The notes under the pieces were generated by a model that saw only the letters and a program-made list of their open reading frames with translations, did not search any database and was not told the origin of the DNA. The position numbers and the translations under genes are program-made. DNA of 64,000 nt. Origin: Streptomyces sp. XD-27. GTDB lineage: Bacteria > Actinomycetota > Actinomycetes > Streptomycetales > Streptomycetaceae. The DNA is taken from NCBI RefSeq assembly GCF_030553055.1, contig NZ_CP130713.1:6448001-6512000 (forward strand), read 5' to 3'. Shown here one piece after another: positions 1 to 64,000 of this stretch (the stretch's first letter is position 1; every line of letters starts with the position of its first letter).

Positions 1-2
1 CG

Positions 3-1490
3 GAGTCCCGATCGGCGGCCCCACCCCGCATAGCCGTCGTCGGCGCGGGCTTCGGCGGCCTCTGCGCGGCCATCCGGCTGCGCCAGGCCGGCATCACCGC
101 GTTCACCGTCTTCGAGAAGGCCGCGGACGTCGGCGGAGTGTGGCGGGACAACACGTATCCCGGCGCCGCCTGCGACGTGCCCTCGCATCTGTACGAGTTC
201 TCGTTCGCGCCCAATCCCCGCTGGTCCCGCCGGTTCGCCGGGCAGCGGGAGATCCACGCGTACCAGCGGGACTGCGTCGAACGCTTCGGGCTGCGCGAGC
301 ACCTGCGGTTGGGCACGGAGATCGCGGCGGCGGACTTCGCCGACGGCGTCTGGACGCTCACCACGGCCGACGGAGCCGTCCATCGGGCCGAGGTCCTGAT
401 CACCGCGACCGGCCAGCTGTCGCGGCCGGCGATCCCGCCGCTCCCCGGCCGGGAGTCCTTCGCGGGCCCGCAGTTCCACTCCGCGGCCTGGCGGCACGAC
501 GCCGAGCTGGCCGGCAAGCGGATCGCGGTCCTCGGCACCGGCGCGAGCGCCGTGCAGTTCGTCCCCGAGATCGCCAGGACCGCGGCGTCGGTGACGGTGT
601 TCCAGCTCGACCCGCCGCACGTGCTGCCCAAGCCGGACTACCGGTACCCGAAGGCGGTCACCCGGCTGCTCACCCGGGTCCCCGCCCTCCAACGGCTCAG
701 CCGCTGGGCCACCTACTGGACGCTCGAGTCCCGGGCGCTCGGACTCACCCGGTTCCCGGAGCTCGCCGCGCCGTACGCGCTGCGCGTCGGACGCCACCTC
801 AGGAGAAAGGTCGGCGACCCGGGGCTGCGCGCGCGCATCACCCCGACCAGTCCGCTCGGCTGCGCCCGGGTGCTGCTGTCCGACGACTGGTATCCCGCGC
901 TCGACCGGCCGAACGTGCGTGTCGTGGACGACCGCGTCACCGAGGTCACCCCGACCGGGCTGGTCACCGAGGACGGCACGACCCGCGCGTTCGACGTCCT
1001 GATCTACGGCACCGGCTTCCACGCCGGCGACTTCCTGGCGCCGATGAGGATCAGCGGCCGGGACGGGCGCGATCTGCACGAGACCTGGCGGCACGGCGCC
1101 GAGGCCTATCTCGGGCTCACCGTGCACGGATTCCCGAACCTGTTCATGCTGTACGGGCCCAACACCAACCTCGGCCACAGCTCGATCATCTTCATGCTCG
1201 AAAGCCAGATGGCCTACGTCATGCAGGCCGTCGCGGAGCTCGGCCGGGGCCGGACCCGGTGGCTGGAGGTGCGCGCCGACGTGCAGGGCGCCTTCAACGA
1301 CGAGGTGCGGCGACGCATCCGGGCCACCGCCTGGGATCGCGGCTGCATGAGCTGGTACACGAACGCGGCGGGCAGGAACACCAACAACTGGCCCGGCTTC
1401 ACCTTCGCCTACCGGCGTCGGACCCGGCGCCTGGACCTCGCCGACTTCCACCGCGAACCGGCGGGTAGCGGCCCGGCGCCCGAGCCGTAG
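3..1490 (+). CDS. Flavin-containing (Baeyer-Villiger type) monooxygenase, 5' partial
   Basis: Class B flavoprotein monooxygenase using FAD and NADPH to oxygenate ketone or soft-nucleophile substrates. The reading frame is open from the window edge. An N-terminal FAD-binding GAGFGG motif starts near base 54, followed by the conserved GVWRDNTYPGAACD segment. A second Rossmann motif, GTGASAVQF, near base 536 would bind NADPH. A GTG at 138 is in frame but lies after the FAD motif, so the true start must be upstream of the window. The C-terminal half has the GTGF and GPNTNLGHSS motifs usual in this family. The substrate cannot be told from sequence. Confidence 0.88.
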   Translation, partial: ESRSAAPPRIAVVGAGFGGLCAAIRLRQAGITAFTVFEKAADVGGVWRDNTYPGAACDVPSHLYEFSFAPNPRWSRRFAGQREIHAYQRDCVERFGLREHLRLGTEIAAADFADGVWTLTTADGAVHRAEVLITATGQLSRPAIPPLPGRESFAGPQFHSAAWRHDAELAGKRIAVLGTGASAVQFVPEIARTAASVTVFQLDPPHVLPKPDYRYPKAVTRLLTRVPALQRLSRWATYWTLESRALGLTRFPELAAPYALRVGRHLRRKVGDPGLRARITPTSPLGCARVLLSDDWYPALDRPNVRVVDDRVTEVTPTGLVTEDGTTRAFDVLIYGTGFHAGDFLAPMRISGRDGRDLHETWRHGAEAYLGLTVHGFPNLFMLYGPNTNLGHSSIIFMLESQMAYVMQAVAELGRGRTRWLEVRADVQGAFNDEVRRRIRATAWDRGCMSWYTNAAGRNTNNWPGFTFAYRRRTRRLDLADFHREPAGSGPAPEP

Positions 1491-1613
1491 GTGTAACCGA
1501 GATCGGCCGGGGCACTCGGCTCGGGAAGACCACGTCTATCAGCGCTGTGTGTCCCGGCCGGGGCAGCCGGACAGGAGCCCGCTCGGGGAGTCGGGACACC
1601 GGATCGGACACGT

Positions 1614-4181
<2,568 letters not shown>

Positions 4182-4237
4182 ATATCGCGCCGCATTCGCC
4201 GCCATAAGGACCTCAGATGACGGACCGGGCCGCTCGG

Positions 4238-4260
4238 TTCCGCTTATTGCGGAATTTTTA
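4238..4260 (+). terminator. Rho-independent terminator after clpC-like gene
   Basis: TTCCGC-TTATT-GCGGAA forms a 6-bp stem with a 5-nt loop, followed by TTTTTA. It lies 57 bases after the Clp stop codon in an unusually AT-rich patch. Confidence 0.7.
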
Positions 4261-4399
4261 TCCGAATTTTCGGCGAAGCGATGCAATGAGGCCCTCGGAG
4301 ACCCCTGTTACGGCGGTTCGGGCTTTCGTATGTCAGCATGCACCGGAAATGATTCCGCGCGGGAGTGCATCATCCCGCGAGTGAGGAGGAGACGACGAT

Positions 4400-5608
4400 A
4401 TGCGATTCGCCGGACGAGGCGATCTCGATGGCGGGGCGACCCTCCGGCGGTCGGCACCAAGACTCTATGTTCTGGACCTGTTGCGTCTCCTCGCGGCCCT
4501 CATGGTCGTGATGTACCACTACGTCGCCCTGTACGGGGGCTGGGACCAGGACCCCCGGACGATCTTCCCCAGCCTCCACCAGGGCCTGCAGTACGCCTGG
4601 CTGGGCGTCGAGCTGTTCTTCCTGATCAGCGGGTTCGTCATCTGCATGAGCACCTGGGGGAGGACGCTGGGCGACTTCGTGGTGTCCCGGATCTCCCGCA
4701 TCTACCCCGCCTACTGGGTCGCGGTCCTGCTGACCGCTGCCGTGGTCACGCTGTGGCCGCAGGTCCGCAGCGTGGCCGGCTGGGACGAGGTGGTCACCAA
4801 CCTCACCATGCTCCAGCAGGGCCTGGGCGTATCCGATGTCGACGGCGTCTACTGGACGCTCTTCATCGAGCTCAAGTTCTACGCGCTCTTCGCGATCGTG
4901 GTGGCCACCGGGGTCACTTACCGTAGGTGCGTGATGTTCTGCGGTATCTGGACGGCGGCGGCGGTCATCGCACCCACGGCGGACAACAAACTGCTCGACA
5001 TGTGGGCTATGCCGCTCTTCGCCCCCTATTTCGTCGCGGGCATCGCGTTCTATCTCATGCACCGCTACCGGCCCAACGCACTGCTGTGGGCGCTGGTGCT
5101 CGTCTCCCTGCTGCTGGCCGAGCACCACGTGGGCAAGCGGATCGCCGACAACCTCACCGACACCGAGGACCCGATCCCGTTCTGGCCCGCGCGGCTGGCG
5201 ATCGCCGTGATGTTCGCGATCATGGCGGGCGTCGCCCTGGGCGCGTTCGACCGGGTGCGGTGGCGCCGGCTCGCCACGGCGGGCGCGTTGACCTACCCGC
5301 TGTACCTGGTGCACCAGTACATCGGGCTGACGCTGATCCACTGGCTCCAGGGCCGCATGCCCGCGCCGGTGCTGGTGCTCGCGGTCATCGCGGTGATGCT
5401 GCTGGCCGCCTGGGTCCTGCACCGGTGCGTCGAGCGCCCGCTGGGCCGGGCGCTGCGGCGGTCGCTGCAACGGGGCCTGGAGGACATGCGGCGGCATTCG
5501 GCCCCGGCCGCGGCGGAGGCGCCGGGGCAGCCGGCCCAGGACCCGGTCGGGCAGCCGGACGCGCCGGCGGCGCCAACTCACGTACTGACAGGGCCAACAC
5601 GACGCTGA
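4400..5608 (+). CDS. Acyltransferase 3 family integral membrane protein
   Basis: Membrane O-acyltransferase of 402 aa, of the family that acetylates or acylates cell-surface sugars, lipids or secondary metabolites. The N-terminal motif YVLDLLRLLAALMVVMYHY carries the family histidine, and the WLGVELFFLISGFV helix follows. About ten hydrophobic segments run to residue 350, then a Pro/Ala-rich cytoplasmic tail. The ATG at 4400 has a strong GAGGAGGAG ribosome binding site 8 bases upstream. It stands alone between terminator-like DNA and the peptidase operon, so the acceptor cannot be inferred. Confidence 0.88.
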   Translation: MRFAGRGDLDGGATLRRSAPRLYVLDLLRLLAALMVVMYHYVALYGGWDQDPRTIFPSLHQGLQYAWLGVELFFLISGFVICMSTWGRTLGDFVVSRISRIYPAYWVAVLLTAAVVTLWPQVRSVAGWDEVVTNLTMLQQGLGVSDVDGVYWTLFIELKFYALFAIVVATGVTYRRCVMFCGIWTAAAVIAPTADNKLLDMWAMPLFAPYFVAGIAFYLMHRYRPNALLWALVLVSLLLAEHHVGKRIADNLTDTEDPIPFWPARLAIAVMFAIMAGVALGAFDRVRWRRLATAGALTYPLYLVHQYIGLTLIHWLQGRMPAPVLVLAVIAVMLLAAWVLHRCVERPLGRALRRSLQRGLEDMRRHSAPAAAEAPGQPAQDPVGQPDAPAAPTHVLTGPTRR

Positions 5609-5692
5609 ACCGCGGGTCTCCCCGCGCCGCGCGGGTCATCATGGGCATAGTCATGTCGAGACGATCGGCCGGCCCGGGGAACGGAGAGACCC

Positions 5693-6526
5693 GTGAAGAT
5701 CCTGATCAGCGCGGACATGGAGGGCGCCACGGGGGTGACCTGGCCGGCGGACGTGCTGCCCGGCACGCCGCAGTGGGAGCGCTGCCGCAGGCTGTTCACC
5801 TCGGACGTGAGCGCCGCGATCACCGGGTTCTTCGACGGCGGAGCCGACGAGGTGCTCGTCAACGAGGCGCACTGGGACATGCGCAACCTGCTGCTGGAGG
5901 AGCTGGACGAGCGGGCGCGGATGCTCACCGGCAGGCACAAGAGCCTGAGCATGGTCGAGGGCGTGCAGCACGGTGACGTGGACGGTGTCGCGTTCGTCGG
6001 CTACCACACCGGCGCGGGCACCGAGGGCGTCCTGGCCCACACCTACCTCGCCAACTCCGTCACCGGCGTGTGGGTCGGCGGGGTCCGCGCGAGCGAGGGC
6101 CTGCTGAACTCGCTGGTCGTCGCCGAGTACGGGGTGCCGGTGGTGCTCGTGACCGGCGACGACCGGACCTGCCAGGACGCGCGGGCGTACGCGCCGGACG
6201 CCCGCCTCGTCGCCGTCAAGGACTACGTCTCCCGGTACGCGGCGGTGTGCCGCACCCCCGCCGCCACGGCGGCCGAGATCCGGTCCGCGGCGAAGGAGGC
6301 GGCGGCGTTCGCGGTGCGGCACGAACCGGCGCGCGGCGGCCCGTTCGCCCTGGAGCTGGAGTTCGACGCCGAGCATCTGGCCGGGGCGGCGACCGTCGTC
6401 CCCGGGGTCGAGCGCAGCGGTGAGCGCCGCGTGGCGTACACCTCGCCGACCATGTACGAGGCGATCCGCTGCTTCAAGGCGGTCACCACCGTCGTCTCCG
6501 CCGCGGTGGAGGAGCAGTATGGCTGA
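5693..6526 (+). CDS. M55 family D-aminopeptidase (DppA-like)
   Basis: Zinc-dependent peptidase of 277 aa resembling Bacillus DppA, which removes N-terminal D-amino acids from short peptides. The N-terminal KILISADMEGATGV motif supplies the paired Asp/Glu metal ligands. The NEAHWDMRN and GYHTGAG histidine motifs follow at about residues 58 and 104. Start GTG at 5693 follows GGAGAG. The stop overlaps the next gene by 8 bp, so it is probably translationally coupled to the M20 and S9 peptidases downstream. The trio suggests dipeptide or peptidoglycan-fragment catabolism; that role is inference. Confidence 0.88.
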   Translation: MKILISADMEGATGVTWPADVLPGTPQWERCRRLFTSDVSAAITGFFDGGADEVLVNEAHWDMRNLLLEELDERARMLTGRHKSLSMVEGVQHGDVDGVAFVGYHTGAGTEGVLAHTYLANSVTGVWVGGVRASEGLLNSLVVAEYGVPVVLVTGDDRTCQDARAYAPDARLVAVKDYVSRYAAVCRTPAATAAEIRSAAKEAAAFAVRHEPARGGPFALELEFDAEHLAGAATVVPGVERSGERRVAYTSPTMYEAIRCFKAVTTVVSAAVEEQYG

Positions 6527-7853
6527 CCGGTACGACGCCATGGACGCGACCGCGCTGGACGAGGTGGTGCGGTTCACCTCCGACCTGATCCGGATCGACA
6601 CCACCAACCGGGGGAGCGGGGACTGCCGCGAGCGACCCGCCGCCGAGTACGTCGCCGAGCAGCTCAGCGAGGCGGACATCGCCCCCACGCTGCTGGAGTG
6701 CGCGCCGGGCCGGACCAATGTGGTGGCCCGCGTCGAGGGCACCGATCCGGGCGCGGACGCGCTGCTGCTCCACGGCCATCTGGACGTGGTGCCCGCCGAG
6801 CCCGCCGACTGGACCGTGCACCCGTTCTCCGGCGAGATCCGCGACGGCGTGGTGTGGGGCCGCGGCGCGATCGACATGAAGAACATGGACGCGATGATCC
6901 TCGCCGTCGTCCGGGCCTGGGCCCGGGCCGGGGTGCGGCCCCGCCGGGACATCGTGCTGGCCTTCACCGCCGACGAGGAGGACAGCGCCGCCGTCGGCTC
7001 CGGCTTCCTCGCCGACCGGCACGCCGACCTGTTCGAGGGCTGCACCGAGGGCGTCGGCGAGACCGGCGCCTTCACCTTCCACGCCGGTCCCGGCCGCCGC
7101 CTCTACCCGATCGCCGCGGGTGAGCGCGGCACGGCCTGGCTGCGGCTGACCGCGCGCGGCACCGCGGGCCACGGCTCGAAGAACAACCCCGCCAACGCGG
7201 TCACCCGGCTGGCCTCCGCCGTCGCCCGGATCGGCGCCCACCGCTGGCCCGTGCGGCTGACCCCGACGGTGCGGGCCGCGCTGACCGCACTCGCCGAGCT
7301 GGAGGGCGTGACCGCCGACCTCGACGCCCCCGGCTTCGACGTCGACGAGCTGCTCGCCAAGCTCGGGCGGGCCGCCGCCCTGGTCGAGCCGACCGTCCGC
7401 AACAGCGCCAACCCCACGGTCCTGGAGGCCGGGTACAAGGTGAACGTGATCCCGGGCAGCGCCACCGCCTATGTCGACGGACGGCTGCTGCCCGGCGGCG
7501 AGGAGGAGTTCCGGGCCACCATGGACCGGCTCACCGGGCCCGACGTGGACTGGGAGTTCCATCACCGGGCGGTCGCCCTCCAGGCCCCGGTGGACTCCCC
7601 GACGTACGCGGCGATGCGCGCGGCCGTCGAGCACTTCGACCCGGGCGGCCACGTCGTGCCGTACTGCATGTCGGGTGGCACCGACGCCAAGCAGTTCTCC
7701 CGGCTCGGCATCGCCGGATACGGCTTCTCTCCCCTCAAGCTCCCCGAGGGCTTCGACTACCAGGCGCTCTTCCACGGCGTGGACGAGCGCGTGCCCGTCG
7801 ACGCCCTGCGCTTCGGCGTCGGCGTACTCGACCACTTCCTGCAGGAGGCATGA
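6519..7853 (+). CDS. M20 family metallopeptidase / ArgE-DapE type deacylase
   Basis: Cytoplasmic di-zinc exopeptidase or deacylase of 444 aa. Metal-ligand motifs are in the expected order: LLHGHLDVVP near residue 84, WGRGAIDMK near 113, ADEEDSA near 152, and the C-terminal SGGTDAKQF and FHGVDERVP. A dimerisation insert lies between. The ATG at 6519 sits inside the end of the M55 gene and has GGAGGAG just upstream, so I prefer it to longer in-frame starts. Four bases separate its stop from the S9 peptidase start, consistent with one operon. The substrate is unknown. Confidence 0.9.
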   Translation: MADRYDAMDATALDEVVRFTSDLIRIDTTNRGSGDCRERPAAEYVAEQLSEADIAPTLLECAPGRTNVVARVEGTDPGADALLLHGHLDVVPAEPADWTVHPFSGEIRDGVVWGRGAIDMKNMDAMILAVVRAWARAGVRPRRDIVLAFTADEEDSAAVGSGFLADRHADLFEGCTEGVGETGAFTFHAGPGRRLYPIAAGERGTAWLRLTARGTAGHGSKNNPANAVTRLASAVARIGAHRWPVRLTPTVRAALTALAELEGVTADLDAPGFDVDELLAKLGRAAALVEPTVRNSANPTVLEAGYKVNVIPGSATAYVDGRLLPGGEEEFRATMDRLTGPDVDWEFHHRAVALQAPVDSPTYAAMRAAVEHFDPGGHVVPYCMSGGTDAKQFSRLGIAGYGFSPLKLPEGFDYQALFHGVDERVPVDALRFGVGVLDHFLQEA

Positions 7854-7857
7854 ACCC

Positions 7858-9846
7858 ATGGTGTCCACGGCCCCGTACGGGACCTGGAGCTCACCCATCG
7901 GCGCCGCGCTCGCCGCGTCGCGCGACGGCCGCCCGGAATACGTGGGCGTGGTCGGCGACGAGGTGTGGTGGACCGCGCCCCGCCCGGCCGAGGGCGGCCG
8001 CCGCACCCTGGTGCGGCGGCGCGCGGACGGCACCGAGGAGTCCGCGCTGCCGGCGCCGTGGAACGTCCGCAGCCGGGTGATCGAGTACGGCGGCACCCCC
8101 TGGACCGGCACGCCGCGGGCCGCCGGCGGCCCGCTGATCGTCTTCGCGCACTTCGCCGACCAGCGGCTGTACGCGTACGAGCCCGACAGCGGTGCCCCGC
8201 CGCGGCCGCTGACCCCGCTCTCCCCGGTCGGCGGCGGACTGCGCTGGGCCGACCTGCGACCGCACCCGGAGCGGGGCGAGGTGTGGGGCGTGCTGGAGGA
8301 GTTCACCGGCGAGGCCGCAACGGACGTGCGCCGGGTGCTCGCCGCCGTGCCGCTGGACGGCTCGGCCGCCGACGACCGCGCCGCGCTGCGGGAACTGACC
8401 GACGGCGCCCACCGGTTCGTCACCGGCCCGAAGCTCTCCCCGGACGGGCGGCGGGCCGCGTGGCTCGCCTGGGACCATCCGCGGATGCCCTGGGACGGCA
8501 CGGTCGTGATGCTCGCCGACGTCACCGAGGACGGCACCTTCACGGGCGCCCGCCCGCTGGTGGGCGGCGACGGCGAGGCGGTCGCACAGGTCGAATGGGC
8601 CGCCGACGGCACCCTGCTGTACGTCTCCGACGTCAGCGGCTGGTGGAACCTGCGGCGGATCGACCCCGACGCCGACGACGCGGGGTCGATCGGCCTGTGC
8701 CCCCGCGCCGAGGAGTTCGCCGGGCCCCTGTGGCGCATCGGGCGGCGCTGGTTCCTGCCGCTCGACAGCGGACTGATCGCGGTCCTCCACGGCCGGGGCG
8801 GGGCCGTCCTGGGCATCCTCGACCCGCGGACGGGGGAGCTCGCCGACGCCTCCGGGCCCTGGACGGAGTGGGACGCCACCCTCGCGGCCTCCGGCACCCG
8901 GGTGGTCGGCGTCGCGGCGAGCACGCGCAGCGGATACGAGGTCGTCGAACTGGACACCCGCACCGGCCGGGCCCGCGTCATCGGCGCCGAGCACACCGAC
9001 CCGGTCGACCCCGCCTACTACTCCCGCCCGCGCTCCCGCACCTTCACCGGCCCCGACGGGCGGGAGATCCACGCCGACGTCCACCCGCCGCACCACCCCG
9101 GCCGCACCGGCCCCGACGGGGAGCTGCCGCCGTATCTCGTGTGGGCGCACGGCGGCCCGACCTGCCGCGACCCGCTCGTCCTGGACCTGGAGATCGCCTA
9201 CTTCACCTCGCGCGGGATCGGCGTCGCCCAGGTGCACTACGGCGGCTCGGCGGGCTACGGCCGCGCCTACCGGGAGCGGCTGCGGGAGAACTGGGGCGTG
9301 GTGGACGTCGCGGACTGCGCCGCCGTCGCCGAGGCGCTCGCCGACGAGGGCACCGCCGACCGCGCCCGGCTGGCGATCCGGGGCGGCAGCGCCGGCGGCT
9401 GGACTGCGGCGGTCTCCCTCGGCACCACCAACCTGTACGCCTGCGGGACGATCAAGTACCCGGTGCTCGACCCCGCCGAGTGGGCCTCGGGCGGCACCCA
9501 CGACTTCGAGTCGCGCTACCTGGACGGCCTGCTCGGCCCCGCCGACGCGCACCCTGACCGCTACCGGGAGCAGTCCCCGATCCACCACGCCGACCGTGTC
9601 ACCGCCCCGTTCCTGCTGCTCCAGGGCCTGGCGGACCCGGTCTGCCCGCCGGAGCAGTGCGAGCGCCTGCTCAAGGAGATCAGCGGGCGAGGGATCCGGC
9701 ACGCGTATCTCACCTTCGACGGGGAGGGGCACGGGTTCCGGAAGGAGGAGACGATGATCCGGGCGCTGGAGGCCGAACTCTCCCTGTACGCGCAGGCTTT
9801 CGGCTTCGACCGGCCGGACGTGCCGGTGCTGACCCTGACCACGTGA
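7858..9846 (+). CDS. S9 family prolyl oligopeptidase-like serine peptidase
   Basis: Alpha/beta-hydrolase peptidase of 662 aa, with a beta-propeller N-terminal half and a C-terminal catalytic domain. The nucleophile serine is in GGSAGGW near residue 512, the acid in GLADPVCPP near 593 and the histidine in GEGHGF near 624. The pre-nucleophile loop VWAHGGPT is intact. There is no signal peptide, so it acts in the cytoplasm on short peptides. It starts 4 bases after the M20 stop and is the last gene of the three-peptidase run. It resembles dipeptidyl/acylaminoacyl peptidases; the precise specificity is open. Confidence 0.9.
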   Translation: MVSTAPYGTWSSPIGAALAASRDGRPEYVGVVGDEVWWTAPRPAEGGRRTLVRRRADGTEESALPAPWNVRSRVIEYGGTPWTGTPRAAGGPLIVFAHFADQRLYAYEPDSGAPPRPLTPLSPVGGGLRWADLRPHPERGEVWGVLEEFTGEAATDVRRVLAAVPLDGSAADDRAALRELTDGAHRFVTGPKLSPDGRRAAWLAWDHPRMPWDGTVVMLADVTEDGTFTGARPLVGGDGEAVAQVEWAADGTLLYVSDVSGWWNLRRIDPDADDAGSIGLCPRAEEFAGPLWRIGRRWFLPLDSGLIAVLHGRGGAVLGILDPRTGELADASGPWTEWDATLAASGTRVVGVAASTRSGYEVVELDTRTGRARVIGAEHTDPVDPAYYSRPRSRTFTGPDGREIHADVHPPHHPGRTGPDGELPPYLVWAHGGPTCRDPLVLDLEIAYFTSRGIGVAQVHYGGSAGYGRAYRERLRENWGVVDVADCAAVAEALADEGTADRARLAIRGGSAGGWTAAVSLGTTNLYACGTIKYPVLDPAEWASGGTHDFESRYLDGLLGPADAHPDRYREQSPIHHADRVTAPFLLLQGLADPVCPPEQCERLLKEISGRGIRHAYLTFDGEGHGFRKEETMIRALEAELSLYAQAFGFDRPDVPVLTLTT

Positions 9847-9918
9847 GCCGGTATCGGCGAGGCGGTAGCGTGATCGACAGCGATACGTCGTCGCCGACAC
9901 ACAGGGGGAGAGCCACCG

Positions 9919-10635
9919 ATGACCGAGATCAGGATGCTGGGCCGGGACGCGCTGCCGGACGCCGTGCCCGACGGCTGGCAGGGGGAGCCGCAGACCTGGC
10001 TGCTGAGCGTCTCCGAGTACGCCGCGGGACCGGACGGCGCGCTCGCCGACACGATCCTGGACGCCGAGGAGCGCGACCGGGCGGCCGCGTTCGTCCGGGA
10101 TGAGGACCGGCAGCGGTATCGCGCCGCGCACGCGGGGCTGCGCCGGCTGCTCGGCGCGTATCTCGGCCTGGATCCCGCGGCGGTGCCGTTCATGCGCGAA
10201 CCGTGCCCCGGCTGCGGGGCCCCGCACGGCCGCCCGGCGGTCACCGGGACCCCGCTGCACTTCAACATGTCGCACGCCGGGGACCTGGTGCTCTTCGCCT
10301 TCGCCGACGCCCCGGTGGGCGCCGACGTGGAGCGGATACAGCCGGTCTCCGTCGTCGACCAGGTCGCCGCGAGCCTGCATCCGAGGGAGCGCGCCGAGCT
10401 GGCCGGCCTGCCCGACGCCGACCGGCCCGCCGCGTTCGCCCGCTGCTGGACCCGCAAGGAGGCCTATCTGAAGGGGCTCGGCACGGGCCTGTCCCGCGAC
10501 CCGGCCATCGACTACGTGGGCTCCGGCCCCCACCCCGTGCCGGTGGGCTCCTGGACGCTGGCCGACCTGCCCGTCGGCGACGTCCGGCCCGGCTACGCGG
10601 CCGCCCGGGCGGTCCTGGCGCGGCCGGTCCAGTGA
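9919..10635 (+). CDS. 4'-phosphopantetheinyl transferase, Sfp type
   Basis: Transfers phosphopantetheine from CoA to the active-site serine of acyl or peptidyl carrier proteins. The 238-aa length fits the Sfp class. The magnesium-binding VGADVERI motif is near residue 132 and the signature WTRKEAYLKGLG near 176. Upstream, RYRAAHAGLRRLLGAYLG and HFNMSHAGDLVLFAF are also typical. The ribosome binding site GGGGGAG precedes ATG 9919. It lies about 16 kb from the type II PKS acyl carrier protein in this window and is a reasonable candidate activator, but nothing links them directly. Confidence 0.92.
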   Translation: MTEIRMLGRDALPDAVPDGWQGEPQTWLLSVSEYAAGPDGALADTILDAEERDRAAAFVRDEDRQRYRAAHAGLRRLLGAYLGLDPAAVPFMREPCPGCGAPHGRPAVTGTPLHFNMSHAGDLVLFAFADAPVGADVERIQPVSVVDQVAASLHPRERAELAGLPDADRPAAFARCWTRKEAYLKGLGTGLSRDPAIDYVGSGPHPVPVGSWTLADLPVGDVRPGYAAARAVLARPVQ

Positions 10636-10748
10636 CCTCGTAGGCCGTGCGCGGGCGGCCCGGCCGCCCATGCCGGACCCTGGAGGGAGAGGGCCGGGCC
10701 CACCGGCGCCCGGCCCGCACCTCCGGCTCCCGACGGGAGGGTCCTGCC

Positions 10749-10994
10749 ATGAGCCCCACGACCACGAAGAAGACCGGTGGCGACCGCGCGGGCGGCCTCA
10801 GGGGAGAGCTGACCCCGCGCAGGATCACCGCGCTCGCCGCCGCCGTCCTCGCGCTCGTCTTCGTCTTCGAGAACACCAAGGAGGTCGAGATCCGGCTGCT
10901 GGTCCCCGAGGTGACCATGCCGCTGTGGCTCGCCCTGCTCGCCGTGGGCGTCGTCGGTGTGCTGTGCGGCGTCCTCCTGGTCCGCCGCCGCTAG
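10749..10994 (+). CDS. LapA-domain small membrane protein
   Basis: An 81-aa protein with two hydrophobic helices, about residues 26-42 and 56-77, separated by a charged EVEIRLLVPE turn, ending in RRR. This is the LapA/DUF1049 architecture found in many actinobacterial inner-membrane proteins, whose role is poorly known. The chosen ATG follows GGGAGG; a longer in-frame start at 10647 adds only Arg/Pro-rich residues that look non-coding. It appears monocistronic. Confidence 0.75.
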   Translation: MSPTTTKKTGGDRAGGLRGELTPRRITALAAAVLALVFVFENTKEVEIRLLVPEVTMPLWLALLAVGVVGVLCGVLLVRRR

Positions 10995-11230
10995 GCGACG
11001 TGCCCGGTGGGCCGGGGGCGGCCCGTCGCCGATGTGGCGGCCTGGCGCGACCACAACCGCTGGGCGATCACGCCGAGATGGTCAACACCTCCGCACAGAA
11101 CGAGTCGTAGATCGTCTTTGCGCAACTCTGACCGGCGGAGGCCCTGTTCACACGGCCCCGGCCGTTGTTCCATGGTCATCTGACGGTCGCCGCAGCCGAG
11201 GTGGCCCTGGGCGAAGGACTGAGTGCCGCT

Positions 11231-13381
11231 GTGGCCACGAGTGTGCGACGTACCGTGCTGACCCTCCCCGCCGCCCCGCTCGGGCCGGAGAACCCGCTGC
11301 CCGCCCTGCGGCCCCTGGACGAGGTGCACCGGGTCGGCGACGACGCACGCGCCGCGCTCCCCGCCGAGGCGGCCCGGCAGATCGGCTACGGGCGGCTGCG
11401 GTCGGTGCTGCCGGTGCGGCTGCGCGACGGGTACGGGCGGCGCCGCGCCCCCTGCGACCTCGACGCGATCGTCATCGAGAACGACCGGCTGCGCGCCACC
11501 GTGCTGCCCGGACTCGGCGGCCGGATCCACTCCCTCCACCACAAGCCGACCGACCGCGAACTCCTCTACCGCAACCCGGTGTTCCAGCCCGCGGACTTCG
11601 CGCTGAACGGCGCCTGGTTCTCCGGCGGCATCGAGTGGAACATCGGCGCCACCGGCCACGGCGCGCTGTCCTGCGCCCCGCTGCACGCCGCCCGGGTGGC
11701 CGCCCCCGACGGCGGGGAGATGGTGCGGCTGTGGGAGTGGGAGCGGCTGCGGGACCTGCCCTTCCAGGTCGATCTGTGGCTGCCGGACGGCTCCGACTTC
11801 CTCCATGTCGGCGTACGGATCCGCAATCCGCACGACCACCGGGTGCCCGTCTACTGGTGGTCCAACACCGCCGTCCCGGAGACCGGGCGCACCCGCGTGC
11901 TCGTGCCCGCCGACGCCGCCTGGCACTTCGGCTACCGCCGCGACCTGCGCCACGTGCCCGTACCGGAGTGGGGCGGCGCCGACGTCACGTACCCGCTGCG
12001 CGGCGAGCACGCCGCCGACTACTTCTACGAGGTGCCCGACACCGCCCGCCGCTGGATCGCGGCGGTCGACGGCGACGGGCACGGCCTCGTCCAGACCTCC
12101 ACCGACCTGCTGCGCGGCCGCAAGCTCTTCGCCTGGGGCGCGGGAGCGGGCGGCCGCCACTGGCAACGCTGGCTCACCGAGCCGGGCACCGGCGGCTACG
12201 CCGAGATCCAGGCCGGGCTCGCCCGCACCCAGCTGGAGCACCTTCCGCTGGAGGCCGGTCAGGAGCTGAGCTGGCTGGAGGCGTACGGCCCGGTGTCCGC
12301 CGACCCGGCCGCCGTGCACGGCGCCGACTGGGCGGCGGCCCGCGCGGCCGTCGAGGTCCGGCTCGCTGCGGACCTGCCGCGCGCCGCGGTCGACGCGGCG
12401 TACGCCGCCTGGCTGCCGTGCGCCGACAACGAGCCCAAGGAGACGCTGGCGACCGGCTCCGGCTGGGGCGCCCTGGAGGCCGAGCGCGCCGGGTTCGACC
12501 TGCCGGGCACCCCGTTCGACCCGGCCACCCAGGGCGCCGAGCAGGAGCCCTGGCGGGCCCTGCTGCGCACCGGCGCGCTGCCGGAATGGACGGCGCCGAC
12601 CGGACCCGGCGCGTCGCTGGTCGCACCGCCCTGGCGCGAGCTGCTGGAGACCGCGCCGTCCGGCGCCGCCGCCGACTTCCACCTGGGGGTCGCGCAGTGG
12701 CACGCGGGCGACCGGGCGCAGGCCGCGCGCAGCTGGGAGCGATCGCTGCTGCACGCCGAGACGCCGTGGACGCTGCGCTGCCTGGCCGTCGCGGACGCCG
12801 CCTCGGGGCACACCGAGCGCGCGGCGGACCGGCTGCTGCGCGCCGTACGGCTGGTGCTGGACGGGGCCCTGTACGACGACGCGGCACCGTATGACGCCCC
12901 GTCACCGCCCGCTGCCGCAGCGGGGCCTTACGACGTCGCGTTGGAGGCGGCCCTGGCGCGTGAGGCGGTCGGCGCGCTGCTGGCCGCGGACCGCGCCGCC
13001 GACGCCGGGGCCGTCCTCGACGCGCTGCGGCCCGCCGTGCGCGACCGCGGCAGGTTCCGGCTGCTCCGCGCCCAGGTGCTGCTGGCGCGCGGCGACGCGC
13101 CCGCCGCCCGCGCGCTGCTCGACGCCGGCATCGAGGTGGCCGACCTGCGCGAGGGCGACGAGTCCCTGAGCGACACCTGGTTCGCGACGGCCGAGCGGCT
13201 CGTCGCGGGGCCGGGCGGAGCGGTCACCGAGGAGGTACGGCAGCGGGCGCGCGCCGCGCACCCGCTGCCGGAGGCCTACGAGTACCGGATGCGGCCGGGC
13301 GGTCCGGCCGCGGAGGGTCGGGTCGCGGGCGGTCAGGCCGCCTGCCGGTCGACGTATTCGAAGACCGACCCGTCCGGGTGA
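11231..13381 (+). CDS. DUF5107 domain protein with TPR-like C-terminus
   Basis: Cytoplasmic protein of about 716 aa. The N-terminal half carries the DUF5107 fold, visible as ENDRLRATVLPGLGGRIHSL and GGIEWNIGATGHG. This resembles carbohydrate-active mutarotase-like beta-sandwiches. The C-terminal half has Ala-rich helical repeats of TPR type around residues 475-680. The GTG at 11231 is preceded by GAAGGA; an ATG at 11165 is in frame but has no ribosome binding site. The last 49 bases overlap the convergent VOC gene. A role in sugar metabolism is commonly assumed for the family but is not demonstrated by this sequence. Confidence 0.8.
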   Translation: MATSVRRTVLTLPAAPLGPENPLPALRPLDEVHRVGDDARAALPAEAARQIGYGRLRSVLPVRLRDGYGRRRAPCDLDAIVIENDRLRATVLPGLGGRIHSLHHKPTDRELLYRNPVFQPADFALNGAWFSGGIEWNIGATGHGALSCAPLHAARVAAPDGGEMVRLWEWERLRDLPFQVDLWLPDGSDFLHVGVRIRNPHDHRVPVYWWSNTAVPETGRTRVLVPADAAWHFGYRRDLRHVPVPEWGGADVTYPLRGEHAADYFYEVPDTARRWIAAVDGDGHGLVQTSTDLLRGRKLFAWGAGAGGRHWQRWLTEPGTGGYAEIQAGLARTQLEHLPLEAGQELSWLEAYGPVSADPAAVHGADWAAARAAVEVRLAADLPRAAVDAAYAAWLPCADNEPKETLATGSGWGALEAERAGFDLPGTPFDPATQGAEQEPWRALLRTGALPEWTAPTGPGASLVAPPWRELLETAPSGAAADFHLGVAQWHAGDRAQAARSWERSLLHAETPWTLRCLAVADAASGHTERAADRLLRAVRLVLDGALYDDAAPYDAPSPPAAAAGPYDVALEAALAREAVGALLAADRAADAGAVLDALRPAVRDRGRFRLLRAQVLLARGDAPAARALLDAGIEVADLREGDESLSDTWFATAERLVAGPGGAVTEEVRQRARAAHPLPEAYEYRMRPGGPAAEGRVAGGQAACRSTYSKTDPSG

Positions 13382-13683
13382 CGGGCGACCAGGTTGCGGC
13401 CGATGGGCGTGGGCAGGGGCCCGGCGATGATCTCCGCGCCCACGGCCCGCAGATCGGCCACGGCCTCGTCCACGTCCTTCACCGCGAGCGTCGCCGTGAC
13501 CTTCCGCAGGATCGACAGCTCCGCCTCGGGGCCGCTCATGAGGAAGAAGCAGCCGACCGCCGCCACCGCGACCCCGCCCCGCTGGAAGCGCAGCGCCTCG
13601 GCCCCGGTCAGCCGTTCGTAGACGGTGATCGCCTCGTCGAGATCGGCTACGCACACCCGCAGTGATGTCCCCAGAATGTCCAT
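13333..13683 (-). CDS. VOC superfamily (glyoxalase/bleomycin resistance-like) protein
   Basis: A 116-aa single-module vicinal-oxygen-chelate protein. It has two beta-alpha-beta-beta-beta halves, the second ending in the typical LVARHPDGSVFEYVD strand with the metal-ligand glutamate. Such proteins are small metalloenzymes or drug-binding proteins. The start ATG is at 13683. It converges with and slightly overlaps the DUF5107 gene, and no partner gene suggests a substrate. Confidence 0.82.
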   Translation of the reverse strand: MDILGTSLRVCVADLDEAITVYERLTGAEALRFQRGGVAVAAVGCFFLMSGPEAELSILRKVTATLAVKDVDEAVADLRAVGAEIIAGPLPTPIGRNLVARHPDGSVFEYVDRQAA

Positions 13684-13764
13684 GCGGGCGAGCCTAGTTG
13701 ATCGCTTCCGGGCGTGTGGCGGGTCTGCCGGCGATCCTCACCCGGCGGGGTTCGCCGACGCTCC

Positions 13765-14592
13765 TCAGCCCGCGGAGGGGACCGGCTTGCGGCACAGGAT
13801 CTCGCCGTGCGGGACGGTGAACCAGCCGTCCTCCCGGGCGCCCCACGCCCGCCAGGCGTCCGCGATGTCCGCCAGCTCCCGGTCCGTGGCGTGCCCGCCG
13901 TCCACCGCCATCCGCGCGTACGAGGAGGCGACGGTGCGGTCCGCCCACATGCCGCTCCACCACGACCGGTCCTCCGGGGCGGCGAAGCACCAGACGGCGG
14001 CGGTGGCCGTCACGTCGGTGAACCCGGCCCGCCGGGCCCAGGACAGCAGCCGCCGGCCGGCGTCTGGCTCGCCGCCGTTGGCCCGCGCGACCCGCCCGTA
14101 CAGCTCCTGCCAGCGCGCCATGCCGGGCACGTCCGGGTACCAGGTCATCGCCGCGTAGTCGGCGTCGCGGGCCGTGACGACGCCGCCGGGGCGGCACACC
14201 CGGTACATCTCGCGCAGCGCGCGGACCGGGTCGCCGACGTGCTGGAGCACCTGATGCGCGTGGACGACGGAGAACGAGTCGTCGGGGAAGTCCAGGTCGT
14301 GGATGTCGGCCACGGCGAAGTCGAGGTTGGCCAGGCCGCGCTCGGCCGCGACCGCACGCGCCTGCTCCAGCACGCCGGGGGCGGCGTCGACCGCCGTGAC
14401 ATGCCCCTGGGGGACCAGCTCGGCGAGGTCCGCGGTGATCGTGCCGGGCCCGCACCCGATGTCCAGGACCCGCATGTGCGGCTCCAGCTCCGGCAGCAGG
14501 TAGGCCGCGGAGTTCGCGGCCGTACGCCAGGTGTGCGAGCGCAGCACCGACTCGTGGTGCCCGTGGGTGTAGACGGCGGTGTCCTTCGGCAT
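13765..14592 (-). CDS. Class I SAM-dependent methyltransferase (UbiE/UbiG-like)
   Basis: Methyltransferase of 275 aa. Motif I is VLDIGCGPGTIT near residue 41, the acidic residue closing the adenosine loop is in VTAVDAAPG, and motif II/III lies around FAVADIHDLDFPDDSF and QVLQHVGDPVRALREM. This is the ubiquinone/menaquinone-like methyltransferase pattern seen in many actinomycete small-molecule enzymes. It is not in an obvious operon. The substrate is unknown. Confidence 0.87.
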   Translation of the reverse strand: MPKDTAVYTHGHHESVLRSHTWRTAANSAAYLLPELEPHMRVLDIGCGPGTITADLAELVPQGHVTAVDAAPGVLEQARAVAAERGLANLDFAVADIHDLDFPDDSFSVVHAHQVLQHVGDPVRALREMYRVCRPGGVVTARDADYAAMTWYPDVPGMARWQELYGRVARANGGEPDAGRRLLSWARRAGFTDVTATAAVWCFAAPEDRSWWSGMWADRTVASSYARMAVDGGHATDRELADIADAWRAWGAREDGWFTVPHGEILCRKPVPSAG

Positions 14593-14670
14593 GGCGGAAT
14601 CCCCCTCGAACCGACCGGTGATCGTCGGTTCCCACGCTACGCCGCCGTCTCGAATGGCGGGAGTTGCGTC

Positions 14671-15057
14671 TCAGTACTCGGGCACCCGCACGTGCGAGGC
14701 GACATCCTCGACCGTGCGGTAGGTGCGGTCCGGCGGCAGCGACTCCACCAGCGCGATCACCCGGTCCGGGGCGTGCCGTTCGTGCAGGGTGCGCAGCAGC
14801 TCCCCGCGCTTGCCCGGGAACGCGGTCCGCGCCAGGTGGCGGGCGATCTCGAAGCGCATCGCCTCGTACTCGCCGCGGGAGCCGCGGCGCGGCAGGGGGC
14901 CGAAGGTCGCCGTCGGATCGTCGTCCGCGGCGGGCTCGGGGTTGGGGTCGTGCCACTCCTCGGCCCGCGTGGGGTGCCCGGAGCGCAGGAGCCCGTCCAG
15001 CTCGTGCTTCAGCTCGTCGTCCTTGTGCGCACTCACCCGGTCGCTGCCTCGCTGCAT
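14671..15057 (-). CDS. DUF2795 domain protein
   Basis: A 128-aa, highly charged soluble protein. Residues about 65-128 match the DUF2795 pattern: a helical segment, then RVIALVESLPPDRTYRTVEDVASHV. The ATG at 15057 follows a clear GAGGAGGA site; the longer in-frame ORF to 15147 lacks one and encodes an Arg-rich unlikely extension. The family is widespread in Streptomyces and of unknown function. The N-terminal half is acidic and probably disordered. Confidence 0.72.
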   Translation of the reverse strand: MQRGSDRVSAHKDDELKHELDGLLRSGHPTRAEEWHDPNPEPAADDDPTATFGPLPRRGSRGEYEAMRFEIARHLARTAFPGKRGELLRTLHERHAPDRVIALVESLPPDRTYRTVEDVASHVRVPEY

Positions 15058-15202
15058 GCCGTCCTCCTCGTGCCGCCCCCCGGTGCCACGTACTGGTCGC
15101 CCCCGTGTCACGTACTGTTCGAATACCCGGTCAAACCAGGATGACACCGGTTATACCGCTCAGCACTCGCCGGGTCCGGCCGAGGCGGGGAGAATGGCTG
15201 CC

Positions 15203-15790
15203 ATGGCTGACCGCAGCGCCAAGAACCCGCTTCTGACCCGGCACGGCGAGGCGCTGGACCTGTTCACCGACCGGGTCCACGCGATCCGCCCGGACCAGTG
15301 GGACGCTCCGACGCCGTGCACCGAATGGTCCGTCCGCGACCTGGTGAACCACCTGACCGCCGAGCAGCTGTGGGTGCCGCCGCTGGTGCGCGACGGGTCG
15401 ACCATCGAGGAGCAGGGCGACGCCTTCGACGGGGACGTGCTGGGCGACGACCCGGTCGCCGCCTGGGATCGCGCCGCCGCCGAGGCGCGCGCCGCGTTCG
15501 CTGCCCCCGGCGCCATCGAGCGGACCGTCCGTCTGTCGTACGGCGACACCCCCGCGTCCGACTACTGCGCGCAGATGATCAGCGACGCCGTGGTGCACGC
15601 CTGGGACCTGTCGCGGGGCATCGGCGCGGACGAGCGGCTCCCCGCCGCCCTGGTCGACTTCACGGTCCGGGAGGTCACGCCGTACGCCGCCGACCTGGAG
15701 AAGAGCGGGCTGTTCGCGTCCCCCGTGGAACCGCCGGCGGGGGCCGACGTCCAGACCAAGCTGCTGGCCCTGCTGGGCCGCCGGGTCTGA
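15203..15790 (+). CDS. TIGR03086 / DinB-like metal-binding protein (maleylpyruvate isomerase N-terminal family)
   Basis: A 195-aa four-helix-bundle protein with the MDMPI N-terminal pattern. The first helix includes DQWDAPTPCTEWSVRDLVNHL, with the conserved metal-binding histidine, and the third contains ISDAVVHAWDLSRGIG with the second histidine. Members use a divalent metal and often mycothiol, the actinobacterial thiol cofactor. ATG at 15203 has GGGGAGA 10 bases upstream; ATG 15194 is closer than a ribosome could use. Confidence 0.8.
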   Translation: MADRSAKNPLLTRHGEALDLFTDRVHAIRPDQWDAPTPCTEWSVRDLVNHLTAEQLWVPPLVRDGSTIEEQGDAFDGDVLGDDPVAAWDRAAAEARAAFAAPGAIERTVRLSYGDTPASDYCAQMISDAVVHAWDLSRGIGADERLPAALVDFTVREVTPYAADLEKSGLFASPVEPPAGADVQTKLLALLGRRV

Positions 15791-15811
15791 CGCGGGCCCG
15801 CGGCTCGCGTC
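15789..15811. terminator. Hairpin between convergent genes
   Basis: GACGCG and CGCGTC form a 6-bp stem around an 11-nt loop, overlapping the stop of the DinB-like gene and facing the convergent DJ-1 gene. There is no T-run, which is common for Streptomyces terminators. Confidence 0.4.
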
Positions 15812-15850
15812 ACCCCGGCACGGCCCTGCGTCGCCCCCTCACAGCACCGA

Positions 15851-16411
15851 TCACAGCACCGACTGCGCCGTCTGCGCGGCCCTGGAGAACACGTGGACCA
15901 AGGTCTCGCAGAACGCCGGCAGATCCGCCGGTTTCCGGCTGGTGATCAGAGTGTTGGGCCCGCGCTCGCAGACCACGACCTGCTCGTCCACCCACGTACC
16001 GCCCGCGTTGCGGATGTCGGTGCGCAGGCTCGGCCACGAGGTGAGGGTCCGGCCGCGCACCACGTCGGCCTCCACGAGCATCCACGGCGCGTGGCAGATC
16101 GCCGCGACGGGCTTGCCCGCGTCGAAGAACTCCTTCACGAGGCGGACGGCCCGCGCGTCCATCCGCAGAGCGTCGGGGTTGGCGACCCCGCCCGGCAGCG
16201 CCAGCGCGTCGTAGTCCCGCGCCGACGTCTCGCCGACGACCCGGTCGACCTCGTACGCCTCGGCCGGGTCGAGGTGGCGGAACGCCTGGACCGTGCCCGG
16301 CTTGGTGGAGACCAGGTAAGGGTCGCCGCCGTGGCTGCGGACCGCGTCCCACGGCCGGATCAGCTCCATCTGCTCCACGCCTTTCGGCGCGACGAGAAAC
16401 GCCACCTTCAT
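15851..16411 (-). CDS. DJ-1/PfpI family protein (type 1 glutamine amidotransferase-like)
   Basis: A 186-aa class-I amidotransferase-fold protein of the DJ-1/PfpI group, members of which are reported as stress chaperones, glyoxalases or proteases. The nucleophile elbow AAICHAPWMLVEADVVRG near residue 107 has the characteristic Cys-His pair, and the glutamate on strand 1 is in KGVEQMEL. The start ATG follows AAAGGA. It is transcribed divergently from the aminotransferase-like gene, with about 200 bp between them. Confidence 0.9.
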   Translation of the reverse strand: MKVAFLVAPKGVEQMELIRPWDAVRSHGGDPYLVSTKPGTVQAFRHLDPAEAYEVDRVVGETSARDYDALALPGGVANPDALRMDARAVRLVKEFFDAGKPVAAICHAPWMLVEADVVRGRTLTSWPSLRTDIRNAGGTWVDEQVVVCERGPNTLITSRKPADLPAFCETLVHVFSRAAQTAQSVL

Positions 16412-16615
16412 ACGGCCTCACGTCCTTTCGCACACACCCGAGGAGCGCACGGTCCGCCCGCGCCGAGCACACTCGCCCGAGACGCGCACACTCCGCCCGA
16501 GTGCCGGGTTGCCCCCTGGGCCCCGACGAAACCGCGCGTCGCCCGGCGCCCCGCCAGGGCGATCTGCGAAGGTGGGACGAGGCCCCGTACGCGGCGGCGA
16601 AGGGACGTTGAGCAG

Positions 16616-17842
16616 GTGACGAAGCAGCGGCAGCGGCCCGCTCCGGCCGCGGCGGACCCGCACGGCGGTCTGCCGGTGCTCCCGGAACTCGCCGCACACT
16701 TCGCGGCGGCCGCCGCCGACACCGCGCCGGAGCCCTCCGGCGGCGGCCCGCGGCTGCGCGCCGCCGCCTGCGGCTACTGGTCGCGGCGCGGGCTGTGGAC
16801 CCACCAGGACCACGTCGTGGCCGCCCCCGGCGCGCAGCCGCTGCTGCTGGCGCTGCTCGCGGCGGCCGGCGGCGACGTGCTGCTCAGCCGCCCCTGCGCC
16901 GCCTGGTACGCGCCGCTGGCCCGGCTCGCCGGACGCCCGGCCTACCACGCCCCGGCGCCCGCCGAGTGCGGCGGCGTCCCGGACCCGTTCGCGCTGCTGG
17001 AGACCGTCCGCCGGGTGCGCGCCGAGGGCGGCGCGCCCCGCGTCCTGGTGCTCTCCGTCGCCGACGACCCGACCGGCACCGTCGCCCCGCCCGAGCTGCT
17101 GCACGAGGTGTGCGAGGCGGCGGTGGGGGAGGGGCTGCTGGTCGTGAGCGACGAGACCTGGCGGGACACCCTGCACGACCCGCACGACACGGTCCTGGTC
17201 AGCCCCGCCGAGATGCTCCCCGAGCACGTCATCGTGCTCGCCGACCTCGCCGGCGGCCACGCCCCCACCGGCTGGCCCGCCGCCGTCGCGCGCTTCCCCG
17301 CCACCGGCCGCGGCATGGAGCTGCGCGACCGGGTGCTGACCACGATCGGCGCGCTGCGCGCCGACCTGCCCGCGCCGGTGGCCGCCGCGGCCGCGTACGC
17401 CCTCACCGAACCGGATCCCGCACGGGAGCGCGCGCGGGCGGCGGCCCGGGCGTACGGGGCCGTCGCCACGGCGGCGCACGACGCGCTCACCGGGGTCGGG
17501 GTGCTCTGCCTGCCCCCGCATGCCGGGCGCCATCTGTACGCGGACCTGTCCGAGCTGCGCGAGGCGCTCGGTACCCGGGGCATCACCGACTCGGTGGAGC
17601 TGGCGGACCATCTCACCCGGCGGCTCGGGTGGCCGGTGTCCGGCGGCGACCGGTTCGGCGACGCCCCGCACACCTTGTGCGTACGGCTGACGACACCGCC
17701 GCTGCTGGGAGCGGACGACGAGGAGCGGGAGCAGGCCCTCCAGGCGGGGGACCCGCTCGAACTCACCCGGGTGGCCGACGCGTTGAACCGGTTCGCGGAG
17801 GTCTTCCGGGAGCTCGCGCGCCCGTCCGGGGGCATCCCGTAG
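16616..17842 (+). CDS. Aminotransferase class I/II-fold protein lacking the catalytic lysine
   Basis: A 408-aa protein with the overall order of fold-type I aminotransferases. These include the small-domain start, a PGAQPLLLALLAAAGGDVLLS cofactor-loop region, an NPTG-like motif present as DDPTGT, and VVSDETWRD holding the aspartate that pairs with the PLP pyridine nitrogen. Where an SxSKxxxxPGxR motif with the Schiff-base lysine is expected, the sequence reads LADLAGGHAPTGWPAAV with no lysine. The NPTG asparagine is also replaced by aspartate. It is therefore probably not a working transaminase. GTG 16616 is the first start with the family's length; the site AGGGACG is upstream. Confidence 0.75.
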   Translation: MTKQRQRPAPAAADPHGGLPVLPELAAHFAAAAADTAPEPSGGGPRLRAAACGYWSRRGLWTHQDHVVAAPGAQPLLLALLAAAGGDVLLSRPCAAWYAPLARLAGRPAYHAPAPAECGGVPDPFALLETVRRVRAEGGAPRVLVLSVADDPTGTVAPPELLHEVCEAAVGEGLLVVSDETWRDTLHDPHDTVLVSPAEMLPEHVIVLADLAGGHAPTGWPAAVARFPATGRGMELRDRVLTTIGALRADLPAPVAAAAAYALTEPDPARERARAAARAYGAVATAAHDALTGVGVLCLPPHAGRHLYADLSELREALGTRGITDSVELADHLTRRLGWPVSGGDRFGDAPHTLCVRLTTPPLLGADDEEREQALQAGDPLELTRVADALNRFAEVFRELARPSGGIP

Positions 17843-17905
17843 TTGCCATCACCCGTAATCGGGGCATAAGTGGCGGTGTGTGAGATTCCCTCATAACTTC
17901 CAGGC

Positions 17906-19297
17906 ATGCACACACGTCATATTCGGTACGCTGCCGCCCTCACCGCCCTCCTCGCGCTGGAGGCCGGCTCGCTGCCCGCCGCGGCCGCCGAGGCCCCCCG
18001 CAGGACCCACATCGTCCGCCCGGGCCAGTCCATCCAGGAGGCGGTGGACGACGCCCGCCCCGGTGACACCGTCCTGGTCATGCCCGGCACCTACCGGCAG
18101 AGCGTCCAGATCTCGGACTCCGACATCACCCTGCGCGGCGTGGGCCGGGGCACCGTACTGAAGCCCGGAACCGTGCACACCTCGCAGGACGCGGACGCGG
18201 GCGGGGCCGACGAGCCGGCCGGCGGGCGGGAGCCGGGCCGTGGCAATTGCCCCGGCGGAGGCGGCGGAGGTGACGGGGATGATCCGGGCGGCGGGGCGGC
18301 GGCCCCGGTGGAGGCGGCGGCGGGGGCGGCGGAGGCGGAGGGGGCGGAGGGGGCGGAGGCGGTGGAGGCGGCGGTGGGGGCGGCGGTGGGGCGGAGGCGG
18401 AGGCGGTGGAGGTGGCGGCGGTGACGAGGACGACCCCCGGGTGGTGGCGGCTCGGGCTGCGGGGGCGGGAAAGGGGGCAACGGAGAGGGCCACAACGCCG
18501 ACAAGTGCGCCGCCGCCGGGAACGGCATCTGCGTCACCGGAACGGCCCGACGGCCCGTCACCGACGTCACCATCAGCTCCCTGACGGTCTCCGGCTTCGC
18601 CAAGAACGGCATCGACGCCGACTACACCGACCGGCTGCGCATCTTCGCGGTCCGCGCCGAGGACAACGAGGACCACGGCATCAGCCTGCAGCACTCCTGC
18701 CGCTCCCACCTGGCCGGGAACCGGGCCCGGAACAACGGCCAGTCCGGCATCTTCCTGGCCAACGTGGTCAACAAGGAGGGCGCGGCCCTCAACACCAGGG
18801 GCACCATCGTCCGCGGCAACCATCTGACCGGGAACCGGATCGGGGTGACCATCCGGCGGTTGCGGAGGATGACGGTCGAGGGCAACTCCGTCAGCGGCAA
18901 CTGCGGCGGGGTGTTCGTGGTCAGCGACGAGTCGAGGCCGCGCGCCGGAGCCCTGTCCATCCGGGGCAACGACGTCTCCCGCAACAACAAGTACTGCCGG
19001 CCGAACGCCCGCCTCCCCTTCATCCAGGGCACCGGCATCCTGCTCACCGGCGCCGAGGAGACCTGGGTGGCGGGCAACCGGGTGCGCGGCAACGTCGGGA
19101 AGTCGCCGATGTCCGGCGGCATCGTGCTGTACCCGAGCGTCGTGGGCGCCATCAACGCCCGCAACACCATCTTCCGCAACGAGGTCATGGGCAACAAGCC
19201 CGCCGACATCATCGACAAGGACCGCGGACCCGGGAACAGGGTCAGGGGCAACCACTGCGACCACTCCGTACCCGAGGGGTGGTGCTGCAAGCAGTGA
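17906..19297 (+). pseudogene. Secreted right-handed parallel beta-helix protein, frame broken in a poly-glycine linker
   Basis: The protein opens with a signal peptide (MHTRHIRYAAALTALLALEA, then PAAAAEA) and a PGQSIQEAVDDARPGDTVLVMPG beta-helix start like that of pectate-lyase-fold proteins. From about 18540 the same reading frame resumes with beta-helix coils rich in GNxxxGN turns and ends in CCKQ. Between them, a glycine-coding tract at about 18255-18470 is disrupted. Adding one G at about 18295, one G near 18392 and one C near 18436 would make one open frame; the three losses sum to a codon, so start and end share a frame. As written, translation stops at 18424. Sequencing error is the simplest explanation; a real pseudogene or phase-variable tract is possible. 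If intact, it is a surface or secreted polysaccharide-active or adhesive protein. Confidence 0.75.
18255..18470 (+). repeat. Low-complexity glycine-codon tract (GGC/GGN)n
   Basis: Almost uninterrupted GGN codons encode a poly-glycine linker flanked on both sides by acidic Asp-rich motifs (DGDDPGGG and DEDDP). The run contains many G4 blocks. Frame jumps occur at two G runs and one C run. The tract separates the N-terminal cap from the beta-helix body of the gene above. Confidence 0.85.
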
Positions 19298-20334
19298 CCG
19301 CCACCGCGCCGACCCGGGTCGGGCAGGATCCGCCCCGGGCGGCCATGGAACTGCGGGAGATCGTCTTCGGCGCGGCGCGCGCCGCAGCGGTGCGCGCCGC
19401 CGCCCGGCTGGGGGTGGCGGACGTCCTGGGCGAGGACCCCGCCACCGCCGGGGAACTGGCCGTCGCGCTGGACGCCGAGCCGCGGGCGCTGCGCCGGCTG
19501 CTGCGCGCGCTGTCCTGCCACGGCGTCTTCGCCGAGACCCCGGACGGCCGGTTCCGGCACACCGAGATGTCCCGGCTGCTGCGCGAGGACGCGCCGAACA
19601 GCCTGCGCCACATCTCGCTGTGGTGCACCGAGCCGTGGACCTGGCAGGCGTGGCCGCTGCTCACCGAGGCCGTCCGGTCCGGCGGCCACGTCTTCGACAC
19701 GCTGTACGGCAAGGACTTCTTCAGCTACCTGCACCACGACGCGGCGGAGTCGGCCCAGGTCTTCGACCGGGCCATGACCGCCTCCAGCAGGCAGTCCGCC
19801 GAGGACGTCGCCGATCTCCTCGACCTGTCCGGGGTGCGGCACGTCGCCGACATCGGCGGCGGCCAGGGCCATGTGCTGGCGAGCCTGCTGGAGCGGAACC
19901 GGGTGATCCGCGGCACCCTGCTGGACCTGCCCGAGGTCGTCGCCCAGGCCGACCCGCGGCTGCGGGAGGGCGGCGCGCTCGCCGACCGGGTCCGGCTGGT
20001 CCCCGGCGACGCCCGCAGCCGGGTCCCGGCCGGCGCCGACCTGTACATCATCAAGAACATCCTGGAGTGGGACGACGACAGCACGCGCCGCACGCTGCGC
20101 AACGTGGTCGCCGCCGCCCGGCCCGGCGCCCGGGTGGTGGTCATCGAGAACCTCGTCGACGACAGCCCGTCGATGAAGTTCACCACCGCCATGGACCTGC
20201 TGCTGCTCCTGAACGTGGGAGGGCGCAAGCACACCAAGGAGAGCCTGGTGGCGCACATGACGGAAGCCGGGCTGGACGTCGGGGAGATCCAGCCCGTCAA
20301 CGCGTATCTGCACGCGTTCCACGGCTCCGTCTGA
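19294..20334 (+). CDS. O-methyltransferase (TcmO/DnrK-like, small-molecule)
   Basis: SAM-dependent O-methyltransferase of 346 aa with an N-terminal winged-helix dimerisation domain (ARLGVADVLG through LLRALSCHGVF) and a C-terminal Rossmann domain. Motif I is VADIGGGQGHVL near residue 185; LDLPEVV, the GDARS segment and YIIKNILEWDDD, which has the catalytic region, follow. Similar enzymes methylate aromatic polyketides. GTG 19294 overlaps the stop of the beta-helix gene as GTGA; ATG 19345 is an alternative giving 329 aa. It lies a few kilobases from the type II PKS locus but is separated from it by the sortase genes, so a role in pigment methylation is only a possibility. Confidence 0.85.
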   Translation: MTATAPTRVGQDPPRAAMELREIVFGAARAAAVRAAARLGVADVLGEDPATAGELAVALDAEPRALRRLLRALSCHGVFAETPDGRFRHTEMSRLLREDAPNSLRHISLWCTEPWTWQAWPLLTEAVRSGGHVFDTLYGKDFFSYLHHDAAESAQVFDRAMTASSRQSAEDVADLLDLSGVRHVADIGGGQGHVLASLLERNRVIRGTLLDLPEVVAQADPRLREGGALADRVRLVPGDARSRVPAGADLYIIKNILEWDDDSTRRTLRNVVAAARPGARVVVIENLVDDSPSMKFTTAMDLLLLLNVGGRKHTKESLVAHMTEAGLDVGEIQPVNAYLHAFHGSV

Positions 20335-20364
20335 CGGCACGTCACGGTCCTGTTCGGTGGCCCG

Positions 20365-21069
20365 TCAGGCCCACGTGAACGAGTCCAGGTGGGCGAAGAC
20401 GACCACGTTGGCGGTGTAGTCCCGGGCGGCGTGGTCGTAGCTGCCGCCGCAGGTGATCAGCCGCAACTGGGCGTCCTCGGTCTCTCCGTAGACCTTCTCG
20501 TCCGGGAAGGCGTTCTTGGGGTACGTCTCGACGCCGTCCACCGTGAAGGTCGCCTCGATGCCGTCGGCACGGGTGACGGTGACCTTCTCCTTCGGCTTGA
20601 GGGAGGCGAGCGGCCAGAAGACCGCGGGGCCGGTCCGGGTGTCCACATGCCCGGCGACGATCGCGTTGCCGGGCTCGCCGGGTGACGCCCCCTCGCGGAA
20701 CCAGCCGACGAGGTTGCCGTCGTCGGCGGGCGGCGCGTTGAGCCGTCCCGCGCCGTCCAGGGTCAGCTCGGTGAACGGGGCGTTCACCCCGATCGAGGGG
20801 ATCGCCAGGCGGACCGGCGCGGAACGCGGCAGGGCGGGCCCGTGCCGGGGTATGCCCGGTGTCTCCGGCGCCGGCGGCGGGGACGCCGCGGGCGCCGGCG
20901 CGGGCCGCGGCGCGGTCGCCTCGGAGGGCGCGTCGACGTGGTTGTAGATCAAGAGCGCGCCGAGGAGGGCCGCCGCCGCGGCCCAGCGGAGGGCGCGGGA
21001 GCCGCCGTCGGCGCCCTGCGGGCCCGGCGCCGGGCCCGCGTCCTGTGCGGGGTCCTGACTTCTGCCCAT
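20365..21069 (-). CDS. Class F-like sortase
   Basis: Membrane-anchored transpeptidase of 234 aa. An N-terminal transmembrane helix (WAAAAALLGALLIYNHV) is followed by a Pro/Ala-rich stalk and the sortase beta-barrel. The catalytic histidine is in IVAGHVDT, the cysteine in LRLITCGGSYD and the arginine in HAARDYTANVVVFAHL. This order and the DTRTGPAVFWPL loop are typical of actinobacterial class E/F enzymes. The ATG at 21069 follows GAAAGG. The next gene upstream encodes a secreted protein with a C-terminal helix and Arg tail, a probable substrate. Confidence 0.9.
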   Translation of the reverse strand: MGRSQDPAQDAGPAPGPQGADGGSRALRWAAAAALLGALLIYNHVDAPSEATAPRPAPAPAASPPPAPETPGIPRHGPALPRSAPVRLAIPSIGVNAPFTELTLDGAGRLNAPPADDGNLVGWFREGASPGEPGNAIVAGHVDTRTGPAVFWPLASLKPKEKVTVTRADGIEATFTVDGVETYPKNAFPDEKVYGETEDAQLRLITCGGSYDHAARDYTANVVVFAHLDSFTWA

Positions 21070-21174
21070 GGAGCGTCGCCTTTCTCGGGCCGGGGGCGGT
21101 GGCCGGCAGCACCGTGGCCACCGCCGCCGCGCGGCGATGGCCACAGCACATCGGTATACGGCGGGGGAGTCGCC

Positions 21175-21777
21175 TCAGACGGACGTGCCCGACGGCGTGC
21201 GGCGACGCAGCACGTAGGCACCGGCGCCCACGCCGCCGACCAGCAGGACCGCTCCGGCGGCCATGCCCGCGCCGCTGTCGAGGGCCATGCCGCCGCCACC
21301 GGTCTGCACGCCGCCGTGCGGCCGCTGCTGCTCGTCCGGGCTGACACCCTCATGTCCCTTGCCGGGCTCCCTGCCCTCATGGCCCTCGTCGGGCGGCATG
21401 CCCTCGTGTCCCTTGCCGGGGACCTGGCCCTCATGGCCCTTGGCCGGCTGCTGGGCCGGGTGCTGGGCCGGGTGCTGGCCCTCGTCGCCCTTGGACTGGC
21501 CCGCGGTGGCATCCTGCTCCATGCCCTTGGTCGACTGACCCTTGGTCATGTCGCCCGCGTCCTTGTCCTTGTCCGGCAGTGCGCCGTCGGCCTCATCGCC
21601 ACTCGGCTGGGCACCGTGGTCCGTGATGGGGCTGGACGGGTCGCGGGGCTGGGTCTGGGTGTAGCCCTCGTCGGTTCCCGGGTCGGTGACGACGTCCGCG
21701 AGGGCCGCGGCAGGGGTACCCAGGGTCAGAGCGGTGCCCAGCACCGCGCCGGCTATGAGAGTGCGAGTCGAACGCAT
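21175..21777 (-). CDS. Secreted, cell-surface GHEG-repeat protein, likely sortase substrate
   Basis: A 200-aa protein with a signal peptide ending ALA-DVV. A disordered Asp/Gln/Lys/Gly-rich body contains four GHEG units in KGHEG/EGHEG contexts alternating with PDE and PGK at about residues 113-150. A C-terminal sorting-like region reads GGVQTGGGGMALDSG, then a hydrophobic helix and RRR. There is no canonical LPxTG; QTGGGG sits where the sorting pentapeptide normally lies. Immediately adjacent to the class F-like sortase in the same orientation, it is a good candidate for wall anchoring. The His/Asp/Glu-rich repeats could bind metal, which is inference. Confidence 0.75.
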   Translation of the reverse strand: MRSTRTLIAGAVLGTALTLGTPAAALADVVTDPGTDEGYTQTQPRDPSSPITDHGAQPSGDEADGALPDKDKDAGDMTKGQSTKGMEQDATAGQSKGDEGQHPAQHPAQQPAKGHEGQVPGKGHEGMPPDEGHEGREPGKGHEGVSPDEQQRPHGGVQTGGGGMALDSGAGMAAGAVLLVGGVGAGAYVLRRRTPSGTSV

Positions 21778-21940
21778 GATCCATCCTTTCGGTGCTCCAG
21801 CCGATTACTGACCATCCGTCAGATAAGGGGGATCTGGCGGAGCCACCGCTCCCACCGTCAGCCAACCGTGACCAGGCCGCCACTCGGTGTAGCGGCATTC
21901 GGGTGGATGCTGTGCGCCCTTCGGGTGGCCTTACGGCGTG

Positions 21941-23278
21941 TCAGGCGCCGATGAGGCCGGTGGTGTGGGTGGCGGACCGGAACTCCGGGCGGGCGAGCGT
22001 GCGCCGCAGGAAGCCCACCGTGGTCCGCACCCCCTCGCCGCCGACCCGGAACTCGCCCAGCGCCCGGTCCATACGGGCCAGCGCCTGTTCGCGGTCCGGC
22101 GCCCACACCACGGTCTTGGCCAGCAGCGAGTCGTAATGCGGTCCCACCAGGAAGCCCGGGTAGGCGTGCGTGTCGACGCGCACGAACGGACCGCCGGGGG
22201 TGACGAACTCCGTCAGCCGGCCCGGCGCCGGGCTGAAGTCCCGCTCCGGGTCCTCGGCGTTGACCCGGCACTCCACGGCCACGCCGCGCCGCACCACGTC
22301 CTCCTGACGCAGCGACAGCCGCTGCCCGGCGGCGATCAGGAGCTGCTCGCGCACGATGTCGACGCCGGTGATCATCTCGGTGACCGGATGCTCGACCTGG
22401 AGCCGGCAGTTGATCTCCATCAGGTGGAAGTCCATGGACGGCGCCAGCACGAACTCGAAGGTGCCCGCGCCGACGTAGCCGACCGCCTCCGCGCCCCGCA
22501 CGGCCGCCGCGCACAGCGCGTCCCGCACCGCCACGGGCAGGTTCGGGGCCGGGGCCTCCTCCACGATCTTCTGGTGCCGCCGCTGCACCGAGCAGTCGCG
22601 CTCGCCCAGGTGGATCGTGGTGCCCTGCCCGTCGCCGATCACCTGGACCTCGATGTGCCGGGCGTCCTCCACGAACCGCTCCAGATACAGCCGCTCGTCG
22701 CCGAAGACCGCGCGGGCGTGCGCGCGGGTGCGCTCGAAGGCGTGCACCAGACCGCCCGGCTCGCGCACCACGGCCATGCCGCGGCCGCCGCCGCCGGCCA
22801 CCGCCTTGAGGATCACCGGATAGCCGGTGCGCCGCGCGATCTCCTTGGCCTCGGCCGCCGAGGCCACCGCGCCGGTGCTCCCGGGCAGCACCGGCAGCCC
22901 CGCCTCCGCCATCAGCGCCCGTGCCGCCGCCTTGTCGCCCAACTGCTGCATCACCCGCGGCGACGGGCCGATGAAGGCGATCCCATGGGCCTCGCAGACC
23001 TCCGCGAAGTCCGGGTCCTCCGACAGGAAGCCGTAGCCGGGATGGATCGCCTGCGCCCCGGTGCGCAGCGCCGACTCCACGATCGCGGGCACGCTCAGAT
23101 AGCTGCCCTTGGCCTGCGGCGGGCCGATGTGGACGGCCTCGTCCGCCAGCCGTACGACCGACGAGTCGCGGTCCGCCGTGGAGTACACCGCGACCGTCCG
23201 CACCCCCAGCTCACGGCAGGCGCGGATCACGCGCACGGCGATCTCGCCCCGGTTGGCCACCAGCACCGTGGAGAACAC
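21941..23278 (-). CDS. accC: Acetyl-CoA carboxylase, biotin carboxylase subunit
   Basis: Carboxylates the biotin on BCCP using ATP and bicarbonate, the first half-reaction of malonyl-CoA formation. The 445-aa length and order fit stand-alone AccC: VLVANRGEIAVRVIRACRELG at the start, the ATP-grasp glycine loop GGGGRGM near residue 165, ERDCSVQRRHQK near 230, and EINCRLQVEHPVTEMITG near 288. Start is GTG 23278, 6 bp after the BCCP stop. It is the last gene of the type II PKS operon; dedicated carboxylase subunits in such clusters raise the supply of malonyl extender units. Confidence 0.95.
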   Translation of the reverse strand: MFSTVLVANRGEIAVRVIRACRELGVRTVAVYSTADRDSSVVRLADEAVHIGPPQAKGSYLSVPAIVESALRTGAQAIHPGYGFLSEDPDFAEVCEAHGIAFIGPSPRVMQQLGDKAAARALMAEAGLPVLPGSTGAVASAAEAKEIARRTGYPVILKAVAGGGGRGMAVVREPGGLVHAFERTRAHARAVFGDERLYLERFVEDARHIEVQVIGDGQGTTIHLGERDCSVQRRHQKIVEEAPAPNLPVAVRDALCAAAVRGAEAVGYVGAGTFEFVLAPSMDFHLMEINCRLQVEHPVTEMITGVDIVREQLLIAAGQRLSLRQEDVVRRGVAVECRVNAEDPERDFSPAPGRLTEFVTPGGPFVRVDTHAYPGFLVGPHYDSLLAKTVVWAPDREQALARMDRALGEFRVGGEGVRTTVGFLRRTLARPEFRSATHTTGLIGA

Positions 23279-23284
23279 GCCGGA

Positions 23285-23920
23285 TCACCCCCTGCCGGCC
23301 GCGCCCGCGTCCCCGGGCAGCGGTTCGAGCCGGACCAGCCGCTGCTGGAACTCCACCGGCTGCCCGTCCGAGGCCAGGATCTCCACCACCCGCCCGGCGG
23401 TGTCCGCCTCGACCCGGCTCATCATCTTCATGACCTCCAGGATCCCGACCGGCTGACCCGCCCGTACGGTGTCGCCGACGGAGACGAACGGCGGCGCGCC
23501 GGGCTCGGGGGAGCGGTAGAACGTGCCGACGGTCGGGGCGCACACGAAGTGGCCCCCGGCCTCCGGCGGCCCGCCGGGCTCCGGGCCGGTGCGGACGGCC
23601 TCCGCGCCGGTGGGGACGGCCTCCGGCGCCGTACGGACCGCGGCCGCCCCCATGCCCGTATCCGCGCCGGTACGGGTGGGAGCCGCCGCGGTCGGACCGG
23701 CCTCCGGATCGGCCCACTCCACCTCCACGGTCGTCTGCCCGTGCTGGACCCTGACCCGGCGCGGCGGTCCGGCCGAGGAGCCGGCCAGCTCGGCGACGGT
23801 ACGGCAGACCGACTCCAGGCTGACCTGGATGAGCGGCACGCGGGCCGCCGCGCCGGGTACGTGCCCGTTCTCGTGCTGCTCGGTCTGATGCTCGTGCTGG
23901 GTGGTGCTCTCCGAAGTCAC
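23285..23920 (-). CDS. accB: Acetyl-CoA carboxylase, biotin carboxyl carrier protein
   Basis: A 211-aa carrier protein. The C-terminal biotinyl domain has the lysine in GILEVMKMMSRVEAD; the usual AMKMMN becomes VMKMMS. The family thumb region is around SPEPGAPPFVSVGD. The N-terminal half is a His/Gln-rich start and a Thr/Ala/Pro linker with duplicated EAVPTGAEAVRTG units, typical of flexible swinging-arm linkers. GTG 23920 has an AAGGAGC site. It lies between the fused carboxyltransferase and AccC in one transcript. Confidence 0.92.
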   Translation of the reverse strand: MTSESTTQHEHQTEQHENGHVPGAAARVPLIQVSLESVCRTVAELAGSSAGPPRRVRVQHGQTTVEVEWADPEAGPTAAAPTRTGADTGMGAAAVRTAPEAVPTGAEAVRTGPEPGGPPEAGGHFVCAPTVGTFYRSPEPGAPPFVSVGDTVRAGQPVGILEVMKMMSRVEADTAGRVVEILASDGQPVEFQQRLVRLEPLPGDAGAAGRG

Positions 23921-23961
23921 GATGCTCCTTGGGTCCTTGGGACATACGAGGTCACATGAGG

Positions 23962-25737
23962 TCACGACGCTCCGTGCGGAGCGGGCGCGGGGTCCGCGGC
24001 GCCGAAGCGGTGGAACCGGCGGCGCCGCGCGTCGAGGAGCCGGTCCGTTCCCCAGGGCTCCAGTTCGTCGAGGGCCGCCGTCACGGCGGCACCGAGGAGC
24101 TGCGCCGCGGCGGCGTGGTCGAGGTGCGCGCCGCCCGGCGGCTCCGCGACGACGCCGTCCACGACGCCCAGGCGCAGCAGTTCCCGGGCGTGGACGCGCA
24201 GCGCCGCCGCGGCACGTGGCGCCGCCTGCGGGTCCTTCCACAGGATCGCGGCGCAGCCCTCGGGGCTGATGACGGAGTACACGCCGTGCGCGCTGACCAG
24301 CACCCGGTCGGCCACGGCCAGCGCCAGCGCGCCCCCGCTGCCGCCCTCGCCGGTCAGCACGGTCACCACCGGCACCGGCAGCCGGGACATCAGCCGCAGG
24401 CTCTCCGCGATGGCGACGGCCTGGCCGCCGCGCTCGGCCTCCGGGCCCGGGTAGGCGCCCGGCGTGTCGATGAGGGTGACCACCGGCAGCCGGAGCTTGG
24501 CGGCCATCAGCATCAGGCGGGCGGCCTTGCGGTAGCCGCCGGGGGTGGGCATCCCGAAGTTGCGGCGCTGCCGCTCGGCGAGGTCGGGGCCGCCCTTGTG
24601 GTGCCCGATCAGCATCACCGTCCGGTCGCCGAGCCGTCCGGGCCCGCCGACGATGGCCGTGCAGTCCGTACCGATCCGGTCGCCGTGCAACTCGTGGAAG
24701 TCCTCCAGCAGATGGCTCACATAGTCGAGGGTCCCGGGCCGGTCCGGATGCCGGGCGAGCCGTACCGCGTCCCAGGACTCGCAGTCCGGCACCTCCTCGA
24801 CCCGCCGCAGCACCGCGGGCCCCGCCGCCCCCGCCACGGGGGCGGCCTCCGACGCGGCGGCCTTCGCGACCCTCGGCTCCTCGCCACCGCCCGGCACCTG
24901 GCCGCCGCCCGGCGCCGTGCCGTGGCTCCGGGGCAGGGACAGCAGGCGGCCCAGCGTGGTGCGCAGGGCCGAGCGGGGGACGACGTCGTCCAAGAGGCCG
25001 TGCGCCAGGAGGAACTCGGCCGTCTGGAAGCCCTCCGGCAAGCGCTCGCCCGTCGTCTGCTCGATGACGCGCGGCCCCGCGAAGCCCATCCGGGCCCCCG
25101 GTTCCGCCAGGATCACATCCGTGAGGGTCGCGAAGGACGCGGCGACGCCGCCGTACGTCGGGTCGGTGACCAAGGAGACCGTCAGGACGCCCGCCTCGTC
25201 CAGTTCGGCCAGCGCCTGCGCGGTCTTGGCCATCTGCATCAGGGACAGCACGCCCTCCTGCATCCGCGCCCCGCCCGACGCCGTGACGATCAGCAGCGGC
25301 ACCCGCTCCCGCAGGCTCGTCCGCGCCGCCTCGGTGATCAGCGCGCCGACCTCGCAGCCCAGGCTGCCGCCCAGGAAGCGGAAGTCCATCACGGCCGCCA
25401 CCACCGGCCGGCCCGCGATCCGGCCGCGGGCCCCGATCGCCGCCTCCCGCAGCCCGGTGTCGGTCCGTGCCGCCGCCAGCCGGTCCGGATACGGGCGGAC
25501 GTCCACGAAGCCGAGCGGATCCCGCACCGGCTCCGTCTCGTCGATCGGCGAGGCGGAACCGGGGTCGAGCAGATGCTCCAGCCGCTGCGGCGCGGTCAGC
25601 GGGCTGTGCCGGCCGCACTCGGGGCAGACGCCCAGGGTGCGGCGGAAACGCTTGCCGTAGATCAGGGCGGCGCAGCGCTCGCATCTGACCCACTCCGGCG
25701 TCCGGGCGGCGGCGGACCGGTCATCCGTCGCGGTCAT
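23962..25737 (-). CDS. accD: Acetyl-CoA carboxylase carboxyltransferase, fused beta-alpha (AccD-AccA)
   Basis: A 591-aa fusion of both carboxyltransferase subunits, transferring the carboxyl from biotin to acetyl-CoA. The beta half (about 1-280) begins with the Cys4 zinc finger CxxC...CxxC around [14 protein letters not shown] and CPECGRH and contains the GARMQEG oxyanion region. The alpha half (about 310-591) has [27 protein letters not shown] and [11 protein letters not shown] linker rich in Gly/Pro/Glu joins them. Such fusions are common in actinomycete aromatic polyketide clusters. It starts 38 bp after the cyclase stop codon. Confidence 0.95.
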
Positions 25738-25774
25738 GGGGCGGCCTCCTTCCGGTGTCCTTCTCGGGTCGGGT

Positions 25775-26856
<1,082 letters not shown>

Positions 26857-26857
<1 letters not shown>

Positions 26858-28140
26858 CAGTCATCTCCTTCCGCGCGGCGCAGGACGAGCGCCGCGTTGG
26901 ATCCCATCAGTCCCCGGCTGAGCACCAGCGCCGTCCGCAGCTCGGCGCGGCGGGCCCGGCCGGTCACCAGGTCCAGGTCGCAGGCGGTCTCGGTGACCCG
27001 GGGGGTCGGCGGCACGATGCCGTGCTCCAGGGCGAACACCGCGCAGGTCACGTCCAGCGGGGGAGCGCCGCAGTAGGCCCGGCCGTAACCGGCCTTCGGC
27101 GCGGTCACCGGGACCCGCCCGGCGCGCGGCCCCAGGACGTCCGCGAGCGCCAGCGCCTCGGCCCGGTCCGCCTCCGGCACGCCCAGCGCGTCGGCGAAGA
27201 CCACGTCGACCTCCTCCGGTGCGCACCGGGCCCGCTCCAGCGCCATCCGCGCCGCCCGCGCCAGCCCCTCCCGGGTGCCGGGCCAGCCCGGCGGCCCGGT
27301 GAACGTCGCGCCGTGCCCGGCGACCCGGGCCCGGATCGGCGCCCCGCGCAGCCGGGCCGTCCACTCCTCCTCCACCACGAGCATCGCGCCGCCCTCGGCG
27401 GGCACGAACCCGCAGGCGCCGGCGGAGAACGGCAGGTAGGCGTGGTCGGGCTCGGTGGCCCGGCTCAGCTCCGGGAACGCCAGCTGGCAGACGATCGAGT
27501 ACGGGATCAGGGGCGCCTCGGCGGCGCCCACCACCATCGCGTCCGCCCCGCGCCGGATGCCCCGGCAGGCGTGCGCGATGGCGTCCAGGCCGCCCGCCTC
27601 GTCGGCGGCCACCACCCCGCACGGGCCCTTGAAGCCGCCGCGGATGGAGATCTGTCCGGTGCTGGCCGCGTAGAACCAGGCGATGGACTGGTACGGGCCG
27701 ACGAACTGCGGCCCCTTCCCCCACAGCCGCTCCAGCTCGTGCTGGCCGAACTCGTTGCCGCCCGACCCGGCGGCGGTCACCACGCCCACCGCGTACGGCG
27801 ACTCCTTGTCGGAGCGCAGTCCGGCGCCCGCCAGCGCCATGTCCGCCGCCGCCATCGCGAAATGGCTGAACCGGTCCGTCTGGACCAGGTACCGGTCCTC
27901 GACCGCCGCCCCCGGATCGAAGGCCCTGACCTCCCCCGCCACCTTCAGCGGGTAGTCCTGGCAGCCCTCCCGGCTGATCCGGTCCAGGACGCCGACGCCC
28001 TCCCGGACCGCCTTCCAGAACGCCTCGGCGCCGATGCCGTTCGGCGCGATGACGCCGAGGCCGGTGATGACCGCCGACCGGCGCTCCGCCTGCCGGCTTC
28101 CCGTGGGCCGGCTCCCGGCCGACCCGCCGCCGAGGCTCAT
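26857..28140 (-). CDS. Type II PKS ketosynthase beta / chain length factor (whiE ORFIV-like)
   Basis: A 427-aa KAS-fold partner of KS-alpha that controls chain length. It lacks the catalytic cysteine. Chain length factors normally have glutamine (AEQAGG) there; here the motif is [14 protein letters not shown] with Glu181 at that place. It retains the C-terminal [15 protein letters not shown] and [16 protein letters not shown] regions. An N-terminal Gly/Arg-rich extension of about 20 residues is visible. It overlaps KS-alpha by ATGA. In spore-pigment systems this pair is associated with long, about 24-carbon chains; that length is inferred from family membership. Confidence 0.93.
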
Positions 28141-29405
28141 CGCGACCTCCCGTCGTCCCGGCCCATGACCACCGCGGACTGGAAGCCGCCGAAGCCGCTG
28201 CCCACGGAGAGCACCTGGTGCAGGGCCGCCGCGCGGGCGGTCACGGGCACGTAGTCCAGGTCGCACGCGGGGTCCCGGTCGCGGTAGTTGGCGGTCGGCG
28301 GGATGACGCCGTGGTGCAGCGCCAGCGTGCACGCGACGAGTTCTATGGCGCCTATCGCGCCCAGCGAATGGCCGATCATCGACTTGATCGAACTCATCGG
28401 CGTGACGTAGGCGTGCGCGCCCAGCGAGCGCTTCACGGCCGCCGTCTCGTGCCGGTCGTTCTGCTGGGTGCCCGAGCCGTGCGCGTTGACGTAGTCGATG
28501 TCGGTGCCCTCGACATGAGCGTGTCTCAGTGCGCAGTCGATGGCCATCGACATCTCGAGTCCTTCCCGGGTCAGGCCGGTCATGTGGTACGCGTTGCCGA
28601 ACGTGGCGAACCCCTCGACGTCGCAGTAGGCGCGCGCGCCCCGGTGGCGCGCGTGCTCCCGCTCCTCCAGGACCAGCACCGCGCCGCCCTCGCCCAGGAC
28701 GAAGCCGTCGCGCGAGGCGTCGAACGGCCGGGACGCGTGCCGCGGGTCGGCGTTGTTGGCGCTGGTCGCCTTGATCGCGTCGAAGCAGGCGACGGTGATC
28801 GGCGAGATGGGGGAGTCCGCGGCACCCGCGATGCACACGTCCGCGCCGCCCTCCTCGATGGTGTGCAGGGCGTAGCCGACCGCGTCGAGCCCGGAGGTGC
28901 AGCCGGTGGAGACCGTCTGCACCGGGCCCCGGGCGCCGAACCGCCCCCCGACCTCGGCGGCCAGGGCGCTGGGCGAGAACGCGCGGTCCAGGTGCGGGCC
29001 CGCCGCGCGGTGGTCCACGGACCAGTGCCCGCCGTCGTCGCTGACCAGCCGGTAGTCGTGTTCCAGCCGGGTGGTGGCGCCCACCGCGGTCCCCAACGAG
29101 ACCCCGACCCGCCACAGGTCCTCGTCGCGCAGGTCCAGACCGGCGTCGTGGACCGCCTCGTCGGCGGCGACCATCGCGAACTGCACGTACCGGTCGGCGC
29201 GCGCCACCTCGTCGGGGGACAGGCCGTGCTCGGCCGGATCGAAGTCGCATTCGGCCGCTATCCGGGACCGGAAGCCGGCCGGGTCGAAGAGGGTGATCCC
29301 GCGGGTGGCGGTGCGGCCCGCGGCGAGCAGGTCCCAGAACGCCGGTACCCCCACGCCGCCGGGGGCGACGACGCCCACCCCGGTGACCGACACCCGCCGG
29401 GTCAT
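28137..29405 (-). CDS. Type II PKS ketosynthase alpha (whiE ORFIII-like)
   Basis: A 422-aa beta-ketoacyl synthase that condenses malonyl units into the poly-beta-keto chain. The active-site cysteine is Cys169 in [13 protein letters not shown], the usual number for this family. The histidines are in [12 protein letters not shown] and [13 protein letters not shown], and the C-terminal [13 protein letters not shown] is intact. ATG 29405 overlaps the cupin stop, and its own stop overlaps KS-beta, so the three genes are tightly coupled. Confidence 0.96.
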
Positions 29406-29812
29406 GACGGGACCTGGGCCGCTTCGGCGTCCTCGGTGTCCACGTGGCCCATGTTCGGGCGCGGCGCCAGCGGGCTGAGATGGAACACCATCCTGGCCTC
29501 GGCGTCCCCCACGTTGCGGAAGCGGTGGCGCATGAAGGTGGGGATCATCAGGCCCTGGTCGGTGCGGAGCGGATGCGCCTTGCCGTCCAGGTCCACCTCC
29601 AGCTCGCCGCTGACGACGTACACGAACTCCTCCGAGTACGGGTGGTAGTGCTCGCCGATGCGCTCCCCCGGGCCGAGCAGGGCCACCCCCATGAAGCCGC
29701 TGGTGGCGCCCACGGTGGCGGGGGTGAGCAGGGTGCGCAGATCACCGCCTCTGCGGCGGTTGGGCGGGACCTCGTCAAGACTCACGATGCACGGTGAGGT
29801 CTGGCTGCTCAT
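29402..29812 (-). CDS. Cupin domain protein (whiE ORFII-like)
   Basis: A 136-aa single-cupin protein. The two cupin motifs are visible as [25 protein letters not shown] and the later [22 protein letters not shown], with metal-ligand histidines and glutamate. Homologues sit next to KS-alpha in spore-pigment clusters; whether they are cyclases, oxygenases or folding aids is not settled. It is 107 bp downstream of the SchA/CurD gene. Confidence 0.88.
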
Positions 29813-29919
29813 GTCGGTTCCTTCCGTGAATGCCTGGCGTGGGCCGGTCGGCCACCCGGCGGGCGCGGCACGGCTGCTGACGTGACGTCAGCGGCTCGGC
29901 CGCCGGCCGTGGCCGGTGC

Positions 29920-31035
29920 TCAGTTGCCGGGCGCCCGCCGGTCGGTGACCGGGGTCATCGCGCAGTGCGCGACGAAGCGGCGCAGCCCCGCCTCGTCCGA
30001 CAGCGCGCCGTCCGGGCCGAGCTCGACCAGGCGGCCGAGCACGGCCGGGGCGCGCCGGCCGCCACCGACTCCGGCCACCACCGCCGCGTGCCGCTCCAGC
30101 GGCCCCGTGATGTCGACCATCCGCATGACGAGGTCGTCGCGGTGGAAGACCGTGGCGGCCAGGACCGGGTTCGCCGGGTCCCGCGCGACCAGCTCGTCCT
30201 GGCGCCTGAGCAGCGTGGCGACCGCTCCGCCGCAGCCGTACTTGACGGGGTAGAGCAGGGCGTGCCGGCGCACCTTCGCGTCGTCGTCCGCGCCGTTCCC
30301 CGCGGCGTACGGTCCGCCGCCCGCGGCCCGGTGCCATACGGCGGGCAGCGCCGCGCGCATGAAGAACGCGCGCGCCGAGTCGGGGTCGTCGAGGTCGCGG
30401 TCGACCTCCAGATGCGGGTTGATCGCCTCCTCGACGGCGCGGACCTGCGGCTGCCGTGCCACGTGGCGCAGCGCCGCCACCAGGTCGCCCTTGACCTCGA
30501 CCGCCCGGATGACCCGGTTGCCGCGCATGAACAGCGAGGTGCGCAGCAGCCGGGTGGTGTCGTCCACCCGCGCCTCGGGCGGCTCGTAGTCGGCCAGGAT
30601 CCGGGCCACGGCCTGCTCGCTGCCGGGCCGCACGGTGAAGGTGAGCGCGTGCCGCACCACACCGTCGCCGACCCGCGGCTCCGCCAGCAGGCCGTCCGAG
30701 GTCCGCACGCCCGCGGCCCCGTGACCGGTCTCGCGCATGATGGTGAACCGCAGCGACCTGGTGTCGTTCACGCACCCGTGCAGCGGTTTGACCATCTCCC
30801 GGTGCGCCTCGCTGTCCACCCACGCCAGGAACGGCTGGGCGCTCTCCCATTCGCTGGTGATCAGCCACTGGGAGGGGTTCTCGATGGACTGGCACAACTG
30901 GTCGCTCACATGGCCGGGTACGGCGGCCACCTGCCGGCAGAGCTGGTCATAGGCGTCCAGGAAGCGCCGCTGGGCTCCGTTGCGGACCTCCAGCAGCAGA
31001 ACGACCCGCAGGCGCGAGTCGGGCAGGGTGCTCAT
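29920..31035 (-). CDS. SchA/CurD-like polyketide protein with N-terminal ABM domain (whiE ORFI-like)
   Basis: A 371-aa protein with an N-terminal antibiotic-biosynthesis-monooxygenase-like ferredoxin domain, seen as VVLLLEVRNGAQRRFLDAY through WLITSEWESAQPFLAWVDS. Two SchA/CurD-type repeats follow, around RHALTFTVRPGSEQAVARIL and HALLYPVKYGCGGAVATLL. It is the first gene of spore-pigment operons of the curamycin/sch/whiE type; the family is implicated in oxidation or cyclisation but its exact role is unsettled. ATG 31035 has AAGGAG 10 bases upstream. Confidence 0.88.
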   Translation of the reverse strand: MSTLPDSRLRVVLLLEVRNGAQRRFLDAYDQLCRQVAAVPGHVSDQLCQSIENPSQWLITSEWESAQPFLAWVDSEAHREMVKPLHGCVNDTRSLRFTIMRETGHGAAGVRTSDGLLAEPRVGDGVVRHALTFTVRPGSEQAVARILADYEPPEARVDDTTRLLRTSLFMRGNRVIRAVEVKGDLVAALRHVARQPQVRAVEEAINPHLEVDRDLDDPDSARAFFMRAALPAVWHRAAGGGPYAAGNGADDDAKVRRHALLYPVKYGCGGAVATLLRRQDELVARDPANPVLAATVFHRDDLVMRMVDITGPLERHAAVVAGVGGGRRAPAVLGRLVELGPDGALSDEAGLRRFVAHCAMTPVTDRRAPGN

Positions 31036-31209
31036 ATGCCACCACTCCTTGAAGGGGGAAACATCTCCTTGAAAACGTGAACAAGGGGAACGTCGCCCGC
31101 TTCCCGATCGTGGAGCGCTCCCACAGGTGGCGCGAGATGTGTGGTCCATTCGGGTGAACGAGCCCCGCGGCCGTGCCCCGGTAATGGGCATTCCGGGCAT
31201 AGCTGCAAG
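31036..31209. promoter_or_regulatory. Divergent promoter region of the spore-pigment-type cluster
   Basis: A 174-bp non-coding interval separates the minus-strand PKS operon from the plus-strand hydroxylase. It is relatively A/T-richer near 31070-31090 and 31190-31210. In S. coelicolor the equivalent interval drives whiE ORFI-VII and ORFVIII in opposite directions during sporulation. I could not assign reliable -35/-10 boxes by eye. Confidence 0.55.
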
Positions 31210-32859
31210 ATGACCCAGATCGACACCCGGATCGACGAGTCAACGCCGGTCCTCATCGTGGGCGGATCCCTCGTGGGGCTGTCCACGTCGCTGTTCCTGG
31301 GCCGGCTGGGCGTCGGCCACGTCCTGGTCGAGAAGCACGCCGGCACCTCCCGCCACCCGCGCGGCCGGGGGAACAACGTCCGCACCATGGAGCTGTTCCG
31401 CACCGCCGGGGTGGCGGACGCCATCCGCGAGGCCGCGTCGGTGCTCGCGGACAACCACGGCATCCTGCAGGCCCGCTCGCTCACCGGAACCGACCAGGAA
31501 TGGCTGTTCAAGGAGATCGATCCCGGCGGCGGCCTGCGGCGGATCAGCCCCGCCGGCTGGTGCCTGTGCAGCCAGAACGACCTCGAACCCGTCCTGGTGC
31601 GGGCCGCCCGCGCGCTCGGCGGCGACCTGCGCTTCGGCACCGAACTGATCTCGTTCGACCAGGACGCCGACGGGGTGACCGCCGTGGTCGGCGACCGCGC
31701 GACGGGGGAGCGCCGGACCGTACGCGCCGCCTACCTGGTCGCCGCCGACGGACCGCGCAGTCCGGTACGGGCGAGCCTCGGCATCGGACACACCGGCCGC
31801 GGCGACCTGTTCCACAACGTCAGCGTCACCTTCCGCGCCAAAGGTCTGGCCGACGCCGTCGGCGAACGCCGCTTCATCGCCTGCTACCTGACGAACCCCG
31901 AGGCGGACGGAGCGCTGCTGCCGGTCGACAACCGCGCGGAATGGGTCTTCCACGCCCCCTGGCACCCCGAACAGGGCGAGACCCTGGAGGACTTCACCGA
32001 CGAGCGCTGCGTGCGGCACATCCGCACCGCGGTCGGCATCCCCGACCTGGAGATCGAGATCACGGGCAAGGCGCCCTGGCACGCGGCCGAACGGGTCGCC
32101 GAGTCCTACGGCGACGGCCGGGCCTTCCTCGCCGGCGACGCCGCCCACGAGATGTCGCCCACCGGCGCCTTCGGCTCCAACACCGGCATCCAGGACGCGC
32201 ACAACCTCGCCTGGAAGCTCGCCGCCGTCCTCGGCGGCTGGGCGGGCCCGGAACTGCTGCGGACCTACGAGGCCGAACGGCGCCCCGTGGCCCGCGCCAC
32301 CAGCGCCCGCGCCGCCGCCCGCTCCGCCGAGCACCGGCACCCCGGCTACGCCGCGCCGCCCGGCGCGGGCGGAGGGCGCCAGAGCGACGTGCTCGCGGTC
32401 GCGATGGGCTACCGCTACCCGAAGGGCGCCGTCCTGGGCGCCGACCCCGCCGCCCCCGCCGTACCCGACCGCTTCGAGTCCACCGGTGCCCCCGGCACCC
32501 GCGCCCCGCACCTGTGGCTGCGGCGGGACGGCACCCGGCTGTCCACCCTGGACCTGTACGAACGGTCCTGCGTCCTGCTGACCGGCACCGAGGGCGCGGC
32601 CTGGCACCGCGCGGCGGCGCGGCTCGCGGAGCACCTCCCCGTGCCCCTGACCAGCCATCGCATCGGCCCCACCGCCGACCACGACCTGACCCCCGACCCC
32701 GACTCCGACACCGACTGGGCCCGCGCGCACGGCACCCGCGAGGACGGGGCGGTCCTGGTCCGGCCGGACGGCTTCGTGGCATGGCGCTCCGAGCAGGCCG
32801 TACCCGACCCGGAGGAGACGCTCGACGGGGCGCTGAGGACGGTGCTGAGCCTGCGGTGA
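31210..32859 (+). CDS. FAD-dependent aromatic polyketide hydroxylase (whiE ORFVIII-like)
   Basis: Class A flavoprotein monooxygenase of 549 aa that would hydroxylate the aromatic polyketide using NAD(P)H and oxygen. The FAD motif LIVGGSLVGLSTSLFLGRLG is near residue 15, the DG motif YLVAADGPRSPVR near 177 and GDAAHEMSPTGAFGSNTGIQDAHNL near 312. A C-terminal thioredoxin-like domain around residues 430-549 is usual in polyketide hydroxylases. It is divergent from the PKS operon exactly as ORFVIII is in whiE. Confidence 0.93.
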   Translation: MTQIDTRIDESTPVLIVGGSLVGLSTSLFLGRLGVGHVLVEKHAGTSRHPRGRGNNVRTMELFRTAGVADAIREAASVLADNHGILQARSLTGTDQEWLFKEIDPGGGLRRISPAGWCLCSQNDLEPVLVRAARALGGDLRFGTELISFDQDADGVTAVVGDRATGERRTVRAAYLVAADGPRSPVRASLGIGHTGRGDLFHNVSVTFRAKGLADAVGERRFIACYLTNPEADGALLPVDNRAEWVFHAPWHPEQGETLEDFTDERCVRHIRTAVGIPDLEIEITGKAPWHAAERVAESYGDGRAFLAGDAAHEMSPTGAFGSNTGIQDAHNLAWKLAAVLGGWAGPELLRTYEAERRPVARATSARAAARSAEHRHPGYAAPPGAGGGRQSDVLAVAMGYRYPKGAVLGADPAAPAVPDRFESTGAPGTRAPHLWLRRDGTRLSTLDLYERSCVLLTGTEGAAWHRAAARLAEHLPVPLTSHRIGPTADHDLTPDPDSDTDWARAHGTREDGAVLVRPDGFVAWRSEQAVPDPEETLDGALRTVLSLR

Positions 32860-32939
32860 CGCCCCGCGCGCCCGGGAGCGTCCGGGGAAGCGGCGCGCGG
32901 CTCCCTCAGTCCGCCGCCTCAGTCCCTCAGCCCGCCGCC

Positions 32940-33578
32940 TCAGCCCGCCGGTGCCCGGCGGGCGCCCCGCAGGCGGCGCCAGACCGCCGGGACCGCGCCG
33001 ATCAGCAGGGCCAGGGCGACCGCCGCCACCACGCCCTCCCACGGCTCGGCGAACAGCGAGCCGCCCAGGATGCCGACCAGCTGGTACGTAGCGGCCCACG
33101 CCAGGGCCGCCGGGGCGGCGCCGCGCGCGAAGCGCCGCAGCGGCATCCGGGCCAGCAGGCACGCCAGCATCACCGGGATCCGGCCCGCCGGGACCAGCCG
33201 GGACAGCACCAGCACCACCACCCCGTGCTCGTCCAGCCGGGCGCGGGCCGCCGCCAGCCGCTCCGGCGCGGCGCGCTCGCGGAGCCGGGCCGACCAGCGC
33301 GAGCCGTTCGCCGATCGGAACCCGCGGCGGCCCAGCCAGTACAGCCCGACGTCGCCGAGGAACGCCGCCGCGGACGCCACCACGAAGACGAACAGCAGCG
33401 AGAACGGCGACGTCTGATGGACCGCCACCACCGCGGCCGAGCTCACCACCGCGCCGGTCGGCACCACCGGGACCAGCGCGCCCACCACCACCAGCAGGAA
33501 CAGGGAGGGATAGCCCACCGCCTGCTGCGTCGACTCGGGCGGCAGGCTCCGCGCCAGCCCGGCGAGCTCACCGATCAC
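32940..33578 (-). CDS. DedA family (SNARE-associated/VTT) membrane protein
   Basis: A 212-aa polytopic membrane protein with about five hydrophobic segments. The DedA-type motif is recognisable in the middle: FLGDVGLYWLGRRG, then VLSRLVPAGRIPVMLACLLARM. DedA proteins act in membrane lipid scrambling or proton-dependent homeostasis. GTG 33578 overlaps the stop of the MBL hydrolase as GTGA, so the two are co-translated. Confidence 0.85.
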   Translation of the reverse strand: MIGELAGLARSLPPESTQQAVGYPSLFLLVVVGALVPVVPTGAVVSSAAVVAVHQTSPFSLLFVFVVASAAAFLGDVGLYWLGRRGFRSANGSRWSARLRERAAPERLAAARARLDEHGVVVLVLSRLVPAGRIPVMLACLLARMPLRRFARGAAPAALAWAATYQLVGILGGSLFAEPWEGVVAAVALALLIGAVPAVWRRLRGARRAPAG

Positions 33579-34357
33579 CTGGCGGCCTCCAGCCGCACGC
33601 TCTCGCCGTGCCCCAGCAGATGCACCGACGCCAGCGGCGCCAACCGCTCCGCGTGCCGGACGAACTCGTCGCCGGGCGCGTGGAACTCGTGCGGCCGTAC
33701 CGCGTCCATCCCGATCGGCCAGTACGTGCCGTAGTGCACCGGAACCGCGCTGACCGCCCCCAGCCGGGCCAGCGCCTGCGCCGCGCGGCGCGCGTCCAGG
33801 TGCCCGTGCCCCAGATACGGGCCCCAGCCGCCGACCGGCAGCAGCGCCACATCGCACGGCCCCACGGCCTCGGCCATGCCGTCGAAGAGCCCGGTGTCAC
33901 CGGCGAAGTACGTCGTGGCCTCGCCGTGCACCACATAGCCGAGCGCGGGGACCCGGCGCGGCCCGTACGGCAGCCGGCGGCCGTCGTGCGCGGCGGGCAC
34001 CGCCCGCAGCCGCACCGCCCCGACCGCGACCTCGTCGCCCGGCCGCACCTCGGTGACCCGCAGCCCCCGGACCCCCGCCACCCGGCGCAGCCCGGGCACC
34101 GCCCGCCCCGCACCCCACGGCACCAGCAGCCGGGTGCCCGGCGCCAGCCTGGCCAGCGACCCCAGGTGGAGGTGGTCGGCGTGCAGATGCGAGACGACGG
34201 CGATATCCGCCCGGGCGGCGGCGGGCGGCGGCACCGGCCCCCTGCGCCGCCGCAGATGCGCCAGCCGCCGTACGAACAGCGGATCCGTCAGCACGGCGAC
34301 GCCCGAGTCGCGCACCGTGGCGGTGGCATGGCCCCACCAGGTGATCTCCACCGGCAC
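33575..34357 (-). CDS. MBL-fold metal-dependent hydrolase (UlaG-like)
   Basis: Metallo-beta-lactamase-fold hydrolase of about 260 aa. The metal signature HLHADHLHLGSL is near residue 58, the next ligands are in YFAGDTGLFDGM, and later VPVHYGTYWPIG supplies a histidine. The opening strand EITWWGHATATVRDSGV is typical of the UlaG/YjjU group. AGGAGG precedes several in-frame GTG codons (34363, 34357, 34351); 34357 has the best spacing. The substrate is unknown. Confidence 0.85.
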   Translation of the reverse strand: MPVEITWWGHATATVRDSGVAVLTDPLFVRRLAHLRRRRGPVPPPAAARADIAVVSHLHADHLHLGSLARLAPGTRLLVPWGAGRAVPGLRRVAGVRGLRVTEVRPGDEVAVGAVRLRAVPAAHDGRRLPYGPRRVPALGYVVHGEATTYFAGDTGLFDGMAEAVGPCDVALLPVGGWGPYLGHGHLDARRAAQALARLGAVSAVPVHYGTYWPIGMDAVRPHEFHAPGDEFVRHAERLAPLASVHLLGHGESVRLEAAR

Positions 34358-34472
34358 CGGCACCCCTCCTGTCCCCACACGGACCCCCGGCTCCCGAGCC
34401 TAGGCCGTCCTGCCTGTGACACGCTGGTGGACGAGCCCGCGCGCGGGCGCGGCGACGTGAGGTGGACGGACC

Positions 34473-36605
34473 GTGCGAATGCCTCGTTGGACAGCCGTGG
34501 GCGCAGCCCTGCTGAGGGTGGTCACCGTCTGGGGCGTGAGCACGCTGACCATGCTGGTGCTCGCCGGGCTCCTCCCCGACTTCCGGCTCCAGTCCGCCGA
34601 CGGGGACAGCGCCACCCGTATCGGCATCACCGCGGCCGCAGGCGCCGGCGCGTTCGGCGTGCTCAGCGCCCTGGTGTGGCCGCTGCTGGTGCGCGCGCTG
34701 CTGCTGATGCCCGCCTTCGTCCTCGGCCTGCTGGTCTTCGTCCTCAACGGCTCCCTGCTGCTGATCGCCCTCAGCCTGGTGCCGGACGGCCGGGGTGCCG
34801 CCGAGCCGGAGACCGCCGTGGTCGTCGCCGCCGCGATGTCGGCCGCGTCCTCCGCCACCAGCACCTTCCTCACCGTCCGCGACGACGGCGCCTACCGGCG
34901 GCGGCTCGCCCGCATGGCCGACCGCAAGCGCCGCGGAAGGGGCGGCACCGACGGCCACCGGCCGCCGCCCGGCATCGTCTTCCTCCAGCTCGACGGCGTG
35001 GGCCACGACGTGCTGCGCGACGCCCTGTCCGGCAAGCGGCCCCTGATGGAGACCGTCGCGGGCTGGGCGGAGCGCACCCACACGCTCACCCCCTGGCGCA
35101 CCGACTGGTCCAGCCAGACCGGCGCCAGCCAGCTCGGCATCCTGCACGGCACCAACGCCGACGTCCCCGCCTTCCGCTGGTACGACAAGGAGCGCGGGCA
35201 GGTCATGGTCAGCAACCGGCCCACCAGCGCGGCCGAGCTCCAGCGCCGCGCCGTCGCCCGCACCCGCGACGGCGGACTGCTCACCGTCGACGGGGCCAGC
35301 CGGGGCAACCTGTTCAGCGGCGGCGCCGACCAGCTCGCGCTCGTGCTGTCCGTCGCCGCCCGGCGCGGTCGGCACAACCGCTCCCGCTACGGCTACTTCG
35401 CCTACTTCTCCGACCCCGCCAACGCCACCCGAACCGCCGGGTCCTTCGTCGCCGAGGTCTTCCGGGAGCTCGGCCAGTCCGCCCGCGCCCGCCTGCGCCG
35501 CGAGCGGCCGCGCGTCACACGCGGCGGCCTCTACCCGTTCCTGCGGGCCTTCGCCACCGTCGTCGAACGCGACGTCGTCGTCGCGGCCGTCCTCGGCGAC
35601 GTGCTCTCCGGCCGCGGCGCCGTCTACGCCGACCTGGTCGCCTACGACGAGGTCGCCCACCACAGCGGGCCGCGCGGCCGCGACACCCACCAGGTACTGC
35701 GCCGACTGGACCGCGCCGTCGCGCTCATCGCCAAGATCACCGAGCACGCGCCCCGCGACTACCGCATCGTGCTGCTGTCCGACCACGGCCAGAGCCCCGG
35801 CGAGACCTTCGCCGCGCGGTTCGGGCTCACCCTGGAGGACCTGGTGCGCGCCGGGTGCGGACTGCCCGTCTCCCGGCGTGCGGGCCGCACCCCCAGCGGC
35901 GCGGAGGCGCGGGAGGCGGCCCGCGCCGCGCTGCACCGCCCCGAGAAGGACGGCGCCGACGGCCGGAAGGCCCGCGAGGGCCGCGGCCCCACCGGCCCCG
36001 TCGTCCTCGCCTCCGGCAACCTGGGCCTGGTCTCCTTCCCCGACGTCCCCGGCCGGATGACCCGCGAGGAGATCGACGCCCGCCACCCGGCGCTGCTGCG
36101 CACCCTCGCCGACCACCCCGGAGTGGGCTTCCTGCTCGTCCACTCCGCCGAGCACGGCGCCGTCGCGCTGGGCCCGGCGGGCGCCGAGCACCACCTGGAG
36201 ACCGGTCTGGTCATCGGGGGGACGAGCCCGCTGGAGCCCTTCGGGCCGGGTGCCGCCGACGCCGTAAGCCGCACCGCGGGCTTCCGCAACGCCCCCGACA
36301 TCATGATCAACTCCGCCTGCCGCCCCGACACCGGCGAGGTGCACGCCTTCGAGGAGCAGATCGGCTCGCACGGCGGCCTCGGCGGCCCGCAGGGCCACCC
36401 CTTCCTGCTGTGGCCGAACGACCTCACCCCGCCGACCAACGACGGGGCGGAGCTGGTGGGCGCCGAGCAGGTGCACACGGTGCTGCGGCGCTGGCTGCGC
36501 GAGACCCACGGCCCGCAGGTCCCCGCGGAGGAATTCCCGCCAACTCAACCCCTAGCCGCACCATTTCCTGTCGTGACCAGACTCACACCGGAGGAAAGTC
36601 CGTGA
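34473..36605 (+). CDS. Membrane protein with N-terminal 4-TM holin-like domain and C-terminal phosphodiesterase/alkaline-phosphatase-fold domain
   Basis: A 710-aa two-part protein. Residues about 1-130 contain four hydrophobic helices resembling the mycobacterial 4-TMS phage-holin superfamily. From about residue 165 an alkaline-phosphatase-superfamily domain follows: VFLQLDGVGHDVL carries the first metal-ligand aspartate, TDWSSQTGASQ the likely nucleophile region, DEVAHHSGPRGRDTH the second ligands and IVLLSDHGQSPGETF the DHG motif. It probably cleaves a phosphodiester or phosphonate at the membrane. GTG 34473 follows GAGGTGGA. The substrate is unknown. Confidence 0.85.
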   Translation: MRMPRWTAVGAALLRVVTVWGVSTLTMLVLAGLLPDFRLQSADGDSATRIGITAAAGAGAFGVLSALVWPLLVRALLLMPAFVLGLLVFVLNGSLLLIALSLVPDGRGAAEPETAVVVAAAMSAASSATSTFLTVRDDGAYRRRLARMADRKRRGRGGTDGHRPPPGIVFLQLDGVGHDVLRDALSGKRPLMETVAGWAERTHTLTPWRTDWSSQTGASQLGILHGTNADVPAFRWYDKERGQVMVSNRPTSAAELQRRAVARTRDGGLLTVDGASRGNLFSGGADQLALVLSVAARRGRHNRSRYGYFAYFSDPANATRTAGSFVAEVFRELGQSARARLRRERPRVTRGGLYPFLRAFATVVERDVVVAAVLGDVLSGRGAVYADLVAYDEVAHHSGPRGRDTHQVLRRLDRAVALIAKITEHAPRDYRIVLLSDHGQSPGETFAARFGLTLEDLVRAGCGLPVSRRAGRTPSGAEAREAARAALHRPEKDGADGRKAREGRGPTGPVVLASGNLGLVSFPDVPGRMTREEIDARHPALLRTLADHPGVGFLLVHSAEHGAVALGPAGAEHHLETGLVIGGTSPLEPFGPGAADAVSRTAGFRNAPDIMINSACRPDTGEVHAFEEQIGSHGGLGGPQGHPFLLWPNDLTPPTNDGAELVGAEQVHTVLRRWLRETHGPQVPAEEFPPTQPLAAPFPVVTRLTPEESP

Positions 36606-36701
36606 TTTGGTACGGTCAGCGCCGTCCGGTGACCATGTCTGGGCGCTCGGCACCCACCCCTGTGACCGAGTGATCAGCACAATGGAAGGCGCACCACCCC
36701 C

Positions 36702-38108
36702 ATGCACGACCGCTCCACCCGTCGCTTCGGGCTGCCCACAGCAACCGCGCTCGTCACGGGGAACATCATCGGAGGCGGCATCTTCCTGCTGCCCGCCTCG
36801 GTCGCCCCGTACGGCACCGTCAGCCTGCTGGCCTTCGCCGTCCTGACCGTCGGCGCCATCGCGCTCGCCCTGGTCTTCGGCCGGCTGGCGCGGCGCGACC
36901 CGCGCACCGGTGGCCCGTACATCTACGCCCGCGAGGCGTTCGGCGACTTCGCCGGCTTCCTGTCCGCCTGGTCGTTCTGGACCATGGCGTGGGTCAGCAA
37001 CGCCGCCCTCGCCTTCGGGGCCGTCGGCTACATCGACGTCATGCTCCCCGGCGAGATGTCCAAGAGCGCCAAGCTGGCCACGGCGCTGCTCGCCCTGTGG
37101 CTCCCGGCGCTGGCCAACTTCGCCGGCACCCGCTGGGTGGGCGCCGTCCAGGTGGTCTCCACCGTGCTGAAGTACCTGCCGCTGCTCTTCGTCGCCGTGG
37201 TGGGACTGTTCTTCTTCGACCCCGCCAACCTCGGGGAGTTCAACGCCGGCAGCGGCAGCGCCATGGGCGGCCTGTCCGCCGCGGCCGCCCTGCTGCTGTA
37301 CTCGTACGTGGGCGTGGAGTCCGCGGCGATGAGCGCGGGCGAGGTCCGCGACCCCGAGCGGAACGTCGGCCGCGCCAGCGTCCTCGGCACCATCGCCGCC
37401 GCGCTCGTCTACCTGCTGGGCACCGTGGCGGTCTTCGGCACCGTCTCCCACGAGAAGCTGGTCGACTCCGACGCCCCGTTCTCCGACGCCGTCACCGCGA
37501 TGTTCGGCGAGCACTGGGGCGGCCTGGAACCGGGCACCCTCATCGCGGCCGCCGCGGTGATCTCCATCCTCGGCTCGCTCAACGGCTGGACGCTGATGAG
37601 CGCCCAGGCCCCGTACGCCGCCGCGAAGGACGGCCTGTTCCCGGCGCTCTTCACCGTGAAGCGGCGCGGCGTGCCCACCTACGGCGTCCTCGTCGGCGTC
37701 GTGCTGGCCTCGGCGCTGACCGTCATCAACTACACCTCGAACTCCGACAAGGTCTTCGAGACCCTGGTCCTGATCACCACCTTCTCGGCGACGGTCCCAT
37801 ATCTGCTGGCCTGCGGCGCGCAGCTGTACTTCCTGCTCTCCGGCCGCCACGAGGAGGTCCGCCGAGGCCGCCTGGCCTGGGACGCCGCGCTGGCCCTCGC
37901 CGGCTTCGGGTTCTCCTTCTGGCTGGTGTCGGGCGCGGGCTACGCCGCCGTCTACCAGGGCACGCTGTTCCTCTTCGCGGGCGTCCTCGTCTACGCGGTC
38001 ATCGCCGCGCGCAGCCGCCGCCAGGCCCAGGCGGAGCCGGCCGAGGACGGCGCCCCGGCCGCGGTGGAGGCCGAAGGTCCGGCGGTGGCCGAGGCCACCG
38101 CGAACTGA
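36702..38108 (+). CDS. APC family amino acid permease (arginine/agmatine antiporter-like)
   Basis: A 468-aa secondary transporter with about twelve transmembrane helices. The first helix carries the unwound substrate-binding GNIIGGGIFLLPASVAP motif, and GGPYIYAREAFGDFAGFLSAWSFW follows, as in AdiC/CadB-type antiporters. The C-terminus is a cytoplasmic Ala/Glu-rich tail. A GGAAGG site lies 14 bases upstream of ATG, farther than usual. Substrate assignment within the family is uncertain. Confidence 0.9.
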   Translation: MHDRSTRRFGLPTATALVTGNIIGGGIFLLPASVAPYGTVSLLAFAVLTVGAIALALVFGRLARRDPRTGGPYIYAREAFGDFAGFLSAWSFWTMAWVSNAALAFGAVGYIDVMLPGEMSKSAKLATALLALWLPALANFAGTRWVGAVQVVSTVLKYLPLLFVAVVGLFFFDPANLGEFNAGSGSAMGGLSAAAALLLYSYVGVESAAMSAGEVRDPERNVGRASVLGTIAAALVYLLGTVAVFGTVSHEKLVDSDAPFSDAVTAMFGEHWGGLEPGTLIAAAAVISILGSLNGWTLMSAQAPYAAAKDGLFPALFTVKRRGVPTYGVLVGVVLASALTVINYTSNSDKVFETLVLITTFSATVPYLLACGAQLYFLLSGRHEEVRRGRLAWDAALALAGFGFSFWLVSGAGYAAVYQGTLFLFAGVLVYAVIAARSRRQAQAEPAEDGAPAAVEAEGPAVAEATAN

Positions 38109-38175
38109 GGCGGCATCCGGCATTACCTGTGCGGTAATCGACCCCCACCGTCATCGGCGGCAGGGTGGAGGCATC

Positions 38176-38207
38176 GGGTTCCGGTCGGCTCACTTCGGCC
38201 GGAACCC
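38176..38207 (+). terminator. Strong GC hairpin after the permease
   Basis: GGGTTCCGG and CCGGAACCC form a perfect 9-bp stem around a 14-nt loop between the permease and the next gene. No T-run follows. It may be a terminator or a 5' leader structure of the downstream gene. Confidence 0.5.
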
Positions 38208-38249
38208 GCCCCTGACCAGCGCACCCATGCCGCCGGAGGTTGATCCGCC

Positions 38250-38678
38250 ATGTCCGCCACGCAGTTGACCACTCGCCCTCAGTCCGTCGACGCCACCGCC
38301 GCCCGGACCTGGCTGCGCCGCTTCCTGGCCCTCGACGCGGTCGTCACCGGCGGCAACGGCCTGGCCTACCTGGCCTTGTCCGGGCCGCTGGGCGACCTGC
38401 TCGGCGTCGACCGGACGCTGCTCGTCGGCCTCGGGGCCTTCCTCACCGCGTTCGCCGCGGCGGTCGGCTACCTCGCTTCCCGGCCGCAGCCGCCCGCCCT
38501 GGGCGTACGGTTCGTCGTCGAGTCCAATCTGCTGTGGGCGGCACTCAGCATCGCCGCCCTGGCCCTGTGGCTGTCGCCGACCACCGCCGGAACCGTCTGG
38601 ATCCCGATGCAGGCCGCCACCGTGGCGGGCTTCGCGACCCTGCAGTACGGCGCGCTGCGTGCCGCCCTCAGGACATGA
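38250..38678 (+). CDS. Small four-helix integral membrane protein
   Basis: A 142-aa protein with four predicted hydrophobic helices (about 30-48, 55-75, 87-107 and 113-130) and no recognisable catalytic motif. GGAGG precedes ATG 38250. Its 3' end overlaps the convergent XRE regulator by 11 bases. Similar unnamed proteins are common beside HTH regulators in Streptomyces. Confidence 0.75.
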   Translation: MSATQLTTRPQSVDATAARTWLRRFLALDAVVTGGNGLAYLALSGPLGDLLGVDRTLLVGLGAFLTAFAAAVGYLASRPQPPALGVRFVVESNLLWAALSIAALALWLSPTTAGTVWIPMQAATVAGFATLQYGALRAALRT

Positions 38679-39471
38679 GCCGCTGAAGATACGCCGCCGT
38701 CTCCGGGTCCGCCGGGACGAAGGTCTCGATGGCCAGCTCGGAGACGGTGACGTCCATCGGCGTGTTGAACGTGGCGATCGTCGAGATGAACGACAGCACC
38801 CGCCCGCCGTGCTCGATCATCATCGGCAGCGCGAACGGCGCGTCCTCCCCGCCGGGGGCCGTCTCGTCGGCCGCCCCGTCGGGCACCGGATAGGCGCTGA
38901 CCTCCTCGTACAGCGCGCGCAGCGGCGCCGACCGCAGCAGCGCCAACTGCCGCTCCATCTGGTCCAGCAGATGGCCGCGCCACTGGCGCAGGTTGCGGAT
39001 GCGCGGTGCGATGCCCTGCGGATGCAGGGTGAGGCGCATCGCGTTCATCGGCGGCTGGAGCAGATGGTCCGCGACGTCGGCCAGCAGCAGCGAGACCGCC
39101 CGGTTGGCCGCCACGACGGTGTACGTACCGTCCACGACGATCGCCGGGTACGGCTCGAAACCCGTCAGCAGCCGCTCCATGACGGCGCGCAAGGTCCCCA
39201 TCGCGGGCGCGTCCAGGGCGGTCTCCGGGTAGTGCGGCGCGTAACCGGCCGCCATCAGCAGCGCGTTGCGCTCCCGCACGGGGACGTCCAGATGGTCCGC
39301 CAGCCGCAGGACCATCTCCTGGCTCGGCCGGGACCGGCCGGTCTCGATGAAGCTGATGTGGCGGGCCGAGGAGTCCGCGCGCAGCGCCAGCTCCAACTGG
39401 CTCATCCGGCGCCGGTCCCGCCATTCCCGCAGCAGCGCGCCCACCCCCGGGGCGACCGTGGCAGTCGTCAT
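38668..39471 (-). CDS. XRE-family regulator with MmyB-like ligand-binding domain
   Basis: A 267-aa transcription factor. The N-terminal Cro/C1 helix-turn-helix is clear: LREWRDRRRMSQLELALRAD, then SARHISFIETGRSRPSQEMVLRLADHL. The C-terminal 170 residues match the MmyB PAS-like domain, with PAIVVDGTYTVVAANRAV and LRLTLHPQGIAPRI-like segments. Such regulators often control a neighbouring reductase or membrane gene. ATG 39471 is the only start that leaves the HTH at the usual distance. Confidence 0.9.
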   Translation of the reverse strand: MTTATVAPGVGALLREWRDRRRMSQLELALRADSSARHISFIETGRSRPSQEMVLRLADHLDVPVRERNALLMAAGYAPHYPETALDAPAMGTLRAVMERLLTGFEPYPAIVVDGTYTVVAANRAVSLLLADVADHLLQPPMNAMRLTLHPQGIAPRIRNLRQWRGHLLDQMERQLALLRSAPLRALYEEVSAYPVPDGAADETAPGGEDAPFALPMMIEHGGRVLSFISTIATFNTPMDVTVSELAIETFVPADPETAAYLQRLMS

Positions 39472-39582
39472 GACCTGAAAGGTAACCGAACGCGTGTCGC
39501 GGTCCGCGCGCGGTGCCGCCGCCCCCGTGGCAGGCTGGTGCCGACCCGTACCCGACGCGCATGGACAAGGGGATGACGGCGC

Positions 39583-39894
39583 ATGACAGTCGAGCCGCTG
39601 ACGGACGAGGAGATCGAGGGCCGCCTGCGCGACCTTCCGGGCTGGTCGGAGCAGGAGGACCGGCTCACCCGCCGTTACGCCTTCGACGGCCATCTGGCGG
39701 CGGCGGGCCTGGTCGGCCAGATCGCCCGGATCCAGGACGAGCTCGACCACCACTCCGACGTGCTGCTCGGCTACGACACCGTCACCGTCTCGGTGAACAC
39801 CCACAGCGTCGGCGGAAAGATCACCGAGCTGGACTTCACCCTCGCCCACCGCGTGGAGGAGGCCGCCTCCGCCCACCCGACGCTGCGCCGCTGA
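39583..39894 (+). CDS. 4a-hydroxytetrahydrobiopterin dehydratase (pterin-4a-carbinolamine dehydratase)
   Basis: A 103-aa enzyme that dehydrates 4a-hydroxytetrahydropterin to recycle pterin cofactors. The active-site motif ELDHHSDVLLGYDTVTVSVNTHSVGG contains the paired histidines, and the C-terminal ITELDFTLAHRVEE is typical. Ribosome binding site AAGGGGATGA precedes ATG. No aromatic amino acid hydroxylase is adjacent. Confidence 0.93.
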   Translation: MTVEPLTDEEIEGRLRDLPGWSEQEDRLTRRYAFDGHLAAAGLVGQIARIQDELDHHSDVLLGYDTVTVSVNTHSVGGKITELDFTLAHRVEEAASAHPTLRR

Positions 39895-40018
39895 CCGCGG
39901 GTTTTGCCGAACCGGCAACGAACGTTGATCCCGCGTCGGCGGGAGGAGACGCTCTGAGGCACCAGACGCACACCCACGCGCGGCCCCGCCGGGCCCGCCG
40001 GACGGCGAAGGACCTCTG

Positions 40019-40900
40019 ATGGCCTCTCACCACCACCACGACCACACGCAGCTGGACTGGGAGGAGCTCGCCCCCCTCCTGGAACAGGGCGCCGAGATCA
40101 ACACTCCCGCCCTCGACCAGGCCATCGCCTGGCTGCGGGACGACCTGCTGGGCTCCGAACGGGCCGCCGCGATCGGCCAGGTGTGGGACGTGGGCAGCGG
40201 GCCGGGCGTCGCCGCCTGCCGACTGGCCCAGGCGTTCCCCGCCGCCGAGGTGCTGGCCGTGGACGGCGAGGACGCCCTGCTGCGGCGGGCCCGCGCCCGC
40301 GCCATGCGCCTGGGCATCGGCTACCGGCTGCGCACCCACACCGCCGACCTGCCCGGGGGGCTCTGCGGGGCCGGTACCGCGGAGCTGATCTGGACCAGCA
40401 AGACGGTGCACCATATGGGCGACCAGCGGGCCGCCCTGGCGAGCCTGGCCGAACGGCTGCGCCCCGGCGGCCTGCTGGCCGTCGCCGAGGGCGGACTGCC
40501 CACCCGGCGACTGCCGCGCGACATCGGCATCGGCCGGCCCGGTCTCGAAGCACGGCTCGACGCCGTCATGGAGGACTGGTTCGCCGCGATGCGCGGCGCG
40601 CTGCCCGAGACCGCGGACACCGTCGAGGACTGGCCCGCGATGCTCCGCGCGGCGGGTCTGGGACACGTCCGCAGCCGTACGTTCCTGCTCGACCTGCCGG
40701 CACCGGCGGACGCGCGGGTCCGCGCCCATCTGCACGCCGAACTCACCCGGTTCCACGAGGTACTCGGGGACCGGTTGGACGCCGAGGACCTCACCACTCT
40801 CGGCCGACTCCTGGACCCGGACGACGAGGCGGGGCTCCTGCGGCGCCCGGACGTGTTCCTGCTGAGCGCGCAGACCGTGCACACGGCGGTGCGGCCGTAG
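40019..40900 (+). CDS. Class I SAM-dependent methyltransferase
   Basis: A 293-aa methyltransferase with motif I VWDVGSGPGVAACRLA near residue 54, the acidic loop residue in VLAVDGEDALL, and the SKTVHHMGDQRAALASLAERLRPGGLLAVAEGG motif IV region. The N-terminus is histidine-rich (MASHHHHDHTQLDW), which may bind metal or be accidental. GAAGGA precedes ATG. The substrate is unknown. Confidence 0.86.
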   Translation: MASHHHHDHTQLDWEELAPLLEQGAEINTPALDQAIAWLRDDLLGSERAAAIGQVWDVGSGPGVAACRLAQAFPAAEVLAVDGEDALLRRARARAMRLGIGYRLRTHTADLPGGLCGAGTAELIWTSKTVHHMGDQRAALASLAERLRPGGLLAVAEGGLPTRRLPRDIGIGRPGLEARLDAVMEDWFAAMRGALPETADTVEDWPAMLRAAGLGHVRSRTFLLDLPAPADARVRAHLHAELTRFHEVLGDRLDAEDLTTLGRLLDPDDEAGLLRRPDVFLLSAQTVHTAVRP

Positions 40901-40928
40901 GGCGGACGGGCCGGGGCCGGGCCGGGGC

Positions 40929-41762
40929 TCAGGCCATGTCGAACGTCTCCGGGTCCGGGCCCAGCCGGTTGCCGGAGTCCAGCGCGGCGATCGCCGCGAG
41001 GTCGTCGTCGTCCAGCTCGAAGCCGAAGACGTCGATGTTCTCCCGGATCCGCGACGGCGTCACGGACTTGGGGATGACGACGTTGCCCAGCTGGAGGTGC
41101 CAGCGCAGCACCACCTGCGCCGGGGTCCGGCCGTGCTTGTGGCCGATGGCGGCCAGCACCGGGCTGTCCAGCAGGCCCTTGCCCTGGCCCAGCGGGGACC
41201 ACGCCTCGGTGACGATGTTGTGCCGGGCGTTGACCGCGCGCACCTCGGCCTGCTGGAACTGAGGGTGCAGCTCGACCTGGTCGACGGCGGGGACCACCGA
41301 AGTCTCGGCGAACAGCCGCTCCAGGTGGGCGGGGTGGAAGTTGGACACGCCGATGGCCTTGGCCCGGCCGTCGGCGTGGATCTTCTCGAGCGCCTTCCAG
41401 GTGTCCACGTAGGCGTCGCGGGAGGGCACCGGCCAGTGGATCAGGTACAAGTCCACGTAGTCCAGGCCGAGCTTGTCGAGCGAGGCGTCGAAGGCGCGCA
41501 GGGCGGCGTCGTAACCGTGCTCGTTGTTCCACAGCTTGGTGGTCACGAACAGCTCGTCCCGCGGGATGCCGGACGCGGCGATCGCCTGGCCCGTGCCCTT
41601 CTCGTTCTCGTACACCGCCGCGGTGTCGATGCTGCGGTACCCGGCCTCCAGGGCGGTGCCGACCGCGGCCGCCGCCTCGTCGTCGGGCACCTGCCAGACG
41701 CCGAAGCCCAGCTGCGGCATCCTGACGCCGTTGTTGAGGGTGATGAAGGGGACCTTGGTCAC
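40929..41762 (-). CDS. Aldo/keto reductase
   Basis: A 277-aa NADPH-dependent (beta/alpha)8-barrel reductase of the 2,5-diketo-D-gluconate reductase-like AKR5 type. Catalytic tetrad residues are visible: Asp in YRSIDTAAVYENEKG, Tyr in the same helix, Lys in LFVTTKLWNNEHG and His in LYLIHWPVPSRD. The cofactor loop is VIPKSVTPSRIREN. Start GTG 41762. Confidence 0.94.
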   Translation of the reverse strand: MTKVPFITLNNGVRMPQLGFGVWQVPDDEAAAAVGTALEAGYRSIDTAAVYENEKGTGQAIAASGIPRDELFVTTKLWNNEHGYDAALRAFDASLDKLGLDYVDLYLIHWPVPSRDAYVDTWKALEKIHADGRAKAIGVSNFHPAHLERLFAETSVVPAVDQVELHPQFQQAEVRAVNARHNIVTEAWSPLGQGKGLLDSPVLAAIGHKHGRTPAQVVLRWHLQLGNVVIPKSVTPSRIRENIDVFGFELDDDDLAAIAALDSGNRLGPDPETFDMA

Positions 41763-41866
41763 GAGAGGTCGTCCTTACGTCGTGGGGGTGCGGACATCTC
41801 CACGATCAACGTTCGGCGGGCCCGCCGCATTCCCGCGCGTCGGCTCACCGCCGGTCCCGCGGCGCC

Positions 41867-43720
41867 TCACGGCCGGTAGAGCGCGTCGACCTCGGCCGTG
41901 TACGCCTTCTCGATCGCCTTCCGCTTCAGCTTCAGCGACGGCGTCAGCAGGCCCTGCTCCTCGGTGAACTGCGCGGCCAGGATCCGGAACGTACGGATCG
42001 ACTCGGCCTGCGAGACAAGCGTGTTGGCGGCGACGACGGCCCGCCGGATCTCGGTCTCCAGATCGGGGTCCCGGACCAGTTCGGCGGGCGGCATGTCCGG
42101 CTTGCCCCGCATCCGCAGCCAGTGCTCGACCGCCTCCGGGTCCAAGGTCACCAGGGCGGCGACGAACGGCCGGTCGTTGCCGACCACGACGCACTGGGAG
42201 ACCAGCGGGTGGGAGCGCACCCGGTCCTCCAGCGGCACCGGGGACACGGTCTTGCCGCCGGAGGTGACCAGCACCTCCTTCTTCCGCCCGGTGATGGTCA
42301 GATAGCCGTCCTCGTCCAGCGCGCCCAGGTCGCCGGTGGCCAGCCAGCCGTCCCGCAGCACCGCGTCGGTGGCCTTGGGGTCGCCGAGGTAGCCGGTGAA
42401 CAGCTGGCCGCCGCGCAGCCAGACCTCGCCGTCGTCGGCGATGTGCACGGTGGTGCCGGGGATCGGGACGCCCACCGTCCCGTACCGGGTGCGCTCCGGC
42501 GGGTTGGCGGTCGCGGCGGCGGTGGTCTCGGTCAGGCCATAGCCCTCGTAGATGGTGACGCCCGCGCCCGCGAAGAACAGCCCGAGCCGCCGGTCCATGG
42601 CCGAGCCGCCGGACATCGCGTGCCGGACCCGGCCGCCCATCGCCTCGCGCACCTTGCTGTAGACGAGCTTGTCGAAGAGCTGGTGCTGGACGCGGAGCGT
42701 GGCGGACGGGCCGTGGCCGGTGCCGAACGCCTTGGCCTCCTGCGCCTCCGCGTACCGCACCGCGACCTCCACCGCCTTGTCGAACGGCCCCGCCTTGCCC
42801 TCCGCCTCGGCCTTCCGCCGGGCCGCCGCGAAGACCCTCTCGAAGATGTACGGGACCGCCAGAATGAACGTGGGCCTGAAGCTGCGCAGGTCCGGAAGGA
42901 GCGCGGCGGCGCTGAGATTGGGCTGGTGGGCGAGCTTGACCCGGCCGCGGACGGCGGCGACCTGCACCATGCGGCCGAAGACGTGCGCCAGCGGCAGGAA
43001 CAGCAGGGTCGCCGCCTCGTCGCCCGGTTTGGTGTGGAACACGTCCTCGTAGCGGGCGACGACGTTGTCGCACTCGGCCATCAGCGCGGCGTGCGTGATC
43101 ACACAGCCCTTGGGGCGGCCCGTGGTGCCCGAGGTGTAGATGATCGTCGCGGGCGCGTCGGGGGTCAGGGCCATCCGGTGCCGGTCCACCACGTCGTCCT
43201 CGATCCGGCGTCCGGCGTCGAAGAGGGCGGGCAGCACGCCCGCGTCCAATTGCCACAGGCTCGTCAGCCGCGGCAGCCGGTCGATGACCGAGCCGACGGT
43301 CATGGCGTGGTCCTCGTGCTCCACCACGCACGCGGCCACGTTCGCGTCGTACAGCGTCCAGTAGACCTGCTCGGCGGAGGCCGTGGGGTACACCGGGACG
43401 GTCTGGGCGCCGATGGACCAGATCGCGAAGTCGAACAGCGTCCACTCGTAGCGGGTGCGGGACATGATCGCGACGCGGTCGCCGAACCGGATGCCCTGGG
43501 CCAGCAGGCCCTTGGCGAGCGCCAGCACCTCGTCGCGGAACTGGCTCGATGTCACGTCTTGCCAGCCGCCGTCCGCCGTCCTGCGGGCGAGCACGACCCG
43601 GCCCGGGTCATCCGCCGCATGGTCGTAGACGGCGTCCGCCAGTCCGCCGACCAGGGGGGCCGTCGCCAACGGGGGACGGTGATCTCGCGCAATGACGTGC
43701 TCCTCGACGCGCTTCCGCAC
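41867..43720 (-). CDS. Long-chain fatty-acyl-CoA synthetase (AMP-forming)
   Basis: A 617-aa adenylate-forming enzyme that activates long-chain fatty acids to acyl-CoA at the membrane. The P-loop signature TIIYTSGTTGRPKGC is near residue 192, YEGYGLTETTAA near 395, the hinge GWLATGDLGALDEDGYLTITGRKKEVLVTSGGK near 480-510 and the PSLKLKR lysine region near the C-terminus. It resembles mycobacterial FadD15. GTG 43720 is the first start; a shorter start is possible without changing the domains. Confidence 0.93.
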   Translation of the reverse strand: MRKRVEEHVIARDHRPPLATAPLVGGLADAVYDHAADDPGRVVLARRTADGGWQDVTSSQFRDEVLALAKGLLAQGIRFGDRVAIMSRTRYEWTLFDFAIWSIGAQTVPVYPTASAEQVYWTLYDANVAACVVEHEDHAMTVGSVIDRLPRLTSLWQLDAGVLPALFDAGRRIEDDVVDRHRMALTPDAPATIIYTSGTTGRPKGCVITHAALMAECDNVVARYEDVFHTKPGDEAATLLFLPLAHVFGRMVQVAAVRGRVKLAHQPNLSAAALLPDLRSFRPTFILAVPYIFERVFAAARRKAEAEGKAGPFDKAVEVAVRYAEAQEAKAFGTGHGPSATLRVQHQLFDKLVYSKVREAMGGRVRHAMSGGSAMDRRLGLFFAGAGVTIYEGYGLTETTAAATANPPERTRYGTVGVPIPGTTVHIADDGEVWLRGGQLFTGYLGDPKATDAVLRDGWLATGDLGALDEDGYLTITGRKKEVLVTSGGKTVSPVPLEDRVRSHPLVSQCVVVGNDRPFVAALVTLDPEAVEHWLRMRGKPDMPPAELVRDPDLETEIRRAVVAANTLVSQAESIRTFRILAAQFTEEQGLLTPSLKLKRKAIEKAYTAEVDALYRP

Positions 43721-43974
43721 AGGGCCGCGACCGTACCCGATACCGGACGGTCGCGGGAGGGGTCACCCGCGTCCGGGACGGACGGCATATGCCCAGGCCA
43801 GTCGGGTAAACCGGGTTACTCCGGGGAACGCCGGGCATCCGCGGACCGCGGGCGGCGTCCCGTGCGTCCTGTTTCTTCACGGAATCCCTTCGGGCACGGC
43901 ACATGTTCCGTCGGTTTTCGGCCGTGCGCGTACCCCCGTCCGGGGGTGGCTCCGGGATGCCGGCAGGGCCCGGT

Positions 43975-44856
43975 TCAGCCGCCCAGCGGTCGCTGGAGGC
44001 GGTCGCCGCTCGCGAGGATCGCGGCGGCCAGTGCCTCCGCGGCCTGGGCCCCGGCGGCGTCCCGGCCGCCGCGCTCACGCTCACCGTGCAGCAGGACGAA
44101 GTCCACCGGCCCCAGCTCCGGCAGCCCGGCCCGCTCCGGCACCCGGACCAGGCCCGGCGGGATCAGGCCGCGGGTGTGGGCCATCACCCCGAGCCCCGCG
44201 CGGGCCGCCGCGACCAGGCCGTTGAGGCTGCCGCTGGTGCAGGCGATGCGCCAGGGGCGGCGATGCCGCTCCAGCACCTCCAGGGCGCGGGCCCGGGTGA
44301 GCGCCGGCGGTGGGAAGACGATCAGGGGGAGCGGCCGGTCCGGGTCGATCCGCAGCCGCTCCCCGCCGATCCACACCAGCTTGTCCCGCCACACCAGCCG
44401 CCCCTGCGGCCCCCCTGCGGACCGCTTGGCGAGCACGAGGTCCAGCTGACCCAGCCGCTGGTGGAGGGTGCCCGACAGCTCCACCGTCAGCTCCAGGTCG
44501 ACCTCGGGATGGTCGCGGCGGAAGCCCTCCAGGAGCTCCGGCAGCCGGGTGAGGACGAAGTCCTCGGAGGCGCCGAAGCGCAGCCGCCCGCGCAGCCGCG
44601 TCCCGGCGAACCAGCCCGCCGCCCGCTCGTTCGCCTCCAGGATCGTCCGGGCGAAGCCGAGCATGGCCTCGCCGTCCTCGGTCAGCTCCACGCCGTGCGT
44701 GTCGCGGGCGAACAGCTGACGCCCGGCCGCGGCCTCCAGCTTGCGGACCTGCTGGCTCACCGTGGACTGCCGCAGGCCCAGCCGGTGGGCGGCCTGCGTG
44801 AAGCTCAGGGTCTGGGCGACCGTGAGGAAGGTGCGCAGCTGGACCGGGTCGAACAC
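43975..44856 (-). CDS. LysR-family transcriptional regulator
   Basis: A 293-aa regulator. The N-terminal winged HTH is VQLRTFLTVAQTLSFTQAAHRLGLRQSTVSQQVRKLEAAAG, followed by the periplasmic-binding-like effector domain. It is transcribed divergently from the SBF-type transporter with 93 bp between them, the standard LysR arrangement. It therefore probably controls that transporter in response to its substrate. Confidence 0.93.
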   Translation of the reverse strand: MFDPVQLRTFLTVAQTLSFTQAAHRLGLRQSTVSQQVRKLEAAAGRQLFARDTHGVELTEDGEAMLGFARTILEANERAAGWFAGTRLRGRLRFGASEDFVLTRLPELLEGFRRDHPEVDLELTVELSGTLHQRLGQLDLVLAKRSAGGPQGRLVWRDKLVWIGGERLRIDPDRPLPLIVFPPPALTRARALEVLERHRRPWRIACTSGSLNGLVAAARAGLGVMAHTRGLIPPGLVRVPERAGLPELGPVDFVLLHGERERGGRDAAGAQAAEALAAAILASGDRLQRPLGG

Positions 44857-44875
44857 GTCGCCAGTCTAGGCCGCT

Positions 44876-44932
44876 CATCGCGATCCGTGATGGCAGTGAG
44901 TACGGTGAGCGGGATTCCCGATGATCGTCGGG
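44876..44932. promoter_or_regulatory. Candidate LysR operator pair in the divergent intergenic region
   Basis: Two dyads lie between the LysR and transporter starts: CATCGCGATCCGTGATG at 44876-44892, an imperfect 17-bp palindrome, and CCCGATGATCGTCGGG at 44917-44932 with 5-bp perfect arms. LysR proteins usually bind two such sites between divergent promoters. Confidence 0.5.
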
Positions 44933-44949
44933 CGCGGCAGGCTGGTGGC

Positions 44950-45981
44950 ATGCGCAGCGTCAAGCTCCCGATACCCGCCCGGCTGCCCGTGGACGGCTAC
45001 ATCCTCGCGCTGCTCGGCACCGTCGGGCTGGCCGCGCTCGTGCCCGCCACGGGCGCCGCGGCCCCCGTCGCCGACGGGGCCGCCACCGCCGCGGTCGCGT
45101 TCCTGTTCTTCCTCTACGGCGCCCGGCTCTCCACCCGGGAGGCGCTGGACGGCCTGCGGCACTGGCGGCTCCATCTGACCGTGCTGGCCTGCACCTTCGC
45201 GGTCTTCCCGGCCCTGGGGCTGGCGGCCCGGGGCCTGGTCCCGTACGTGCTGACCCAGCCGCTGTACACCGGCCTGCTGTTCCTGTGCCTGGTGCCGTCC
45301 ACCATCCAGTCCTCGATCGCCTTCACCTCCCTCGCCCGGGGCAACGTCGCGGCGGCGATCTGCGCGGGGTCCTTCTCCAGCCTGGTCGGGATCGTCCTCA
45401 CCCCGCTGCTCGCCGCCCTGCTCCTGGGGGAGGACGGCGGCGGGTTCGACGCGGACTCCGTCGTGAAGATCGTGTGCCAGCTGCTGGTGCCCTTCCTGGC
45501 CGGGCAGCTGCTGCGCCGCTGGATCGGGCCGTTCGTCACCCGGCACCGCGGCCCCCTGGGCTGCGTGGACCGAGGGTCGATCCTGCTGGTCGTCTACGCC
45601 GCGTTCAGCGCGGGCATGGCGGCCGGGGTCTGGCACCAGGTCTCCGGCGTCCGGCTGCTGGCGCTGCTCGGGGTGGAAGCGGTGCTGCTGGCCGTGATGC
45701 TGTCCCTGACCTCGTACGGGTCGCGACGGCTGGGCTTCGACCGCGCCGACCGGATCGCCATCGTCTTCGCCGGATCGAAGAAGAGCCTGGCCGCCGGGCT
45801 GCCGATGGCCAGCGTGCTGTTCGGGGCCGACGCGAGCCTGGCGGTGCTGCCGCTGATGCTCTTCCACCAGATGCAGCTGATGGTGTGCGCGGTGCTCGCC
45901 AAGCGGTTCGCGGCCCAGGCGGCCCCGGCACCGGCCGCCGTACCGGGGCCGGGGCCCGCGGTGGGGCCCCGGCCGAGGTGA
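44950..45981 (+). CDS. SBF-like (bile acid:sodium symporter family) transporter
   Basis: A 343-aa transporter with about ten hydrophobic segments. It shows the features of the bacterial SBF-like family: GAATAAVAFLFFLYGARLSTREAL near the N-terminus, PSTIQSSIAFTSLARGN in the middle and FAGSKKSLAAGLPMASVLF near residue 275. Members carry organic anions with sodium. The C-terminus is a Pro/Ala-rich tail. The divergent LysR gene probably regulates it. Confidence 0.9.
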   Translation: MRSVKLPIPARLPVDGYILALLGTVGLAALVPATGAAAPVADGAATAAVAFLFFLYGARLSTREALDGLRHWRLHLTVLACTFAVFPALGLAARGLVPYVLTQPLYTGLLFLCLVPSTIQSSIAFTSLARGNVAAAICAGSFSSLVGIVLTPLLAALLLGEDGGGFDADSVVKIVCQLLVPFLAGQLLRRWIGPFVTRHRGPLGCVDRGSILLVVYAAFSAGMAAGVWHQVSGVRLLALLGVEAVLLAVMLSLTSYGSRRLGFDRADRIAIVFAGSKKSLAAGLPMASVLFGADASLAVLPLMLFHQMQLMVCAVLAKRFAAQAAPAPAAVPGPGPAVGPRPR

Positions 45982-45992
45982 CGGCGGACGGC

Positions 45993-47933
45993 TCAGCCAC
46001 CCGCCCGCCGCACCTTGTCCAGCGGCAGCCGCAGCACGAGGCCGCCGTACGCGTCGTCCAGCGGCGCGTTGAACTCGCGGACGTGCCGCAGCTCGGTGTC
46101 CGTCAGCGCGCGCCCGTACACCCGCACCTCGTCGAGCGCGCCCGCGGCGTGCGACCGGCTGTCCAGGGCCTGCCCCAGGTGGACGCCGAACGGGGAGGTC
46201 CGGCTGACCGTGCCGGGCACGTCGAGGACCGAGGCGGGCGGGTCGCCGTCCACGCTGAGCGACAGTCGTCCGCCCGTCCGCACCAGCGCCGCGTGGTGCC
46301 ACTGCCCGTCGTTGTACGCCCCCGCGGTGCTGACGGAGGCGGTGCGCGGGGCGGCGGTGCCGGTCGCCGTCGTCATCAGGGCGCGGATCCGGTTGCTCCC
46401 CGGCTCGCCGCGCAGCCAGATCTGCGGCTGCCGGTTGCCGATGCCGCCCATCCACAGGAAGGGGTGCTGGCCGGAGGTGGCGTGGTAGCGGAACCACAGG
46501 CTGACGGTGAAGTCCCGGGCGCCCAGCGGGAGCGCGGTCCGGTACGGCAGCCGTACGGCGTCGTTCACGCCGTCGAGGGCCAGCGCCGAGCCGAACCGGC
46601 CCTCGGTCTCCCGCGCCCCGCCGACCACCGTGGCGGCGCGGGCCCACGGTGCCAGGTCCTGGGTGGTGGGGTCCGGCCCCCGGCGCGGACCGAGCCAGTC
46701 CTCGGTGAAGCGCGCGAAGCGGATCTCGTCGCGGGCGTCGGCCGTCCCGCCCTCGTACAGCAGGCCCACCTCGTCGTGGGAGACGGCGACCATGTCGGAG
46801 TAGCCGGACCAGTCGGTGGTCACCACCTTGCCACGGTCGACTGGGTCCCAGGTGCGCGCCTCGTCCCAGGAGGAGCGGATCATCATGGTGCGGCGCCGGT
46901 CGGGGTCGGCGGGGGCGGCGAACAGCAGCCGGCTGTACCCGTCCCGCTCGGTGCTGCGCAGCCGCAGCACCGAGCCCTGCACCTGCGGCGTGTACAGATC
47001 GGGGATGGTGCGGAACGGCGCGGCGAAGGTGGCGCCACCGTCCCGGCTGACGGCGTAGTCGCGGTGGCCGAGGCCGGTGCCGTCCTGCTCCCGCCCGTTG
47101 ACGTAGATGGCACCGTCCGCGCGCTCCACCAGCGTCATCTCCGACGGCTTCTGGGGGAAGGTGCCGTCGGTGGCCACCGGATAGCTGTCGACCGCGCCGA
47201 TCCGCCAGTGCTCGCCGCCGTCGTCGCTGTAGACGAGACCGGCGTGGTTGTGCGTGACCCGGACGCCGTCGAAGGTCTCGGTGTTGACGCTGAAGACCAG
47301 CCGGCCCTTGTACCTGCCGTGGGTGAGCTGGATGCCGTGCACGGGCCCGGTGGCGTACCAGGAGTTCCAGTGCGCCGGCATGATCGAGTCGCTCAGGTCG
47401 CGCGGCCGCGACCAGGTGCGCCCGTCGTCGTCGCTGTACTGGAAGTGCGGGCTGCGGTCACAGGGCACGTCGCAGCTCGCGGCGTCGTCCCGCCCCGTGT
47501 TGTACGTGCTGGCCAGCACGATCCGGCCGGTACGGGTGTCGACGATGGGGGCCGGGTTGCCATGGGTGTCGCCCTCGCCGTCGTCGATGACCTGGAGCGG
47601 ACCCCAGGTGCGGCCGCCGTCGGTGGAGCGTTTGAGGACCAGGTCGATGTCCCCGGCGTCTCCGCAGTTGTCCACCCGGCCCTCGGCGAAGGCCAATAGG
47701 GTGCCGTTGGTGGATTTCACGATCGCCGGGATACGGAAGCAGGAATACCCCTGTTCCTGGGAAGACTTGAAGAGCACCTGCTGCTCGAAATCCGCACGGG
47801 CCGCGGACGCCGAGTCAGATGCGTCCACGGCCCGTACCGGGATGGGGAGGAGAGCGAGCCCCGCGGCGGTGAGTAACGCCGCCGCTCGGAGCCGCCACGG
47901 TCTTCTGGGGTGAGCACGAAGATCTGACGTCAT
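45993..47933 (-). CDS. Secreted exo-alpha-sialidase with C-terminal LamG-like domain
   Basis: A 646-aa secreted glycoside hydrolase family 33-type sialidase. An Arg-rich signal peptide ends ...PIPVRAVDA. The catalytic six-bladed propeller begins with the YSCFRIPAIV (FRIP) motif and holds several Asp boxes: STDGGRTW, SDDDGRTW, SDDGGEHW and SRDGGATF. The C-terminal 190 residues form a concanavalin/LamG-like domain ending in LDEVRVYGRALTDTEL. ATG 47933 follows GAAGGG. It would release sialic acid from host or environmental glycoconjugates. Confidence 0.93.
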   Translation of the reverse strand: MTSDLRAHPRRPWRLRAAALLTAAGLALLPIPVRAVDASDSASAARADFEQQVLFKSSQEQGYSCFRIPAIVKSTNGTLLAFAEGRVDNCGDAGDIDLVLKRSTDGGRTWGPLQVIDDGEGDTHGNPAPIVDTRTGRIVLASTYNTGRDDAASCDVPCDRSPHFQYSDDDGRTWSRPRDLSDSIMPAHWNSWYATGPVHGIQLTHGRYKGRLVFSVNTETFDGVRVTHNHAGLVYSDDGGEHWRIGAVDSYPVATDGTFPQKPSEMTLVERADGAIYVNGREQDGTGLGHRDYAVSRDGGATFAAPFRTIPDLYTPQVQGSVLRLRSTERDGYSRLLFAAPADPDRRRTMMIRSSWDEARTWDPVDRGKVVTTDWSGYSDMVAVSHDEVGLLYEGGTADARDEIRFARFTEDWLGPRRGPDPTTQDLAPWARAATVVGGARETEGRFGSALALDGVNDAVRLPYRTALPLGARDFTVSLWFRYHATSGQHPFLWMGGIGNRQPQIWLRGEPGSNRIRALMTTATGTAAPRTASVSTAGAYNDGQWHHAALVRTGGRLSLSVDGDPPASVLDVPGTVSRTSPFGVHLGQALDSRSHAAGALDEVRVYGRALTDTELRHVREFNAPLDDAYGGLVLRLPLDKVRRAGG

Positions 47934-48103
47934 GTCCGACCGACCCTTCGAAGGCATATGGACATCAAGACATCCCACGTCCCGAGTGCGCTGCTTCGAA
48001 GTCTCCCGCCCGGTGCGCGACCCCACAAGGACCGTGCGTCACATTTCCATAGAAATGGGCCGGTTGGGGGAGTGGGCGGGCTGCCGCCCCTGCGGACACC
48101 GGG

Positions 48104-49033
48104 TCACGGGACCAGGACGACCTTGCCGAGGTTGGCGCGCGCCTCGATGATCCCGTGGGCCTCGGCGGCGTCGGCGAGCGGCAGGCGCGCGTGCACGGCG
48201 GCCCGCAGCCGACCCTGGGCGTGCAGGCTCCACAGCTCCCGCCGCCACCGTTCCACCCGATCCGGCTGCTCCGCCGCGATCCGTGCCATCTGGAAGCCGA
48301 TGGCGCTCTTGCCGCCCACCAGGAGGTCGTACGCGGAGAGCGTGCCGCCGCCCGAGCTGTACGCGACCAGCCGGCCGCCGGGGGCGAGGGCGGCGACCGC
48401 GCGGGGCAGCAGCCCGCCGCCGACCGCGTCCAGCACGATGTCCACCGGCGCGCCCCACGACTCGTCGTCGTAGCTCACCACCTCGTCGGCGCCCAGCCCG
48501 CGCAGGAACTCCGCCTTGGCCGGAGAGCTCACGGCGGCGACGACGCGGGCGGCGCCGCGCGCCTTCGCCAGCTGCACGGCCAGGTGCCCGACGCCGCTCG
48601 CGGCGGCCGTGACCAGGACCGACTCGCCGGGCTCCGGGCGGGCCGCGGCATACGCGCCGAGCGCCACCAGGCCGCCGCGCACCAGGGCCACCGCGTCGGT
48701 GGCGGTGGCGCCGTCCGGCACCGGACTGGCCATCGCGGCCGCGACGACGGCCTGTTCGGCGTAGGCGTCGCGGAAGCACAGGGCGGTGACCCGGTCGCCG
48801 AGCGCGAAGCCGGTCACCTGCGGGCCGAGCGCGACCACCTGGCCCGCCACCTCGCCGCTCAGCGCTCCCGGCAGCGGCAGCCCGCCGTCGCGTACCTTCC
48901 GCACCATCGGCAGGGTCACTCCGATGGCTTCGGTACGGACCAGCAGCTGCCCGGCCTCGGGCACCGGCGGCTCGGCCTCCTCGACCCGGAGCACCTCGGG
49001 ACCGCCGTACTCATGAAACCGGACGCGGCGCAC
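48104..49033 (-). CDS. Zinc-type/quinone oxidoreductase family medium-chain dehydrogenase
   Basis: A 309-aa MDR-superfamily NADPH oxidoreductase. The N-terminal GroES-like domain starts VRFHEYGGPEVLRVEEAEPP; the cofactor motif is VLVTAAASGVGHLAVQLAKARGA near residue 135. It has no zinc-ligand cysteines, so it is of the quinone reductase type. It is divergent from a MarR regulator, the usual arrangement for a stress-inducible reductase under MarR repression. Confidence 0.92.
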   Translation of the reverse strand: MRRVRFHEYGGPEVLRVEEAEPPVPEAGQLLVRTEAIGVTLPMVRKVRDGGLPLPGALSGEVAGQVVALGPQVTGFALGDRVTALCFRDAYAEQAVVAAAMASPVPDGATATDAVALVRGGLVALGAYAAARPEPGESVLVTAAASGVGHLAVQLAKARGAARVVAAVSSPAKAEFLRGLGADEVVSYDDESWGAPVDIVLDAVGGGLLPRAVAALAPGGRLVAYSSGGGTLSAYDLLVGGKSAIGFQMARIAAEQPDRVERWRRELWSLHAQGRLRAAVHARLPLADAAEAHGIIEARANLGKVVLVP

Positions 49034-49070
49034 AGCACCTCCAGAAAACGCGGGAACACCCGACGGAAAT

Positions 49071-49119
49071 CGTTGGGTGCCCCAACGCTAACCCCTCGAT
49101 CGTTGGGAAGTCCAATGGT
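49071..49119. promoter_or_regulatory. Candidate MarR operators
   Basis: CGTTGGGTGCCCCAACG at 49071-49087 is a perfect 7-bp inverted repeat with a 3-nt centre. A second related site, CGTTGGGAAGTCCAATGG, lies at 49101-49118, repeating the CGTTGGG half-site 30 bp away. Both are in the 105-bp interval between the divergent reductase and MarR genes, so binding would repress both. Confidence 0.65.
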
Positions 49120-49138
49120 TTCCCGGTAGGATGGGCGC

Positions 49139-49609
49139 ATGGCCGAAACCCCCTTCGCCCCCGCCCGGATCCGCGCGCTGCCCAGCTGGCTGCTCGGCCG
49201 CGCCGCCGCGCGCGGCCACCGGCTCGTCGCCGAGGCGCTGGCCCGCGAGGGCATGCGGATGATGCACCACGCGGTGCTGTCGACGGTCGCCGAACTCGGG
49301 CCCGTCTCCCAGGCGGAACTGGGGCGCAGCCTGCGGATCGACCCCAAGGACATGGTCGGGATCGTCACGGACCTGGTGGCCGAGGGACTGGTCACCCGCG
49401 GCCCCGACCCCGCCGACCGGCGCAAGAACGCCATCGCGATCTCCGCGGCCGGAAAGCGGCGGCTGCGCCGCACCCAGCAGCTGGGGGACGAGGCGAACGA
49501 CGAGCTGACCGCGCCGCTCACCGCGGAGGAACGCGCCCAGCTGATCGACCTGCTGACCCGTATCGCCGATCCGGGAGCGGGGTGCGCGGGGGAGCCGATG
49601 CGGAGCTGA
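49139..49609 (+). CDS. MarR-family transcriptional regulator
   Basis: A 156-aa winged-helix repressor. The DNA-binding region spans VSQAELGRSLRIDPKDMVGIVTDLVAEGLVTRGPDPADRRKNAIAISAAG, including the DxRxxx wing. It is divergent from the quinone reductase gene, which it probably represses together with itself through the adjacent palindromes. Confidence 0.93.
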   Translation: MAETPFAPARIRALPSWLLGRAAARGHRLVAEALAREGMRMMHHAVLSTVAELGPVSQAELGRSLRIDPKDMVGIVTDLVAEGLVTRGPDPADRRKNAIAISAAGKRRLRRTQQLGDEANDELTAPLTAEERAQLIDLLTRIADPGAGCAGEPMRS

Positions 49610-49712
49610 CGCGGGCCGCGAGTCGCAGCCGACGAGGCGTGCGCGCGGGAGCCGAGCGGGGCTGCACTCGGAGCTGACGCCGGGCGGCACCCGGAGCTGA
49701 TGGTCGCGTTGC

Positions 49713-49738
49713 GGGGCCGGGGCCGGGGCCGGGGCCGG
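49713..49738 (+). repeat. GGGGCC tandem repeat
   Basis: Four head-to-tail GGGGCC units followed by GG, within a 200-bp non-coding stretch between the MarR gene and fdhD. The same stretch also repeats CGGAGCTGA three times (about 49601, 49670 and 49692). Four G4 blocks could form a G-quadruplex on the plus strand. Confidence 0.75.
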
Positions 49739-49808
49739 AGAATCGGGATCGGGCCGGGCCGGGGGCCGGGGATCGGGGGCCGTAGGGCCGCCAGCCCGCG
49801 GCCCCGGC

Positions 49809-50660
49809 TCAGCCGCGTGCGGCGGCCGGTAGGACGACCCGGTGGTCGCCCGCGTACACGTTCATGGCGGAGCCGCGCAGGAAGCCGACCAGCGTCAGCC
49901 CGGTCTCGGCGGCCAGGTCCACCGCCAGCGAGGACGGGGCGGAGACCGCCGCCAGCACCGGGATCCCGGCCATGACCGCCTTCTGCGCCAGCTCGAACGA
50001 GGCCCGGCCGGAGACCAGCAGCACCGCGCCCGACAGCGGCAGCAGCCCCTGCTGCAACGCGCGTCCGACCAGCTTGTCGACCGCGTTGTGCCGCCCCACG
50101 TCCTCCCTCACGTCGAGGAGTTCGCCGTCCGGCGTGAACAGCGCGGCCGCGTGCAGCCCCCCGGTCCGGTCGAAGACCCGCTGCGCGGCGCGGAGCCGGT
50201 CCGGGAGCGCGGACAGCGTCGCGGGTGTGACCCGGACCGGCGCCCCCGCGTCGTCGCCCACCGGCCAGCGCGCCGTGGTCCGCACCGCGTCCAGACTCGC
50301 CTTGCCGCACAGCCCGCACGACGAGGTGGTGTAGACGTTCCGCTCCAGGGTGATGTCGGGGACGGGAACGCCGGGGGCCAGCCGCACGTCCACCACGTTG
50401 TACGTGTTGCGGCCCTCGTCCGTCGCACCCGCGCAGTACACGATGTTCGCCAGCTCGTCGGCCCGCCCGAGGACGCCCTCGCTGACCAGGAACCCGGCGG
50501 CCAGCGCGAAGTCGTCGCCGGGAGTGCGCATGGTGATCGCCAGCGGCCTGCCGTTGAGCCGGATCTCCAGGGGCTCCTCGGCGACCAGGGTGTCCGGGCG
50601 CGTGTCGACCGCGCCGTCCCGGACGCGGATGACGCGGCGCCGCTCGGTGACCCGTCCCAT
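49809..50660 (-). CDS. fdhD: Formate dehydrogenase accessory sulfurtransferase FdhD
   Basis: A 283-aa protein that passes sulfur to the molybdenum cofactor of formate dehydrogenase. The catalytic CxxC is in TTSSCGLCGKASLDAV near residue 110, and REDVGRHNAVDKLVG and LLVSGRASFELAQKA are family signatures. ATG 50660 is preceded by in-frame GTG 50672, an alternative start. No formate dehydrogenase is in the window. It is divergent from the aldehyde dehydrogenase gene. Confidence 0.95.
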   Translation of the reverse strand: MGRVTERRRVIRVRDGAVDTRPDTLVAEEPLEIRLNGRPLAITMRTPGDDFALAAGFLVSEGVLGRADELANIVYCAGATDEGRNTYNVVDVRLAPGVPVPDITLERNVYTTSSCGLCGKASLDAVRTTARWPVGDDAGAPVRVTPATLSALPDRLRAAQRVFDRTGGLHAAALFTPDGELLDVREDVGRHNAVDKLVGRALQQGLLPLSGAVLLVSGRASFELAQKAVMAGIPVLAAVSAPSSLAVDLAAETGLTLVGFLRGSAMNVYAGDHRVVLPAAARG

Positions 50661-50881
50661 ATCGATCAGCACCGGTCCTGTCTGCTCTGTCTGCGCGGAT
50701 GGTGGTTGGCCGGTCTCATTGTCCTGCATGGCGGGCGGACGTGATGTGAGCCATACGCGCACGGAAACCCCGGCCGACCCGACGCCGGTGCCACTACCTT
50801 CCCCGTACAAGCGCCACCTTCCCGCCTTGCCCGTGCAACGAGACCGGCAACGAGACCGTGCAACGAGAGCGGAGACAGCAG

Positions 50882-52426
50882 ATGGCAACCACCCTCACCC
50901 TCAAGCCCGGTACCGCCTGGGCCGACGCCTGGCAGCGCGCCCTCGCCGCCGCGCCCGAGGCGTTCCGCGACGACCGCGCGCTCAACCTGTGGGCCGGCGG
51001 CTGGCACGCCGACGGCCGCACCCTGCCGGCCACCAACCCGGTGGACGGCACCCCGATCGCCGGCCCGCCGCGCCTGGCCGCGGATGCCGCGTACGCCGCC
51101 GTACGCGCCTCCCTCGACCAGCACCGCGCGTGGCGGCACACCGCTCTCCCCGAGCGCAAGGCCCGGGTCGCCGCCGCGCTCGACGCCCTCACCGAGCACC
51201 GCGACCTCCTCGCCCTCCTCCTCGTCTGGGAGATCGGCAAGCCCTGGCGGCTGGCGCAGGCGGACGTGGACCGCGCCATCGACGGCGTCCGCTGGTACGT
51301 GGCGGAGATCGACCGCATGGTGGCGGGCCGGACCCCGCTGCCGGGCCCGGTCAGCAACATCGCGAGCTGGAACTACCCGATGAGCGTCCTGGTCCACGCG
51401 ATGCTGGTGCAGGCCCTGGCGGGCAACGCCGTGATCGCCAAGACGCCCACCGACGGCGGGGTCGCCTGCCTCACCGTCGCGGCCGCGCTCGCCACCCGCG
51501 AGGGGCTGCCCGTCACGCTGGTCAGCGGCAGTGGCGGCGAACTGTCCGAGGCCCTGGTCCGCGCGCCCGAGATCGGCTGCGTCTCCTTCGTCGGCGGCCG
51601 CGACACCGGCGCCCGGGTGGCCACGGCCGTCGCCGACCTCGGCAAGCGGCACATCCTCGAACAGGAGGGCCTGAACACCTGGGGCATCTGGCAGTACACC
51701 GACTGGACCACCCTGGCGGGGCGCATCCGCAAGACCTTCGACTACGGCAAGCAGCGCTGCACCGCGTATCCGAGGTTCGTCGTCCAGCGCTCCGCCTTCG
51801 ACGCCTTCCTGGCGGCGTACCTCCCGGCCGTGCGCTCCGTACAGGTCGGCCACCCCCTGGCCGTCGAGAACCCCACGGACCCCCTCCCCGAACTCGACTT
51901 CGGCCCCCTGATCAACGCCGCCAAGGCCAAGGAGCTGACCGACCAGGTGGCAGAGGCGATCGACAGGGGCGCCGTCCCCCTCCACCGGGGCGACCTGGCC
52001 ACCGCCCCCTTCCTCCCCGGCCAGGACACATCCGCATACGTCCCACCCGTGACGCTCCTCAACCCGCCCTCCACCTCGCCCCTGCACCACGCCGAACCGT
52101 TCGGCCCCGTGGACTCCATCGTGCTGGTCGACACCGAGGCGGAGCTGCTGTCCGCGATGAACGCCAGCAACGGCGCTCTGGTCGCCACCCTCTCCTGTGA
52201 CGACGAGGCCACATACCGCCGCCTGGCACCCCAGATCCGCGCCTTCAAGATCGGCCACGGCACCCCCCGCTCCCGCGGCGACCGCGAGGAGCTCTTCGGC
52301 GGCTTCGGCGCGTCCTGGCGCGGCGCCTTCGTCGGCGGAGACCTCCTGGTACGCGCCGTCACCCAGGGCCCGCCGGGGGAACGCCTGCCGGGCAACTTCC
52401 CCGACTACCACCTGATGCCCACCTGA
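50882..52426 (+). CDS. NAD(P)+-dependent aldehyde dehydrogenase family protein
   Basis: A 514-aa ALDH-superfamily enzyme. The catalytic cysteine is in YGKQRCTAYPRFV near residue 298, the general-base glutamate in HILEQEGLNTWG near 260 and the oxyanion asparagine in NIASWNYPMSV near 162. GGVACLTVAA and a glycine-rich SGSGGELSE follow the usual cofactor order. The GQxC motif is KQRC here. ATG 50882 follows AGCGGAGA. The physiological aldehyde is unknown. Confidence 0.9.
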   Translation: MATTLTLKPGTAWADAWQRALAAAPEAFRDDRALNLWAGGWHADGRTLPATNPVDGTPIAGPPRLAADAAYAAVRASLDQHRAWRHTALPERKARVAAALDALTEHRDLLALLLVWEIGKPWRLAQADVDRAIDGVRWYVAEIDRMVAGRTPLPGPVSNIASWNYPMSVLVHAMLVQALAGNAVIAKTPTDGGVACLTVAAALATREGLPVTLVSGSGGELSEALVRAPEIGCVSFVGGRDTGARVATAVADLGKRHILEQEGLNTWGIWQYTDWTTLAGRIRKTFDYGKQRCTAYPRFVVQRSAFDAFLAAYLPAVRSVQVGHPLAVENPTDPLPELDFGPLINAAKAKELTDQVAEAIDRGAVPLHRGDLATAPFLPGQDTSAYVPPVTLLNPPSTSPLHHAEPFGPVDSIVLVDTEAELLSAMNASNGALVATLSCDDEATYRRLAPQIRAFKIGHGTPRSRGDREELFGGFGASWRGAFVGGDLLVRAVTQGPPGERLPGNFPDYHLMPT

Positions 52427-52460
52427 GCACCGCCCCACCTGCCTGCCCACCCACCCACCC

Positions 52461-52507
52461 GCGGCCCGGCCCCCCGGGCCGCCTCCCCCATAAACCGCCC
52501 TTATGGG
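52461..52507 (+). terminator. Tandem hairpins after the aldehyde dehydrogenase
   Basis: GCGGCCCGG-CCCC-CCGGGCCGC (9-bp stem) is followed by CCCATAA and TTATGGG around a 7-nt loop. The pair insulates the aldehyde dehydrogenase gene from the tRNA. Confidence 0.65.
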
Positions 52508-52599
52508 CGCGAACCAGACGGATACGCAGGTGAAACGCGCTCCAAAACCTTGGTATCGTTACCCATGTCGCCGCGGGGAAGACCCGCGGAGCACACCTG

Positions 52600-52687
52600 G
52601 TCCGGGTGGCGGAATGGCAGACGCGCTAGCTTGAGGTGCTAGTGCCCTTTATCGGGCGTGGGGGTTCAAGTCCCCCCTCGGACACCA
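52600..52687 (+). tRNA. tRNA-Leu (anticodon GAG)
   Basis: The acceptor stem GTCCGGG pairs with CTCGGAC, followed by discriminator A and an encoded CCA. The anticodon arm CTAGC-TTGAGGT-GCTAG gives GAG, reading CUC/CUU. A long variable arm (TGCCC...GGGCG) and GGGGG-TTCAAGT-CCCCC T arm are present, as expected for a class II leucine tRNA. Its 3' end is the integration site of the downstream island. Confidence 0.97.
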
Positions 52688-52724
52688 CTGAGAAACCCCA
52701 GCTGAGCTGGGGTTTTTCTGTTTC
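52673..52724 (+). repeat. attL-type direct repeat (left copy)
   Basis: The 52 bp covering the last tRNA-Leu bases, its CCA end and the downstream terminator are repeated exactly at 58566-58617. This is the pattern left by site-specific integration at a tRNA gene. Confidence 0.9.
52693..52715 (+). terminator. tRNA-Leu terminator
   Basis: AAACCCCAGC-TGA-GCTGGGGTTT forms a 10-bp stem with a 3-nt loop, followed by TTC. It lies within the repeated attachment sequence, so a second copy occurs at 58586-58608. Confidence 0.85.
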
Positions 52725-52735
52725 TCCGGCTGTGG

Positions 52736-52757
52736 CGTGACCAACCACGTGACCAAC
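52736..52757 (+). repeat. Left-end CGTGACCAAC repeats (candidate recombinase arm sites)
   Basis: CGTGACCAAC occurs at 52736-52745 and again at 52748-52757, just inside the left attachment repeat. The same unit recurs near the right end (58417-58438). Confidence 0.5.
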
Positions 52758-52776
52758 AGCCGAGCGAATCTCCTGG

Positions 52777-52986
52777 TCAGACCAGGGATGACAGGCCGAT
52801 CCGGCTGGCGCCGGACGCGGCCAGCTTCTTCGCCCCTTCGGCGCGACGCCTGCCGTAGCGCGCCATGGTGTAGCCCGGCGAGTGGTGCCGGGCGTTGGCC
52901 GAGACCTCTACCGGGTTCTCGTGGGCGTCCAGATCGTTCGTGATCTTCGACGCCTGCCAGTCGTGCAGCCGGAAGTTCTCCGGCAA
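52777..52986 (-). pseudogene. Tyrosine recombinase (integrase) C-terminal remnant
   Basis: A 69-codon open fragment whose start RLHDWQASKITNDLDAH and later ARHHSPGYTMARYGRRR match the box II and tyrosine end of phage-type integrases. The conserved box II arginine appears to be Gln (HDWQ). Nothing upstream in the frame looks like the rest of an integrase. It lies just inside the left attachment repeat, where the integrase of a tRNA-targeting element normally sits. Confidence 0.7.
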
Positions 52987-52991
52987 GTGCA

Positions 52992-53093
52992 GACGGTTTC
53001 GCGCCGGGGCTGGACACTGCGGCCCGCAAGGGCAACGTCGGTGGACGCCCGTCCGTAATGGACGACGACCGCCACCTGGCAGAGAGCGCCTGA
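52992..53093 (+). pseudogene. Serine recombinase/resolvase C-terminal remnant
   Basis: The plus-strand frame reads LDTAARKGNVGGRPSVMDDD and ends at TGA 53091-53093. The A-R-(K/R)-G-x-x-GGRP motif is the hinge before the DNA-binding helix-turn-helix of resolvase/invertase proteins. Only about 30 codons survive and the HTH is missing. Confidence 0.6.
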
Positions 53094-53122
53094 GACAGGC
53101 GCACAGGGGCGTGCGACGTGCT

Positions 53123-53159
53123 CCGGGACCCTGGCTTACCGATCGAGTCAGGGTCCCGG
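53123..53159 (-). terminator. Terminator of the lasso-peptide operon
   Basis: CCGGGACCCTG and CAGGGTCCCGG form a perfect 11-bp stem around a 15-nt loop, immediately downstream of the acetyltransferase stop. It would end the minus-strand transcript. Confidence 0.65.
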
Positions 53160-53165
53160 GACGAG

Positions 53166-53720
53166 TCAGCTCCCGGACACCGGAGGGGCGGGAGCCTCCT
53201 CGGCAAGCGCGTCCATCAGGAGTTCATCACAGGGTCGACCACGCCAGTAACCGGACTGCCGCAGTCGGCCAGCGGGTTTGAACCCCGCCTTCTCGTACGC
53301 GGTGATCCCTGCCGCGTTCGGCTCCAGCACCTTCAGCCAGACCATCCGCAGCGCGGCGTACTCGAACGCCCACCGGAGCGTCAGGGCCGTCGCCTCCGTG
53401 GCCAGCCCTTTGCCCCGTGCTTCCGGCGCGAGCAGGATGACGTACTCGGCAGTCCGAACGGCTTGATCGATCTGGAGAGTCGTGATGCCGACCGGTGCGC
53501 GGTCATCAGTGGTGATCACCTCGAACTGCGGGAAGTCCCGGTTACGTCCTGCGGCTTCCCAACCGCCGGCACGGACCTCCCAAGACTGAGGGACCTGCGT
53601 ACCGAATCCGAGGATCGTGCTCGGGTCGTTCTCCCAACGGTGGTAGTCGGGCAGGTGATCGCGGTTGGTCATGGCCAGGCTGACTCGCTTGCCTGGAAGC
53701 AGGATGTGAGGGTCGGTCAT
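53166..53720 (-). CDS. GNAT acetyltransferase, probable lasso-peptide lysine acetylase
   Basis: A 184-aa RimJ/RimL-like N-acetyltransferase. The acetyl-CoA pyrophosphate loop is in VILLAPEARGKGLATEAT near residue 98, followed by LKVLEPNAAGITAYEKAGFKPAG. Its ATG overlaps the stop of the lasso peptidase gene by 4 bp (ATGA), so it belongs to the lasso operon. In the albusnodin system of Streptomyces albus, a clustered GNAT enzyme acetylates a lysine of the lasso peptide. The precursor here has a single core lysine, which is the natural target; Lys acetylation is therefore inferred. Confidence 0.88.
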   Translation of the reverse strand: MTDPHILLPGKRVSLAMTNRDHLPDYHRWENDPSTILGFGTQVPQSWEVRAGGWEAAGRNRDFPQFEVITTDDRAPVGITTLQIDQAVRTAEYVILLAPEARGKGLATEATALTLRWAFEYAALRMVWLKVLEPNAAGITAYEKAGFKPAGRLRQSGYWRGRPCDELLMDALAEEAPAPPVSGS

Positions 53721-54370
53721 CTATACCTCTTCGGCGTTGGCTCTGACCCATTGATGGGCGAGTAGTCACCAGTCTGAACGGGTTCTTCGACAGGCTGACC
53801 ATGACTGTCGCAGATCCACGCATGCATGCGTATCGGGTCTGTGGCGACGCCATGGCGCCAAGCTCCCCCGCGACCGCCTACTGCCAACAGCAAGGCGGCA
53901 GCCGCCGACTCCTCCAGACACGCGACGCGAGCGGGGAGAACACGCGCGGCCCATCTGACCGACCTCACCGCCAGACTCGCATGTTCGCGGGTCGGGGGCG
54001 GGAGGCTACGGCCCGCTTCTGCGAGACGTACCAGACGGCCGAACCGCGTTCGTTCTCTCCCGAGCTGACGCGCCGCGAGGGTGGTGACCAGAAGCGCCGT
54101 CGCAGCGACACGCCATGGCCACAGAGGCGCTGCGGGGGTATCCAAACGGGCGGACGACTCGCTGGTTCCCCATGAGATCTCGGAGGCGCGAACAGTCACC
54201 GGTGCCGGGGCTTCGCTGTGCTCCAGCGAATCGAGCCAGCGGCTCAGGGAGTCGCCGGTAAGGACCACCGTCGTGCCGGTCCGGTAGTTGACGACCACGC
54301 CCACCGATGCGGCGAGTGCGGTACGGGTGTACCGAGTAGGGACAGGTACCCTCACGGCCTCTTCTCCCAT
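53717..54370 (-). CDS. Lasso-peptide B protein: RRE-like N-terminus fused to transglutaminase-like leader peptidase
   Basis: A 217-aa protein. Residues about 10-55 (TRYTRTALAASVGVVVNYRTG, then a WLDSLEH helix) resemble a compact PqqD/RRE leader-binding module, normally the separate B1 protein in actinobacteria. The C-terminal part is the B2 cysteine peptidase: the nucleophile is in ARVACLEESAAAALLL, the histidine in DPIRMHAWICDSHGQPVEE. It removes the leader so the cyclase can close the ring. Starts ATG 54370 (19-bp overlap with the cyclase gene) and GTG 54355 (GTGA overlap) are both plausible. Confidence 0.85.
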   Translation of the reverse strand: MGEEAVRVPVPTRYTRTALAASVGVVVNYRTGTTVVLTGDSLSRWLDSLEHSEAPAPVTVRASEISWGTSESSARLDTPAAPLWPWRVAATALLVTTLAARQLGRERTRFGRLVRLAEAGRSLPPPTREHASLAVRSVRWAARVLPARVACLEESAAAALLLAVGGRGGAWRHGVATDPIRMHAWICDSHGQPVEEPVQTGDYSPINGSEPTPKRYR

Positions 54371-56049
54371 CGAACCCTCGCGGTTGCGGTGTCGGTAGTG
54401 CGAAGCCACAGTTCGGTGCCGAGAAGCGGTTCGATCAGCCCCCAGGGGATGTCGATACCGAGTGCTGCCCGGCGAAGAAGCGAGCGCAGGACCGCCGGGC
54501 GCACCAGGCCAAGGTCAGCCAGATGGCCAGCCGTGAGTTCCAGGACGCGGGTCTGGTTGGCGCGGAGCCCGTGGTGATGATCGACCGCGAACAGTCCCTT
54601 GGAGCCGCGCCGCAACACATCCTCGGGCAGGAGATCAGCGACCGCATCGCTCAGCAGCGGCTTGTACCGCTGGGCGGACCAGCGCTCCGACGAGGGAGCA
54701 GCCATCACGGCTTCCAACACCCGGGCATCCGTGAACGGGTTGTGCATCTCGATCCCGTACGCGGCAGCGAGCTGGTTCTCCGTCGCGGCAGTGCGGCCGA
54801 CGTAGCGGGATTCGTTCAGGAGGTGGCGATCGGCATAACCCAAGCGGTCCGCACTCGCGTCTGTCGAGACAACCGACTCGGCCAGCGTGGCCGCGTGATG
54901 GGTGAGCCAAGGCTTCGCTACGGAGACGTTGCCCAGCCGAGCGGGTGCCTTGCAGGCTGCGGCCACGACACGCCAGGGGCTCGAACGGTGAAGGCGGCCC
55001 CATGACTGGGCATCTCGGGCCAGACGTAGCAGTCGGCCAGAGCGCGCGAGATCCGCGAGGTGCACCGGAGGCGGCATGAACAGGGAATCGCCCCCATCGC
55101 CGGTCAGGTGCACGGACACGCCCTCAGCGGTCAACAGGGCGAACTGCGAATAGAGCTGGGCGATCGTCACAGCGGATGGTGCTGGCTCATCCGTGAGTAC
55201 CAGGGCATCCAGGTCTGTGAACGGCAGATGCTCCCGCCCCAAGGCCATGAAGACGTGCCTTATGGACGGGAAGGCATGTGCCACGATGCGTGCGTGGTCC
55301 GCGTCTCCGCCCGACTCCCGGCCCTTGGGGTGGAACGTCACTCCCAGTACCGGGCCGCACTGTGCGGCGTGCGCCGCGAGGGTGCTTGAGTCCAGGCCAC
55401 CGGACAGATCTGACGAGACCTCCCGCCCGTTCACGCGGATGAGGACGCTGTCCGCCAGGTCGCTGCGGAGCCTGTACACCGCCTCGGACCAGGTGGAGGA
55501 GACCGGCCTCCAGTAGGGCGCCGAGAAGGGCGCTCCGTCTCGTGGAACCGTCCACCGATGCCCTGGGGGTACCTGCTCAATACCGGTCCAGGCCGACAGC
55601 CCCGGCGTCCACGCGGTTGGGTCCGCAAGGTGAGCCGCCAGCCAAGCGGTGTCCGGCCGACTCCCCAGCAGGGACGCAAGCGCCAGTGAGCTGGAGGCCC
55701 ACACGTGTGTGCCATCGATCTCGGCCACGTAGAGAGGGCATGAGCCCGCCGGATCGGCCCACAGGGTGAGCGAGTCTCCACGATCGTCCAAGGCGAGCGC
55801 GTAGGAGCCAGACCAGGCGGTCGCCGCCGCGTCGAACTCCCGCAGGTCTGTACAGCGAACCAGCCGGGCCAGCTCCGTATCCATCGCTCCGCATGGACCG
55901 AACACCGCCAGCCGTCGCCCGCCTTCGCACTCCGCCAGGCGCACCGTTGTTTCAACGGACCAGACCTCCGGCTCCCGCCACAGGGCCCGCGCGCCCATAG
56001 GCATCGGGGGCGTGCCAGACGAGGCGAGAGCCCCACCGAACCAACGCAT
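54352..56049 (-). CDS. Lasso-peptide cyclase (asparagine synthetase-like, C protein)
   Basis: A 565-aa ATP-dependent macrolactam synthetase. The N-terminal half is a degenerate amidotransferase domain without the catalytic Cys2 (it begins MRWFGG). The C-terminal half has the ATP-pyrophosphatase motif SSDLSGGLDSSTLAAH at residues 213-228 and TGDGGDSLF further on. It adenylates the Glu side chain of the core and joins it to the new N-terminal glycine. ATG 56049 follows a strong GAGGAGGTGA site. It lies 67 bp downstream of the precursor gene. Confidence 0.92.
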   Translation of the reverse strand: MRWFGGALASSGTPPMPMGARALWREPEVWSVETTVRLAECEGGRRLAVFGPCGAMDTELARLVRCTDLREFDAAATAWSGSYALALDDRGDSLTLWADPAGSCPLYVAEIDGTHVWASSSLALASLLGSRPDTAWLAAHLADPTAWTPGLSAWTGIEQVPPGHRWTVPRDGAPFSAPYWRPVSSTWSEAVYRLRSDLADSVLIRVNGREVSSDLSGGLDSSTLAAHAAQCGPVLGVTFHPKGRESGGDADHARIVAHAFPSIRHVFMALGREHLPFTDLDALVLTDEPAPSAVTIAQLYSQFALLTAEGVSVHLTGDGGDSLFMPPPVHLADLARSGRLLRLARDAQSWGRLHRSSPWRVVAAACKAPARLGNVSVAKPWLTHHAATLAESVVSTDASADRLGYADRHLLNESRYVGRTAATENQLAAAYGIEMHNPFTDARVLEAVMAAPSSERWSAQRYKPLLSDAVADLLPEDVLRRGSKGLFAVDHHHGLRANQTRVLELTAGHLADLGLVRPAVLRSLLRRAALGIDIPWGLIEPLLGTELWLRTTDTATARVRWEKRP

Positions 56050-56081
56050 GTAGTCACCTCCTCTGATCAGCTTGAAAGGGT

Positions 56082-56110
56082 GCGGCGGCACCTCAGAGAG
56101 ATGCCGCCGC
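56082..56110 (-). promoter_or_regulatory. Intercistronic hairpin between precursor and cyclase genes
   Basis: GCGGCGGCA and TGCCGCCGC form a perfect 9-bp stem with an 11-nt loop 7 bases after the precursor stop. Such structures in RiPP operons act as partial terminators or 3' stabilisers, giving more precursor than enzyme. No T-run follows. Confidence 0.6.
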
Positions 56111-56116
56111 CGGATG

Positions 56117-56245
56117 CTAGGCCCCGTAGGGCGAGCGCTTGTTCTCCACGCTGGTGTCGGTGTTGCCCTTCGTCAGGAGCGTCGCGTCCTCCAGGCTCAC
56201 GACCTCCTCAACCGGCTCGGTGTCGAGCTGAGAGCGGTCCTCCAT
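56117..56245 (-). CDS. Lasso-peptide precursor (core GNTDTSVENKRSPYGA)
   Basis: A 42-aa precursor. The leader of about 26 residues (begins MEDRSQLDTE, ends EDATLLTK) has threonine at position -2, required by lasso peptidases. The core starts with Gly1 and has Glu8 in the ring-forming position, giving an 8-residue macrolactam with the tail NKRSPYGA threaded. The only core lysine, Lys10 followed by Arg11, is the likely acetylation site. GGAGG lies 8 bases before ATG 56245. An alternative cut at another residue is unlikely, given Thr-Lys/Gly and ring size. Bulky Tyr14 or Lys10-Arg11 may serve as steric plugs. Confidence 0.9.
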   Translation of the reverse strand: MEDRSQLDTEPVEEVVSLEDATLLTKGNTDTSVENKRSPYGA

Positions 56246-56380
56246 GATGTTCACCTCCGTCCGAAGTCCGTAGGGCGTGGAGGGGTGACTCCCCCTGCAC
56301 GGTGGAACAACCTCCCGACGCGAGTGGCGCGGCTCAGGAGGCGGCTTAGGGGCGCGTCGTAGTGAGTCAGCGCGTCTGTC

Positions 56381-56605
56381 TCAGGCGGGCGTCTCGTGGT
56401 CCGGCATGGACCGATCGGCCAAGGACGAGGCGTGATCTCCAAGTCCGTCGTGCTGCGTTGCCGCGACGCCGAGGAGGAACAGAACGAGGATCTGGCCCAG
56501 CATCCAGGTACCGTTCAGGACCGATCCAAGGGCGTCGCGCCGTTCCTCGCGACGACGGCTGATGGCCTTGCTGGACCCAAGAGCCATGCCATTCTTCGCT
56601 GCCAT
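56381..56605 (-). CDS. Small single-span membrane protein of the lasso island
   Basis: A 74-aa protein with a basic N-terminus (SSKAISRRREERRDAL), one hydrophobic helix (TWMLGQILVLFLLGVAA) and an acidic, His-containing tail. GAAGGG precedes ATG 56605. It is upstream of the precursor in the same direction and divergent from the XRE-TPR regulator. No homologue is recognised. It could be immunity, export or sensor-related; the sequence alone does not decide. Confidence 0.6.
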   Translation of the reverse strand: MAAKNGMALGSSKAISRRREERRDALGSVLNGTWMLGQILVLFLLGVAATQHDGLGDHASSLADRSMPDHETPA

Positions 56606-56686
56606 GTCTGCACCCTTCCGCAGGTTCACGCCTGCTCCTGTTTGCGACAACTCCAAGGAAAGCGCTGAGAGTCCGAGCAGCCCACG

Positions 56687-56735
56687 GCATCAATGCGGCA
56701 GTCTTGATGCAGATCCGTGCACGGGAACACCGTGC
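56687..56735. promoter_or_regulatory. Dyads in the divergent promoter of regulator and lasso-side genes
   Basis: GCATCAA (56687-56693) and TTGATGC (56704-56710) form a perfect 7-bp inverted repeat with a 10-bp spacer. Next to it, GCACGG-GAACA-CCGTGC (56719-56735) is a second dyad, overlapping the palindrome CCGTGCACGG. They lie between the small membrane gene and the XRE-TPR regulator and are candidate operators for that regulator. Confidence 0.5.
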
Positions 56736-56761
56736 GGTCAGATCGCGGGAGAGGGGCTGCC

Positions 56762-58015
56762 ATGGGACTGGCGGAACGACGCAAGGCCCTGGGCTACAGT
56801 CAGGAGAAATTGGCCGAGTTACTCGGCGTGGACCGCACAACGGTCGGACGCTGGGAGGGCGGCAGGATCAAACCTCAGCCACCCCAGCGACGGAGCTTGG
56901 CCATCGCCCTCGAAGTCAGCCTCACCGAGCTTGACGCCCTCCTGACGCAGCCACGAGCAGCCAGCCATGAGGAAGCAGGGCAGCAGTCCAGTGACCACCC
57001 AGGCGTGGGAGACCCCGACGAAATGATCCGCCGCGAATTCCTCCGCATCCTCACAGTCAGCGGGGCCCTGACCGCCTTGCCGCTGGATGAGGCAGAAGCC
57101 CTCACCGACGGAGTGCGCAGGGGCGCGCCCGCCGACTTCACGCGGATGAACAACCACCTCTGGCAGGTCTACCAGCTAGCCCGCTCCAAAGGCTCCGTCT
57201 ATCCCATCGTCCGCGACCAGCTATCGACGCTGAACGAAGCCCTGGCGGATACCCGAGGCAACTCCCGCCCGCTCCTGAACGCAGCAGCCGACCTCTTCCA
57301 ACTGGCCGGAGAGGTCGCCTTCGACGCGAACCGATACACCGACGCGGCAGCGTCGTACTCCTTGGCGGCGTCCGTCAGCAAGGACGCCGAAGCCTTCGAC
57401 CTGTGGGCCTGCGCCCTCGCGCGCCACGCCTACGTGGACATGTCCGAGCACCGCTACCGCCAGGCGGCGCAGATCCTTGGAGCGGCGGAGAGACTGGCCA
57501 AGCGGGGAGACAGCATCCTCGCCACCCGGCATTGGGTCGCCGCCGTCCAGGCCGAGGCGTACGCCGGCATTGGCGACCTGGACGCCTGTGAGCGCGCGCT
57601 GGACGACGCGGAGCAGGTGAGGGAGCTGAGCACGGACGGCACCAACGGGGGCTGGCTGCGCTTCGACGGGACGCGGTTGGCCGAGGAACGGGGAGCGCGC
57701 TACGTACAGCTTGGCCGCCTCGACCTGGCGGAAGAGACCCTGAAGAAGGCGCTGGCCCAGACCGCCCTTGCCTCCGGGCAGTCGTACCGGCGCAGGGGCG
57801 CCGTCCTGACCGATCTTGCCGCTGTCGGGGCGAAGCGGCGTGACCCTGAACAAGTCGTCGCATACGGGCGGGAAGCCATTCGGTTGGCCCAAGCATCATC
57901 GTCCGGGTACATCGCCCGTAGACTCCAAGCCCTGTGCGATGAGTTCGGCCCTCTGAGCAGGGACCGCCGGGTAGCGGAGCTGGGGGCGGAGATCGCCACG
58001 CTGAGCACGCCGTGA
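56762..58015 (+). CDS. XRE-family regulator with TPR domain
   Basis: A 417-aa regulator. The HTH at the N-terminus is RRKALGYSQEKLAELLGVDR, then TTVGRWEGGRIKPQP. From about residue 120, helical TPR-like repeats run to the end (for example AADLFQLAGEVAFDANRYTDAAASY and RYVQLGRLDLAEETLKKAL). This is the Streptomyces type of cytoplasmic regulator in which TPRs may sense a peptide or partner protein. ATG 56762 follows GAGAGGGG. It is divergent from the lasso operon side and is likely its local controller. Confidence 0.88.
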   Translation: MGLAERRKALGYSQEKLAELLGVDRTTVGRWEGGRIKPQPPQRRSLAIALEVSLTELDALLTQPRAASHEEAGQQSSDHPGVGDPDEMIRREFLRILTVSGALTALPLDEAEALTDGVRRGAPADFTRMNNHLWQVYQLARSKGSVYPIVRDQLSTLNEALADTRGNSRPLLNAAADLFQLAGEVAFDANRYTDAAASYSLAASVSKDAEAFDLWACALARHAYVDMSEHRYRQAAQILGAAERLAKRGDSILATRHWVAAVQAEAYAGIGDLDACERALDDAEQVRELSTDGTNGGWLRFDGTRLAEERGARYVQLGRLDLAEETLKKALAQTALASGQSYRRRGAVLTDLAAVGAKRRDPEQVVAYGREAIRLAQASSSGYIARRLQALCDEFGPLSRDRRVAELGAEIATLSTP

Positions 58016-58029
58016 CGAGAGGGGTTGGC

Positions 58030-58389
58030 ATGTCGCAGATCGAAGGCGCACGAGTGTTCCGGGAAGCCTGGATCGAAGGAGTGCACCGCCACTTCCCGGG
58101 GGAACCCAAGCCCGGCTACGTCACCCCCTGGGAGGACACGCCGCAGTGGGAGCGCGACGCCGCAGGCGCGGTCTATGACCAGGTCCGCCAGTTCATCGAG
58201 ATCAGCGACGGCCATACGGCCAAGCTGTCGCGGGAGCAGAAGGGCCGGTTCGTGGCAGTGTGCTGGACAGCGCAGATGTTCAAGCACTTCGAGGAGCCCA
58301 AGCCGGGGTACGTCGCCGACTGGCCCGACCTCCCGGCATGGCAGCAGGAGACGGACGCCGACATCTTCGAGGTCATCGAAAAGTCCTGA
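58030..58389 (+). CDS. Conserved hypothetical protein with two PKPGYV repeats
   Basis: A 119-aa soluble acidic protein. It contains an internal duplication: HFPGEPKPGYVTPWEDTPQW and KHFEEPKPGYVADWPDLPAW, each followed by a short acidic helix. ATG 58030 has GAGAGGGG upstream; a GTG at 58012 would overlap the regulator stop. Such proteins occur beside XRE-TPR regulators in Streptomyces, with no known function. It is probably co-transcribed with the regulator and ends at the terminator at 58482. Confidence 0.75.
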   Translation: MSQIEGARVFREAWIEGVHRHFPGEPKPGYVTPWEDTPQWERDAAGAVYDQVRQFIEISDGHTAKLSREQKGRFVAVCWTAQMFKHFEEPKPGYVADWPDLPAWQQETDADIFEVIEKS

Positions 58390-58408
58390 TCAGGGCCAGA
58401 GTCGGAGG

Positions 58409-58438
58409 GTTGGTCACGTGACCAACGCATGACCAACA
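58409..58438 (+). repeat. Right-end palindrome and GACCAAC repeat (candidate recombinase arm sites)
   Basis: GTTGGTCACGTGACCAAC (58409-58426) is a perfect 18-bp palindrome, followed by CATGACCAACAG. The half-site CGTGACCAAC matches the two copies inside the left end of the island. Confidence 0.5.
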
Positions 58439-58481
58439 GGGGTCCGAGAGGGACTGAAACAGCAGGAAAGAAGAGGAGAAG

Positions 58482-58516
58482 CGCCCGCCGAAATCGAGCC
58501 TGTCAGCGGGCGTTTT
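58482..58516 (+). terminator. Rho-independent terminator after the hypothetical gene
   Basis: CGCCCGC and GCGGGCG form a 7-bp stem around a 21-nt loop, followed by TTTT. It ends the regulator/hypothetical transcript about 90 bases after the stop. Confidence 0.7.
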
Positions 58517-58565
58517 CCCCCGGTCAGAGCGGTTGGGGGCTGATGCCCGAGGCGAGAGTTCAAGT

Positions 58566-58617
58566 CCCCCTCGGACACCACTGAGAAACCCCAGCTGAGC
58601 TGGGGTTTTTCTGTTTC
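58566..58617 (+). repeat. attR-type direct repeat (right copy)
   Basis: Exact 52-bp copy of 52673-52724, including the tRNA 3' end fragment with CCA and the terminator hairpin. A further 8 bases upstream (GTTCAAGT) also match, offset by one missing C. From 58618 to 58755 I see no gene, only a duplicated AGAGGCTGAGG (58691 and 58739) before the next gene. Confidence 0.9.
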
Positions 58618-58755
58618 CGCCTTCTGGGTGGATCCCGGATCCCGGTGGGCTCGAATGGCTCAGCCGGGGAGGCCCCCTCGCAACGGCCGTCAGAGGCTGA
58701 GGCTGTCACGGGAAGCCGTGCCCGGCTGTAGGGCGATGAGAGGCTGAGGGGTCGT

Positions 58756-60777
58756 ATGTCCACGCTCATGTCTGGTCTGCGAACACTGTTGGGGCGCGCA
58801 AGGCGACGGCGTGGATGGTCGCGCGCGGACCGGGTCGGGGTGGGGGCTGCCATGGGCCTGGCGCTTGTGCTGGCGCTGCCCGGGGTCGCGTGGGCTGCCC
58901 CTGGCGACCTGGATACCGGCTTCGGTGCCGGTGGCAAGGTGCTCACCGACATGGGCGGGGGTGAGGAGGCCCATGGGATGGCGGTGCAGCCCGACGGCAA
59001 GATCGTCGCCGTCGGAATCGGCGCTTCCGGTGACTTCGGGCTGGCCCGCTACACCAGTGACGGCAGTCTGGACACCGGCTTCAGCGGTGACGGCATGGTG
59101 ACCACCGACTTCGGCGGCGATGATGTGGCCAACGGGGTGGCGCTGCAGTCCGACGGCAAGATCGTCGTGGTCGGCCGGAGCGAGGATGTGGTCCAAGGCG
59201 GCTGCTGCTGGTTCACGGTGGCCCGTTACACCAGTGACGGCAGTCTGGACACCGCCTTCAGCGGCGACGGCATGGTGACGACCGACTTCGGCTCCGACGG
59301 CGCCGCGGACGGGTCCGCGGTGGCGGTGCAGTCGGATGGCAGGATTGTCGCCGTCGGCCAGTCGGGCGGCGAATTCGCGGTGGCCCGTTACACCAGCGAC
59401 GGCAGCCTGGACACCGCCTTCAGCGGTGACGGCACGGTGACCACGGCCTTCGACGGCGGTGGCCTGGCCCTCGACATGGCGCTGCAGCCCGACGGGAAGA
59501 TCGTCGCCGTCGGCTACGCCGGGGGCACCGCCTTCGACTTCGCGCTGGCCCGCTACACCAGTGACGGCAGCCTGGACACCGGCTTCAGCGGTGACGGCAA
59601 GGTGACCACCGACTTCGGCGGCACCGAATTCGGCGAGGGGGTGGCGGTGCAGTCGGATGGCAGGATTGTCGCCGTCGGCGCGTCGGGCGGCGACTTCGCG
59701 GTGGCCCGTTACACCGGTGACGGCAGTCTGGACACCGGCTTCAGCGGTGACGGCAAGGTGACCACCGACTTCGACGGCCGATTCGACCATGCCCACGACG
59801 TGGCGGTGCAGTCCGACGGAAGGATCATCGCCGCCGGCAACAGCGCTACGGCCGACGTCCATGAGTTCGCGCTGGCCCGCTACAACACCACCGGCAGCCT
59901 GGACACCGGCTTCAGCGGTGACGGCAAGGTGACCACCGACTTCGGCGGCACCGACCAGGCATCCGCCGTCGCGCTGCAGAGCGACGACAAGATCGTCGCC
60001 GCCGGCACCGGAGGGCCGGGCTACGACTTCGCACTGGCCCGCTACGAGGGCGGCTCCGCACCGCCCCCGCCCGGCGTGGACGTATCCGTCGCCAAGTCCG
60101 GCCCTGCCGCCGTCAGCATCGGCGACCGAGTCTCCTACACCGTGACCGTGACCAACTCCAGCGAGACCGCGTCGGCCACCGACGTCGCACTGGCCGATGC
60201 CCTGACCGGAGCCGGTGTGACACTGATGTCGGCCACGCCCAGCCAGGGCACCTGCACGACCACGTCCACCGGCGCCGACTGCACCCTGGGCTCCCTGGCC
60301 CCCGGGGCCGCCGCCACGGTCACCGTGGTCGCCGAACCCAGGTCCACCGGCAGCCTCTCCGACACCGCCACGGTCGACGCCACAGAAACCGACCCCGTAC
60401 CGGGCAACAACACCGCCACGGCGACCACCACCGTGAACAACGCCCGTGGTTGCACGACCATCGGTACCAGCGGGGCCGACAACCTGGTTGGCACCTCCGG
60501 CAACGACGTGATCTGCGCCCTCAGCGGTGATGACGTCGTCAGTGCGGTCGGCGGCAACGACACCGTCCACGCCGGATACGGAAACGACAGGGCCGACGGC
60601 GGCATCGGCAACGACACGCTCAACGCCGGCCCCGGCAACGACACGCTGACCGGATACTCCGGCGCCGACGCGCTCGACACCGTCGACACCGTGTCCGGCA
60701 ACGACACGGCCAACGGTGGCGCCGGAACCGACACCTGCACCACGGACCCCGGCGACATCCGCACCAGCTGCTCGTAG
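58756..60777 (+). CDS. Secreted delta-60 repeat protein with DUF11 and RTX-type C-terminus
   Basis: A 673-aa exported protein. A long basic N-region and hydrophobic core end at VAWAAPGDLD, a signal peptide. Residues about 50-435 contain eight delta-60 repeats (each about 50 aa, core SLDTGFSGDG...TDFGG...QSDGKIVAVG...ARYTSD), expected to form a beta-propeller-like array. A DUF11 domain follows (about 442-560), with VSVAKSGPAAVSIGDRVSYT, and then calcium-binding RTX nonapeptides (GGNDTVHAG, GGIGNDTLNAG, GPGNDTLTG). GAGGGG precedes ATG. It is probably a surface or matrix protein. It lies directly after attR and ends at an att-like hairpin. Confidence 0.88.
   Translation: MSTLMSGLRTLLGRARRRRGWSRADRVGVGAAMGLALVLALPGVAWAAPGDLDTGFGAGGKVLTDMGGGEEAHGMAVQPDGKIVAVGIGASGDFGLARYTSDGSLDTGFSGDGMVTTDFGGDDVANGVALQSDGKIVVVGRSEDVVQGGCCWFTVARYTSDGSLDTAFSGDGMVTTDFGSDGAADGSAVAVQSDGRIVAVGQSGGEFAVARYTSDGSLDTAFSGDGTVTTAFDGGGLALDMALQPDGKIVAVGYAGGTAFDFALARYTSDGSLDTGFSGDGKVTTDFGGTEFGEGVAVQSDGRIVAVGASGGDFAVARYTGDGSLDTGFSGDGKVTTDFDGRFDHAHDVAVQSDGRIIAAGNSATADVHEFALARYNTTGSLDTGFSGDGKVTTDFGGTDQASAVALQSDDKIVAAGTGGPGYDFALARYEGGSAPPPPGVDVSVAKSGPAAVSIGDRVSYTVTVTNSSETASATDVALADALTGAGVTLMSATPSQGTCTTTSTGADCTLGSLAPGAAATVTVVAEPRSTGSLSDTATVDATETDPVPGNNTATATTTVNNARGCTTIGTSGADNLVGTSGNDVICALSGDDVVSAVGGNDTVHAGYGNDRADGGIGNDTLNAGPGNDTLTGYSGADALDTVDTVSGNDTANGGAGTDTCTTDPGDIRTSCS
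59041..60050 (+). repeat. Intragenic DNA repeats of the delta-60 gene
   Basis: Near-identical blocks beginning GCCCGYTACACCAGTGACGG recur at about 59044, 59221, 59383, 59548, 59701 and 59877. Spacing is 150-180 bp, in phase with the protein repeat. High identity at synonymous sites indicates recent duplication or gene conversion. Confidence 0.85.
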
Positions 60778-60796
60778 CGGACCGGCCTGCCGGGCT

Positions 60797-60840
60797 CCTC
60801 GGACACCTGTGAGAACCCCGGATGAGCCGGGGTTCTCAGA
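60797..60840. terminator. Bidirectional terminator hairpin resembling the tRNA-Leu att sequence
   Basis: TGAGAACCCCGG-ATGAG-CCGGGGTTCTCA is a perfect 12-bp stem at 60810-60838 between the convergent delta-60 and serpin genes. Preceded by CCTCGGACACC, the whole stretch aligns with the tRNA-Leu 3' end plus terminator, with several mismatches and one gap, and may be an older attachment-site relic. Confidence 0.65.
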
Positions 60841-62050
60841 GGGTCGACAGGTCGGGGATGTCGTCGGGGTCGGTGACCCAGCCCGCCGCCAGTACCAGAC
60901 CGGTGGCGCGGTGGACGGCGAGGAAGCCGAAGGGACGGTCGAAGCAGGCGCCGACATGCATCGACCGCTGCATCGGCACACCGGACGCGTCGATCCCGAA
61001 GGCGGTGACGGCCGCTGCCTCGAATCCCTTCGCGGTGAACGCGGCTGTCATGGCCTGCTGCGCGGAGGAGACGGCCAGCGGCACCGGGCTGATGCCCGGG
61101 AAGTGGCCGCGCGAGGCGTCCATTGCCGTGCGGAGCCCGAACAGTCCCGCGTGCCGGAGCAGGTCGTGGCGGGCCCGTACCGTGAACTGCGGCGTGGCGA
61201 TGGTCAGCGTCGGGGTGGCGTCCCAGCTGGTGACTTCCCGTACGGTGACGCCCGGGCCCGCCTCACCGGGCGGCAGGGCCGAACCGGGCCGGGTCTCGCA
61301 GTCGCCGGCGAGCACGCCCACGCCCGCGTGCAGTACCTCACCGCCGGCCACGCCCTCGGAGCCGAGGAGCAGGAACACCGTCAGGCCGTTGTCGCCGGGG
61401 ATCTCGGCGACGGTCAGGGGTCCTGCCGGGGTGTCGTGGGCGATCCGGACACCGTCGAGGTCCTTGCCGGACTGGTAGAGACCATGCAACTGCCGCGCCC
61501 GCCACGGCCCGTGGTCCGGGGTCATCCACCCGTCCCGGAAGGGCACCGTCCACGTGGTGCGCAGCAGCAGCGCCCCGGCCAGGACCAGCAGGGTGTCGGG
61601 CGTCACCGGCACCGGCATCGTGTCGATGGCGCCGGCCGTGTGCCGGGCCGCCCAGCCGTCCAACTCCCGGCGGTCCGCTTCCGTATCACCGGTGAGGGCG
61701 CCGCGCACGCCCGGCGGCAGCGCCGTCTCCCACGCCCGGCGCACCGGCACCAGGCCCTGCCGGATCCACAGGCCGGTGGCCGCGGCCACCCCGTCCATCG
61801 CGTCCAGCGCCTCGATCACCGCGCGTCCCTGGGCCAGCGGGCTCACGCTGCCCGCAAGGCCCACAGCGGCTTCGAGCTCGCCCCGCGCGGGCCCGTTGGC
61901 GCCGCCCGCCAGCACCGCGAGCAACGGCCAGACCCCGGCGGACGAGAAGACGGTGCCTCCGTCCACTCCGTCGGGAGCCTTGTCCACCGCGATCCGTGCC
62001 CAGTCGCCGGTCAGTTGGTTGACCGCCCGTACGGTCTCTTCGGCGAGCAT
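60836..62050 (-). CDS. Serpin family protein
   Basis: A 404-aa serpin-fold protein. The sequence follows serpin order: NTVFSS-like VFSSAGVWPLLAVLAGGA, the LLVLAGALLLRTTWTVPF strand s3A, and the C-terminal signature FDRPFGFLAVHRATGLVLAAGWV. The reactive-loop hinge reads KGFEAAAVTAFG, with Phe where inhibitory serpins usually have Thr/Ser, so inhibition is uncertain. The loop places the scissile bond near Asp-Ala-Ser-Gly. There is no signal peptide, so it is probably intracellular. ATG 62050 is chosen because upstream residues are Arg-rich and not serpin-like. Confidence 0.88.
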   Translation of the reverse strand: MLAEETVRAVNQLTGDWARIAVDKAPDGVDGGTVFSSAGVWPLLAVLAGGANGPARGELEAAVGLAGSVSPLAQGRAVIEALDAMDGVAAATGLWIRQGLVPVRRAWETALPPGVRGALTGDTEADRRELDGWAARHTAGAIDTMPVPVTPDTLLVLAGALLLRTTWTVPFRDGWMTPDHGPWRARQLHGLYQSGKDLDGVRIAHDTPAGPLTVAEIPGDNGLTVFLLLGSEGVAGGEVLHAGVGVLAGDCETRPGSALPPGEAGPGVTVREVTSWDATPTLTIATPQFTVRARHDLLRHAGLFGLRTAMDASRGHFPGISPVPLAVSSAQQAMTAAFTAKGFEAAAVTAFGIDASGVPMQRSMHVGACFDRPFGFLAVHRATGLVLAAGWVTDPDDIPDLSTL

Positions 62051-62319
62051 TCCCGTTCCCCGTCCCCGTCTCCGTCGCTCAGCCCATCGGCCGGACCGAC
62101 ACCGCCCCCGGCCGTTGATCAGGGTATCCGCCCGGGTGCGTGCCGCCCCGATCTCGCTCGCGCCCCAGGAGGCCACCGACGTCCGCACGCGGTGGCACAC
62201 CAGCCCACCGCGTGTGGTCGGGTAGCGGAACCCCCAGCGCGCCGGACGCGTGGCATGAAGTTCTGATCATTCTGGGCGTTCGGGCCTGGCGAGTGGGCCC
62301 CAGTGGCAACAATGTGCGC

Positions 62320-63335
62320 ATGGCCGACGACTGGAAGCGACAGCTGGATCGGATCCACGCGGGCCTGGTGCGCCGCGATGACCCCGCCGCCTGGGTGGCC
62401 GAGGCCGATGCGGTGGAGAGATCCCGTCGGTATCCGTACTTCGCGCTCCGCGGGCCGGTCTTCGGTGTCGCCGCGCGGGATTCCGGAGTCGGTACGGGGT
62501 GGCGGCTGGTGGAGTCGATGACGAGCGGCACCCCTCAAGAGGCCCGGGACTCGTTGAACTCCATGCTGTGGTTCAGGGCCAAGGACGACACCGACGACCC
62601 CGGCGTACGGCGCGACCTGCTGGCGGCGGTGGCGGTGCTCGAACGCGAGCCGGTCAACGAGTTGGAGGCCCTCGGCGTGCGGTACCGGGTGGTACGGGGT
62701 GACGCGTTCGCCCGCGGCGGCGAGGACGGCTTGGAGCCGCCGAGGCCGACCGACGCGGAGGCGGCCGACCTGTCCTGGGACGGGCGTCATGAGACCCCCT
62801 CCCGGACCCCGGCTTCGTCCTCGACCCCGACCGGGAGGACGGCCTTATGGAGAGCGCCCTGAAGCTGGCGCTGCGTGACTTCTCCTACCCGGGTGCGCCG
62901 TTCGCCCGCGACGCGTGTGAGGACTCCGAGCGGGCCGTCGCGGACTATCCGGACGTCGTACTCCTCCCCGTGGGCTTCGGCGTCGCCGAGCGCACGGAGC
63001 GAGGGTGGCGGCCGCGCGGGGCTCTTATGCCCACCCCGCACGAGGCGCGGTGTCTGCTCTACGACGGCTTGGCCGAGGGCTGGCCCACGTTCCAGGGGTT
63101 GAGCGAATCGGAGCAGGCGGACTACGCGCGAGCCGCGGAGGAGTTCAGAGCCGCGGGCCGCGCCGATGAGGCGCGGGTGGGAGGCAGCCTGTTCCGGATC
63201 TGCCGCATCGGACGGATGGTCCGCTCCGGCACGGACGGGCCGGAGCCGCCCCGCCTGTCGGACCGGGACCGGTACGAGCCCATGAAGCTGCACCCGACGA
63301 TGGACGACGACGGCACCCTCCGCCACGACGACTGA
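62320..63335 (+). pseudogene. DUF5954 family protein, single frameshift
   Basis: The first frame encodes MADDWKRQLDRIHAGLVRRD to LSWDGRHETPSRTP and then runs into a low-complexity Ser/Thr/Pro tail (to 62862). The next frame from about 62811 reads GFVLDPDREDGL, then MESALKLALRDFSYPG and continues to 63335. Adding one G near 62810-62812 (CCCCGG to CCCCGGG) joins them into one protein of about 338 aa. DUF5954 is a Streptomyces family of unknown function. Sequence error or a true mutation are both possible. Confidence 0.75.
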
Positions 63336-63351
63336 CCGCCGGACCGGGACG

Positions 63352-63600
63352 TCACCAGTAGGAGTATCCGTAGTACTTCGACAGGGACGCGAGGCGCGGT
63401 TTGACCAACATCTCATAGGCGCAACGGTCCTTGGCCAGCTTCTCCAGGGGACTCTCGCAGACGAGTCTCACGACCGGGCCTGGTTCCCCGTCGTCTCCTG
63501 CGGGGGCCGCGTGAGCCGTGCCCGTGAGCGCGGCGAGGCCGCCGGCTGTCAGGGTGAGGGCGGTAAGAGTAAGAGCGGTTCTGTGGATAATCGTTCGCAT
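63352..63600 (-). CDS. Small secreted protein
   Basis: An 82-aa protein with a clear signal peptide (RTIIHRTALTLTALTLTAGG ... GTAHA-APAGDD). The mature part is about 50 residues with two cysteines (VCESP and RCAYEM) and an aromatic C-terminus KYYGYSYW, which suggests a disulfide-bonded extracellular peptide. An ATG at 63618 is in frame. No family recognised. Confidence 0.7.
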   Translation of the reverse strand: MRTIIHRTALTLTALTLTAGGLAALTGTAHAAPAGDDGEPGPVVRLVCESPLEKLAKDRCAYEMLVKPRLASLSKYYGYSYW

Positions 63601-63724
63601 TTGACTTTTGTACGGCATATCACACTGGCGAGGAGGCCGCGACGCGCTGGTAACGGAGCAGGACGACCCCGTTGCCGAAGGGGCGGGTCTCTTCAGCGCC
63701 GTGATCTGAACAAGATGACCTTTC

Positions 63725-64000
63725 TCATCGTGGTCCTTTCGCTCTCACCGGGGTTCTTCCACTCATTCCGTCCCGCTTTTTCTGTCCCGCCTTTTCTGTC
63801 CGGTGGCTGGGGAGTCCGGCGGCCAGCAGCGTGCCGGCCGCGGCCACCGCCGCGAGGGCCACCAGTGTGGGACCCATCGCGGAGGTGAAGGCATCGCCGG
63901 TCCAGCGCGGTCCCGCGCCGGACGCGCGGGTGGTGGCGGGGGCCGGCGTGGAGAGGGTCATCAGCATCGTGGCCGCGGCCACCCCCAGCGCAGGGCCGAT
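63725..64000 (-). CDS. MFS transporter, C-terminal part (runs off the window)
   Basis: The last 91 codons of a membrane protein open to the window edge. Two hydrophobic helices are visible, GVAAATMLMTLSTPAP and TLVALAAVAAAGTLLAAGLP, with the short basic tail usual for DHA2/EmrB-type drug exporters. The N-terminal part lies outside, so family assignment rests on the helices and the GPALGVAAATML-like segment only. Confidence 0.55.
   Translation of the reverse strand: MGPALGVAAATMLMTLSTPAPATTRASGAGPRWTGDAFTSAMGPTLVALAAVAAAGTLLAAGLPSHRTEKAGQKKRDGMSGRTPVRAKGPR

Follow-up and report, generated by a model that had tools for sequence, protein, structure and literature searches.

The 64,000-nucleotide stretch of Streptomyces sp. 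XD-27 DNA analysed here (the window) carries on its reverse strand, at 56245-53166, a lasso peptide operon of four genes in the order A-C-B-T: precursor A, macrolactam cyclase C, B protein and GNAT acetyltransferase T. This operon is the cargo of an integrative island at a tRNA-Leu gene. The initial annotation had recognised the four genes, all of which we find in place, and had missed the island. The mobility of the lasso operon is the new insight; the peptide itself is one more member of the albusnodin kind. We consider it quite probable that the product is a lasso peptide of the albusnodin family with an acetylated Lys10, and that the operon was carried into tRNA-Leu(GAG) as cargo of this island. 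The features that bear on this reading are as follows.

52600..52687, forward strand: tRNA-Leu (GAG), the attachment gene (tRNA search)
52673..52724, forward strand: attL, copy of the 52-nt direct repeat overlapping the tRNA 3' end (repeat search)
52780..53025, reverse strand: tyrosine integrase remnant, corresponding to residues 337-425 of a 425-residue relative at locus L035
53007..53072, forward strand: serine recombinase scrap, corresponding to residues 220-241 of the L035 protein
53166..53720, reverse strand: AlbT-like GNAT acetyltransferase T, residues 102-107 forming the motif R-G-K-G-L-A (alignment)
53717..54355, reverse strand: B protein, a C-terminal B2 leader peptidase plus about 46 N-terminal residues (profile match, alignment)
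54352..56046, reverse strand: lasso macrolactam cyclase C of 564 codons, counted from its ATG, with SGGLDSS motif (NF033561, 645.8 bits)
56082..56110, reverse strand: A-C intergenic hairpin of 13 bp, conserved (alignment of relatives)
56117..56245, reverse strand: lasso precursor A, 42 residues (NF033525, 33.6 bits, cut-off 30)
56381..56605, reverse strand: small membrane protein candidate, 74 codons, upstream of A (matches in relatives)
56687..56710, no strand assigned: inverted repeat GCATCAA-N10-TTGATGC in the divergent promoter region (alignment of relatives)
56762..58015, forward strand: XRE-type HTH regulator, NsdA family (NF053720, 147.7 bits, cut-off 75, scored with 15 additional N-terminal codons)
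58012..58389, forward strand: the regulator's conserved partner ORF, 125 codons (conservation among relatives)
58566..58617, forward strand: attR, the identical 52-nt copy, 5893 bp from attL (repeat search)

Precursor A consists of a 26-residue leader, with Thr at -2 as had been noted, and the 16-residue core GNTDTSVENKRSPYGA. Both the precursor and the cyclase score above the albusnodin-family cut-offs (the curated model NF033525 for A; 300 bits on NF033561 for C), in agreement with the initial assignment, and the window operon is very likely an albusnodin-type lasso peptide operon, one more member of that family. Gly1, Glu8, Lys10 and Tyr14 are constant in all 23 cores collected, that of the window included. 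These cores represent 23 loci, two of which (L002 and L038) come from one genome, G202; they leave out L016, which is cut by a contig end, and L017, L043, L044 and L045, where the precursor was not found. Repeated genomes were dropped from the counts (L007, repeating L037; L009, L032; L010, L036; L011, L048; L012, the window), as was L049, a repeat of L038. The constancy of these residues supports, as predictions, the ring from Gly1 to Glu8 and Lys10 as the likely acetyl site that had been proposed, and the product is best predicted as a lasso closed between Gly1 and Glu8 and acetylated on Lys10. Such a product would be of an already known kind, since orthologues of precursor A (clusters at 90% identity) are already annotated as 'albusnodin family lasso peptide'. 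The precursor had been called previously unannotated; it is indeed a new member, but its kind is known, its orthologues are annotated and a curated model detects it. The E8-x-K10 arrangement said to be common with albusnodin recurs in the albusnodin-like cores GQGGGQSEDKRRAYNC of L003-L005, which we take to be the published albusnodin core. A terminator claimed at the operon was not borne out.

In B, the leader peptidase is of the B2 type (NF033537, 83 bits against a cut-off of 33), with Cys146 and His178 invariant among 17 homologues, and the N-terminal residues may be a shortened RRE. A Foldseek search with a model of B, bearing on an RRE or PqqD-like fold, gave no usable match (best E 0.88), and sequence comparison with solved structures gave none for C or B; of the fused RRE-peptidase initially described, the peptidase stands and the RRE is suggestive. 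By the proposed route, B would cut the leader after Thr(-2)-Lys(-1), C would join the Gly1 amine to the Glu8 side chain by an isopeptide bond around the tail, and T would acetylate the Lys10 side chain, most likely, by analogy with albusnodin, as a built-in step of assembly. The predicted product has an [M+H]+ of 1719.793 acetylated and 1677.783 unacetylated.

The gene for T overlaps that for B, and T can be aligned to the GNATs found at L003 and L004. An AlbT-like GNAT adjoins 16 of 17 albusnodin-type cyclases, partial matches in L002, L008 and L017 included, against none of 13 other lasso cyclases; the single miss, L006, ends at a contig edge, and an eighteenth albusnodin-type place (G202:C66, the L038 locus) lies outside this set. 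T was present in 21 of the 23 loci having a core, the exceptions being L006, at its contig edge, and L041, where T is lost. Lys10 alone was rejected as a marker of acetylation, as it also occurs in 3/12 cores of other lasso groups without T (L022, L025 and L028). The E8-x-K10 pair occurs in none of these 12 (no core was found for L030). Acetylation of the window peptide is a prediction. In seven genomes T is the least changed of the three enzymes in sequence: at codon position 1 the mean difference is 0.054 for T, 0.089 for B and 0.098 for C, and at position 2 it is 0.024, 0.066 and 0.067. By median dN/dS, the constraint on T (0.093) does not differ from that on the end of C (0.099 over its last 88 codons) and is stronger only than that on B (0.172).

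An unlikely alternative is that T is a self-resistance enzyme: the unacetylated lasso would be the active antibiotic, and T would neutralise it in the producing cell by acetylating Lys10 once the peptide has folded. A 2026 review describes lysine acetylation as self-resistance for triculamin and lariocidin, and acetylation among the modifications confirmed after lasso formation (PMC13352647), and LrcE has been hypothesised to act in this way (PMC11451635). Against this, accounts of albusnodin report that Lys10 is acetylated and that deletion of albT abolishes the product (PMC9266682, PMC8498205), leaving no unacetylated form (PMC9266682). In favour of self-resistance, loci L043, L044 and L045 have lost the precursor and most of the cyclase and keep B and T open. 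They allow orphan immunity to be assessed by setting T against the left-over cyclase piece, T being expected to be the more constrained if it is retained on its own account; pairwise dN/dS was mixed. Private amino-acid changes tend towards the cyclase piece in L044 (6/14 against 2/17 in T; Fisher p 0.10, not significant) and L045 (4/7 against 1/6; Fisher p 0.27, not significant), and show no such excess in L043 (3/12 against 7/22; Fisher p 1.0). The changes per broken locus are too few to decide, and so the standing of self-resistance is unchanged. None of the three cyclase pieces contains a stop codon; the losses therefore look recent and are no proof that T is retained on its own account. 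Published exceptions to the pairing of GNAT and peptide count against the predicted acetylation: the ulleungdin cluster contains an acetyltransferase gene with acetylated peptide undetected (PMC9266682), and a Nonomuraea cluster has an albusnodin-like precursor and no acetyltransferase (PMC8120280).

A silent or decaying cluster, without any product in this strain, is unlikely. The island's recombinases are lost in the window and operons are broken in 3/13 carriers (L041, L043 and L045), but all four biosynthetic genes of the window are open, and their overlaps, start sites and A-C hairpin are intact.

The island itself spans 5.9 kb and comprises the operon, the divergent XRE regulator, its partner gene and the integrase remnant. 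It is bounded by the identical repeat of the tRNA-Leu 3' end (52/52 nt), so that tRNA-derived direct repeats stand at both ends, and its GC content is 66.9% against 73.4% and 71.3%. An intact integrase is absent from the window's island, which has lost its recombinases and is probably now fixed. No FtsK/TraB-type transfer gene was recognised in it with models other than a TraB model, and in L047 the stretch between serine recombinase and integrase (11000-13800) has no unassigned ORF of more than 167 codons. Related islands lie at tRNA-Leu(GAG) in 10 of 13 carriers, the window counted, and at other tRNAs in L033 (Leu-CAG) and L039 (Ser). Repeats at both ends were seen in 8/13 carriers and were not found in L034, L038, L039 or L045; in L041 only 13 nt matched. 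Full-length integrase matches occur in three islands (L035, L036/L047 and L037/L046), with the open frame seen in L035, and the island family may still be mobile today. A copy in Sinosporangium, which belongs to a different order, has 93-96% DNA identity with two Streptomyces islands. Five non-carriers (L064-L068) have the same left flank as far as the end of the tRNA, and a clean empty site with both flanks was not found when 12 carrier right flanks were compared with eight non-carrier stretches over at least 150 bases. A phage or plasmid origin was rejected: the L035 integrase had no match among phage records at an E limit of 1e-40 or among plasmid records at 1e-60, and a cyclase search of plasmid records gave two matches at 35-37% identity. 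It is very improbable that the operon is an ordinary chromosomal cluster, with the repeat and integrase remnant left by a separate, unconnected insertion at the tRNA-Leu gene: although the window's integrase is broken and the same tRNA gene holds in G016 an island with the same integrase and other cargo, which makes the gene a favoured target, the repeats bound exactly the operon, regulator, partner gene and integrase pieces, and these keep one order from tRNA to far repeat in several genomes. A tRNA-integrated lasso island was not described in the titles and abstract openings among the matches listed, which covered few subscription journals; a lasso peptide family near transposons is reported in PMC11118758.

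The regulator diverges from the lasso operon and may govern it. The inverted repeat between them, exact in 4/9 aligned relatives with the window counted, is a possible operator; a sigma-70 promoter scan found none. The A-C hairpin could be an attenuator or an mRNA stabiliser, and its covariation amounts to one pair changed on both sides, which shuffled alignments match (373/500). The partner ORF had no family match. The small membrane ORF is matched in 11/13 carriers plus L042, and its one match in a protein search is the window's own; because its codon-position differences are almost flat (0.197, 0.213 and 0.243 in six sequences), with an apparent frameshift in L034 and shortening in L038, it is weakly indicated to be a gene, and on the same observations was rejected as an immunity gene. 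No transporter gene was recognised among the listed genes of the window's island with Pfam models, which leaves export unexplained.

As a defined unit of 6-10 kb with known ends, which in some strains also contains a full-length integrase, the island offers a setting for two questions: does a lasso peptide work for the mobile element that carries it, and does acetylation belong to folding or mark immunity? Both can be tested, given that Lys10 is present in all 23 cores and is almost always accompanied by T. One speculative and rather improbable extension is that the lasso operon serves as fitness module for a mobile island that passes between actinomycetes at tRNA-Leu(GAG) and is controlled by an XRE regulator of its own, the peptide acting against island-less cells and the GNAT serving as an element-borne antidote. 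Were this true, albusnodin-type lysine acetylation would be an element-borne immunity mark and not a decoration.

The closest known system is albusnodin of Streptomyces albus DSM 41398, reportedly described by Zong et al. in 2018. By review accounts (PMC9266682, PMC8498205), it shares with the window the order A-C-B-T and a ring-tail layout with acetylated Lys10, predicted in the window; the window operon differs in being carried by a tRNA-Leu island that also encodes an XRE regulator. The albusnodin-like loci L003-L005 have GNATs and cyclases of the same families as the window; the L003 core differs from that of the window at residues 2-7, 9, 12, 13, 15 and 16, and its cyclase and GNAT are about 38% and 52% identical. 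Nearer are the window-type orthologues of Streptomyces mashuensis (L037), Streptomyces sp. CC53 (L032), JHD 1 (L033), CC228A (L035) and others, in which core positions 4-5 vary (NS, SS or DT). In these four the operon and regulator likewise lie beside tRNA-Leu, with GNAT 90-94%, cyclase 80-81% and precursor 86-90% identical to the window; unlike the window, L035 and L037 retain a full-length integrase. The lariocidin and triculamin clusters also pair a lasso cluster with a GNAT. For lariocidin, an 18-residue product beginning with Ser1 is described, along with a peptidase gene and genes for an ABC transporter (PMC11451635); none of these is seen in the window island, whose core starts at Gly1. 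Among solved structures, the closest relatives of T are PDB 9IY3, 9IY4 and 9UBC, each a 'GCN5-related N-acetyltransferase', which it matches with E 3.2e-42 over residues 6-181.

The operon is a real and well-formed member of the albusnodin family, of a kind already known. Its four genes lie in the order A-C-B-T on the minus strand, with four-base overlaps at C/B and B/T, in a 7.55-Mb single-contig genome (window G000:C1:6448001-6512000), and are enclosed by two identical direct repeats:

56245-56117, minus strand, lasso precursor A, 42 codons
56046-54352, minus strand, macrolactam cyclase C
54355-53717, minus strand, B2-type leader peptidase protein B
53720-53166, minus strand, AlbT-like GNAT T
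52673-52724, attL, 52-nt direct repeat at the 3' end of tRNA-Leu(GAG)
58566-58617, attR, identical 52-nt copy, 5893 bp from attL

Against NCBIfam models, A scores 33.6 bits (cut-off 30) for the albusnodin family, C scores 645.8 bits (cut-off 300) for the albusnodin/ikarugamycin macrolactam cyclases and B scores 83 bits (cut-off 33) for lasso B2; T is a GNAT whose nearest solved structure, PDB 9IY3, was deposited as 'GCN5-related N-acetyltransferase'. The initial annotation had regarded the precursor as previously unannotated; as a kind it is not, orthologues being already annotated as albusnodin family lasso peptide. Its reading of the core was upheld: Gly1, Glu8 and Lys10, and with them Tyr14, are kept in 23/23 cores collected from 392 sampled genomes of the genus and 14 named loci, the window's included. 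The named relatives are all Streptomyces, apart from one Kitasatospora and one Sinosporangium, and the 23 precursors fall into three core groups:

Group 1, loci L001-L006 and L008: forms of GQGxGQSEDKRRAYNC
Group 2, the window and nine other loci: GNTxxSVENKRSPYGA
Group 3, mixed forms: L013 GGDDTGVENKRAPYDC; L014 GNENESVESKQEPYS; L015 GSDQQSTENKQEPYD; L039 GGNSSSVENKRSPYNC; L040 GSTSESVENKRSPYGG; L042 GSNNQSVEGKRSPYNA

Lys10 alone is not diagnostic, since 3 of 12 cores in the non-albusnodin lasso group have it too. Of the 17 albusnodin-type cyclases (L001-L017), 16 have a T-like gene close by, against none of 13 other lasso cyclases (L018-L030), as counted with two T queries within about 1.5 kb, which leaves room for other GNATs. 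An exception to this pairing, a Nonomuraea cluster with an albusnodin-like precursor and no acetyltransferase, is reported in the literature (PMC8120280).

The island context is the part of the finding worth following, and no description of it for the albusnodin family was found among the literature matches listed. Between the repeats, the operon is accompanied by an XRE regulator of the NsdA family, which is divergent from it, by a partner ORF of 125 codons and by an ORF that may encode a small membrane protein; a serine recombinase and a tyrosine integrase are present as remnants. GC content is 66.9%, against 73.4% and 71.3% in the surroundings. An inverted repeat spotted by eye in the divergent promoter region (GCATCAA-N10-TTGATGC, 56687-56710) is exact in four of nine aligned sequences and has one arm changed in the remaining five; because it was picked by eye, an estimate of its chance occurrence does not test it fairly. 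The attachment tRNA has an identical tRNA-Leu counterpart elsewhere in the genome (G000:C1:1320241-1320333). Immediately right of attR (58756-62200) are what we take to be a 673-codon repeat-rich protein (plus strand) and a serpin-like protein (60836-62200, minus strand).

The window-type unit, whole or broken, is carried by 13 genomes (the window, L032-L039, L041, L043, L045 and L048), with a full-length regulator in 11 and all of A-C-B-T open in 10. The T side adjoins tRNA-Leu(GAG) in 10 carriers; one other carrier has tRNA-Leu(CAG) there and another tRNA-Ser, and no tRNA gene was called there in L041. End repeats of 22 to 91 nt are present in eight. L035, L036/L047 and L037/L046, whose islands measure about 10.3-10.4 kb, have a full-length (425-codon) integrase along with two more genes and a serine recombinase. 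In five genomes without the island in the stretch examined, the left flank matches that of the window as far as the end of the tRNA. The window-type integrase was not found in the stretches examined at the more distant albusnodin-type loci L040, L042, L044 and L050-L052. The copy in Sinosporangium album (order Streptosporangiales), a draft genome in which contamination is possible, shares 93-96% DNA identity in three main blocks with the L035 (Streptomyces sp. CC228A) and L037 (Streptomyces mashuensis) islands, and this identity across orders argues for a recent transfer. On contig C30 of G801, the L039 genome, two 24-nt repeats of the tRNA-Leu 3' end follow one another ahead of a single tRNA-Leu(GAG), which suggests that islands lie in tandem at this tRNA. 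In the genome G016, an island at tRNA-Leu(GAG) (L063 4551-10972) shares the integrase (95% over residues 206-424) and has an end repeat of 59 nt (86%). Its cargo is quite different from the lasso operon: as read from the sequences, presumably an HTH regulator, an aldo/keto reductase and two proteins that resemble a cupin and a phosphotransferase. This island may be a further small biosynthetic cassette carried by the same vehicle.

Relatives have also decayed: in L041, A survives, but T, the beginning of C and the end of B are gone; L043, L045 and the more distant L044 retain B and T after losing A and the bulk of C. At codon positions 1 and 2 sequence change is least in T, and dN/dS of T (0.093) equals that of the end of C (0.099), both being below that of B (0.172). 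Among seven relatives, third codon positions differ far less in A (56117-56245; 0.099, over only 42 codons) than in T (0.256) or B (0.286), so that synonymous sites of A seem constrained, as if by an overlapping RNA or DNA signal. A 13-bp hairpin is kept between A and C, with 98.5% of cells paired across 10 distinct sequences; its covariation score is matched by 11 of 500 shuffles, and its one doubly changed pair is a number that 373 of 500 shuffles reach. Such a hairpin could restrain read-through, with A produced in excess.

In the window's operon, the leader would probably be removed by B, Gly1 joined to Glu8 by C, and Lys10 acetylated by T. For this acetylation we rank a role in assembly first and a role in resistance second. 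According to published reviews, albusnodin carries acetyl-Lys10 at a conserved lysine and all product is lost without albT (PMC9266682, PMC8498205); ulleungdin has an acetyltransferase gene but was not seen as an acetylated product (PMC9266682); and in triculamin and lariocidin, acetylation is said to serve self-resistance (PMC13352647).
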